Source: an uncultured Bacteroidales bacterium
Lineage (GTDB): Bacteria > Bacteroidota > Bacteroidia > Bacteroidales > F082
Direction: 5' to 3'
Assembly (NCBI GenBank): GCA_900317155.1
Contig: ONFO01000038.1
Coordinates: forward strand, 1-35,173
DNA: 35,173 bases
A model generated the notes under the pieces. That model did no database searches. It was not told where the DNA came from and was given only the letters and a program-made list of their open reading frames with translations. Shown here piece by piece: positions 1 through 35,173 of this stretch. The stretch's first letter is position 1. Every line of letters begins with the position of its first letter. Both the position numbers and the translations under genes were made by a program.

Positions 1-433
1 GTATCACTTTCCTTCCGTTTTCGAAAGACACGCTTTCCACGACAGACGGATGCGCCATCCCCCAACTGTCAATATGATAGAAAGTGTCGCCTACTGTCAA
101 TGTCATGTCGCAAAGCAACACTTCTTCCTCGTCAATCATGGGAAAATAGCGATATAGTCTTCCCGTCGAGGTTTCTTCGCGGAAATATAACTCTGCATTT
201 TCAAAAAAGAATCCTCGGGGAGTAGCATGAAGATAATCGTGTCCGTTGACGTGGACCGTATCGGCAGTATTGATTTCCATATAGCCAGTGCTGACCCAGT
301 CAATACAATATTGGAGCACATTCAATCGAGTGGAATCTGTTCCAAAATAGGATTCATACTCTTGCGCTTGCATCGTCACCCCTCCCGCCATCAGCAGCAG
401 GGCAAGCAGGGTGTAAAGTCTCATTGTTTTCAT
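1..433 (-). CDS. Secreted protein, partial (C-terminus beyond window)
   Basis: The ATG at 433 opens a frame that stays open to the left edge (144 codons), so the C-terminus is missing. The first 24 residues are a signal peptide (MKTMRLYTLLALLLMAGG..., ending MQAQ) almost identical to those of the genes starting at 2106, 5927 and 9312. The DNA encoding it shares 35 identical bases with the gene at 2106. The mature part starts EYESYFGTDS and has no motif I recognise. It is the last visible member of a same-strand run of T9SS-type cargo genes, so a sorting tail is expected beyond the edge, but that is inference. It begins about 160 bases downstream of the preceding gene, across a repeat-rich spacer. 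Confidence 0.8.
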   Translation of the reverse strand, partial: MKTMRLYTLLALLLMAGGVTMQAQEYESYFGTDSTRLNVLQYCIDWVSTGYMEINTADTVHVNGHDYLHATPRGFFFENAELYFREETSTGRLYRYFPMIDEEEVLLCDMTLTVGDTFYHIDSWGMAHPSVVESVSFENGRKVI

Positions 434-480
434 TATTCTATTGGTTTTAACTATTTATTTGTCTTATCAGTCTTATAAAT
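434..480 (-). repeat. About 10-bp periodic A/T-rich run in front of a start codon
   Basis: Read on the minus strand this stretch carries the motif TAAGAC/TAAGACTGA/AAATA at steps of about 10 bases and ends just before the ATG at 433. Similar runs sit just before the ATGs at 2106 and 2640. They may be simple-repeat expansions that keep the translation start region unstructured; no function is shown. Confidence 0.5.
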
Positions 481-505
481 CCCATCTCATGCGTCCGAAA
501 GGCTT

Positions 506-591
506 CCCCCCTCTGAGAGGGGGTGCCGCGCAGCGGCGAGGGAGTCCGTCGTAAGTACGTTAGCACGCATAACGATAGCACGAAAAAAACA
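506..591. repeat. Composite palindromic spacer element (copy 1)
   Basis: Two G/C-rich hairpins stand side by side: CCCCCTC/GAGGGGG (507-513 with 517-523) and GCCGC/GCGGC (525-529 with 533-537). They are followed by GGAGTCCGTCGTAAG, then repeats of ACGTTAGCACG/ACGATAGCACG and a poly-A run that touches the stop codon of the minus-strand gene ending at 592. Related copies occur at 2178-2314, 2641-2716 and 4280-4403. Neither hairpin is followed by a T-run on the minus strand, so a simple terminator is not supported. Confidence 0.6.
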
Positions 592-2106
592 CTACTTCAC
601 CATCACCTTCTCCAAAAAGATTCTCCCTTCCTTATCCCTAATCCTCACCAAATAAACCCCTTCCACCAAGCCACTCAAATCAATCTCATTCGTCCCCAGC
701 ACCGTCTTCACCACCTGACCAAGCGCATTGCAAACCTGCACTTCAGAAGCTTCCAATCCTTCAATGGTCACTTTCTCCCTTGCGGGGTTAGGATAGACAT
801 TGCAAGTTTGGGAGAGCATTGCGTTTTCAGATACAGCCCATCCCTCATCATCGAAAACGAGGAAAAACAACTCAGGCGGTGCACCCATAACCACACCACC
901 AACGGCCACGCCTCCGTTTTCAAGCGCAGTCAATTCACTACCAACACGAGCAAAACCTTCGGGTTCAAGACAGAAACGCTGCCAAATGATATTGAAATCA
1001 GCATCAATCTTCACCACCGAAACCTGTCCTGCAGGACTGCCGAAATAAAGCGTTTCGGGATCTTGTGTGCAATAGGCGAAATAAATGTCGCCATCGCCTG
1101 CCTTGGCAAGCCCTATCGGGAAGGCACAACCAACGAACATATTCCCGATTAATAGTTCGGGCTTGGTACGGAAATAACATGTATTCAATGCCTCTAAGGT
1201 GTTCTTCCGATAACGAGTCACGCGAACACCGTTGATATTGGTGTAGGGCCTGTCAAACCGAGAGGCGACCAAAAAAGTTTCCTCGTCCCAATCCAGCACC
1301 CTTTCCCTCATCCCGTACTCAAATTTGACATTCGAAGGTGCTCCGTTGGGTGTCAGCGTCTCTTTCAAATTCAACAAGGAATCAAACACATGAACATACA
1401 GGGTGTTGTGGTCGCTGTTATTTATTCCCCAAAAACAGTATTCAGTCGGCGACTCGTTGAAAGTGCCAAAACGATGCCCGCCAGCAGGATAATAATTGAT
1501 AGGGGAGCCATCCTTAGGCATCACCACATGGTCTTTCACCGTGCCGTCAATTCCTATGCGGTAATAATGCAACTCGTTGCGCATAGAGAGTGGGTAGCGT
1601 AGCATAATATCCCCATGTTCGTCAAGGAAATACGAATCCAATAGGGATGAAAAAATGGTGTCGGACAAAGGCACCCAAACTTCCTTTTCGGGATAGAAAT
1701 TAAGGTCATCGTCAAAAAAGGAGATGCGCAGGTCACAACGGCTTTCATCAAGGTTACGTACCACTTTAGCATAGATGTTGTCTTCGTCGAAAGGGTTGCG
1801 TTCCAACAGGAAATAGTTCAGGTCGTCATCCGCGATGAATACGGAATCAAGCAATACGGCTCCGTTTGGAGCGATTTTCAACAGCCTGTTGCCATAGTCG
1901 CCAAGGTATTGCCCTTGTTCGTCAATCTCAAACAGTTGGATGTTGGCGAGGATGTTTCCATCACGCAGTTGCATCATGTTGCGCAAATCCAAATCATACC
2001 AACCCGCATTATGATGGGCGATGGAATCGTAGTTCTGCGCTTGCATCGTCACCCCTCCCGCCATCAGCAGTAGCGCAAACAGGGCGTAAATTCTTGTTGC
2101 TTTCAT
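592..2106 (-). CDS. T9SS-sorted secreted protein, 504 aa
   Basis: The ATG at 2106 is chosen because it starts a clean signal peptide (MKATRIYALFALLLMAGGVT, then MQAQ); the in-frame ATG at 2130 would add eight polar residues. The C-terminus (from about residue 430) is a T9SS type A sorting tail: VYPNPA..., VQVCNALGQVVKTV, EGVYLVRI and RDKEGRIFLEKVMVK. The tail should route the protein through the outer membrane and be cut or anchored there (family knowledge). The roughly 400 residues between have recurrent Asp/Phe-rich, beta-type strands, possibly a propeller, but I cannot assign a domain. The terminal tail DNA is nearly identical to that of the genes ending at 2717 and 4404. Confidence 0.88.
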   Translation of the reverse strand: MKATRIYALFALLLMAGGVTMQAQNYDSIAHHNAGWYDLDLRNMMQLRDGNILANIQLFEIDEQGQYLGDYGNRLLKIAPNGAVLLDSVFIADDDLNYFLLERNPFDEDNIYAKVVRNLDESRCDLRISFFDDDLNFYPEKEVWVPLSDTIFSSLLDSYFLDEHGDIMLRYPLSMRNELHYYRIGIDGTVKDHVVMPKDGSPINYYPAGGHRFGTFNESPTEYCFWGINNSDHNTLYVHVFDSLLNLKETLTPNGAPSNVKFEYGMRERVLDWDEETFLVASRFDRPYTNINGVRVTRYRKNTLEALNTCYFRTKPELLIGNMFVGCAFPIGLAKAGDGDIYFAYCTQDPETLYFGSPAGQVSVVKIDADFNIIWQRFCLEPEGFARVGSELTALENGGVAVGGVVMGAPPELFFLVFDDEGWAVSENAMLSQTCNVYPNPAREKVTIEGLEASEVQVCNALGQVVKTVLGTNEIDLSGLVEGVYLVRIRDKEGRIFLEKVMVK

Positions 2107-2448
2107 TGTCCTATTGGTTTTATTAGTCATATTTGTCGTATTTGTCCTATAAGTCTCATTCTTCGCGTCCGGCAGTTCCCCCTCTGAGAGGGGGTGCCCA
2201 ACGGGCGGGGGAGTAAGGGTGCCGCAAAGCGGCTGGGGAGTCTAAGTCCCATCCGTCCTATCAGTCCCATTGTCGTTAGCACGATAGCACGATAGCACGT
2301 TAACACGCATAACGAAACTGAACAACTGAACAACTAAACAACTCCCAACTCTCAACTCTAAACTCTCCACTGACTCTAAACTCTCAACTCTAAACTCTAA
2401 ACTCTAAACTCTCAACTACTCTAAACTCTAAACTCTAAACTAAAAAAA
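2107..2448. repeat. 342-bp gene-free spacer made of five kinds of short repeat
   Basis: No gene is visible here. From left to right it holds: an approximately 10-bp periodic run before the ATG at 2106 (2107-2155); G/C hairpins at 2178-2194, 2196-2206 and 2221-2233; four or five units of GCACGATA/GCACGTTA (2274-2314); a 9-bp periodic AACTGAACA run (2315-2346); and a heptamer run (next entry). No Bacteroidota -7 motif was found, so the gene at 2106 has no obvious promoter of its own. Confidence 0.65.
2347..2441. repeat. Degenerate heptamer tandem repeat (CTCTAAA/CTCAACT)
   Basis: About 95 bases are built almost wholly from AACTCTA or AACTCTC units (period 7) with a few interruptions, directly downstream of the small lipoprotein gene. 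It is a microsatellite-like array, unusual in a bacterial spacer, and prone in principle to slippage. Confidence 0.8.
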
Positions 2449-2640
2449 TCACCTATCCAACTCTACTCCCGCACCAACCCACTCAATCAGCTCCATCTCC
2501 ATCCTCGTGCTATCCACCGTCGCCGTCCTGCTGCTTTCAGCGGGTGCATCCTTCGCCAGTACGGCCTTCTCCCGTCGGCATCCCGCCAGCAGCATCATGG
2601 CCGCCATCAAAACCAAAGCCCAAATCCTCATCGTTTTCAT
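2449..2640 (-). CDS. Small putative lipoprotein, 63 aa
   Basis: The reading frame starts MKTMRIWALVLMAAMMLLAG followed by Cys21, a clear lipobox (LLAGC), so the mature product would be a lipid-anchored peptide of only 43 residues. That peptide is charged and Ser/Thr-rich and ends with a short acidic/hydrophobic segment. I recognise no family. The first seven residues match the signal peptide of the partial gene at 433 (MKTMR), so it could be a decayed copy of a longer secreted-protein gene that kept only its start. It lies between repeat-rich spacers on the same strand as its neighbours, and its 3' side is the heptamer array. The coding call rests on the lipobox and a proper stop. Confidence 0.6.
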   Translation of the reverse strand: MKTMRIWALVLMAAMMLLAGCRREKAVLAKDAPAESSRTATVDSTRMEMELIEWVGAGVELDR

Positions 2641-2716
2641 AGTGTCTTATTATTAGTCTTATTAGTCCTATTAGTCCCCTTCGTAAGTACGTAAGTACGT
2701 TAGCACGAAAAAACAA
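2641..2716. repeat. Periodic spacer: TATTAGTC run plus GTAAGTACGTTAGCACG unit
   Basis: On the plus strand, 2646-2678 repeats TATTAGTC(C/T) at about 10-base steps directly before the lipoprotein ATG. It is followed by CGTAAGTACGTAAGTACGTTAGCACG-type sequence and a poly-A run that reaches the stop codon of the gene ending at 2717. It is a shorter relative of the elements at 506-591 and 4280-4403, lacking the G/C hairpins. Confidence 0.55.
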
Positions 2717-4204
2717 CTACCTCACCATCACCTTCTCCAAAAAGATTCTTCCTTCCTTATCCCTAATCCTCACCAAATAAACCCCATCCGCCAAATCCGC
2801 TACATCAATCTCATTCGTCCCCCGCACTATTTTCACCATCTGCCCAAGTGCATTATAAACCCGCACCTCATCAACCTCAACACCCTCAATCCGAACAACC
2901 CCATTGGCAGGATTGGGATAAACAACAGCCTCAAAACGATTCTCTTCAACCCCCGTGGTATTCTTCTCCAAGCATTCAGACCACGAAATCGCTGATTCCA
3001 CGCCGTTGATCACATGGCTGACACCCCATTTGTAAAGACCGTCATCCAAGTCAGCCCATTGTCCGTCAAGGTAGGAATTGACCTCCAGCTTTCTTGCAAT
3101 CAACTCCATGTCCTGGCCGTCGCAAAGGGCGCGATACACCTTGAAATGCGGAAAACCGCTGTCATAATACATAAGCATCTGCATCAGCCAAGCGCCACCG
3201 CCAAGGTCGGTTTGCTGCCATCCGTCTTCGGTTTTCCACCAAGTGCCGTCGTCGCTCGAACCACCATTGCCGTAGGGAGCCGGTGTCTCGTGGCCTTCGT
3301 CGGTACTCCATACCATCCAGATGCTTCCTGCCTCTAAACCAACCTCCACCCAGTCATCCAATTCAAAATACTGATAATCGCCCAGTCCTGGCGTCACATC
3401 CACGGTAATTGACGACATCGCCTCCCCAGGCGCATCTTCACCGCCCAAGTATATGGTACACGTATAGGTGCCGCCCGTCAGTCCTTCAGCATCGCTGTAG
3501 AGGGCAACATCCGTAATGACTCCACTCGTCTGCTCAGTCCATTTCATGGCCCATTCACAGGCATTGCCGCCGTCACCCATGCTGCCACGGTAACCGTCAT
3601 ATCCATAATACAACCAACTTTGCGGCTGATAAAAAGAGCCATCGTAAACAAAATGGATGCAGTCGATATACCAGGTGTCGTCCAGGGCACTCTCTTCACC
3701 GTCTTTGGCATACTCCCACTTGAAGGTGTGTTCGCCTTCCGTGACATCATACCGAAATTCATGCCAAGAGCCTTGTCCCGACTGGTTTGTCATGCACTCG
3801 CCATCGATATAGAACTTACCCAAATCCCAGTTGTTTTCCGAGGAGATTTTGCCATAAAACCGCATCTCGCAATCACGTGGAATCGGCATCTTGATTTGAA
3901 TGGCCGAAGTCGAATTGTCGACGCCCGCATTCGACGCCCGCATGGAGAAGGAACCGTCAAAAGTCTGGCTGTCGGTAATCTCCCAAGGATAATCGGAAAC
4001 GGCATTGTTCCAGTCGAAAAGGCTGAAATCACCCGTTTCAAAATGATCGACGAATTGGCTCTCCCACTGAACCCTGACTGTTTGGTTGCTGATAACAGTG
4101 GCATCCACCTTCATCGGGTCTTCCCATCTGTTGGGAACTTGTGCAAAAAGGTTGCTCGCCATAAGGCCAAGCCCAACCATAGCAATAAGTCTAATGTTTT
4201 TCAT
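2717..4204 (-). CDS. T9SS-sorted secreted protein with jelly-roll-like domain, 495 aa
   Basis: Start at 4204 gives the signal peptide MKNIRLIAMVGLGLMASNLF ending FAQ. The mature N-terminal half (about residues 50-185: DHFETGDFSLFDW..., DSQTFDGSFSMRASN, KFYIDGE, WYIDCIHFVYDG) looks like a concanavalin/MAM-like beta-sandwich of the kind used in adhesion or glycan binding. A second beta-rich part follows, then a segment like a fibronectin-type domain (HFKVYRALCDGQ...KWGVSHV). The last 70 residues are a T9SS tail ending RDKEGRIFLEKVMVR. One tail segment (DNA 2865-2923) differs at only two of 59 positions from the gene ending at 5924, although the mature domains are unrelated. Confidence 0.87.
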   Translation of the reverse strand: MKNIRLIAMVGLGLMASNLFAQVPNRWEDPMKVDATVISNQTVRVQWESQFVDHFETGDFSLFDWNNAVSDYPWEITDSQTFDGSFSMRASNAGVDNSTSAIQIKMPIPRDCEMRFYGKISSENNWDLGKFYIDGECMTNQSGQGSWHEFRYDVTEGEHTFKWEYAKDGEESALDDTWYIDCIHFVYDGSFYQPQSWLYYGYDGYRGSMGDGGNACEWAMKWTEQTSGVITDVALYSDAEGLTGGTYTCTIYLGGEDAPGEAMSSITVDVTPGLGDYQYFELDDWVEVGLEAGSIWMVWSTDEGHETPAPYGNGGSSDDGTWWKTEDGWQQTDLGGGAWLMQMLMYYDSGFPHFKVYRALCDGQDMELIARKLEVNSYLDGQWADLDDGLYKWGVSHVINGVESAISWSECLEKNTTGVEENRFEAVVYPNPANGVVRIEGVEVDEVRVYNALGQMVKIVRGTNEIDVADLADGVYLVRIRDKEGRIFLEKVMVR

Positions 4205-4279
4205 CGTATTATATTTATGTTTGTTTTTCTCTTTCCCCCTCAAAATGAGTGGCCTAAGGCTAGAAAAGTTCTCTTCGTC

Positions 4280-4403
4280 AGTACGTTAGCTCGCATACCG
4301 ATCCCCCTCTAAGAGGGGGTCAGGGGGAGTCCGTCGTAAGCACGTTAGCACGAAATGCAAAGCATTCAACGAAGTTAATAACGTTAGCACGAAAAAAAAA
4401 CAA
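4280..4403. repeat. Composite palindromic spacer element (copy 2)
   Basis: The hairpin CCCCCTCT/AGAGGGGG (4303-4310 with 4312-4319) is followed by GGGAGTCCGTCGTAAGCACG, TTAGCACG units, a small hairpin AATGC/GCATT (4354-4366) and a poly-A run that reaches the stop codon of the gene ending at 4404. Order and sequence match copy 1 at 506-591, so this is a dispersed unit placed at the 3' end of tail-bearing genes. Confidence 0.6.
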
Positions 4404-5927
4404 CTATCTCACCATCACCTTCTCCAAAAAGATTCTTCCTTCCTTGTCCCTAATCCTCACCATATAAACCCCTTCCGCCAAACCATCCACACTAATTTCA
4501 TTAGAGTTCCGCACGGTCTTCACCAACTGGCCAAAAGTGTTATAAACCTGCACTTCAACGGCTTCCGTTCCATTGATGTAAACATACTCATTCGCAGGAT
4601 TAGGTGAACAGGTTACAGCAGAATCGCTATCATTTTCTTCTATGGCATCGAACCCTGTGCCATCGTTCATAAACACTTCAAGCCATGATTCCCCCGTCCA
4701 TTTAGTATGCAATACGAGTAAGTCATCAAAACCATCATCGTTTAAGTCGCGTACATCAAAATGACGAACAAACTCGTTTGTTTCATTCTCCAATGGGAAA
4801 TACACGGGGGAACCAAACTCAAAAGTTCCATTTCCTTCAAACACATAATACCCCCAATATCCCGCTCTGATTCGGTAGTCGCCTAATTGTATGATGATAT
4901 CGGGGTGTTCATCGCCGTTGTAATTCACTAATTTCATGGTGTTAGGTGAAATATCATACCCGGTGATGGGCATGGAAAACGCAACGGAATCCATCTTTTG
5001 GAATGTTTCATCTCTAAGGTTCTTGAAAACCCAAAGATGTGAATAAAGATGTGAATTATAATCCGAGCGCCCCTCAACCACATCTTTCCATCCGTCACCA
5101 TCAATGTCAAAAACAACCATTCCATTAGACGAATAGCCGTCATAAACATTAGAATGAAGATATTCATACCGTGGAATCAAACTATCAGTGGAATAGATAA
5201 TGTTTGCACCGTCAACAATGTCATCTTTACTGTCGTTGTTCAAGTCGCTAACCACAGGAACATGAAGTGAGCCCATCAAAAAGTCGGTATCAAAATTACC
5301 AGTCCCATCGTTGTAGGCATAACCTAAAGCCGAAATAGTATTGGCGTGATAATCGTTAGCGACAGCCACATCAGGAAACAAATCACCGTTGAAATCACCT
5401 GACACCAATCCCAAATAATACGGATTGTTTAAGTAGTACGGTTGGTTGTTCCACCAAATCACTTCCGGTAGAATCAATGCAGTTTCGGTAAAACGGTCAA
5501 ACCTTCCGTATCCATTATTGTAATTAATTCTAAAATAGCATGTATCGTCAAGCATGCCCTCATGATCGGCATAGACATACGAGGCTATATCGATATTGCC
5601 ATCCATATCAAAGTCCTCTAAAAGGAAAAACAGTTGTGGTTGCTCGTAACACATGTGCAAACTGGGTTTTGAACTGCTTATGTTTTCATGACATTCAAGA
5701 TGTCCTTCACCGTCATTGAGATAAATGGAGAATATCACCTCGTTATCTGGGCTGTTGAGTCGGCTAACGACCACATCGGCAAATCCGTCGTTGTTGACAT
5801 CGCCGACCTTGATACTGCGCGATTCGGGAAGCAATTCGTACATCTCGCTACGCACTTGCCCTTGCATCGTCACCCCTCCCGCCATCAGCAGGAACGCAAC
5901 CAGGGTGTAAAGCATTATGTTTTTCAT
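4404..5927 (-). CDS. FG-GAP/VCBS repeat secreted protein with T9SS tail, 507 aa
   Basis: The signal peptide (MKNIMLYTLVAFLLMAGGVT..., ending MQGQ) is followed by seven FG-GAP/VCBS-type repeats. Each holds a calcium-loop motif: VGDVNNDGFADVVV, LEDFDMDGNIDIAS, VSGDFNGDLFPDVAV, VSDLNNDSKDDIVD, VFDIDGDGWKDVVE, LVNYNGDEHPDIII and VRDLNDDGFDDLLV. Seven such repeats suggest a beta-propeller, a fold used for binding at the cell surface. The final 70 residues are a T9SS tail ending RDKEGRIFLEKVMVR. Its ATG overlaps the stop of the upstream gene in an ATGA tetranucleotide, so it is probably the last gene of a coupled three-gene operon. Its tail is mosaic: the NSNEISV block matches the upstream neighbour, but the terminal block matches the genes ending at 2717 and 592. 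Confidence 0.9.
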   Translation of the reverse strand: MKNIMLYTLVAFLLMAGGVTMQGQVRSEMYELLPESRSIKVGDVNNDGFADVVVSRLNSPDNEVIFSIYLNDGEGHLECHENISSSKPSLHMCYEQPQLFFLLEDFDMDGNIDIASYVYADHEGMLDDTCYFRINYNNGYGRFDRFTETALILPEVIWWNNQPYYLNNPYYLGLVSGDFNGDLFPDVAVANDYHANTISALGYAYNDGTGNFDTDFLMGSLHVPVVSDLNNDSKDDIVDGANIIYSTDSLIPRYEYLHSNVYDGYSSNGMVVFDIDGDGWKDVVEGRSDYNSHLYSHLWVFKNLRDETFQKMDSVAFSMPITGYDISPNTMKLVNYNGDEHPDIIIQLGDYRIRAGYWGYYVFEGNGTFEFGSPVYFPLENETNEFVRHFDVRDLNDDGFDDLLVLHTKWTGESWLEVFMNDGTGFDAIEENDSDSAVTCSPNPANEYVYINGTEAVEVQVYNTFGQLVKTVRNSNEISVDGLAEGVYMVRIRDKEGRIFLEKVMVR

Positions 5928-7405
5928 CGTACCGTGATTTTGTTTGTGTAAACTTTACCTTCAGCATCCGCAATCCTCACCAAATAAACCCCTTCCGCCA
6001 AACCTTCCACACTAATTTCATTAGAGTTCCGCACCCTCTTCACCACCTGCCCCAAAGCATTATAAACCAAAACCTCATCAACCTCAACGCCCTCAATCCG
6101 CACAACCCCATTGGCAGGATTGGGATAAACCGACAATAAATCAGCAGCCCCATTGTTTTCGTCAACAGCTTCAATGCCGTCCTCAAACATTGGGATATAG
6201 TAAGGCTCATAAATAGGCTTCCACCGTTTGTAAATAGAAGGATCCTCTTGCATTTCCACCCAAGCGTTGAGGGCATCCAACATGATGTCAGTAGAAGTGG
6301 AGCCTACCATCACGCTTGTTTCCAATTGGCACGGACCAGTAGGAAGAAACTCCACACATTCCGAGGCCAACCCCTGATTGTTGCCCAAAAGCCCTACCTG
6401 TCCGTAGTTGTTCCAAATATGGCCATAGCAGTTTTCCACCACACAACCTTTCATATTGTAACCAACTACGGAACCTTTGTATTCCATAAAACCATTCAAC
6501 CTGGCAAGGACTTCGGCAAAGCAATTCTTTACCACGGCTTTGCCGCCCTGACTATCTGATTCACTGAAGCAGACAATCCCGCCAAACGACTGGGCACTAT
6601 ACGAGCCTCTCACGCTTCCATAGAAGAAGCAATTAACCACCTCCGCATCAGCATACCCGCCTTCCGAAAGATTGTGGTACACGATACCTCCTCCGTTCCT
6701 TGAAACCGAATAGTCATTGTCAGCATAGCAATAGGCGCAATTCCTTACAACGGAGTTCCTGTTCAATCCGACAATACTGCCACATTGGTCATCTCCTCCA
6801 GCACTTCCAGCCCTTATTTTCACAATGCAACCATCCACTACAGAGAGGGAATCGGAGACACCCACCAAACACCCATCAAAAAACTCGCTGCCGTTGAGGT
6901 GATGGCCTGTAACAAACAAGCCTGAATTGACAACAAAATCTTTCACCGTTCCGTGTTTGAGACATCCGAACATGCCAATATCAAAAGCGGGATCATACTC
7001 TGGAGAATTATACGCGACATACAAGCCGTCAATCGTATGACCGCCACCGTCAAAAGTACCCATGAAGGGATGCTCGCGGCTGCCGATGGGTGAAAAACGC
7101 CGATGCGCCCCAGCGTCAAGGTCGATGTCGCAAGTGAGCCTCGCGGTGCGTCCGTCGAAATTGTCAGGCTCGCAACCGTTCTGCCCGTTCACTGCACTTA
7201 TCAGCCAAGCCAAGCCTTCGGGCGTGGAGATTTCCGCATTGCCGTTGGCATCCATCACAAAGCCATTAGGCTGCACTGTGACAGAATCAATCCACAATGG
7301 ATATTCTTCGATATAATGCGGCCAAGGGTCGTCTTTGTTTTGTGCCTGCATTGCCACCCCAAGCATCATAAGGGCAACCAAAGCAATAAGTCTATTGTTT
7401 TTCAT
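5924..7405 (-). CDS. GLUG/beta-helix-like secreted protein with T9SS tail, 493 aa
   Basis: The signal peptide is MKNNRLIALVALMMLGVAMQ then AQ. The body fits a right-handed beta-helix or GLUG-motif protein: STPEGLAWLISAVNG, RLTCDIDLDAGAHRRFSPIG, MGTFDGGGHTIDGLYV, IGMFGCLKHGTVKDFVV, GSIVGLNRNSVVRNCAY, GGIVCFSESD and VVENCYGHIWNN recur at 25-40 residue steps. Such folds often act as adhesins or bind polysaccharide. The T9SS tail ends DAEGKVYTNKITVR, a different terminal block from that of the next gene. Both ends are coupled: the start overlaps the stop of the upstream gene (ATGA at 7402-7405) and the stop overlaps the start of the downstream one (ATGA at 5924-5927). Confidence 0.88.
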   Translation of the reverse strand: MKNNRLIALVALMMLGVAMQAQNKDDPWPHYIEEYPLWIDSVTVQPNGFVMDANGNAEISTPEGLAWLISAVNGQNGCEPDNFDGRTARLTCDIDLDAGAHRRFSPIGSREHPFMGTFDGGGHTIDGLYVAYNSPEYDPAFDIGMFGCLKHGTVKDFVVNSGLFVTGHHLNGSEFFDGCLVGVSDSLSVVDGCIVKIRAGSAGGDDQCGSIVGLNRNSVVRNCAYCYADNDYSVSRNGGGIVYHNLSEGGYADAEVVNCFFYGSVRGSYSAQSFGGIVCFSESDSQGGKAVVKNCFAEVLARLNGFMEYKGSVVGYNMKGCVVENCYGHIWNNYGQVGLLGNNQGLASECVEFLPTGPCQLETSVMVGSTSTDIMLDALNAWVEMQEDPSIYKRWKPIYEPYYIPMFEDGIEAVDENNGAADLLSVYPNPANGVVRIEGVEVDEVLVYNALGQVVKRVRNSNEISVEGLAEGVYLVRIADAEGKVYTNKITVR

Positions 7406-8202
7406 CGTTTCGTGATTTTGTTCGTGTAAACTTTTCCTTCAGCATCCATAATGCGCAGCAGATAAACCCCTTCCGCCAATCCCTCAACATCAATCTCATT
7501 CGTCCCTCGCACCGTCTTCACCATCTGCCCAAGGGCATTGTAAACCTTCACCTCGGAAGTCTCCATACCTTCAATAACAACCCTGTCCCTTGCCGGATTG
7601 GGATAAACGCCAATGCTTTCAGCTTCTTCTTCGACCCCATCATACGAACCTTCAATAAAAATGTCATCAATACAGATGGCGGAATATCCTGTACTGCTGA
7701 AGTGACGGAAAGCAATATAGACCTCCTGACCGGCATAATTGGAAATGTCAACTGTATACCGATACCAATTGCCATGACGTTTTCCCTCGCATTTGGCCAT
7801 CAAAGTCCATTCACGAAAGTTGGCAAAAGCCAACGGGTCGTCATTGACAGTAGTGGAGATGGCCACCGCAAAATGTTCCGCACTGCTGTACTCATCCAAA
7901 GCGCAGGCATAGAAGCTGAGAATGGGATATTGTGAATTTAAGGATATTTGTGGTGAGACGAGATAGTTGTCAGGTGTCAAAGGGTTGCCAGTGGTAGGGT
8001 TCACTGAATAAGATAGTAACACTCCATCGGAATCCAAGTGTCCCAATCCGTTGGCAGACTGCTGTTGCCAGTTGTGGCCATCGCCGTCGGCATCAATAGT
8101 GGTCCAGCCTTGAAGGGTGCCGTCTTCAAAGTCGAACGAGATTTGCGCTTGCATCGCTCCGCATACCAGCAATGCGGCAAGAATAAATGATAGTTTCTTC
8201 AT
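7402..8202 (-). CDS. Cleaved-adhesin (choice-of-anchor J)-like T9SS protein, 266 aa
   Basis: After the signal peptide (MKKLSFILAALLVCGAMQAQ) the mature protein opens ISFDFEDGTLQGWTTIDADG and continues LTPDNYLVSPQISL, YPILSFYACA, YTVDISNYAGQEVYIAFRH and ICIDDIFIE. This is the typical pattern of the cleaved-adhesin / choice-of-anchor J domain (about residues 20-180) known from gingipain adhesin regions and other T9SS cargo. The C-terminal 70 residues are a sorting tail ending DAEGKVYTNKITKR. It is the first gene of the operon 8202-7405-5927, with a promoter-like TAACTTTGC just upstream. The product is predicted to be secreted or surface-bound and to bind protein or glycan; its substrate is unknown. 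Confidence 0.9.
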   Translation of the reverse strand: MKKLSFILAALLVCGAMQAQISFDFEDGTLQGWTTIDADGDGHNWQQQSANGLGHLDSDGVLLSYSVNPTTGNPLTPDNYLVSPQISLNSQYPILSFYACALDEYSSAEHFAVAISTTVNDDPLAFANFREWTLMAKCEGKRHGNWYRYTVDISNYAGQEVYIAFRHFSSTGYSAICIDDIFIEGSYDGVEEEAESIGVYPNPARDRVVIEGMETSEVKVYNALGQMVKTVRGTNEIDVEGLAEGVYLLRIMDAEGKVYTNKITKR

Positions 8203-8233
8203 AGGTTATTCTGTTTTAATGATTTGTCGTTTG

Positions 8234-8241
8234 CAAAGTTA
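8234..8241 (-). promoter_or_regulatory. Candidate Bacteroidota -7 element for the three-gene T9SS cargo operon
   Basis: On the minus strand it reads TAACTTTG followed by C, matching TAnnTTTG, 31 bases upstream of the ATG at 8202. A good TTTG -33 box is not evident. Confidence 0.5.
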
Positions 8242-8250
8242 CACATTAGT

Positions 8251-9312
8251 TCATTCCCTCAGCACTTTCCGTGTGAGGCACACTTCCGCATTGCGGATCC
8301 TCAGCTCGTTGGGCAACACAACTTGAACCAAATTGCGTGTAGGGTTCGGATAGACTTCCATCTCTACATTGTCTTCTTGTTCGTCAACTCCATCAAAGTC
8401 AACCTCAATGAAATTGGTGAACTCCGACCAATACGGCGCACTTCGATAGGCTTCAATCGTTCCCATGGGGATATAGACGGGAATATCGCGGTTAGTGTTG
8501 AGAAAAGCTCCTTCCTCAAGATAGGGAGGGTCAATGGCCTTCACCGTCATTTGCTCAAGGAAGAACAAACGGCAGAAAGCGTCGTCCCCAATAAACGTAA
8601 TCGTTGAAGGAAGCGTCAGTTCTGTGGCATATTGCAGGAAGTCGAAGGCAGAATGAAGTATATTGCTTACGCCTTCAGGGATATCGACGGCCTTAAACAT
8701 GTAACAATTCTCAAAACCTCCATCGATATATACCATTTGTGGCGAAAGGTATAATGTGCCGTCAAATCTGCAATCCTCAAATGCCTCTGGCGTAACGTAT
8801 CTAACAGATTCGGGGATTTTCAGGTCGCCCCTGAAGCCATAGCATTGCAAAAAGGTCAAAGCTTCAATGACGGTCAAAGACTCCGACAAGGTCAAGCTGG
8901 TGAACCTGTCACAATCCATGAACGCCCTGAAACCAATCGTTTCAACGGAATTGGGAATCACCAACGGACCAGTGAAACGGCAATGCGTAAAAGCGTTTAT
9001 CCCAATGTTTCTAACCGTGTTGGGAATAGACAAAGGTCCGTTGAAATGAAGACCTTCTAACGATCCAAATGCCGACATTCCTAAGGAGACAACGGCGTAG
9101 TTCTGGCCATTAAAAACCACCGAGTCAGGAATAGTAACTCCTCCAAAAAAATCTTCACATTGCACAAGTTCAACTTCGGGCGGGTTTTGGCTTGTGACCG
9201 TGTAACGCAAAGACTGTCCCGTCTCGCAGACGGCACTGAAGGTTTGGGCTTGCATAACCCCTCCCGCCATCAACAGGAGCACAAGCAGGGTGTAAATCTT
9301 CAAGTTTTTCAT
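8251..9312 (-). CDS. BspA-like leucine-rich-repeat protein with broken T9SS tail, 353 aa
   Basis: The start at 9312 gives a signal peptide (MKNLKIYTLLVLLLMAGGVM, then QAQ); the ATG at 9324 adds only MCTK. The body is a ladder of LRR_5 repeats at about 23-residue steps: IPNTVRNIGINAFTHCRF, IPNSVETIGFRAFMDCDRF, LSESLTVIEALTFLQC, IPESVRYVTPEAFEDCRF, IPEGVSNILHSAFDF and LPSTITFIGDDAFCRL. These mark the BspA family of surface adhesins. The C-terminus begins a normal sorting tail (MEVYPNPTRNLVQVV) but then runs into LPNELRIRNAEVCLTRKVLRE and stops, about 50 residues short and without the G-VY-VRI...K end. Export through T9SS is therefore doubtful. Confidence 0.87.
   Translation of the reverse strand: MKNLKIYTLLVLLLMAGGVMQAQTFSAVCETGQSLRYTVTSQNPPEVELVQCEDFFGGVTIPDSVVFNGQNYAVVSLGMSAFGSLEGLHFNGPLSIPNTVRNIGINAFTHCRFTGPLVIPNSVETIGFRAFMDCDRFTSLTLSESLTVIEALTFLQCYGFRGDLKIPESVRYVTPEAFEDCRFDGTLYLSPQMVYIDGGFENCYMFKAVDIPEGVSNILHSAFDFLQYATELTLPSTITFIGDDAFCRLFFLEQMTVKAIDPPYLEEGAFLNTNRDIPVYIPMGTIEAYRSAPYWSEFTNFIEVDFDGVDEQEDNVEMEVYPNPTRNLVQVVLPNELRIRNAEVCLTRKVLRE
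8260..8306. repeat. Palindrome-rich insert at the 3' end of the LRR gene
   Basis: CTGAGG-type ends (plus strand CCTCAG at 8258-8263 and 8299-8304) bracket two small hairpins: GTGTG/CACAC (8271-8275 with 8279-8283) and CCGCA/TGCGG (8286-8290 with 8292-8296). The segment encodes the abnormal LRIRNAEVCLTRKVL ending in place of a sorting tail, as a small palindromic element would if it had replaced the tail. Confidence 0.4.
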
Positions 9313-9316
9313 TTTT

Positions 9317-9465
9317 GTACACATTTATACATGTATGCGCACAAAATTATATCAAAATTCCACAGAAATTCCAACCGTAAGGCACGAGTACACATTTTTC
9401 TACCTTGCTAAATATCCAATCGCCTGTTAGATAGTGGATTGGGAAACGATAGAGTACACATTTTT
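9317..9465. repeat. Three GTACACATTT copies between regulator and LRR gene
   Basis: GTACACATTT occurs at 9317-9326, 9388-9397 and 9454-9463; the last two extend to GAGTACACATTTTT. A perfect 10-bp palindrome, ATACATGTAT, lies at 9327-9336. The spacer separates the LuxR-type regulator gene from the cargo cluster, so these could be operator sites, but only the repetition is observed. Confidence 0.45.
9342..9349 (-). promoter_or_regulatory. Candidate -7 element for the LRR gene
   Basis: The minus strand reads TAATTTTGT, matching TAnnTTTG, 30 bases upstream of the chosen ATG at 9312. It lies within the GTACACATTT repeat region. The -33 box is weak. Confidence 0.4.
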
Positions 9466-11101
9466 ATTCCACAAGTACCGAAAACTGGCCCAAATCCAGT
9501 TTCTTGTAGAGCGCAGAGCGGTACTTTCGGACAGTGTTTTCACTCAATCCAAGCAGCTCCGCCTCCTCCTTCGCACGCAACCGCAGGAAGGTTAGGATGG
9601 CCAATTTACGCTCCGTCTCGCTTAAGTCGGGGCAAACCTTCTGCAACTTTTCCGTGGCTCGAGGATAGGTCGTTTCAAATTCGGCCATAATGCGCTGCAG
9701 CTTGTCGTCTTCTTCACTATGGTAAATGGCCTTCGCACGTTGCTGCAGCACTTCCTTGGTGTGTTGTGCTGCCTGTTCCATCTTTGTCTGAAGCTCACGC
9801 TCCGTTTCGCCGTGCCGTTGCAAGGCCTCATTCAACCGCCGCTGTGTCTCGGCCTCGTTTGCCGCCATGCGTTTCCTGTGGCTGCGCCGCATCAATATGA
9901 CAACTACAGCCGCCAGCACCACCAATGCCATTACCATTGCAAGCGTCATCCTCACGGCCTTCCTCCGTTCACGGAGCGAAGCCGCCTCCTGATTCTCCTG
10001 CAAATAGTTCTGGAACATGTCATTCAGCTTCGAGACTTGTGCCTGCTTTTCGGCTGCCATTGTGGTTTTTTCTATGAGCATTGTGGCATATTGGTTGGCT
10101 TTCAGCGTGTCGCCTTCGCTCATTGCAATCTCACGCAAAGCCCTTGCTGAAACGCTTGCCATGCCAGACTCTTTTTCGAATTCAAGCACAGGCTCAAAAT
10201 AGGCCTTTGCGGAATCGTATTGCCCCATATCTTGGTAAATACCGCCAATGATCATGTATCGGTTGAGTCTTTCCGTTTCATTTGTTGCTTGCGCCGTCAT
10301 CCTTTTCAAGCTATCCAAGGAGTTCACGGTATCGTTGTGGGAAGAGTACTCAAACAACGCCCTAACCGAAATCAAATCCCTATATAACAAAGCGTTTCTT
10401 TCGGTCAAAAGCTCCAACGCCTTTTCATAGCAACAGGCTGCGCTGTCCGCTTCATTCAGCTTGTCATATTGTTTTCCCAAATGATAAAGGATGTTGGCAA
10501 TCTTGTCCGGCGAAACCTGCGCAATTCTGTCGTATGCTAAAGCCTCCTTGTAGCAATAGATGGCAGGTTCTTGCATGAATTGTGCAGAAAACAATTCCCC
10601 AAGGCGGTTATAGGTCAAAGCCATAAACCACGCTTTCTTGTCCACCAGTTCATTCTCGGCAAAGTGGCTCTCCATCATCCGCAAAGTGTTGAGGTATTCC
10701 TGGCAAGCCTCAATAAGGCTGTCGCGCTCATAATACCCCACACCATTAATATAATGCGCCCGCGCCGCCAAAAAACCGTCATCGATGGAATCAAAATAAC
10801 GAACCGCCTTCAGCAGCTCCTTCCTGTTGCTCTGCTTATAGAAATTCTTATAAAGCAGCTCCGCAATCAGCACCTGGCAATAATGCCCCTCAAACACATC
10901 CAAGCTATCCGCAGCCTCACTCCCCGCAAACTCCAACATCACCGCCAGCGCACTGTCGGGATGGTGCCACATTAGGATGTCAATGGCCGCCAATTCTTGG
11001 GTCGGCCCTTCGACAGGCTCAGGGACCTCAGCTGGTTTGGAGCAAGCCACCAGCATGGCAAGTCCAACTATTAAGCTTACTATGTGCAAATAGCATTTCA
11101 C
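9464..11101 (-). CDS. Membrane-anchored TPR protein with C-terminal LuxR-type HTH, 545 aa
   Basis: The N-terminus is a lipoprotein-type signal (IVGLAMLVAC, Cys20). Residues about 40-365 are alpha-helical with TPR-like units (AIYCYKEALAYDRIAQ, NILYHLGKQYDKLNEADSAACCYEKALELL, IGGIYQDMGQYDSAKAYFEPVLEFE). A single transmembrane helix (about 382-406) is followed by an arginine-rich coiled coil. The last 55 residues (LSETERKLAILTFLRLRAKEEAELLGLSENTVRKYRSALYKKL) form a LuxR/GerE-like helix-turn-helix. In this Bacteroidota architecture an extracytoplasmic TPR sensor is joined to a cytoplasmic DNA-binding tail. It lies directly upstream of the cargo cluster on the same strand, so it may control it. 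Residues 26-33 (VPEPVEGP) are encoded by an inserted dispersed repeat. Confidence 0.85.
   Translation of the reverse strand: MKCYLHIVSLIVGLAMLVACSKPAEVPEPVEGPTQELAAIDILMWHHPDSALAVMLEFAGSEAADSLDVFEGHYCQVLIAELLYKNFYKQSNRKELLKAVRYFDSIDDGFLAARAHYINGVGYYERDSLIEACQEYLNTLRMMESHFAENELVDKKAWFMALTYNRLGELFSAQFMQEPAIYCYKEALAYDRIAQVSPDKIANILYHLGKQYDKLNEADSAACCYEKALELLTERNALLYRDLISVRALFEYSSHNDTVNSLDSLKRMTAQATNETERLNRYMIIGGIYQDMGQYDSAKAYFEPVLEFEKESGMASVSARALREIAMSEGDTLKANQYATMLIEKTTMAAEKQAQVSKLNDMFQNYLQENQEAASLRERRKAVRMTLAMVMALVVLAAVVVILMRRSHRKRMAANEAETQRRLNEALQRHGETERELQTKMEQAAQHTKEVLQQRAKAIYHSEEDDKLQRIMAEFETTYPRATEKLQKVCPDLSETERKLAILTFLRLRAKEEAELLGLSENTVRKYRSALYKKLDLGQFSVLVE
11004..11028. repeat. Dispersed repeat inserted in frame (VPEPVEGP)
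   Basis: The 25 bases starting GGCCCTTCGACAGGCTCAGG match, from memory, a short dispersed repeat found in many bacterial genomes that often translates as PEPVEG. Here it lies between the lipobox Cys and the first helices of the regulator, a linker likely to tolerate eight extra residues. Confidence 0.6.
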
Positions 11102-11105
11102 ACCG

Positions 11106-11113
11106 CAAAATTA
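11106..11113 (-). promoter_or_regulatory. TAnnTTTG match very close to the regulator start
   Basis: The minus strand reads TAATTTTGC only four bases from the ATG at 11101. If it is a true -7 element the message would be almost leaderless; otherwise it is a chance match. Confidence 0.25.
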
Positions 11114-11251
11114 CTCAAAATCCAGCAAACTCAATCTTAATCCCACTCAAAACAATTTTCCAGCCTATTATGCTGTTTTCAGAAATACAACTAAATTCGC
11201 AAGCAGCAAATAACAACTTTCTGATATGGATAGTAATTTGCTTAAGAAAAC

Positions 11252-11350
11252 GGAATATATGGTTTTTTGTTAGACTGTTTCTGTGGAATAAGTGGTATTT
11301 TTTAAGGCAGTTTTTATGGAATAAGTGGTTTTTTGCTTGCTGAATTGAAA
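11252..11350. repeat. Three tandem 33-bp imperfect repeats upstream of the ATPase gene
   Basis: GGAATATATGGTTTTTTG (11252), GGAATAAGTGGTATTTTTT (11285) and GGAATAAGTGGTTTTTTG (11318) start exactly 33 bases apart, with looser similarity in the rest of each unit (TTAGACTGTTT, TTAAGGCAGTTT, CTTGCTGAATT). The array ends just before the -7 element of the gene at 11391. The 33-bp spacing is about three DNA turns, so bound proteins would lie on one face. No spacers separate the units, so this is not CRISPR. Confidence 0.7.
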
Positions 11351-11359
11351 TAATGTATG

Positions 11360-11368
11360 TACTTTTGC
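11360..11368 (+). promoter_or_regulatory. Candidate -7 element for the AAA ATPase gene
   Basis: TACTTTTGC matches TAnnTTTG plus C, 22 bases before the ATG at 11391. A TTTG at 11332-11335, inside the last 33-bp repeat, is a possible but widely spaced -33 box. Confidence 0.55.
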
Positions 11369-11390
11369 GGCAGATTTTCAAGCAAATACC

Positions 11391-12761
11391 ATGTTACAGC
11401 GTAAGTTTACAACCTATCTCGAAGATTTCCTGCGAAAGAAGCAGGACAAAATCCTCCTCGTCAACGGGGCTCGACAAATAGGGAAATCATATCTCATTCG
11501 TTACGTGGGCCAGAAACTGTTTGCCCATTATGTGGAAATCAACCTCAAGGAAGACAAGGAAGGTGAACAGGTTTTTGCCGATGTCCATTCCACCAGTGAC
11601 CTGTACATGCGCCTTAGCAACTATTATTCTGAGCCTATGGGCGACAAGACAGACACCTTGATCTTTTTGGATGAAATACAGAGTTATCCCCACCTGCTTA
11701 CCCTGCTTAAATTCCTTAACCAGGAAGGGCGTTATCGTTTCATCGCCAGTGGTTCGCAGTTGGGCGTGGCGCTTTCGCAAACCCCTTCGGTGCCTCTCGG
11801 CAGTGTGGAGATAGAACAAATGTATCCGCTTGATTTTGAAGAGTTTTTATGGGCAACTGGCATCAGTATGGAATGGGTGGAGGAGGTGAAGCGGCATTTT
11901 TTGCAAGAAACACCTTTGGAAGAAAATGTGCATAACCTTTTGCTGAAACGCTTCCAATACTATCTGTTGATAGGCGGTCTGCCCGAAGCCGTGAATCGCT
12001 ATTTGGAAGACCGTAATATGGTCAGAGTGAGGTCGGTACATCGCGATATTCACGAGCTTTACCGCATAGATGCCTCACAGTATGACGAAGAACATAAACT
12101 GAAAATCCGACGTATCTACGATTTGATTCCCAGTAACTTGGAAAACCGTAAGAAACGAATCGTCTATAAGCAAATTGAGAACAAGACAGGAAAACATTTC
12201 AATGATTATGCTGATGAGTTCGAATATCTTTCCAACTCGGGAGTGGCGTTGGAAGTGCTTGCCATTAGCAATCCCAAGTTTCCCTTGCTGGAGTCGGAAC
12301 AAAAGCGACTCATCAAATTGTATTTGAATGATGTGGGACTGCTCACAAATTTGCTTTATGGCTTGAATGTCAATGCGGTATTGAAGGATATCAAGAGCAT
12401 CAACCTTGGAACGGTTTATGAGTCTGTTGTGGCGCAAGAACTCCATGCCCATGGTTTTCCGTTGCATTATTATGACAACAAGCAAAAAGGCGAAGTGGAT
12501 TTCGTGATTGACGATTTCGAGCGGTTGCAAGTGTTACCTTTGGAAATCAAGTCGGGCAAGGACTACACTGAGCACAGCGCATTGAGCAAATTCCTTGAAA
12601 CTCCAGAATACGGCATTGACCGAGCCATCGTTTTTTCCAATGATAGGCAGGTATATCAAAAACAGGGCATCACCTATATGCCCATTTATTACTGCATGTT
12701 TCTCCAGCATGATCTGACAAGTGACGAATCCGTCATCCTTCCTGAACTGGAGGCCCTATAA
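11391..12761 (+). CDS. AAA_14/DUF4143 ATP-binding protein, 456 aa
   Basis: Residues 26-33 (GARQIGKS) are a Walker A motif, 88-95 (DTLIFLDE) a Walker B motif, and 118-125 (IASGSQLG) a sensor-like segment. Together these mark the AAA_14 ATPase domain. The C-terminal DUF4143 part carries a PD-(D/E)xK-nuclease-like signature (EVDFVID with Asp370, then LPLEIKSGK with Glu385 and Lys387). Proteins of this type are abundant and multicopy in Bacteroidales; a role in defence, plasmid or toxin-antitoxin-like functions has been suggested, but none is established to my knowledge. It is a single gene, convergent with the MFS gene, with a hairpin terminator after it. The three 33-bp repeats before its promoter suggest specific regulation. 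Confidence 0.9.
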   Translation: MLQRKFTTYLEDFLRKKQDKILLVNGARQIGKSYLIRYVGQKLFAHYVEINLKEDKEGEQVFADVHSTSDLYMRLSNYYSEPMGDKTDTLIFLDEIQSYPHLLTLLKFLNQEGRYRFIASGSQLGVALSQTPSVPLGSVEIEQMYPLDFEEFLWATGISMEWVEEVKRHFLQETPLEENVHNLLLKRFQYYLLIGGLPEAVNRYLEDRNMVRVRSVHRDIHELYRIDASQYDEEHKLKIRRIYDLIPSNLENRKKRIVYKQIENKTGKHFNDYADEFEYLSNSGVALEVLAISNPKFPLLESEQKRLIKLYLNDVGLLTNLLYGLNVNAVLKDIKSINLGTVYESVVAQELHAHGFPLHYYDNKQKGEVDFVIDDFERLQVLPLEIKSGKDYTEHSALSKFLETPEYGIDRAIVFSNDRQVYQKQGITYMPIYYCMFLQHDLTSDESVILPELEAL

Positions 12762-12780
12762 AAAATGCACTTTAATAAAA

Positions 12781-12820
12781 AAAGGACTGCCACATCCATC
12801 GTGGCAGCCCTTTCTTTCAA
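12781..12820. terminator. Bidirectional hairpin terminator between convergent genes
   Basis: AAGGACTGCCAC (12782-12793) pairs with GTGGCAGCCCTT (12801-12812), with one mismatch and a 7-base loop, flanked by A-rich sequence on the left and TTTCTTT on the right. It can serve both the ATPase gene (plus) and the MFS gene (minus). Confidence 0.8.
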
Positions 12821-12835
12821 TTCTCAAATTCTTGA

Positions 12836-14275
12836 TCACTTGATGTTCGGTTCCTCCAAACCAAGATGCTTCTTTGCATCCAGCGCCTTCAGGTAGATGG
12901 CAATCAGCAAGGCGGCCACACCGAAGCAGGCGAAGATGATCAACGGCACCGTGTAGTTGTATGGGATGAAGGTGTCGGTGGCTCCCGCGGCGATGGCTTC
13001 TTTGGCGGCAATGACAGCCTCGTTGTTGGCGTTGCTGCTTACCAAGACGTTGCCGATGAGTTTCGGGACGAATGCCAAACCGATGTTTTGCACCCAGAAA
13101 ATCAGGCAGTAGGCACTGCCGAGGACTTTCTCGTCGATAATCTTAGGCACCGACGGCCACAGGGCGGCAGGCACCAACGAGAATGAGATGCCGAGGATGA
13201 CGATTGTCGCGTAGGCAATCAGCTTGCTATGGGTGGCAGGCAAGACGAAGGCGAACACCAAGTGGCAGACAATCAGAAGGATAGCACCCCAAATCAACAT
13301 GGTAGCGCCTTTGCCTTTGTGGTCGAGGAATGAGCCAAGGAAAGGAGTGATGGCGGCGGCACCGATGGGGAACCAACGGAAGATGTTGGCCGCAGCTCCG
13401 GCTGAAATGCCGTCGAGGTTGCATTGGAGCATGTTGGCGCCATAGCGCTGGAAGGGGAAGATGGCCGAGTAGTAGAGGACGCAGAGCAGTGCCACGACCC
13501 AGAAGCTCAGGCTGGAGAAAATCTTGCCGAGGTCGGAGATCTTGAACTCGTCTTCGGGGTCTTTCTCGTCGGTGGCCAGACCCGCGTCAACCAATTGCTT
13601 GTCGAGTTTCTTGTCCATGAAGGTGAAGACGATGAAGCAAATCAGGCCGATCAGCAGCAGCACGGTGCAGAAGCCGACGGGCTTGACGACGGTGGGGTTG
13701 ATTTTGCCTGCGATGAGCGGCGAGATGGAGAAAATGGCGAACACACCCACACGGGCAATAGCCATCTCAATGCCCATGGCGAGAGCCATCTCTTTGCCTT
13801 TGAACCATTTGGCAATGGCTTTCGAGACGGTCGTGCCAGCCATTTCGCAGCCGCAACCGAAGATCATGAAGCCGAGACAGGCCATCTTGGCGCTGCCGGG
13901 CATGGTCGTCCACCACGAGTTCAGCCAATTGCAGAACGAGGTGGCTTGGAACCAGTCGCTGATGCCGATGTACTTGATCGTGGCGCCGATGACCATCATG
14001 GAGGCGGAAAGCACGCCAGTGAAACGGATGCCCATCTTGTCGAGGATGATGCCGGCGAGGATGAGGAATCCGCATACGTTAAGGATGTACTCCGACATGG
14101 CGTAGGTGCCGAAAATGTCGGGAGTCCAGCCCCGTTCCACTTCGACGAGGCTTTGCAGGGGTGACATCACATCGACAAACATGTAGCCGAAGAACATCAT
14201 CAGTGCAATGAGAATCAGTGCCGCCCAGCGGGCAGCTTTGCTGTCGTTTAACAGCTGTTGGACTTTTTCTACCAT
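12836..14275 (-). CDS. MFS family transporter, 479 aa
   Basis: The protein has about 12 hydrophobic helices. The first follows a short polar start (AALILIALMMFFGYMFVDVM), and after helix 2 comes LDKMGIRFTG, the MFS loop 2-3 motif (D-x-x-G-x-R-like). A cytoplasmic loop between helices 6 and 7 is charged (DKKLDKQLVDAGLATDEKDPEDEF). It is an inner-membrane secondary transporter; the substrate cannot be read from the sequence, and an organic anion or peptide is possible. It is a single gene, convergent with the ATPase gene, and starts 66 bases downstream of the M16 peptidase stop. A TATTTTTG element lies upstream, so separate transcription is likely. Confidence 0.88.
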   Translation of the reverse strand: MVEKVQQLLNDSKAARWAALILIALMMFFGYMFVDVMSPLQSLVEVERGWTPDIFGTYAMSEYILNVCGFLILAGIILDKMGIRFTGVLSASMMVIGATIKYIGISDWFQATSFCNWLNSWWTTMPGSAKMACLGFMIFGCGCEMAGTTVSKAIAKWFKGKEMALAMGIEMAIARVGVFAIFSISPLIAGKINPTVVKPVGFCTVLLLIGLICFIVFTFMDKKLDKQLVDAGLATDEKDPEDEFKISDLGKIFSSLSFWVVALLCVLYYSAIFPFQRYGANMLQCNLDGISAGAAANIFRWFPIGAAAITPFLGSFLDHKGKGATMLIWGAILLIVCHLVFAFVLPATHSKLIAYATIVILGISFSLVPAALWPSVPKIIDEKVLGSAYCLIFWVQNIGLAFVPKLIGNVLVSSNANNEAVIAAKEAIAAGATDTFIPYNYTVPLIIFACFGVAALLIAIYLKALDAKKHLGLEEPNIK

Positions 14276-14325
14276 GTGATTTAGTTTTATGGGTTATTAC
14301 TTGATTTGATTTCAAAAAAACGTTG

Positions 14326-14333
14326 CAAAAATA
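14326..14333 (-). promoter_or_regulatory. Candidate -7 element for the MFS gene
   Basis: The minus strand reads TATTTTTG followed by C, matching TAnnTTTG, about 50 bases upstream of the ATG at 14275 and just after the stop of the M16 gene. Confidence 0.5.
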
Positions 14334-14341
14334 GCAAAAAA

Positions 14342-17143
14342 TCATTCAGGGATCTGCACGACTTCTTTTTTGTAGCCTTTCAGCACGGCCTTGGCCATGT
14401 TGGCCACGTCGTCGGCGGTGATGCTGTTGATGATGTCGTTATAGTTGGCCATCGGATTGTATCCGTCGCGGCTCTGCGTCTGGATGCAGTTCATCCAATA
14501 GCGGTTGTTTTCCATGTCTTCACTGTGTTTCTTGACGAGGAACTCCTTCACCTTCTTGAGGTCTTCGGGACGCGGGCCTTGGTTGGCCACGTTCTGTAGC
14601 TCTGCAATGGCAATGCCCATCAGCTTTTCGTACATTTCCTTGTTGGTGTCGAAGCCGATGAGGAACATAAAGCTCGGTTTCGGGCGGAGGCTGAGGTTGC
14701 CTTGCACACCCACACCGTATGTGCCGCCTTCGTCTTCACGGATTTTCTCGGTGTAGACGATATCCATCACATCGCTCAGAATCTGCATCTTCATTTGGTT
14801 CTCCATGGTGTATTCCATGTCGCCGTTGAAGATGGTATAGCAACTCACTTTCGGGTTCTCCATGGCCTTGGTATAGTGGCTGGTGACATCCTTATCGGTG
14901 ATGAAGGGCACGTTGGAGGTCCAGGTCTCGTCGTTCTTCTTGGTCTTCAGGGCACCGATGTATTGCTCAATCATGGGCTCGAAGGTCTCAGGGTCGATGT
15001 TGCCCACGAAAGTGAATACAAAGTTGTTGGCATCCTTGAAACGGTCAGCATAGAGCTTCAGGGCTTTGGCATAGTCCACCTTGTCGTAGTCTTCGGCCTT
15101 CATGCGCTTGACGAGCGGATGGTTGTCATACATGGCGAACATCAGGTTGTCGCGGAAAGCTGTCATCGGGTCGGATTCAGCGTTGGCGACCATGGCCTTG
15201 GCGCGGGTGATGTAGGACTGGAAGGCTTCCTCATCACTTCGGGGACTGTTGAAATATAAATAGGTGAGTTGCAACATGGTTTCCAAATCCTTCACGGAGC
15301 AGCTACCGCTCATGCCTTCTGTTAGTGAACTGATGTAAGGATTGACTGAAGCTTTTTTGCCAGCCAACACCTTAGGCAGGTCGATGGCACTGAAGTTGCC
15401 CACACCGCCGAGGGTAGCCAATGAGTTGATTTCCTGCAAAGTGAACGGGTCGCTTTGATCCATTACGGAATAGCCACCGAAGCTGTAGGCACTCATCAGG
15501 ATTTCGTCGTCCTTGAAAGTGGTGGGTTTGTAAATGACCTTCACGCCGTTCTTCAAATTGAGGATGGTGGCATCAAAGGTGTCGTCGTGTTTCTTGCTCT
15601 CAATGGCACCTTTCACGGGAAGGGTGGCAATCAGAGGCTCGTTGCTGACGGTCTCTTTGTAGGGCTCTACTTCAACTTCGTTGGCTTTGTTGAACATGGA
15701 GATGAGTTCTTCCTTGGTGGGCAGCACTTCGCCTTCCTTTTCAGGAGCGGTCAGCGTGATGACGATGTTGTCCTTGCGGATGAGCTCAGGCACATATTGG
15801 TTGATGACTTCCACAGGAAGGGCAGGAAGGATTTGGCTGAGCAGCATGTACTCGTTTTCGATACCCATCAGCGGCTCGTTGGTGAGGAAATGGTTGAGGA
15901 TGGGATAGAGATAGCGTCCTGTCTCTTGCTTATCGCGCTCATCATATTGGTTTTCAATGCGCTTCATCAGGTCGGCTTTGGCGCGTTCAAACTCTGAAGC
16001 AGTGAAACCGTATTGCTGCATGCGCTTGTTCTCGGCCACAATGGCGTTCAAGGCTTCGTCGATGCCGTCTTTGTCTTTGGCGTAGGCCATCGAAGTCCAG
16101 GCATCCTTGGTGTCGCTGACGAAGAAGGTGCCATAATAGCCGTAACCGAAGATGAATGGCGGGTTGGCTTTCTGGGTCAGTTCTTCCATGCGGTTGTTGT
16201 ACATGGTGGCTACGAGCTGATCGATGTAGCCTTTCAACCAATACTGGATGTCGCCTTTTGCTTCGTTCGGTACCACGTCGTGCTTGTAGTACACCGAAAT
16301 ATTGTAGTTGGTCTCCTCGCGGTCGGTGCAGATGCTCACGATGGGCTCTTCGTTGTCGGCTACCTCAAAACGGGTGCGTTCGGCAGGATTGATGGGGGCA
16401 GGGATGTCCTCGAAGATGGTCTTCAGGTGGTTTTCCACTTCATTGACATCGATGTCTCCAATGATAATGATACCTTGAAGGTCGGGACGATACCATTTGT
16501 GATAATAAGCACGCAAGGCCTCGTGGTCGAAGCCAGTGATGACTTCCTCCAGGCCGATGGGCATACGGTGACCGTAGGGGCTGTTAGGGTAAATCTCGGG
16601 CAGCATCTTTTCCCACATACGCTGTTGGGCGTCGTTGCGAGTGCGCTTTTCCTCAAGGATGACACCGCGTTCTTTGTCGATTTCGGGGCCTTCCAAGGAG
16701 ATGAAGCTCGACCAGTCGTGGAGGATGAGGATGCATGAGTCGACAAGGTTCATGTTAGTAGTGGGCACGTTGGTCAGCATGTAAACGGTTTGCTCAATAC
16801 TGGTCCAAGCGTTGACGTTTTCGCCGAACTTCACGCCGTTGTGCTCCATATAGTTAAGGAGTTCCTTGCCGGGGAAGTTCTTCGTGCCGTTGAAAGCCAT
16901 GTGCTCCAGGAAGTGGGCCAGACCGCGTTGGTCTTCCTCTTCAAGGATGGAGCCGACCTTTTGCGCGATGTAGAAGTTGGCGCGCTGGGCAGGTTTCTCG
17001 TTGTGACGAATGTAATAGGTCAGTCCGTTCTCCAGTTTGCCTCTCCTGACGTTGGGGTCGAATGGCACTGGCATGGCCTGCTGGGCGAGCATCATTGTGC
17101 TTAAGGCAAGTGTTGCGAATAAGGTTAGTGTCAGTTTTTTCAT
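14342..17143 (-). CDS. M16 family zinc metallopeptidase (PqqL/insulinase-like), 933 aa
   Basis: A signal peptide (MKKLTLTLFATLALSTMMLA) precedes an M16 peptidase. The inverted zinc motif HFLEH is at residues 77-81, and the third zinc ligand is expected about 77 residues on, at Glu158 in KERGVILEE. The length of about 930 fits the two-half architecture: an active N-terminal half (about 30-480) and an inactive C-terminal half (about 510-930, with FVFTFVGNID and the late GGTYGVGVQGNLSL segment). It should act in the periplasm or outer membrane, degrading peptides. It starts 223 bases downstream of rsmG on the same strand. I saw no clear -7 element in that gap, so co-transcription cannot be excluded. 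Confidence 0.93.
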   Translation of the reverse strand: MKKLTLTLFATLALSTMMLAQQAMPVPFDPNVRRGKLENGLTYYIRHNEKPAQRANFYIAQKVGSILEEEDQRGLAHFLEHMAFNGTKNFPGKELLNYMEHNGVKFGENVNAWTSIEQTVYMLTNVPTTNMNLVDSCILILHDWSSFISLEGPEIDKERGVILEEKRTRNDAQQRMWEKMLPEIYPNSPYGHRMPIGLEEVITGFDHEALRAYYHKWYRPDLQGIIIIGDIDVNEVENHLKTIFEDIPAPINPAERTRFEVADNEEPIVSICTDREETNYNISVYYKHDVVPNEAKGDIQYWLKGYIDQLVATMYNNRMEELTQKANPPFIFGYGYYGTFFVSDTKDAWTSMAYAKDKDGIDEALNAIVAENKRMQQYGFTASEFERAKADLMKRIENQYDERDKQETGRYLYPILNHFLTNEPLMGIENEYMLLSQILPALPVEVINQYVPELIRKDNIVITLTAPEKEGEVLPTKEELISMFNKANEVEVEPYKETVSNEPLIATLPVKGAIESKKHDDTFDATILNLKNGVKVIYKPTTFKDDEILMSAYSFGGYSVMDQSDPFTLQEINSLATLGGVGNFSAIDLPKVLAGKKASVNPYISSLTEGMSGSCSVKDLETMLQLTYLYFNSPRSDEEAFQSYITRAKAMVANAESDPMTAFRDNLMFAMYDNHPLVKRMKAEDYDKVDYAKALKLYADRFKDANNFVFTFVGNIDPETFEPMIEQYIGALKTKKNDETWTSNVPFITDKDVTSHYTKAMENPKVSCYTIFNGDMEYTMENQMKMQILSDVMDIVYTEKIREDEGGTYGVGVQGNLSLRPKPSFMFLIGFDTNKEMYEKLMGIAIAELQNVANQGPRPEDLKKVKEFLVKKHSEDMENNRYWMNCIQTQSRDGYNPMANYNDIINSITADDVANMAKAVLKGYKKEVVQIPE

Positions 17144-17365
17144 TTGATTAGTATTTGTTGATAATTATTGATGTCTATTGAAAATAAGAAACAAAAACAA
17201 GATGCCCAAAAAACCAAGCCAATTTGGGAAGCCGTTAGCTGGCTCTTTTCTAATGCACCTTTGCTGACGTCGTATACCCATTCGGGTGCGTTGCATTGGA
17301 GGGTGGTGTGCGAGCCGTTGCTTGTTTGTCCTATTGTTGTTTTGCACGTTTTGTCGGTTTTGTGA

Positions 17366-17992
17366 TTAAAACAAATGAATAACGTATTTCTCCACAAAGT
17401 AATCCTCCTTAAACCATTTGCTGATGATGGCTTTTTTGTGGTGCCAATAGCGGTTCAGTGCCTTGAATTCTTCCGTGAGGTCGCCGCCTTTCAGGTACAT
17501 GATGCCTCCTGCCTCTTCATCGCCTCTGATTCTCAACTTGTTGCCTGCCAAATTGGCGATTTCAGGAAGCGTCATCACAGCGCGACCGGTAATCACGTCG
17601 AACTTGTCCTTCACCTCTTCGGCGCGTTTCTGCTCGGCTACCACATTCTCTACGCCGATGGCATCTTTCACAGCATTCACCACCTTGATTTTCTTGCCCG
17701 TCCCGTCGATGAGATAGAACTCGGTCTGCGGAAACATGATGGCCAAAGGGATGCCTGGGAAACCACCACCTGTGCCCAAGTCCATCACCTTCATGCCAGG
17801 CAACAACTCGTAATACTTGGCAATGGCCAATGAGTGCAAAACATGGTGTTCATAGAAGTGCTCCATGTCCTTGCGCGAGATGACGTTGATTTTACTGTTC
17901 CAGTCCAAATATAAGGCTTTCAGTTGGTTATACTGATCCTTCTGCTTGTCGCTAAGTTCAGGGAAGTACTTGAATAGGCTGGTTGTGTCCAT
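17366..17992 (-). CDS. rsmG: 16S rRNA (guanine-N7) methyltransferase RsmG (GidB)
   Basis: The 208-aa protein has the SAM-binding core of RsmG: MKVMDLGTGGGFPGIPLAIM at about residues 67-86 (motif I and the family-specific GFPGIPLA), then FYLIDGTGKKIKVVNAV and FDVITGRAV. Its length and N-terminal helix (FPELSDKQKDQYNQLKALYLDWNSKINVISR) match the family. It methylates G527 of 16S rRNA (E. coli numbering), and loss of the enzyme gives low-level streptomycin resistance in other bacteria (family knowledge). In Bacteroidota it is usually a stand-alone gene rather than beside mnmG, as here. A TATCTTTG -7 match lies 21 bases upstream. Confidence 0.96.
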   Translation of the reverse strand: MDTTSLFKYFPELSDKQKDQYNQLKALYLDWNSKINVISRKDMEHFYEHHVLHSLAIAKYYELLPGMKVMDLGTGGGFPGIPLAIMFPQTEFYLIDGTGKKIKVVNAVKDAIGVENVVAEQKRAEEVKDKFDVITGRAVMTLPEIANLAGNKLRIRGDEEAGGIMYLKGGDLTEEFKALNRYWHHKKAIISKWFKEDYFVEKYVIHLF

Positions 17993-18012
17993 ATAATTGC
18001 AAAAATTGGCTT

Positions 18013-18020
18013 CAAAGATA
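18013..18020 (-). promoter_or_regulatory. Candidate -7 element for rsmG
   Basis: The minus strand reads TATCTTTG, matching TAnnTTTG, 21 bases upstream of the ATG at 17992. Confidence 0.55.
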
Positions 18021-18093
18021 CGGAAAAAAACGGAACGATAGCTTTTTTATTTTGGTTTTATACGATTTTAGTTGGTTTTACGTTGTTTTTTTT

Positions 18094-18176
18094 GACCATG
18101 ACTGCTGACTATGACCATGACCGCTTTTACGAATGATAAAGTGGTCATAGTCATTGTCACAAGTCATAGTCCAAAT
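18094..18176. repeat. TGACTATGACCA inverted repeat before the glucosaminidase gene
   Basis: TGACTATGACCA (18106-18117) and its exact complement TGGTCATAGTCA (18142-18153) form a 12-bp stem with a 24-base loop. Both arms lie in longer runs of GACCATGAC / GTCATAGTC units, so this is also a short-period repeat folded back on itself. It lies between the divergent rsmG and glucosaminidase genes. Confidence 0.6.
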
Positions 18177-18183
18177 AGTCAAA

Positions 18184-19152
18184 ATGAAAATGAAAAAGCT
18201 ACAACTTTTACTATTGCTCTTGATACCCTTAACGCTATCGGCGCAACGCATCACCCCCGAGGAATACATCCAGACTTACAAAGACATAGCCATCCGTGAA
18301 ATGAAGACCCATAAGATTCCAGCGTCCATCACTTTGGCGCAGGGGCTGCTCGAATCGGGTGCGGGTAACAGCTCACTGGCGCGTGAGGCTAAGAATCACT
18401 TTGGCATCAAGTGCCACAAGGGCTGGGAAGGCGACACCTATTATATGGACGATGACGAGAAAAACGAGTGCTTCCGCAAGTATGACAATGTGGAAGACTC
18501 TTTCAGCGACCATTCCGAGTTCCTTTGTGGCCGAAGCCGCTATGCCGCTCTTTTTGACTTGGAAATCACCGACTATGAAGGTTGGGCAAAGGGCCTGAAA
18601 GCGGCAGGGTATGCCACCAATCCTAAATATGCCCAGCTGCTCATCGATCGCATCAACCTGTATGACTTGTCGCAATACGACCAAATCGCCCTCGGCCTGC
18701 TGGCGGAGAGCGAGGTGGAACCTATTGACCCTGCTGTAGATGAGTACTTTGAGTTGGCATTCTCTCCAGTGGACAAATCGGTGTATCCTTTGGCCGATAT
18801 GACCCAAGACAAGCGCTTTATTTATGAAAACAACAAGGTACGTTTCGTGTATGCAAAAGAAGGGGAAACGCCAGAGAGTATGGCTAAGGCCTTCGGCATC
18901 AAGTTTAAGCGCTTTTGCCAATACAACTGCCTGAAGCATCCTGAAGAGGTGGTCTTCCATAGTGGTGATGTGGTTTATCTCTCGAAACTGAGAAACAGCA
19001 ACTGGAAGGCGAAGAAATACATCGTCCAGGAAGGCGAGACCCTGCGCGACGTGGCCTTGCGCTTTGCTGTGAAGCCTGAGAAGATTTTAAGGAAGAACGG
19101 CCTAAAGGAAGGTGCCCGCATCAGTAAGGGGCAGGTGCTTTGGCTACGCTAA
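18184..19152 (+). CDS. GH73-type glucosaminidase with two LysM domains, 322 aa
   Basis: The start at 18184 (MKMKKLQLLLLLLIPLTLSA) gives a proper signal peptide; the in-frame ATG at 18154 falls inside the inverted repeat. Residues about 25-160 are a glucosaminidase (FlgJ/GH73) domain: ASITLAQGLLESGAGNSSLA with the likely acid Glu57, KNHFGIKCHKGW, YDNVEDSFSDHSEFL and YATNPKYAQLL. Two LysM-like segments follow, one degenerate (VYAKEGETPESMAKAFGI) and one better (YIVQEGETLRDVALRFAV). The enzyme should cut N-acetylglucosaminyl bonds in peptidoglycan during wall remodelling. It is a single gene transcribed away from rsmG, with a strong terminator after it. Confidence 0.93.
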   Translation: MKMKKLQLLLLLLIPLTLSAQRITPEEYIQTYKDIAIREMKTHKIPASITLAQGLLESGAGNSSLAREAKNHFGIKCHKGWEGDTYYMDDDEKNECFRKYDNVEDSFSDHSEFLCGRSRYAALFDLEITDYEGWAKGLKAAGYATNPKYAQLLIDRINLYDLSQYDQIALGLLAESEVEPIDPAVDEYFELAFSPVDKSVYPLADMTQDKRFIYENNKVRFVYAKEGETPESMAKAFGIKFKRFCQYNCLKHPEEVVFHSGDVVYLSKLRNSNWKAKKYIVQEGETLRDVALRFAVKPEKILRKNGLKEGARISKGQVLWLR

Positions 19153-19155
19153 TGC

Positions 19156-19192
19156 AAAAAGGGCTGGAGGTTTGAACCACCAGCCCTTTTTA
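19156..19192. terminator. Bidirectional hairpin terminator
   Basis: AAAAAGGGCTGG (19156-19167) pairs exactly with CCAGCCCTTTTT (19180-19191). A-rich and T-rich arms allow termination in both directions, for the glucosaminidase gene (plus) and the lipoprotein gene ending at 19234 (minus). Confidence 0.88.
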
Positions 19193-19233
19193 TCGTCTAC
19201 AGTTTTAGGATGTTGTGTTTCGGATCACAACAT

Positions 19234-20439
19234 TTATTCTTCCTCCGACACTTTCATGATTTCGATGGCTCTCACGGGCTCGGAAGGAACCGAAGCCTTG
19301 AGGTCGGTGCCCAATAAGGGATCGAGGTCGCCATTGGGCGAGGTATGTGGAGTGCCCACCGTGATGCTGTTGCCGTCGACGGCAAAAATCCCGTGCCAGG
19401 TTTTGACATAGGTCCAACGCGTGGTGTCGTCTTCGGCCTTGCCATCGCTGAAGTTGTAGGCGGCCGACATGGAGCTCGCCTTGAGTACGTCGGCAATCAT
19501 GTCGCCAACCTTGGTGCCGTTGTCGGTTGCGTAATGCTTGCTGTAGACCTCGATATAGGTGATGTTTTGCACTCCGTTTTCTATTCCATACTGTATCTTG
19601 GCAATGTTCTCGCTTGTCTTTGTGTCAACGAGCATCGTTTCGCCGTAGTATTCGTTTTGCTCCAACGGGTCGAGGCGGAAGCCGTCAAGGGTTTGGGGCA
19701 TTGGGCCGCCCAGTTTGAGTCCGCCGAAGTTGCTTTCGCCGCAGATGCGGTATTCGCCGTAGTTCTTGTCGAAACTCTCACCGTTCCAATGATAGGTGAT
19801 GGGGCGTTGGTAGTCCAGGAAATCATAGTAGTCGCAAGCCGCCCAATCGCACAAGATGTTGTCATCGGGGCTGAGCATATAGTAAGGCATGCCGTCCTCT
19901 TTGGTAAAGTCGATGTCGGCCTTGTCTGCGCCACAGAACGACAAGGCGTTGTAGAACTCATCGAACCCGGGTTCAGGGAAAGGCCATGATGTCTCAGAGA
20001 GTTGCCCCTCACGGTAAATGTAGGCTTTATGGTCAATCATTACGTTGCAGTCGCATCCGCCCGAATAGGCATAGAGCACGAGGTGTGAGCCATCGGCTTT
20101 CGTGAAACTCTTCAGTTGGATTGCCGAATGGTCGCATTCGCCTTCCGTCCTGTCGTAGTAGGCGTAGTTGCACTGCACCTCGTAGCTATCGTCGCCGCTT
20201 TCTGCTTTCTTAAGGATTTCAGCTGCAAGGTCCAGCTGGCGCATGTTCTCGGGGAGGACGTCTTTCGGGATGAGCCGCAGCACATCTTCCATGATGCAGT
20301 CGCCTTCGACTGTGGTAGGCTGTTGCTCAACTGTCTGTTCGGTGAAATCCCCTAACGTATTGATGGTGCCTTGTTTCTGATTGTTCGATCCACAAGCCAT
20401 CAATGCGCCGAGCAAAAAGATGTAAAGTGTTTTTTTCAT
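19234..20439 (-). CDS. Lipoprotein of unknown function, 401 aa
   Basis: The N-terminus (MKKTLYIFLLGALMAC with Cys16, then GSNNQ) is a lipoprotein signal. The mature part has no domain I recognise. It is acidic and rich in Tyr and Asp, with a short Cys cluster (GGCDCNV) and CDWAACDYYDFLDY in the middle, and a C-terminal region (TSENIAKIQYGIENGVQNITYIEVYSKHYAT) that looks like an alpha/beta fold. One segment (FAVDGNSITVGT) suggests a beta-rich end. It begins 38 bases downstream of uvrA on the same strand, so it may be expressed with uvrA, though nothing links it to DNA repair. It is probably an envelope protein. Confidence 0.75.
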   Translation of the reverse strand: MKKTLYIFLLGALMACGSNNQKQGTINTLGDFTEQTVEQQPTTVEGDCIMEDVLRLIPKDVLPENMRQLDLAAEILKKAESGDDSYEVQCNYAYYDRTEGECDHSAIQLKSFTKADGSHLVLYAYSGGCDCNVMIDHKAYIYREGQLSETSWPFPEPGFDEFYNALSFCGADKADIDFTKEDGMPYYMLSPDDNILCDWAACDYYDFLDYQRPITYHWNGESFDKNYGEYRICGESNFGGLKLGGPMPQTLDGFRLDPLEQNEYYGETMLVDTKTSENIAKIQYGIENGVQNITYIEVYSKHYATDNGTKVGDMIADVLKASSMSAAYNFSDGKAEDDTTRWTYVKTWHGIFAVDGNSITVGTPHTSPNGDLDPLLGTDLKASVPSEPVRAIEIMKVSEEE

Positions 20440-20476
20440 TATTTTTAGATTTTATAATGCTGTATTTCAGATTGTA

Positions 20477-23320
20477 TCACTTGGCTTTCAACTCTTCCCT
20501 CAAGTATTTCGCTGTATAGCTTTTCGTGCAATTGCAAATCTCTTCAGGTGTGCCTTCGCAGACGATGCGTCCGCCGCGGTCGCCGCCCTCGGGGCCCATG
20601 TCGATGATCCAGTCCGCCATCTTGATGACGTCCATGTTGTGCTCGATGATGAGGACGGTGTTGCCCTTGTCGACAAGCTTGTTCAGCACGTTTATCAGCA
20701 CCTTGATGTCTTCGAAATGCAAGCCGGTGGTGGGTTCGTCAAGCACATAAAGTGTCTTGCCCGTGTCGCGCTTGGCCAATTCGGTAGCCAATTTAACGCG
20801 TTGTGCCTCGCCGCCACTGATGGTGGTTGAAGCTTGACCGAGGGTCAGATAACCCAGGCCGACATCTTTCAACGTTCTGATTTTCTGAATGATGTTCGGG
20901 ATGTTCTCAAAAAACTCCACTGCCTCGTTGATGGTCATGTTAAGCACGTCGTTGATCGACTTGCCTTTGTAGCGCACCTCAAGGGTCTCTCGGTTGTAGC
21001 GTTTGCCTTGGCATTCCTCGCAAAGCACAGTCACGTCGGGGAGGAAGTTCATTTCGATGACACGCACGCCAGCGCCTTTACATGCTTCGCAGCGACCGCC
21101 TTTTACGTTGAAGGAGAAACGCCCTGCCTTGTAATTGCGGATTTTCGATTCGGGCAACTCACCATAGAGTTTTCGGATGTCGTCGAAGACCTTGGTGTAG
21201 GTGGCAGGGTTGCTTCGCGGTGTACGTCCAATCGGTGCCTGGTCGATTTGGATGATCTTGTCGATTTTCTCCAAGCCCTCGATGCTGTCGTAGGGTAGGG
21301 GTTCTTTCACCGAACGGTAGAACTTTTGGCTGAGGATGGGTGAGAGGGTCTCATTAATTAAGGTGGACTTACCCGAACCGCTGACGCCTGTCACGCATAC
21401 CATCACGCCGAGAGGCAATTTAAGGTCCACATCTTTCAGGTTGTGGCCTTTTGCGCCTTTGATGGTGAGGAAATCGCCATCCAAAGGCTTGCGCCTAGTT
21501 TTGGGCACTTCGATTTGGCGGATGCCGTTGAGGTAGTCGCACGTGATGGAATGACCCGTTTTGGTTTCGGCTGGCGTGCCAGCAAAAACTACTTCGCCAC
21601 CATGACGACCTGCGCCAGGACCGATGTCGACGAGATAGTCCGCACTGAGCATGGTGTCTTTGTCGTGCTCCACCACAATGACCGAGTTGCCGATGTCGCG
21701 CAGTTCTTTCAGAGATTCAATGAGGCGTTGGTTGTCACGTTGGTGCAGGCCGATGCTGGGCTCATCGAGAATATACAACACTCCAGTTAGTTGTGAGCCG
21801 ATTTGCGTGGCCAAACGAATACGTTGTGCCTCGCCGCCCGACAATGATGCTGCCGGACGGTTCATATTCAAATAGTCGATGCCGATGTCTAAGAGGAAAT
21901 GAACGCGCTTGTGGATTTCGCGAAGGATTTCCTTGGCGATGTCGTTCTGTCGTTCAGTGAGTTTTTCGGGCAACTCGTCAATCCACTTGCCGAGGCTGAG
22001 GGTGTCCATGTTGGCCACATCAGCGATGTTCTTCCCATCGATGCGGAAATACTGTGACTCTTTTTTCAGCCTTGTGCCGCCGCAAACAGGGCAAGTCACA
22101 TGGTTCATGAACGAGCCTGCCCAACGCGCGATAGCCGCCGAGGCTTCCTCGTTGTTTTGGTCTTCGATGAAGTTGATGATGCCTTCGAAGTTGATTTTAT
22201 AGGTGGAGGTGATGCCGAGGGTCTCGCGTTTCACTTCGAAGGTCTCGTTGGTACCGTAAAGGATAACGTCGAGAGCCTCTTCGGAGATGTCTTTCAGTGG
22301 GGTGTCAAGCGTGTAGCCGTATTTTAGACCGATGGCTTCCAGCTGCTTGAAGATCCAACTGCCGGCTTTGTATTCGCCTGCTGGAGCCAGTCCGCCTTTT
22401 CGGAGACTTAGATTCGGATTCGGGATGAGCTTTTCCTTGTCAACCACGGCGATTTCGCCCAATCCGTTGCACTTGGGGCAAGCGCCGTAGGGCGAGTTGA
22501 ATGAGAAGGTGTTGGGCTCGGGGTCTTCATAGGAGAGCCCTGTGGTGGGACACATCAGCAGGCGACTGAAGTAGCGTAGCTGCTGTGTGTCATTGTCGAG
22601 CACCATGAGCAAGCCCTTGCCATAACGGAAGGCAGTCTGCACCGACTTCTTGACGCGCGACAGGCTGTCCTCATGCACCTCAATACGATCAACGACGATT
22701 TCGATGTCGTGGGTTTTGTAGCGGTCCACCATCATACCGAACTCAATCTCACACATTTCGCCGTCCACACGCACACGGGTGAATCCAGCTTGGCGGATAT
22801 GCTCGAACAGCTCGCGGTAATGGCCTTTACGACCACGGACTGCGGGAGCAAGGATGTTGATGCGTTTGCCGTCAAACTCCTTGAGAATAAGGTCGGTGAT
22901 TTGCTCTTCTGTGTAGCGGACCATTTTCTCGCCTGTGTTATAGGAATAGGCCTCGCCGATGCGGGCATAGAGCAGGCGCAGAAAATCGTAAATCTCGGTG
23001 ATGGTGCCCACCGTCGAGCGTGGGTTTTTGTTCACTGACTTTTGCTCAATGCTGATGACGGGACTCAAGCCTGTGATTTTATCCACATCTGGGCGTTCCA
23101 TGTTGCCGATGAACTGTCGCGCGTAGGCCGAAAAGCTCTCCATGTAGCGGCGCTGTCCCTCGGCATAGATGGTATCGAAAGCCAACGACGATTTACCGCT
23201 CCCGCTGATGCCGGTGACAACCACCAGGGCATTGCGGGGAATGGAAAGGTCGATATTCTTCAGGTTGTTTTCCCGCGCACCTAAAATCTCTAAAGTCTTG
23301 TCTTCTGAAAACTCGTTCAT
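20477..23320 (-). CDS. uvrA: UvrA, excinuclease ABC subunit A
   Basis: The 947-aa protein has two ABC ATPase halves: Walker A GISGSGKSS (37-45) and GVSGSGKST (645-653), and signature motifs LSGGEAQR (493-500) and ISGGEAQR (834-841). A CxxC (410, 413) lies in the first half and a complete four-Cys zinc module (744, 747, 767, 770) in the second. UvrA finds bulky DNA lesions and loads UvrB in nucleotide excision repair. In the first zinc module the usual CxxC is CPTTG (Cys257, no partner at 260), while Cys281 and Cys284 are present. The start codon overlaps the stop of the upstream lytic transglycosylase gene (ATGA, 23317-23320), so translation is probably coupled. Confidence 0.98.
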   Translation of the reverse strand: MNEFSEDKTLEILGARENNLKNIDLSIPRNALVVVTGISGSGKSSLAFDTIYAEGQRRYMESFSAYARQFIGNMERPDVDKITGLSPVISIEQKSVNKNPRSTVGTITEIYDFLRLLYARIGEAYSYNTGEKMVRYTEEQITDLILKEFDGKRINILAPAVRGRKGHYRELFEHIRQAGFTRVRVDGEMCEIEFGMMVDRYKTHDIEIVVDRIEVHEDSLSRVKKSVQTAFRYGKGLLMVLDNDTQQLRYFSRLLMCPTTGLSYEDPEPNTFSFNSPYGACPKCNGLGEIAVVDKEKLIPNPNLSLRKGGLAPAGEYKAGSWIFKQLEAIGLKYGYTLDTPLKDISEEALDVILYGTNETFEVKRETLGITSTYKINFEGIINFIEDQNNEEASAAIARWAGSFMNHVTCPVCGGTRLKKESQYFRIDGKNIADVANMDTLSLGKWIDELPEKLTERQNDIAKEILREIHKRVHFLLDIGIDYLNMNRPAASLSGGEAQRIRLATQIGSQLTGVLYILDEPSIGLHQRDNQRLIESLKELRDIGNSVIVVEHDKDTMLSADYLVDIGPGAGRHGGEVVFAGTPAETKTGHSITCDYLNGIRQIEVPKTRRKPLDGDFLTIKGAKGHNLKDVDLKLPLGVMVCVTGVSGSGKSTLINETLSPILSQKFYRSVKEPLPYDSIEGLEKIDKIIQIDQAPIGRTPRSNPATYTKVFDDIRKLYGELPESKIRNYKAGRFSFNVKGGRCEACKGAGVRVIEMNFLPDVTVLCEECQGKRYNRETLEVRYKGKSINDVLNMTINEAVEFFENIPNIIQKIRTLKDVGLGYLTLGQASTTISGGEAQRVKLATELAKRDTGKTLYVLDEPTTGLHFEDIKVLINVLNKLVDKGNTVLIIEHNMDVIKMADWIIDMGPEGGDRGGRIVCEGTPEEICNCTKSYTAKYLREELKAK

Positions 23321-24300
23321 TCCGCTTTTCTCATTTTCCCATGTGTTTTCGCATATTTTCCTGTCGGAATCTTAATCTCATAACTATTGCCAGCTGATAT
23401 GGTCAGTGAGTTGCCGCGCAGCCAAGGATTGAAATACTTCAACATCTTGAGGTTGGTACCTTGTTCATAGGCAAAATCAATCAAACTTGGGATGGACTTG
23501 GTGACGGTGATGGTTTTGCATTCGTAAGGTTGATACCAACCGTTGTCACGGATTTGGAAACCGTATTTTTCTGGATTTTCAGTGATGAGTTTTAGGGCCA
23601 AGATACGGTAGACATAACGTTGCGTTTCCTCAGGCAACAGCATGTCATAATAGGAATCCACACGTTGTTCTTCAATTGTCTTGGAGATTCTTCCGTTGCC
23701 GCAGTTGAAGGCGGCTGCCGACAAGGTCCAGTCACCAAACTTCCTATATGAGTCTTTGAGATAACGACAGGCGGCCACGGTCTCTTTCTCCACATTGTAT
23801 CGCATATCCACTTCCTTGTTGATCTCCAGATCGTATTGTTTCCCGGTTCCTTCAAGGAATTGCCAGAAGCCTGTCGCTTTGGCTGGTGAAACGGCATTGG
23901 TGAGCGAGCTTTCAATCATCGCCAGATACTTGAAGTCTTCAGGAAGGCCATATTTTTCCATAATGGGCTCCATGATGGGAAACCATCGCGATGAGCGTTT
24001 CAATAATAACAAGGTGCTGGAATGCAGGTACGAGTTGACCAACAACTCACGTTCAAGACGTTCTCTGACAAAAAACAGGTCCAATGGTACCTCTTCACCG
24101 CAAAATGTCATCGTATCAGGTAACTCAATGTCATGAGTAATGTGGTCGATGTGGTCGAAGGAAAGGAATTCTTGGTCTGTGCCTTCATATTCTTCCAATT
24201 GCTCATCATTGGATTGGGCAAGTGAAAAAGTGACCGCTGCTGCCACACCTATTAATATAATAGCCATGCCGCAGGCGAGGAGGAGGTTTCTTGTTCTCAT
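23317..24300 (-). CDS. MltD-like lytic transglycosylase, 327 aa
   Basis: The start at 24300 (MRTRNLLLACGMAIILIGVAA) gives a membrane anchor or signal; the ATG at 24321 adds MKLEIHT. Residues about 105-230 are a soluble-lytic-transglycosylase domain: YGLPEDFKYLAMIESSL with catalytic Glu130, ATGFWQFLEGTGKQYDL, AACRYLKDSY, and AAAFNCGNGRISK (NCGNG 199-203). The C-terminus (ITVTKSIPSLIDFAYEQGTN...EIKIPTG) looks like one degenerate LysM domain. It cleaves peptidoglycan to 1,6-anhydro products, in the periplasm or at the outer membrane. It shares an ATGA overlap with uvrA, an unusual pairing of wall and repair genes. Confidence 0.92.
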   Translation of the reverse strand: MRTRNLLLACGMAIILIGVAAAVTFSLAQSNDEQLEEYEGTDQEFLSFDHIDHITHDIELPDTMTFCGEEVPLDLFFVRERLERELLVNSYLHSSTLLLLKRSSRWFPIMEPIMEKYGLPEDFKYLAMIESSLTNAVSPAKATGFWQFLEGTGKQYDLEINKEVDMRYNVEKETVAACRYLKDSYRKFGDWTLSAAAFNCGNGRISKTIEEQRVDSYYDMLLPEETQRYVYRILALKLITENPEKYGFQIRDNGWYQPYECKTITVTKSIPSLIDFAYEQGTNLKMLKYFNPWLRGNSLTISAGNSYEIKIPTGKYAKTHGKMRKAE

Positions 24301-24344
24301 AGTATGTATTTCAAGTTTCAAATTTCAAGATTTTATGATAGGGT

Positions 24345-24475
24345 TTCCCTACGGGAATGGAGTGTTGTTGTTTGTTTTATGGGCGGCGGCAAGAAAATCA
24401 TATGCTGTGTAGGCTTCATGTGCCGCCGCATATTAAAACTATGCCTCACTCCATTCCCCAAAGGGGAATCTCTTC
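24345..24475. repeat. Nested inverted-repeat element between transglycosylase and rfbC genes
   Basis: Outer arms GGGAATGGAGTG (24353-24364) and CACTCCATTCCC (24447-24458) and inner arms GCGGCGGCA (24383-24391) and TGCCGCCGC (24421-24429) pair perfectly. Each end also carries a small hairpin (TTCCC/GGGAA at left, ATTCCCC/GGGGAAT at right). The whole could fold into one long structured stem of about 130 bases. It resembles a small non-coding mobile or palindromic element; no coding sequence is inside. Confidence 0.65.
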
Positions 24476-24485
24476 TCCACTTCAA

Positions 24486-25028
24486 CTAAAACGGAGTAAT
24501 AAAGTCCCTAAACATCGGCGATACCTTGTCTTTCTCCGACAGAATAGGATTGTCGATGTCCCAGTTGATACTGAGGTCGGGGTCGTTCCAGCGAATGCTG
24601 CCTTCTGAGGCTTTGTTGTAGACATTAGTGCATTTGTAGGTAAACACCGAATGGTCTTCGAGACAGACGAAGCCATGTGCGAAGCCTTCCGGAATCCAAT
24701 ACATCAGCTTGTTGCTTTCGGTTAAAACGACGGATTCCCAATGCCCGTATGTGGGTGAGCCTTTACGCAAGTCAACGACGACATCCCTCACAGCGCCTTT
24801 CACCACGCGCACCAGCTTGCCTTGGGCAAAAGGAGGCTTCTGGAAATGCAGTCCGCGCAGCACACCTTGCATAGACTGCGATTCGTTGTCCTGCACGAAG
24901 GTCATATCCAGACCGTGTTCCAAGAAACGCTCCTTGTTGTAGCTTTCAAAAAAATAGCCACGTTCATCTATGAACACGTCAGGCTTGATGATGAGCAGGT
25001 CTTTTATCTTGGTTTCTATTATTTCCAT
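24486..25028 (-). CDS. rfbC: dTDP-4-dehydrorhamnose 3,5-epimerase (RfbC/RmlC)
   Basis: The start at 25028 (MEIIETKIKDLLIIKPDVFI) gives 180 aa, the usual family length; the upstream in-frame ATG at 25112 lies in a repeat. Motifs of the cupin epimerase are visible: DERGYFFESYN, the catalytic-His segment GVLRGLHFQ (His61), VVKGAVRDVVVDLRKGSPTYG, WIPEGFAHGF, and Tyr131 in FTYKCTN. It makes dTDP-L-rhamnose precursor for surface polysaccharide. It stands alone rather than in an rmlABCD cluster, with an inverted-repeat element downstream and a GAATGCTGAAT repeat upstream. Confidence 0.95.
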   Translation of the reverse strand: MEIIETKIKDLLIIKPDVFIDERGYFFESYNKERFLEHGLDMTFVQDNESQSMQGVLRGLHFQKPPFAQGKLVRVVKGAVRDVVVDLRKGSPTYGHWESVVLTESNKLMYWIPEGFAHGFVCLEDHSVFTYKCTNVYNKASEGSIRWNDPDLSINWDIDNPILSEKDKVSPMFRDFITPF

Positions 25029-25057
25029 GGTAATAATAATTTGGAATACTGAATGAG

Positions 25058-25114
25058 GAATGCTGAATGAGGCAAAGCCCAGCTGCGCATCGCGACATTC
25101 AGCATTCAGCATTC
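25058..25114. repeat. GAATGCTGAAT inverted repeat upstream of rfbC
   Basis: GAATGCTGAAT (25058-25068) is complementary to ATTCAGCATTC (25097-25107), and the latter repeats in overlap at 25104-25114. The arms belong to short-period GAATGCT/GAATGAG runs. It lies in the 97-base spacer between lpdA and rfbC and could fold as a hairpin. Confidence 0.55.
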
Positions 25115-25125
25115 ATAATCCCGCA

Positions 25126-26517
25126 TTAAAGATGAACGCATTCACCATACGCAGCAGCCGCAGCCTCCATAATGCCTTCCGACATGGTGGGGTGGGGGAA
25201 CACAGCATGGATGATGTCTTCGCCCTTGGCACCCAGCTCACGGCAGAGCACAGCAGCAGCTACCATTTCAGTCACGTTGTCGCCGACCATGTGGCAGCCC
25301 AGCCAGTCGCCGGTCTTGGCGTCGAAGACGACCTTGATGAAGCCGTCGCGGTTACCGGCAGCGGTGGCCTTGCCCGAGGCGGTGAAGGGGAACTTGCCAA
25401 TCTTCACCTCATAGCCTGCTGCGATGGCCTTCGCTTCGCTCAAGCCGACAGAGGCGATTTCAGGTGTGGTGTAGGTGCAGCCAGGAATGTTGGCGTAATT
25501 GAGCGGCTTGGGGTCGAGGCCACAGAGCTTCTCCACGCAGATGGTGGCTTCGTGGTCTGCCTTGTGGGCCAAGGCGGGGCCATGCACGATGTCGCCGATG
25601 GCATAGATGCCTGGCACGTTGGTGCGATACCATTCGTCCACATTGATTTTGCCGCGCTCGGTGGTGATGCCTAATTCTTCAAGGCCGAGGTTGTCGATAT
25701 TGGTCTGCACGCCCACAGCGCTGAGGACGATGTCGGCTTCAACGGTCTTCTCGCCTTTCTTCGTGGCGATGGTGCAAACGCATTTCTCACCTGTCGTGTC
25801 GACGTGGGTCACCGAGGCATCAGTCATCACGGTCATCTTCAGCTTCTTGAAGGCACGTTCCACTTGCTTAGAGACTTCCTCGTCTTCGTTCGGGACCACG
25901 TTGGGCAGGAATTCGACTAAAGTCACCTTCACACCCATCGAGGTGAAGAAGAAAGCGAACTCTGAGCCGATGGCGCCCGAGCCGACGACTACCATGCTCT
26001 CTGGCAGTTTGTCGAGAACCAAAGCTTGGCGGTAACCAATGATCTTTTTGCCGTCGATAGGCAATGCAGGCAGTTCGCGAACGCGTGAGCCGGTGGCCAA
26101 AATGATGTGGTCGGCTTCGTAGAGGTTCTTGTTGCCTTCAGCGTCGGTCACTTCCACTTGTTTGTCGGCGGTCAGTTTGCCGTAGCCAGCGATGACATCT
26201 ACATTATTCTTCTTGAGGAGGTATTGCACACCCTTGCTCATGGTGTCGGCCACACCACGGCTGCGAGCCACCACGGCCTCCATGTCGGGTTTCACTTCGC
26301 CTTCCACTTTGATGCCGTAGTTCTCGGCATGATTAATATAGGTGTAGACCTGCGCGCTCTTCAGCAGGGCTTTTGTGGGGATGCAACCCCAGTTGAGGCA
26401 GATGCCGCCCACTTCGGCCTTCTCGACCACGGCGGTCTTCTTTCCAAGTTGTGATGCTCTGATGGCAGCCACATAGCCTCCCGGGCCGCTGCCGATAACG
26501 ATGACGTCGTATTTCAT
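25126..26517 (-). CDS. lpdA: Dihydrolipoyl dehydrogenase (E3)
   Basis: The start at 26517 (MKYDVIVIGSGPGGYVAAIR) places the FAD-binding GxGxxG motif at residues 9-14 as expected; the upstream in-frame ATG at 26586 is less likely. Product length is 463 aa. The redox-active pair Cys40/Cys45 lies in GGICLNWGCIPTKA. The NAD-binding motif is MVVVGSGAIGSEFAFFF, the second FAD motif is GIYAIGDIV, and the C-terminal catalytic HPTMSE has His442 and Glu447. It reoxidises lipoamide in 2-oxoacid dehydrogenase or glycine-cleavage complexes; the partner genes are not here. It is divergent from the FISUMP-like gene. Confidence 0.96.
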   Translation of the reverse strand: MKYDVIVIGSGPGGYVAAIRASQLGKKTAVVEKAEVGGICLNWGCIPTKALLKSAQVYTYINHAENYGIKVEGEVKPDMEAVVARSRGVADTMSKGVQYLLKKNNVDVIAGYGKLTADKQVEVTDAEGNKNLYEADHIILATGSRVRELPALPIDGKKIIGYRQALVLDKLPESMVVVGSGAIGSEFAFFFTSMGVKVTLVEFLPNVVPNEDEEVSKQVERAFKKLKMTVMTDASVTHVDTTGEKCVCTIATKKGEKTVEADIVLSAVGVQTNIDNLGLEELGITTERGKINVDEWYRTNVPGIYAIGDIVHGPALAHKADHEATICVEKLCGLDPKPLNYANIPGCTYTTPEIASVGLSEAKAIAAGYEVKIGKFPFTASGKATAAGNRDGFIKVVFDAKTGDWLGCHMVGDNVTEMVAAAVLCRELGAKGEDIIHAVFPHPTMSEGIMEAAAAAYGECVHL

Positions 26518-26646
26518 ATTTCGTTTGTTTTTGATGATTTTCTTTGAAACTGCGAAATTACGAAAAATTCTGCAATCGGCAATCATTCGGAAATACCGAA
26601 TAGTTAAATAAACGCCTCTTTTTCTTTCGTCAATCCAAATATTTTT

Positions 26647-26655
26647 TATTTTTGC
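26647..26655 (+). promoter_or_regulatory. Candidate -7 element for the FISUMP-like gene
   Basis: TATTTTTGC matches TAnnTTTG plus C, 27 bases upstream of the ATG at 26683. The surrounding sequence is A/T-rich, so some chance matching is possible. Confidence 0.45.
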
Positions 26656-26682
26656 CCTTTGAAATCTCTAAATAAACTCAAT

Positions 26683-27660
26683 ATGAAGAAATTAATAAAA
26701 TTTGCATCTGTATTGATGCTCGCAGCGACGATGGTCTTTGCCGCAGGCTGCACGAAACCCGATGAACCGAACAACGGCGGAAACAACAACGGAGGTGGTA
26801 ACAATGGCGGCGAGACCCCCGAGGTGCCGACAGCTCCTACAGGGGCTATTGACGGCAAGTTCAGTATCAACGCGACTGGAGGCAAAGTCTATTTTGCGAA
26901 GGGCAACCTTCAGTATCAGGCTTCTACAAACACATTCCGTTTTGCTGAGCATCAATGGAATTACGTTGGTGGTTCAACCTTAGAAAACCAATTAGGTAAT
27001 GTTGAAGGTAGCGACAACTGTCTCGTCTCCAGCACTTATGAAGGATGGATTGACTTGTTCTGCTATGGCACCAGTGGGTGGAATGGGGGTGCTGCGTATT
27101 GTCGGCCTTATGATTATTCCGTCTCGCCGAATGGTTTTCTTTCCTATAGTCTTACGGGCGATTATGCCAATGCGGACTGGGGCGTTTATAATCCCATCAG
27201 CAACGGCGGTAATCAAGCTGGTATGTGGCGTACGTTGACCAATGACGAATGGGAATACATCATCAATGGTCGAAGCAGTGAAATCAGATATGCCAAGGCA
27301 CAGGTGAATGGCGTGAATGGCCTTATCCTCGTTCCCGACGACTGGAATAACTCAGTGTATGAGCTGAAAAAAGTGAATGAAGTAAACACAAGCTGGGATG
27401 TCAACACGATAAGCCTTTCCCTTTGGGAAAACACATTGGAACCTGCTGGATGCGTGTTTTTGCCCAATGCGGGTCATCGCAACATTGGTTCCGTAGTACT
27501 TGTAACCGAAACCAAAGGCTATGGGAATTATTGGACTTCTACAGTTAAGGAAGACAATCGTTCAGTATATGTAGTTGGCATCTATTGGCAAGGACCACAT
27601 TTAGGCACTGCATGGGCATACAGTGGATATTCTGTACGCCTAGTGCGGGATGTGCAGTAA
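26683..27660 (+). CDS. Lipoprotein with FISUMP-like domain, 325 aa
   Basis: The start at 26683 gives MKKLIKFASVLMLAATMVFA then AGC (Cys23), a lipoprotein signal. It is followed by a flexible Asn/Gly linker (NNGGNNNGGGNNGG, about residues 31-44). The body (from about residue 60) has the aromatic, Gly-rich pattern of the Fibrobacter-major-paralogue / formylglycine-like fold: KVYFAKGNLQYQAST, WRTLTNDEWEYIINGR, LILVPDDWN, CVFLPNAGHRN, YGNYWTSTV and the terminal YSVRLVRDV. Such lipoproteins are exposed on the cell surface or periplasm in Bacteroidota; ligands are unknown. It is a single gene with a terminator after it. Confidence 0.88.
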   Translation: MKKLIKFASVLMLAATMVFAAGCTKPDEPNNGGNNNGGGNNGGETPEVPTAPTGAIDGKFSINATGGKVYFAKGNLQYQASTNTFRFAEHQWNYVGGSTLENQLGNVEGSDNCLVSSTYEGWIDLFCYGTSGWNGGAAYCRPYDYSVSPNGFLSYSLTGDYANADWGVYNPISNGGNQAGMWRTLTNDEWEYIINGRSSEIRYAKAQVNGVNGLILVPDDWNNSVYELKKVNEVNTSWDVNTISLSLWENTLEPAGCVFLPNAGHRNIGSVVLVTETKGYGNYWTSTVKEDNRSVYVVGIYWQGPHLGTAWAYSGYSVRLVRDVQ

Positions 27661-27684
27661 GGTTTACCGACCTTCAATAAGAAA

Positions 27685-27858
27685 TCAGCCCTCGGAAGGA
27701 AAGCTTTCGGGGGTTGAGTTTTTGTCGGTCTCCTCTGTAAGCGTTTCGGTTTTTTGTTTTCGCTCGCTAATCCGTTTAATCACTTTGGCCAAAACCGCCC
27801 AAAGCACAAAAAAGGCCACTACACCGACAATCCAAACGACCAATAATTCTGTAACCAT
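27685..27858 (-). CDS. Small single-pass membrane protein, 57 aa
   Basis: The ATG at 27858 (MVTELLVVWIVGVVAFFVLW) gives one transmembrane helix followed by a basic (KVIKRISERKQK) then acidic/Ser/Thr tail (TETLTEETDKNSTPES). The upstream TTG at 27888 is not used here because a -7 promoter motif overlaps it. No family is recognised. The topology (N-out helix, cytoplasmic tail) follows the positive-inside rule. Its 3' end overlaps the terminator hairpin of the convergent lipoprotein gene. The translation start, promoter spacing and clean helix support a real gene despite its size. Confidence 0.65.
   Translation of the reverse strand: MVTELLVVWIVGVVAFFVLWAVLAKVIKRISERKQKTETLTEETDKNSTPESFPSEG
27686..27722 (+). 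terminator. Hairpin terminator after the FISUMP-like gene
   Basis: The arms at 27686-27698 and 27704-27716 pair over 13 positions with three G-U wobbles, then GAGTTTTTG supplies a T-run. The hairpin overlaps the coding end of the small membrane protein on the other strand. Confidence 0.6.
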
Positions 27859-27876
27859 AATGTTCACATTGTGGGC

Positions 27877-27885
27877 GCAAAGGTA
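27877..27885 (-). promoter_or_regulatory. Candidate -7 element for the small membrane protein
   Basis: The minus strand reads TACCTTTGC, matching TAnnTTTG plus C, 19 bases upstream of the ATG at 27858. It overlaps the alternative TTG start, which argues against that start. Confidence 0.55.
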
Positions 27886-27946
27886 CAAAATCGGCGCGAC
27901 ATATTAATATAAGGTGTAAAAAAGTGCCCGTCAGACGACCAAAATG

Positions 27947-27977
27947 TTGTAAGTTCCGAAATAATCCCTATCTTTGC
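27947..27977 (+). promoter_or_regulatory. Promoter for the 110-aa gene
   Basis: A TTG (27947-27949) and TATCTTTGC (27969-27977) are separated by 19 bases, fitting the Bacteroidota -33/-7 arrangement, 24 bases before the ATG at 28002. Confidence 0.6.
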
Positions 27978-28001
27978 ACCATCATCTAAAACAGAACAAC
28001 C

Positions 28002-28334
28002 ATGAATTACGACGCCAATCCCGTACATCTCCTCTACAATAACGAGGAACTCAGAGACAGAATCAATATGGTGATGGATAGCCGCGATCATACCACGGGC
28101 ATCACTTTTGTCAACCTATGTTACCAGCTCATACAGGTAGCCTTCCAAGAGAATAAGGTGAAGAAAGCCGACGAAAACACCACCATCACGAGCGAAGAAC
28201 TGGCTCCCGAGGAGCAGGTGCGCGTGAGTCGCATCTTGTGGGAACTCATCTGGGATCATAAGATTTTCCTCCTCTTCGGCCGTAGCGAACTGCTCGGATT
28301 GAGCAACGGCGAGGACCGTTTCGTGAAGTATTAG
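28002..28334 (+). CDS. Conserved-looking hypothetical protein, 110 aa
   Basis: I do not recognise this protein. It is acidic and mostly helical (LLYNNEELRDRINMVMDSRD, FVNLCYQLIQVAFQENKVKK, EEQVRVSRILWELIWDHKIF). It has no signal peptide or membrane helix, so it is probably a soluble cytoplasmic protein. Supporting evidence that it is real: a well-spaced promoter upstream, an ATG close to it, codon use like its neighbours and no overlapping alternative. It lies between the divergent small membrane gene and the ribosomal operon; its stop is 12 bases before the 16-bp inverted repeat at 28346-28437. Confidence 0.75.
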   Translation: MNYDANPVHLLYNNEELRDRINMVMDSRDHTTGITFVNLCYQLIQVAFQENKVKKADENTTITSEELAPEEQVRVSRILWELIWDHKIFLLFGRSELLGLSNGEDRFVKY

Positions 28335-28345
28335 AATAGGTTTTG

Positions 28346-28437
28346 GAAATCGACCGTCTATGTCATTCCAGCGCTGAAATATGCGAGGGAGGGAAATCGA
28401 AGATTCGACGAAAGTCAATCTATAGACGGTCGATTTC
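28346..28437. repeat. 16-bp perfect inverted repeat with 60-base centre
   Basis: GAAATCGACCGTCTAT (28346-28361) and ATAGACGGTCGATTTC (28422-28437) are exact complements. The centre has its own small structure (TCGAA/TTCGA-type around 28398-28408). There is no T-run, so it is not a simple terminator. It has the size and shape of a miniature inverted-repeat element or a structured 3' UTR. Confidence 0.75.
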
Positions 28438-28609
28438 GTGTCATATAGGTGTCTTTTTCGACAAAAACACGTTGAGAAAGACGCTTTTTTTATGCAAAAG
28501 CATAAGTTTTCAACATATTTAAATTACTGAAATACAGATAAATAAGTATTGATATCAACATTTTTTCCAAATATTTTCAAAAAAGTGCGCGGCGTATTGA
28601 AAAATGTTG
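28438..28609. other. A/T-rich gene-free stretch before the str operon promoter
   Basis: No gene is visible. The sequence is A/T-rich, with a small hairpin TATGC/GCATA-like at about 28491-28503 and A/T tracts (TTTTTTCCAAATATTTTC) just before the promoter that may act as an activating upstream region. Confidence 0.35.
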
Positions 28610-28618
28610 TACTTTTGC
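28610..28618 (+). promoter_or_regulatory. -7 element of the ribosomal operon
   Basis: TACTTTTGC matches TAnnTTTG plus C and lies about 275 bases before rpsL, the first gene of the block. A clear TTTG -33 box is not seen; upstream A-rich sequence may compensate. Confidence 0.6.
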
Positions 28619-28624
28619 ACCCGC

Positions 28625-28892
28625 TGAATTGAATGAGGGCTTGCCCTTGAAAATGATATAGTTAAGGAACCTGATAAGTTAAACGTAATAGGTTTCTACA
28701 CGATGTGACGCCAAAATCAAGCGTTCTTATAATGTCACAGCGTGGGTTTATAGACTTCTAAGCCGTCCATGGCTTATTGTGTTTCCCTGACTACATCTTG
28801 AAAGCGCTGCCCTCGGCCAGTTTGGTATGAGTTTGTAAATAATTCCTAATCAAAGGATTGAATAACTAACAAATTAACCTAACAAATTAAAA
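28625..28892 (+). promoter_or_regulatory. Long structured 5' leader of rpsL
   Basis: About 270 non-coding bases separate the promoter from rpsL. Visible stems: AGGG/CCCT (28636-28647), AACCT/AGGTT (28668-28672 with 28690-28694), TGTGAC/GTCACA (28704-28709 with 28734-28739), TAAGCC/GGCTTA (28759-28764 with 28771-28776) and CTGCC/GG-CAG (28807-28820). Such leaders upstream of ribosomal operons commonly bind a ribosomal protein for feedback control; S7 or S12 would be candidates. I do not recognise a described family. Confidence 0.5.
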
Positions 28893-29279
28893 ATGCCGAC
28901 TATTCAACAATTAGTGCGCAAAGGGCGCCAAAAATTGATCGACAAGAGCAAGTCGCCTGCATTGGATGCCAGTCCGCAACGTCGCGGTGTGTGCGTGCGT
29001 GTTTACACGACGACCCCCAAGAAGCCTAACTCAGCTATGCGTAAGGTCGCTAGGGTTCGTCTGACCAACCAAAAGGAGGTCAACGCCTACATCCCCGGTG
29101 AGGGCCACAACTTGCAGGAACACAGCATTGTTATGATCAGAGGAGGTCGTGTTAAGGATTTGCCGGGCGTTCGTTATCACATCATTAGAGGTGCTTTGGA
29201 TACCTCTGGTGTTGATGGCCGCCGCCAACGCAGGTCTAAGTACGGTGCTAAACGACCCAAACAAGCCGCAAAGAAATAA
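28893..29279 (+). CDS. rpsL: 30S ribosomal protein S12
   Basis: The 128-aa protein starts [20 protein letters not shown] and has the invariant S12 loop [18 protein letters not shown] (Lys43 and Lys44) and [17 protein letters not shown]. It sits at the decoding centre of the small subunit. The lysines whose changes give streptomycin resistance in other bacteria are the normal, sensitive ones here (seen; the resistance link is family knowledge). It heads the operon, after the long leader. The C-terminal tail ([15 protein letters not shown]) is basic, as usual. Confidence 0.98.
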
Positions 29280-29310
29280 CGATTAGTCAAAACAGAAAGA
29301 CTTAAAAGAC

Positions 29311-29778
29311 ATGAGAAAAGCTAAACCAAAGAAGAGAATTATCCTTCCCGACCCGAAGTACGGTGATGTGCAAGTCACGAAGTTCGTGAACAACATCATG
29401 CTCAAGGGTAAGAAGAATTTGGCTTATCAGATTTTCTACGAAGCAATGGACATCGTTGAAAGTAAGCTCAACGAAAATCCAGTTGAGGTATGGAAAAAGG
29501 CCTTGGCCAACGTTACTCCTCAAGTGGAAGTAAGAAGCCGTCGTATTGGTGGTGCTACCTTCCAGATTCCTTCAGAAATCCGTCCTGCCCGTAAGCAGAG
29601 CATCGGTATGAAGAACCTGATCGGTTATGCCCGCAAACGTCACGAGAAATCGATGGCTCTGAAGCTCGCTTCGGAAATCATGGCAGCTTACAAGGAAGAA
29701 GGTTCTGCATTCAAGAAGAAAGAAGAAATCCACAGAATGGCAGATGCCAACAAGGCATTCTCGCACTTCAGATTCTAA
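29311..29778 (+). CDS. rpsG: 30S ribosomal protein S7
   Basis: The 155-aa protein has the S7 signatures [40 protein letters not shown] and [16 protein letters not shown]7 starts assembly of the 30S head by binding the 3' domain of 16S rRNA; in E. coli it also represses the str operon, so it is the first candidate to act on the long leader here. It is 31 bases after rpsL and 18 bases before fusA. Confidence 0.98.
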
Positions 29779-29796
29779 TAGGAGAGATCAGGAATT

Positions 29797-31920
29797 ATGC
29801 AAAACGGACAGGAAAATATGATGAATCCGCTCAATCTCGTGCGTAATATCGGCATCATGGCTCACATCGACGCCGGTAAGACGACCACGACGGAGCGTAT
29901 CCTCTATTATACTGGCCGTAGTCATAAGATAGGTGAAGTTCACGACGGCGCCGCCACCATGGACTGGATGGTACAGGAGCAAGAGCGTGGCATCACCATC
30001 ACTTCTGCTGCAACAACGGTGTTCTGGCACCTTAATAATGAGGCTTATAAGATCAATATCATCGACACCCCCGGCCACGTCGACTTCACCGTCGAGGTGG
30101 AACGCTCGCTGCGCGTGCTCGATGGCGCCATCGCCATCTTCTGCGCCGTCGGTGGGGTAGAGCCTCAGTCAGAGACCGTGTGGCACCAAGCCAACAAATA
30201 CAACGTCCCGCGTATCTGCTACGTCAACAAGATGGACCGCGCAGGTGCCGATTTCTTTAAGGTGTTGGACCAAATTCGCGAGAAGCTCCACGCTACTCCC
30301 GTCGCCGTCCAGCTGCCCATCGGTGCCGAAGACGAGTTCATCGGTATTGTTGACCTGATCACGAATAAGGCGTACGCTTGGGAAGAAACCGACAATGGCT
30401 CCGTCTACGACGAAATCGAGATTCCCGAAGACATGAAGGACATGGTTGCGAAGTATCGCACTGACCTCATCGAGGGTGCCGTTGAAGACGATGAGACCTT
30501 GTTTGAGAAATACATGGAAGACCCCGACAGCATCACCGCCGAAGAGATTATCGGCCAAATCCGCAAGGCTACGCTTGACCTTCGCATTTGCCCCGTGCTG
30601 TGTGGCTCGTCGTTCAAGAACAAGTGCGTGCAGCCTCTGCTTGACGCCATCGTCAACTACCTGCCCAGCCCCTTGGACATCGACCATGTGAAGGGTATCA
30701 ATCCGAAGACCGAACAAGAAGAGATTCGCAAGGCTGACCCCAAGGAGCCTTTCTGCGCCTTGGCATTCAAGATTGCCACCGATCCTTTTGTCGGTCGTCT
30801 TTGTTTCTTCCGCGTCTATTCCGGGACTTTGAAGGCTGGTGAAATGGTTCTCAATGTGTCGACAGGCAAGCGCGAACGCATCGCCAAGATCGTTCAGATG
30901 CATGCCAACAAGCAGTTGCCCTTGGAAGAGATTTCGGCAGGCGACATCGGTGCCGCCGTCGGATTCAAGCTCATCCGCACGGGCGACACGCTTTGTGTCG
31001 AGAACAAGCCGCTGGTGCTCGAGAACATCAAGTTCCCCGAGCCTGTGGTGAACATCGCCATCGAGCCCAAAGTTACAGCAGATTTAGACAAGCTGGATCA
31101 GTCCTTGGCCAAGTTGACCGAGGAAGATCCTACGCTGTTCGTACACACTGATGAAAATTCGGGTCAGACCATATTGTCCGGTATGGGCGAATTGCACCTT
31201 GACATTATCATGGACCGCCTCAAGAGAGAGTTTGGCGTTGAAGTCAACTCCGGCCGTCCGCAGGTCGCGTACAAGGAAGCCTTTACTCAAACAATTCAGC
31301 ATCGTGAAGTCTATAAAAAACAGACCGGTGGCAAGGGAAAATTTGCCGATATCGAGTTCACTATGGGTCCTGCCGAAGAAGGTGTACACGGATTGCAGTT
31401 TGTCAACGAAGTGAAGGGTGGTGTCCTCTCAGCCGAGTTCATCCAAGCCACGGAGAGAGGCTTCAAGGGTGCCCTGTCCAACGGTGTGTTGGCAGGCTTC
31501 CCGGTCGAGAACCTCAAGGTGACCCTTACCGACGGTTCGTTCCATCCGGTGGATAGCGACGCCCTCTCGTTCGAGAGTGCAGCGCACATCGCCTTCAAGG
31601 AGGCCGGTCTCAAAGCCGGTGCCGTGTTGATGGAACCTATCATGAGAGTAGAAATACATTGCCCTGACGAGTACATTGGAGATGTCACGGGCGATTTGAA
31701 CAAAAAGAGATCAATATTGCGCGAAGTCATTGCCGACATTGGTTTCCAGACGATTAAGGCAGACGTGCCGTTGGCTGAGATGTTTGGTTACATCACCCAG
31801 CTGCGCTCGTTGTCGTCGGGCCGTGCCAACTTCAACATGGAGTTGAGCCACTATGCCCCTGTTCCGGATGCCATTGCCGAAGTGGTGATCAAGAAGGCAA
31901 AAGGACTATTATTCATTTAA
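29797..31920 (+). CDS. fusA: Elongation factor G
   Basis: The 707-aa GTPase has G1 AHIDAGKT (22-29), the switch motif [10 protein letters not shown]3 DTPGHVDF, and G4 NKMD, followed by EF-G domains II-V ([43 protein letters not shown]). It drives translocation and ribosome recycling. The start at 29797 follows AGGAGA 12 bases upstream; ATGs at 29818 and 29821 are possible alternatives. There is no tuf gene between it and rpsJ, which agrees with the Bacteroidota order. The length and motifs suggest a canonical EF-G rather than EF-G2. Confidence 0.98.
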
Positions 31921-31948
31921 GCAAACAATTCAATAAATAATAATTATT

Positions 31949-32254
31949 GTGAGCCAGAGAATTAGAATTAAACTGAAGTCGCACGACCACAACTTGGTTG
32001 ACAAGTCAGCCGAGCGAATCGTAAAAACCATCAAAGCGACTGGAGCTGTTGTCAGCGGTCCCATTCCGTTGCCGACGAACAAGAAGATCTACACTGTATT
32101 GCGCTCAACCTTCGTCCACAAGAAATCGAGAGAGCAGTTTGAGCTTTCGACCTACAAGCGTTTGCTCGACATCTACAACTCGACCTCGCAGACGATCGAC
32201 GCACTGATGAAGCTGGAGCTCCCCAGTGGTGTGGAAGTAGAAATCAAATTGTAA
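31949..32254 (+). CDS. rpsJ: 30S ribosomal protein S10
   Basis: The 101-aa protein starts with [23 protein letters not shown], then [40 protein letters not shown], the S10 signature. The GTG at 31949 is the only start giving the conserved N-terminus; no ATG is in reach. S10 assembles in the 30S head and also serves as the NusE antitermination factor. It is 28 bases downstream of fusA. Confidence 0.97.
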
Positions 32255-32295
32255 TTAAACCTATCTAGTACAACAAATTAAAAAGCTAAAGTAGC

Positions 32296-32925
32296 ATGTC
32301 AGGATTACTAGGAAAAAAGATTGGTATGACGCACATCTATGACGAGGCCGGAAAGATGGTTCCCGTCACTGTCATCGAGGCAGGTCCGTGTGTGGTCACC
32401 CAAGTCAGAACGATTGAGAAAGACGGTTACAGCGCTATTCAGTTAGGTTTCGACGAGAAGAAGGTGAAGAACACCTCCAAGGCCGAGCAAGGTCATTTTG
32501 CCAAGGCCGGTACGACTCCTAAGAAGCTGGTGCGCGAGTTTACGCGTTTCGAAGAAGGCCACAGAAAAAGTTTAGGCGAGACGCTTACCGTCGACGTGTT
32601 CATGGAAGGCGAGTTTGTTGATGTCAGCGGCATCAGCAAAGGTAAAGGCTTCCAAGGCGTAGTGAAACGTCATCATTTCAATGGCGTTGGTCAAGCAACT
32701 CACGGTCAGCACAACCGTTTGAGAAAACCGGGTTCCATCGGTGCTTGCGCATATCCTTCGAGAGTGTTCAAAGGATTGCGTATGGGCGGCCAGATGGGCA
32801 ACCATAGGGTGAAAGTGACGAACCTCCTTATCATGAAGGTGGTTCCCGAGAAAAATTTGTTAGTGGTGAAGGGCGCCGTTCCGGGCCATAATAACGGATA
32901 TTTAATGATTGAGAGATGGAGTTAA
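32296..32925 (+). CDS. rplC: 50S ribosomal protein L3
   Basis: The 209-aa protein starts [20 protein letters not shown] and has the L3 signature [35 protein letters not shown]3 binds 23S rRNA near the peptidyl-transferase centre. It is 41 bases after rpsJ; its last 10 bases overlap the start of rplD, which suggests translational coupling. Confidence 0.98.
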
Positions 32926-33551
32926 CAGTTTATAACATCAAAGGCGAAGATACCGGCCGTAAGGTTCAGCTGAATGACGAAATTTACGCTATCGAACCCA
33001 ACGAGCATGTCATGTATCTGGCAGTGAGACAATACCTGGCCGATCAGCGCCAAGGCACTCACAAGTCAAAGGAACGCAGCGAGTTGTCGGGCAGCACCCG
33101 CAAGCTCTTCCGTCAGAAGGGCACTGGTGGTGCACGTCGTGGCGACATCAATTCACCCCTGCTGAGAGGCGGTGCCCGCGTGTTTGGTCCCAAGCCGCGC
33201 GACTACAGCTTCAAACTGAACAAGAAAGTCAAGGTGCTGGCTCGTAAGTCGGCCCTGTCGAGCAAGATTACTGACGGCGCCATCAAAGTGGTTGAAGACT
33301 TCAACTTCGACGCCATCAAGACGAAGCAGATGGTTAAGGTGCTTGATTCATTCAAGGTCAACGGTAACCGCAACCTCTTCGTGTTCGCCGAGCCCAACAA
33401 GAATGTTGTGCTGTCCGCAAGGAATATCCAGCGCACCGAAGTCATGTTGGCTCGCAACTTGAGTACTTATGATATTCTGAAGGCCAAGAACATCTTCCTC
33501 ACCGAAAGCGCTCTGCAGCCTATCGTGGAAGTCTTGAACAGAGAGTTTTAA
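32916..33551 (+). CDS. rplD: 50S ribosomal protein L4
   Basis: The 211-aa protein has the L4 signature [22 protein letters not shown] and [14 protein letters not shown], with the extended loop that lines the peptide exit tunnel. In E. coli L4 represses its own S10 operon; whether this holds here is unknown. It overlaps rplC by 10 bases and is 19 bases before rplW. Confidence 0.98.
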
Positions 33552-33570
33552 CCCTTAAAAAGCACGAGAA

Positions 33571-33861
33571 ATGATTATCATAAAGAAACCCGTCATTACT
33601 GAAAAGATGACCGCCATCAGCGAGAAGCTGAACAGGTTCGCTTTCATCGTCGACAAGAACGCCAACAAGTATCAGATCAAGGATGCCATCGAAAAGCTCT
33701 ACGATGTGAAGGTTGAGGCCGTCAACACGATGAACTACGCAGGTAAAAAGAAGTCACGCTACACCAAGTCGGGCGTCATCACTGGCCGCGCCGCTGCTTT
33801 CAAGAAAGCTGTCGTGACGTTGAAAGAAGGTTACACAATTGACTTTTATAGCAACATCTGA
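33571..33861 (+). CDS. rplW: 50S ribosomal protein L23
   Basis: The 96-aa protein ([42 protein letters not shown]) matches L23, which sits at the exit of the peptide tunnel and is the docking site for trigger factor and SRP. The stop is two bases before the rplB start. Confidence 0.97.
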
Positions 33862-33863
33862 TC

Positions 33864-34688
33864 ATGGCATTAAAGAAATATAAACCAACGACACCAGGTC
33901 AGCGCTTCAAAGTGATTAGCGCTTTTGACGAGATCACGACCGACAAACCCGAGAAGTCGTTACTGAGACCCAAGAAGAGCACGGGTGGTCGTAACTCAAG
34001 TGGTGAGATGACTGTCCGCTACAGAGGCGGCGGCCATAAGAGAATGTATAGAATCATTGACTTCAAGCGCGACAAGGATGGTATCCCGGGCGTTGTGAAG
34101 ACCATTGAATACGATCCCAACCGTACCGCCCGCATCGCCCTTGTGTTCTACAAGGATGGTGAGAAGCGTTACATCATCGCCCCTGCCGGCTTGAAGGTCG
34201 GTCAGGAGATTCTCTCAGGCAAGGGTATCCAACCCAACGTGGGCAACACGCTTTATCTGAGCGAGATCCCCTTCGGTACCATTATCCACAACATCGAGCT
34301 TCGTCCTGGCCAAGGTGCCAAGATGGCCCGCAGCGCCGGTAGCTACGCTCAGCTGATGAGCCGCGACGGCAAGTATGCCATCCTCCGCATGCCCTCAGGC
34401 GAAACCCGTATGATTCTCCAAGCTTGTAAGGCTACTATCGGCAGCGTTTCGAACGCCGACCACAACCTCGAGAAGTCAGGTAAGGCTGGCCGTAGCCGTT
34501 GGCTCGGTCGTCGTCCTCACAACCGTGGTGTTGTCATGAACCCGGTCGATCACCCGATGGGTGGTGGTGAAGGTCGTGCCTCTGGCGGTCACCCGCGCTC
34601 ACGCAAGGGCTTGCCGGCAAAGGGCTACAAGACCCGTTCGCCGAAGGCTGCTTCCAACAAGTATATCATCGACAGAAGAAAGAAGTAA
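33864..34688 (+). CDS. rplB: 50S ribosomal protein L2
   Basis: The 274-aa protein has L2 signatures [36 protein letters not shown] and, near the C-terminus, [20 protein letters not shown] with the conserved His. L2 is needed for subunit joining and peptidyl-transferase activity. It is two bases downstream of rplW and 24 bases before rpsS, in the usual S10-operon order. Confidence 0.98.
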
Positions 34689-34712
34689 TAATCAGGAAAA
34701 TCGCATAAAGCT

Positions 34713-34991
34713 ATGAGTAGATCATTAAAGAAAGGCCCGTTCATCCACTACAAACTCCAACAGAGAGTGATGGAAAACGTTCAAAGCGGCAAGAAGACCG
34801 TCATCAAGACCTGGTCAAGAGCATCGATGATTTCTCCTGATTTCGTCGGTCAGACTATCGCCGTCCACAATGGCAACAAGTTCATCCCGGTCTATGTGAC
34901 TGAGAACATGGTGGGTCACAAGTTGGGCGAGTTTGCCCCGACCAGAATCTTCAGAGGTCATGCCGGTAATAAAGATAAAGGTAACAAGTAA
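34713..34991 (+). CDS. rpsS: 30S ribosomal protein S19
   Basis: The 92-aa protein starts [20 protein letters not shown] and contains STIS-like [13 protein letters not shown] and [22 protein letters not shown], typical of S19. S19 lies in the 30S head and contacts tRNA at the A site. It is 12 bases upstream of rplV. Confidence 0.98.
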
Positions 34992-35003
34992 TACTAGGTA
35001 ACA

Positions 35004-35173
35004 ATGGGAGCAAGAAAACATAAAAGAGCAGAAGCAATTAAGGAAGCTCGCAAGAATGTCGCCATCGCTCATCTGAACGATACCCCGACATCACCTTACA
35101 AGATGCGCCTTGTGGCCGACATGATCAGAGGCCAAAAGGTGGAGTTGGCACTGCACTCGTTGCAATACTCGAC
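35004..35173 (+). CDS. rplV: 50S ribosomal protein L22, partial (right edge)
   Basis: The ATG at 35004 opens MGARKHKRAEAIKEARKNVA, then TPTSPYKMRLVADMIRGQKV, the start of L22, and runs off the right edge after 56 codons. L22 lines the peptide exit tunnel. Its position right after rpsS is the normal S10-operon order, so rpsC, rplP and others are expected next. Confidence 0.96.
   Translation, partial: MGARKHKRAEAIKEARKNVAIAHLNDTPTSPYKMRLVADMIRGQKVELALHSLQYS

Follow-up and report, generated by a model that had tools for sequence, protein, structure and literature searches.

Shared ends and unrelated middles in the T9SS cargo arrays of an uncultured Bacteroidales bacterium point to reshuffling at tail-signal junctions

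The stretch of DNA analysed here (the window) comprises the 35,173 nucleotides of contig ONFO01000038.1 (assembly GCA_900317155.1) and stems from an uncultured Bacteroidales bacterium of the F082 lineage. Positions 1-9312 hold seven co-oriented genes for secreted proteins (g1 to g7), all on the minus strand, with a regulator gene at the head of the array:

2-433, minus strand: g1, N-terminal half of a secreted protein that runs off the contig; signal 362-433
592-2106, minus strand: g2, secreted protein; signal 2035-2106, T9SS tail about 594-798 (PF18962/TIGR04183)
about 2449-2640, minus strand: small lipoprotein-like ORF inside the array, lipobox recognised by eye
2717-4204, minus strand: g3, secreted protein; signal 4139-4204 (second type), tail 2717-2923 (PF18962)
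4404-5927, minus strand: g4, FG-GAP propeller protein; signal 5856-5927, tail 4404-4604 (PF13517, PF18962)
5855-6131, minus strand: junction block of g5 tail, ATGA overlap and g4 signal
5924-7405, minus strand: g5, secreted protein; signal 7340-7405, tail 5924-6130 (PF18962; beta-helix/GLUG-like below threshold only)
7340-7608, minus strand: junction block of g6 tail, ATGA overlap and g5 signal
7402-8202, minus strand: g6, cleaved-adhesin/choice-of-anchor J protein; signal 8143-8202, tail 7402-7608 (PF07675, NF038128, PF18962)
8251-9312, minus strand: g7, BspA-type leucine-rich repeat protein; signal 9244-9312 (shared type) (PF13306)
9313-9463, minus strand: leader between the regulator and the first cargo gene, conserved together with regulator and signal in the related genome G002
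9464-11101, minus strand: regulator at the array head with TPR repeats and a C-terminal LuxR-like HTH (below cut-off)

The original prediction, in which seven same-strand genes for secreted proteins share DNA at their ends and have unrelated middles, is borne out by the comparison, and five of the six complete genes carry a T9SS type A sorting tail. The N-termini are hydrophobic and signal-like according to a simple hydropathy score and inspection by eye. By eye, the main signal type (LLALLLMAGGVTMQAQ-like) was recognised in g1, g2, g4 and g7, a second, related type in g3 and g5, and a type of its own in g6. The 30-base stretch of the signal region that had been claimed to be exact at three places is indeed identical at 368-397, 2041-2070 and 5862-5891, and the exact run reaches the claimed 35 nt for the first two copies (363-397) and 31 nt in either of the remaining pairings. 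With at most 3 mismatches, a 27-base version of this word occurs at 12 places in the whole genome, all on contigs C9, C41, C62 (the window) and C63, and the reversed control pattern gave 0 matches in the same search.

At the 3' side, g2-g6 scored 45.2-50.9 bits against PF18962 (Pfam, cut-off 27) and 42.8-50.8 against TIGR04183 (NCBIfam, cut-off 23). The tails end in VMVR, VMVK, ITVR or ITKR, and four further tail copies align to that of g2 over 228 nt at 60-79%. The expected sorting tails were therefore found on g2-g6, each of which has both a start and a tail, but not on g7, which has no sorting-domain match in Pfam (PF18962) or NCBIfam. The copies of g7 in three relatives measure 392-393 aa, about 39 codons more than the 353 aa of the window copy, whose tail is therefore probably truncated. 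Of g1, cut by the contig end, only the N-terminal half lies on the window; a C-terminal part with a T9SS tail was located terminally on contig C42, and 59 bases are common to C42 and the window end. The middles are unrelated, with FG-GAP repeats in g4, a cleaved adhesin in g6 and BspA-type LRRs in g7. Outside the tail, Pfam gave nothing above cut-off for g2 and g3 and only sub-threshold matches (GLUG, DUF6383) for g5; no protease family matched in g2-g7.

We have searched the genome for sorting tails with PF18962, which yielded 225 candidates and at least 150 scored places, and compared 139 of 150 genes (short, partial, signal-less or N-containing ones were dropped). Contigs C9, C41, C42, C62 and C63 were treated as the island, and the 2280 pairs that combine an island gene with an outside gene were counted apart. 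Signals were at least 80% identical in 34/171 island pairs, 7/7140 outside pairs and 2/2280 mixed pairs, and tails at least 75% identical in 14/171, 19/7140 and 4/2280, respectively. Mature-domain homology was present in 6/171 island, 339/7140 outside and 96/2280 mixed pairs. Ends that are equally similar in all T9SS genes, an outcome that had been named as contrary to the idea, were not found; the similar signals are concentrated on five contigs.

It could be argued that the genes arose by duplication and that the demands of T9SS and Sec have kept signals and tails alike, the middles having diverged beyond recognition. In line with this, the tails are functional domains with PF18962 matches at 150 or more places in the genome, and gene order is partly conserved. 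Protein constraint, however, does not fix synonymous sites. In the 165 island pairs without mature homology the signals agree at 0.64 of four-fold sites (0.87 in the 32 pairs with signals at least 80% identical) versus 0.28 in 6801 non-island pairs. For the tails of island pairs without mature homology the value is 0.45 (0.64 in the 13 pairs with tails at least 75% identical) versus 0.32 in non-island pairs. Moreover, between species the supposedly constrained tails differ and the middles are near-identical (e.g. g3), which is the reverse of what constraint predicts. Synonymous agreement and reversed conservation together rule out protein constraint as sole cause, and we regard duplication under constraint as highly improbable.

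The comparison between species involved 313 genes and 253 cross-genome pairs, of which 150 had a mature identity of at least 0.85: 110 island pairs, 39 control pairs and one mixed pair (tail drop 0.17), which was kept out of the island/control comparison. Mature matches in the relatives were followed only if they reached at least 80% and at least 250 nt, and regulator and junction DNA matches of at least 250 nt were taken in; the labels island and control were set, for the relatives, by the query through which a locus was found. Mature domains are mostly 90-99% DNA-identical across the species of the genus, and the tails differ in type. For instance, the mature domain of g3 is 96.6-98.4% identical in nine other assemblies, with tail values of 0.69-0.98 in the eight in which the tail is readable. 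For g2 in the relative G097 the mature domain is 92-93% identical, the tail 0.43-0.51 and the signal 0.65-0.69, varying with the way of counting. The mature DNA of g5 is 89-94% identical in six related genomes and that of g1 85-98% in five, where the C-termini are different.

The tail was more than 0.15 less similar than the mature domain in 61/110 island pairs versus 4/39 control T9SS pairs; these pairs are not independent, and the island loci of the relatives were chosen by DNA similarity to the whole of 1-9312, ends included. Counted by gene family, the median tail drop exceeded 0.10 in 16/22 island versus 2/11 control families (Fisher p=0.004). Strong rising changepoints were present in 93/110 island and 13/39 control pairs, and strong changepoints at most 260 nt from the stop in 87/110 and 6/39, respectively, the breakpoints being scattered over the tail and not at one site. 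The signals behave differently, as they drop by more than 0.15 in 7/110 island versus 9/39 control pairs. Thus signal swapping between orthologs is not enriched in the arrays and was rejected as the main process; tails are exchanged far more than signals. Tail swapping also occurs in 2/11 control T9SS families and in the one mixed family, and is therefore not exclusive to these arrays. One C27_28690 pair, which lies below the 0.85 limit, is likewise decoupled (mature 0.81 versus tail 0.59). Decoupling is absent from some island families, namely the g7-like family (0/3 pairs) and a trio in G023, G088 and G059 (0/3).

In 43/74 island versus 1/34 control genes the tail is nearer to some other gene of the same genome, one not paired with it through the mature domain, than to one or more of the orthologs, a test that favours the island because fewer genes per genome were available around the control loci. 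Such a pattern would also be expected if the tails were homogenised within a genome by patches of gene conversion, without exchange of cassettes or neighbours. The changed tails, however, go along with a changed downstream neighbour: in the island a tail drop of more than 0.15 was found in 54/90 pairs with another downstream neighbour versus only 2/12 in an unchanged neighbourhood, and among control genes in 2/14 and 1/17, respectively (8/110 island and 8/39 control pairs, which offered no neighbour to compare, were left out). Furthermore, gene content differs between species at the array loci, which conversion patches alone would not yield. Conversion confined to the tails therefore seems unlikely. 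Signals track the upstream neighbour more clearly in the control genes than in the island.

Identical order and content among strains, the other outcome that had been named as contrary, was not found either, as both content and ends vary among the relatives. Gene order is partly kept (g7>g6>g5>g4>g3 in G021, g6>g5>g4>g3 in G094), so that part of the array has been inherited or transferred as a block. The sister species G002 is about 90% identical to the window in DNA through the regulator and the leader into the signal and unrelated thereafter, so that the same regulator, leader and signal peptide are joined to another mature domain; G088 and G093 likewise share a 5' end and are then unrelated. 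Block 7340-7608 returns in G002 at 85-86% identity, flanked by middles that are unrelated on either side, and block 5855-6131 recurs without its flanking middles in several related genomes (72-84%, matches limited to the block). The predicted swapping of middles is partly supported, recombinant structures being directly visible between species, either the same mature domain with other ends or the same 5' end with another mature domain. On C63 a direct repeat of 102 nt (tail end, ATGA, signal) is exact, its copies lying 1842 nt apart. The regulator has one membrane helix, recognised by eye, and belongs to a paralogous family (48 reading frames, some being fragments of a single gene and at least one entering twice through overlapping loci). 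A regulator stands directly ahead of T9SS-type cargo in seven arrays, others being cut by contig ends.

The evidence consists of draft assemblies compared between species, in which single chimeras are possible. Short-read assemblers might have fused different genes at shared signal or tail k-mers and so produced false mosaics; the window end is in fact an assembly fork, where C62 has exactly 99 bases in common with C9 and 59 with C42, and four of the genome's regulator copies are cut off where their contigs end. Within the window and against the other island stretches, on the other hand, the longest exact repeats are 44 nt (regulator), 42 nt (signals) and 38 nt (inside the cluster), not counting g1 and its C9 copy (99, 95 and 73 nt), and are shorter than the overlaps of 59-99 bases at the fork. 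Chimeras via within-genome exact repeats were rejected for the window interior on this ground, 44 nt being the longest among the island stretches compared. In addition, the g3 mature domain carries different tails in assemblies from several projects, and decoupling is also seen between the least fragmented genomes (at most about 50 contigs), though only 3/10 pairs go beyond a tail drop of 0.15. We consider artefact quite unlikely as the explanation.

The explanation that we consider likely is that the arrays of T9SS cargo genes are reshuffled, partly between species, by homologous recombination at the junctions of tail, spacer and signal; not all of the alternatives are mutually exclusive with it. 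The cluster is one of several such arrays, many of them with a TPR/LuxR-type, apparently membrane-spanning regulator at the head. Unrelated mature domains sit between homologous 5' ends (leader and signal) and homologous 3' ends (sorting tail), so that every junction of a tail, a spacer or ATGA overlap and the next signal forms a short homology block. RecA-type recombination between these blocks, within the genome and with DNA of other species of the genus, may delete, duplicate, insert or replace cassettes consisting of a mature domain and part of its ends. As all genes point in the same direction, a crossover between two tails would provide a new tail and a new downstream neighbour and leave secretion intact. 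The array would presumably be driven by its regulator, and a fast change of the secreted and surface repertoire may be the benefit.

Constant ends and a single orientation would also suit a programmed, site-specific switching of cassettes by a dedicated recombinase, i.e. phase or antigenic variation within one strain, and the assembly forks within or beside cargo genes could represent alternative arrangements in one population. The breakpoints are nevertheless spread over the tail rather than placed at one site, and a shufflon-type tyrosine recombinase was not found beside the array, as none of the six PF00589 matches in the genome lies on C9, C41, C42, C62 or C63; this makes a dedicated switch very unlikely. 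A broader form of the homologous recombination proposed here is tentative and rather doubtful. Several regulator-headed expression arrays per genome would serve as docking sites for T9SS cargo cassettes common to the species of the genus, and cassettes would be loaded and lost at standardised tail-signal junctions so often that arrangements coexist in one population and cells of one strain differ in their secreted repertoire.

Constant ends around a variable middle and homologous recombination are characteristic of cassette-type antigenic variation, as in vlsE of Borrelia and similar systems. The arrays resemble these in their conserved flanks and variable middles and, on the reading proposed here, in homologous recombination; the array evidence lies between species, no design of silent cassettes and an expression site was recognised, and most of the array genes come with both a start and a tail of their own.

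Closer parallels exist among T9SS cargo. In Tannerella forsythia, the six KLIKK protease genes lie in two clusters and combine unlike catalytic domains with nearly identical T9SS C-terminal domains. The authors of that study propose a fusion of protease genes to a common set of signal, N-terminal and C-terminal segments; neither recombination nor shuffling occurs as a word in its main text (PMC4404884). The arrays likewise encode secreted proteins with unlike main domains and similar C-terminal ends. Whereas in the KLIKK system a single, hardly varying C-terminal domain is carried by the proteases of one species, the arrays have several tail types, many kinds of mature domain and regulators, and the comparison between species gives evidence that a gene's tail changes; no protease family matched in g2-g7, and the tails do not end in KLIKK. 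In Porphyromonas gingivalis, surface proteins exported by the T9SS are reported to be diversified by rearranged domains and exchanged alleles, and the resulting mosaics do not follow the SNP phylogeny (PMC5266723). This resembles the arrays in that T9SS-exported proteins are diversified by recombination or exchange. There, however, adhesin domains vary within a few large proteins, next to allelic variants of others (PMC5266723), whereas in the multigene arrays it is the entire mature domain, between a common signal and tail, that varies. Keyword searches of the literature on T9SS in rumen F082, or joining T9SS with domain shuffling, returned nothing.

With at least 150 T9SS sorting tails in this genome alone, the arrays offer a concrete and testable answer to the question how a lineage changes its cargo while secretion stays intact. 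The shared ends would double as address labels and as recombination homology, and new mature domains would therefore arrive already secretable. At such array loci, ortholog assignment, domain trees and assembly from short reads can all be misleading.

Two minor elements of the locus may be added. An intergenic palindrome-like word has only 4 matches with at most 3 mismatches in the genome, two of them in the window, and is in that form therefore not a genome-wide repeat. The small lipoprotein-like ORF recurs in the loci of related genomes at 89-95% DNA identity.

Contig C62 of the draft genome G000 (65 contigs, 3.80 Mb, completeness 96.8%) is 35173 bases long and is spanned entirely by the window G000:C62:1-35173. 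The seven genes for secreted proteins within window 1-9312 all lie on one strand, in line with the original prediction; it is the minus strand.

Genes of the cluster (window coordinates; tail, the C-terminal T9SS sorting domain)
g1, 2-433, minus strand: cut by the contig end
g2, 592-2106, minus strand: type A sorting tail, the sole match above cut-off
g3, 2717-4204, minus strand: type A sorting tail, the sole match above cut-off
g4, 4404-5927, minus strand: FG-GAP propeller; type A sorting tail
g5, 5924-7405, minus strand: type A sorting tail; otherwise sub-threshold matches alone
g6, 7402-8202, minus strand: cleaved adhesin/choice-of-anchor J; type A sorting tail
g7, 8251-9312, minus strand: BspA-type LRR; no type A sorting tail match

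The mature parts between signal and tail are indeed unrelated, g4 encoding a propeller, g6 an adhesin and g7 an LRR protein, with g2 and g3 lacking any match besides the tail, and an exact 30-base stretch of the signal was confirmed at all three of its predicted positions. The claim of shared sorting tails held for five genes (g2-g6); g7 gave no tail match and g1 is incomplete. Relative to three relatives g7 is shorter by ~39 codons within the tail (window 8251-8330), with loss of the PF18962 match, and the shortened LRR protein may be sorted poorly. The spacers at 480-600, 2140-2440 and 4250-4400 are composed of short recurring words, among them CTCTAAACT, TTAGCACG and TTAGTCCTA, together with a palindrome-like CCCCTCTGAGAGGGGG element, the 22-base form of which has 4 matches genome-wide.

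Sorting tails occur in at least 150 places in G000. When up to 3 mismatches are allowed, a 27-base part of the signal stretch is found in 12 places, all on C9, C41, C62 and C63, which together with C42 are taken as the island. A comparison of 139 usable T9SS genes revealed that similar ends are not spread evenly over the genome, but are commoner within the island: signals were at least 80% identical in 34 of 171 island pairs, 7 of 7140 outside pairs and 2 of 2280 mixed pairs, and tails at least 75% identical in 14, 19 and 4 pairs, respectively. Mature homology was detected in 6/171, 339/7140 and 96/2280 pairs. The shared ends are common DNA beyond common protein demands, because four-fold degenerate sites agree above background: in island pairs lacking mature homology signals agreed at 0.64 and tails at 0.45 (0.87 and 0.64 in pairs chosen for similar ends), versus 0.28 and 0.32 in non-island pairs.

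Relatives were sought in 99 genomes (G000 included) of what we term the F082 genus, F082 presumably being its GTDB name. A DNA search with window 1-9312 gave matches in 55 of these, G000 itself among them (E <= 1e-20). The close relatives for g3 are uncultured Bacteroidales/Bacteroidia assemblies, including 'bacterium F082', RGIG1487 (goat abomasum), UBA3868 and several RUG assemblies, which we take to be rumen genomes. Mature DNA was 96.6-98.4% identical for g3 in 9 other assemblies, 95.5-98.6% for g7 in the three with a complete gene, 98.1-99.6% for g6 in four (a 79% form occurs in G079 and G083), and 85-98% for g1 in five, one across 254 of 357 bases. For g2 it was 93% in G097 and 76% in G077, and the relatives of g4 reach 72-75% only. 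The window's elongation factor G (EF-G) gene shares 92-97% identity with that of G002, G003, G018, G021, G078, G084 and G094; other T9SS genes are 72-93% identical in six of these seven genomes, with none available for G002. The g3 identity lies above that of EF-G in G003, G018, G084 and G094 and equals it in G021 (97% both), and its excess in four genomes points to recent between-species transfer of at least part of the genes. Gene order is kept in part in G021 and G094.

The tails were found to be decoupled from these middles. The g3 tail identity ranges from 0.69 to 0.98, with differing C-termini, in the 8 assemblies with a readable tail; g2 of G097 combines a mature identity of 0.93 with 0.44 for the tail and 0.67 for the signal; and one cargo gene shared by G087, G021 and G002 has tails of 77-86% versus mature DNA of 99.3-99.6%. 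Island loci, located with a query that itself contains the shared ends, were compared with control T9SS families outside the island (two stretches, 11 families), all assemblies being drafts. Among pairs with a mature identity of at least 0.85, which are not mutually independent, tail identity fell more than 0.15 below it for 61/110 pairs from the island versus 4/39 from the control set. Counted by family, the median drop exceeded 0.10 in 16/22 versus 2/11 (Fisher p = 0.004). The two control families concerned, C18_100152 and C27_21967, are decoupled as well, and therefore tail exchange is not confined to the island arrays. A strong rising likelihood changepoint was present for 93/110 pairs from the island and 13/39 from the control set; in 87 and 6 of these, respectively, it falls no more than 260 nt from the stop, with positions scattered along the tail. 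Moreover, 43 of 74 island genes and 1 of 34 control genes have one or more orthologs whose tail is less similar to theirs than that of another own-genome gene not paired by mature domain, a comparison in which relatives were sampled in part and control loci held fewer genes.

A crossover between the tails of co-oriented genes would bring in a new downstream neighbour along with the new tail. Tail drops above 0.15 were seen in 54 of 90 island pairs with a different downstream neighbour versus 2 of 12 with the same one (control: 2/14 and 1/17). For signals, neighbour-linked change is weak in the island and stronger in the control genes: drops above 0.10 occurred in 12/74 island pairs whose upstream neighbour differs and 1/27 in which it is unchanged (rank test on drops, p = 0.06), and in 7/11 and 1/16 control pairs. 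Tails are exchanged more than signals, which would fit their lengths (about 200 versus 70 nt). Several matches in other genomes are confined to a block of tail, ATGA overlap and next signal (7340-7608 or 5855-6131). Two copies of such a block on C63, exact across 102 nt, lie 1842 nt apart in the same orientation, an obvious substrate for losing or gaining the intervening gene.

A direct case joins the 5' end of the array to a different mature domain. In G002 the ortholog of the regulator that heads the array (89-91% protein identity), the leader and the first-gene signal align with the window at ~90%; the alignment breaks off within the signal or at its end (window 9245-9259), after which a different mature domain follows, not the LRR protein. 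G088 and G093 agree at 93-98% over the aligned stretch of regulator end and leader; an insert follows in G093, the signal resumes, and the genes differ beyond. The regulator has TPR repeats, a LuxR-like C-terminus below the Pfam cut-off and, by eye, one membrane helix. The compared loci contain 48 regulator reading frames, of which 26 have a signal-bearing frame 99-155 nt downstream; for 17 (14 among those 26) the next gene bears a recognisable version of the shared signal, as read from the sequences. G000 holds 21 regulator matches at E <= 1e-30, some being parts of one gene; seven regulators have a T9SS-type-tail gene directly next (the g7 tail being shortened), four are cut at contig ends, and after some others (C26, C48) a different, shorter kind of secreted gene comes next. 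Where a regulator copy matched as two pieces, the first ~107 residues are 59-79% identical and the remainder 35-60% (window 10788-11101 versus 9986-10774); the 5' part is distinct at the DNA level too, and the regulators may themselves be mosaics.

The open-licence literature searched yielded no account of T9SS cargo arrays whose tails are exchanged. The nearest described cases found are the KLIKK proteases (PMC4404884) and the P. gingivalis domain rearrangement (PMC5266723).

Nearly identical tails also occur in other groups of genes. Tails are 96% identical in C49_29330 and C49_32363, the middles of which have no detected homology, and 88-93% in a family on C49, C53 and C56 with mature protein identities of 25-36% (57% in one pair). 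These groups lie at the stretches L013, L018, L020 and L068, with partial copies (L009, L010) at the ends of C55 and C28. Near regulator copies, C24_73877, C49_140071 and C37_11045 (L012, L014, L049) have another signal type in common and tails of 83-92%; the middles are homologous in two and unrelated in the third.

At the window end C62 and C9 are exact over 99 bases and ~95% identical across ~470, and then wholly different; C42 has 59 bases in common with both, and this fork may reflect two copies or two arrangements. The L001 end (C9), the L078 end (C55) and the L007 start (C19) share the same 97-104 bases, perhaps a mobile-element end or a recombination product, leading to three different continuations, among which are a T9SS tail and a regulator-like frame that is truncated.
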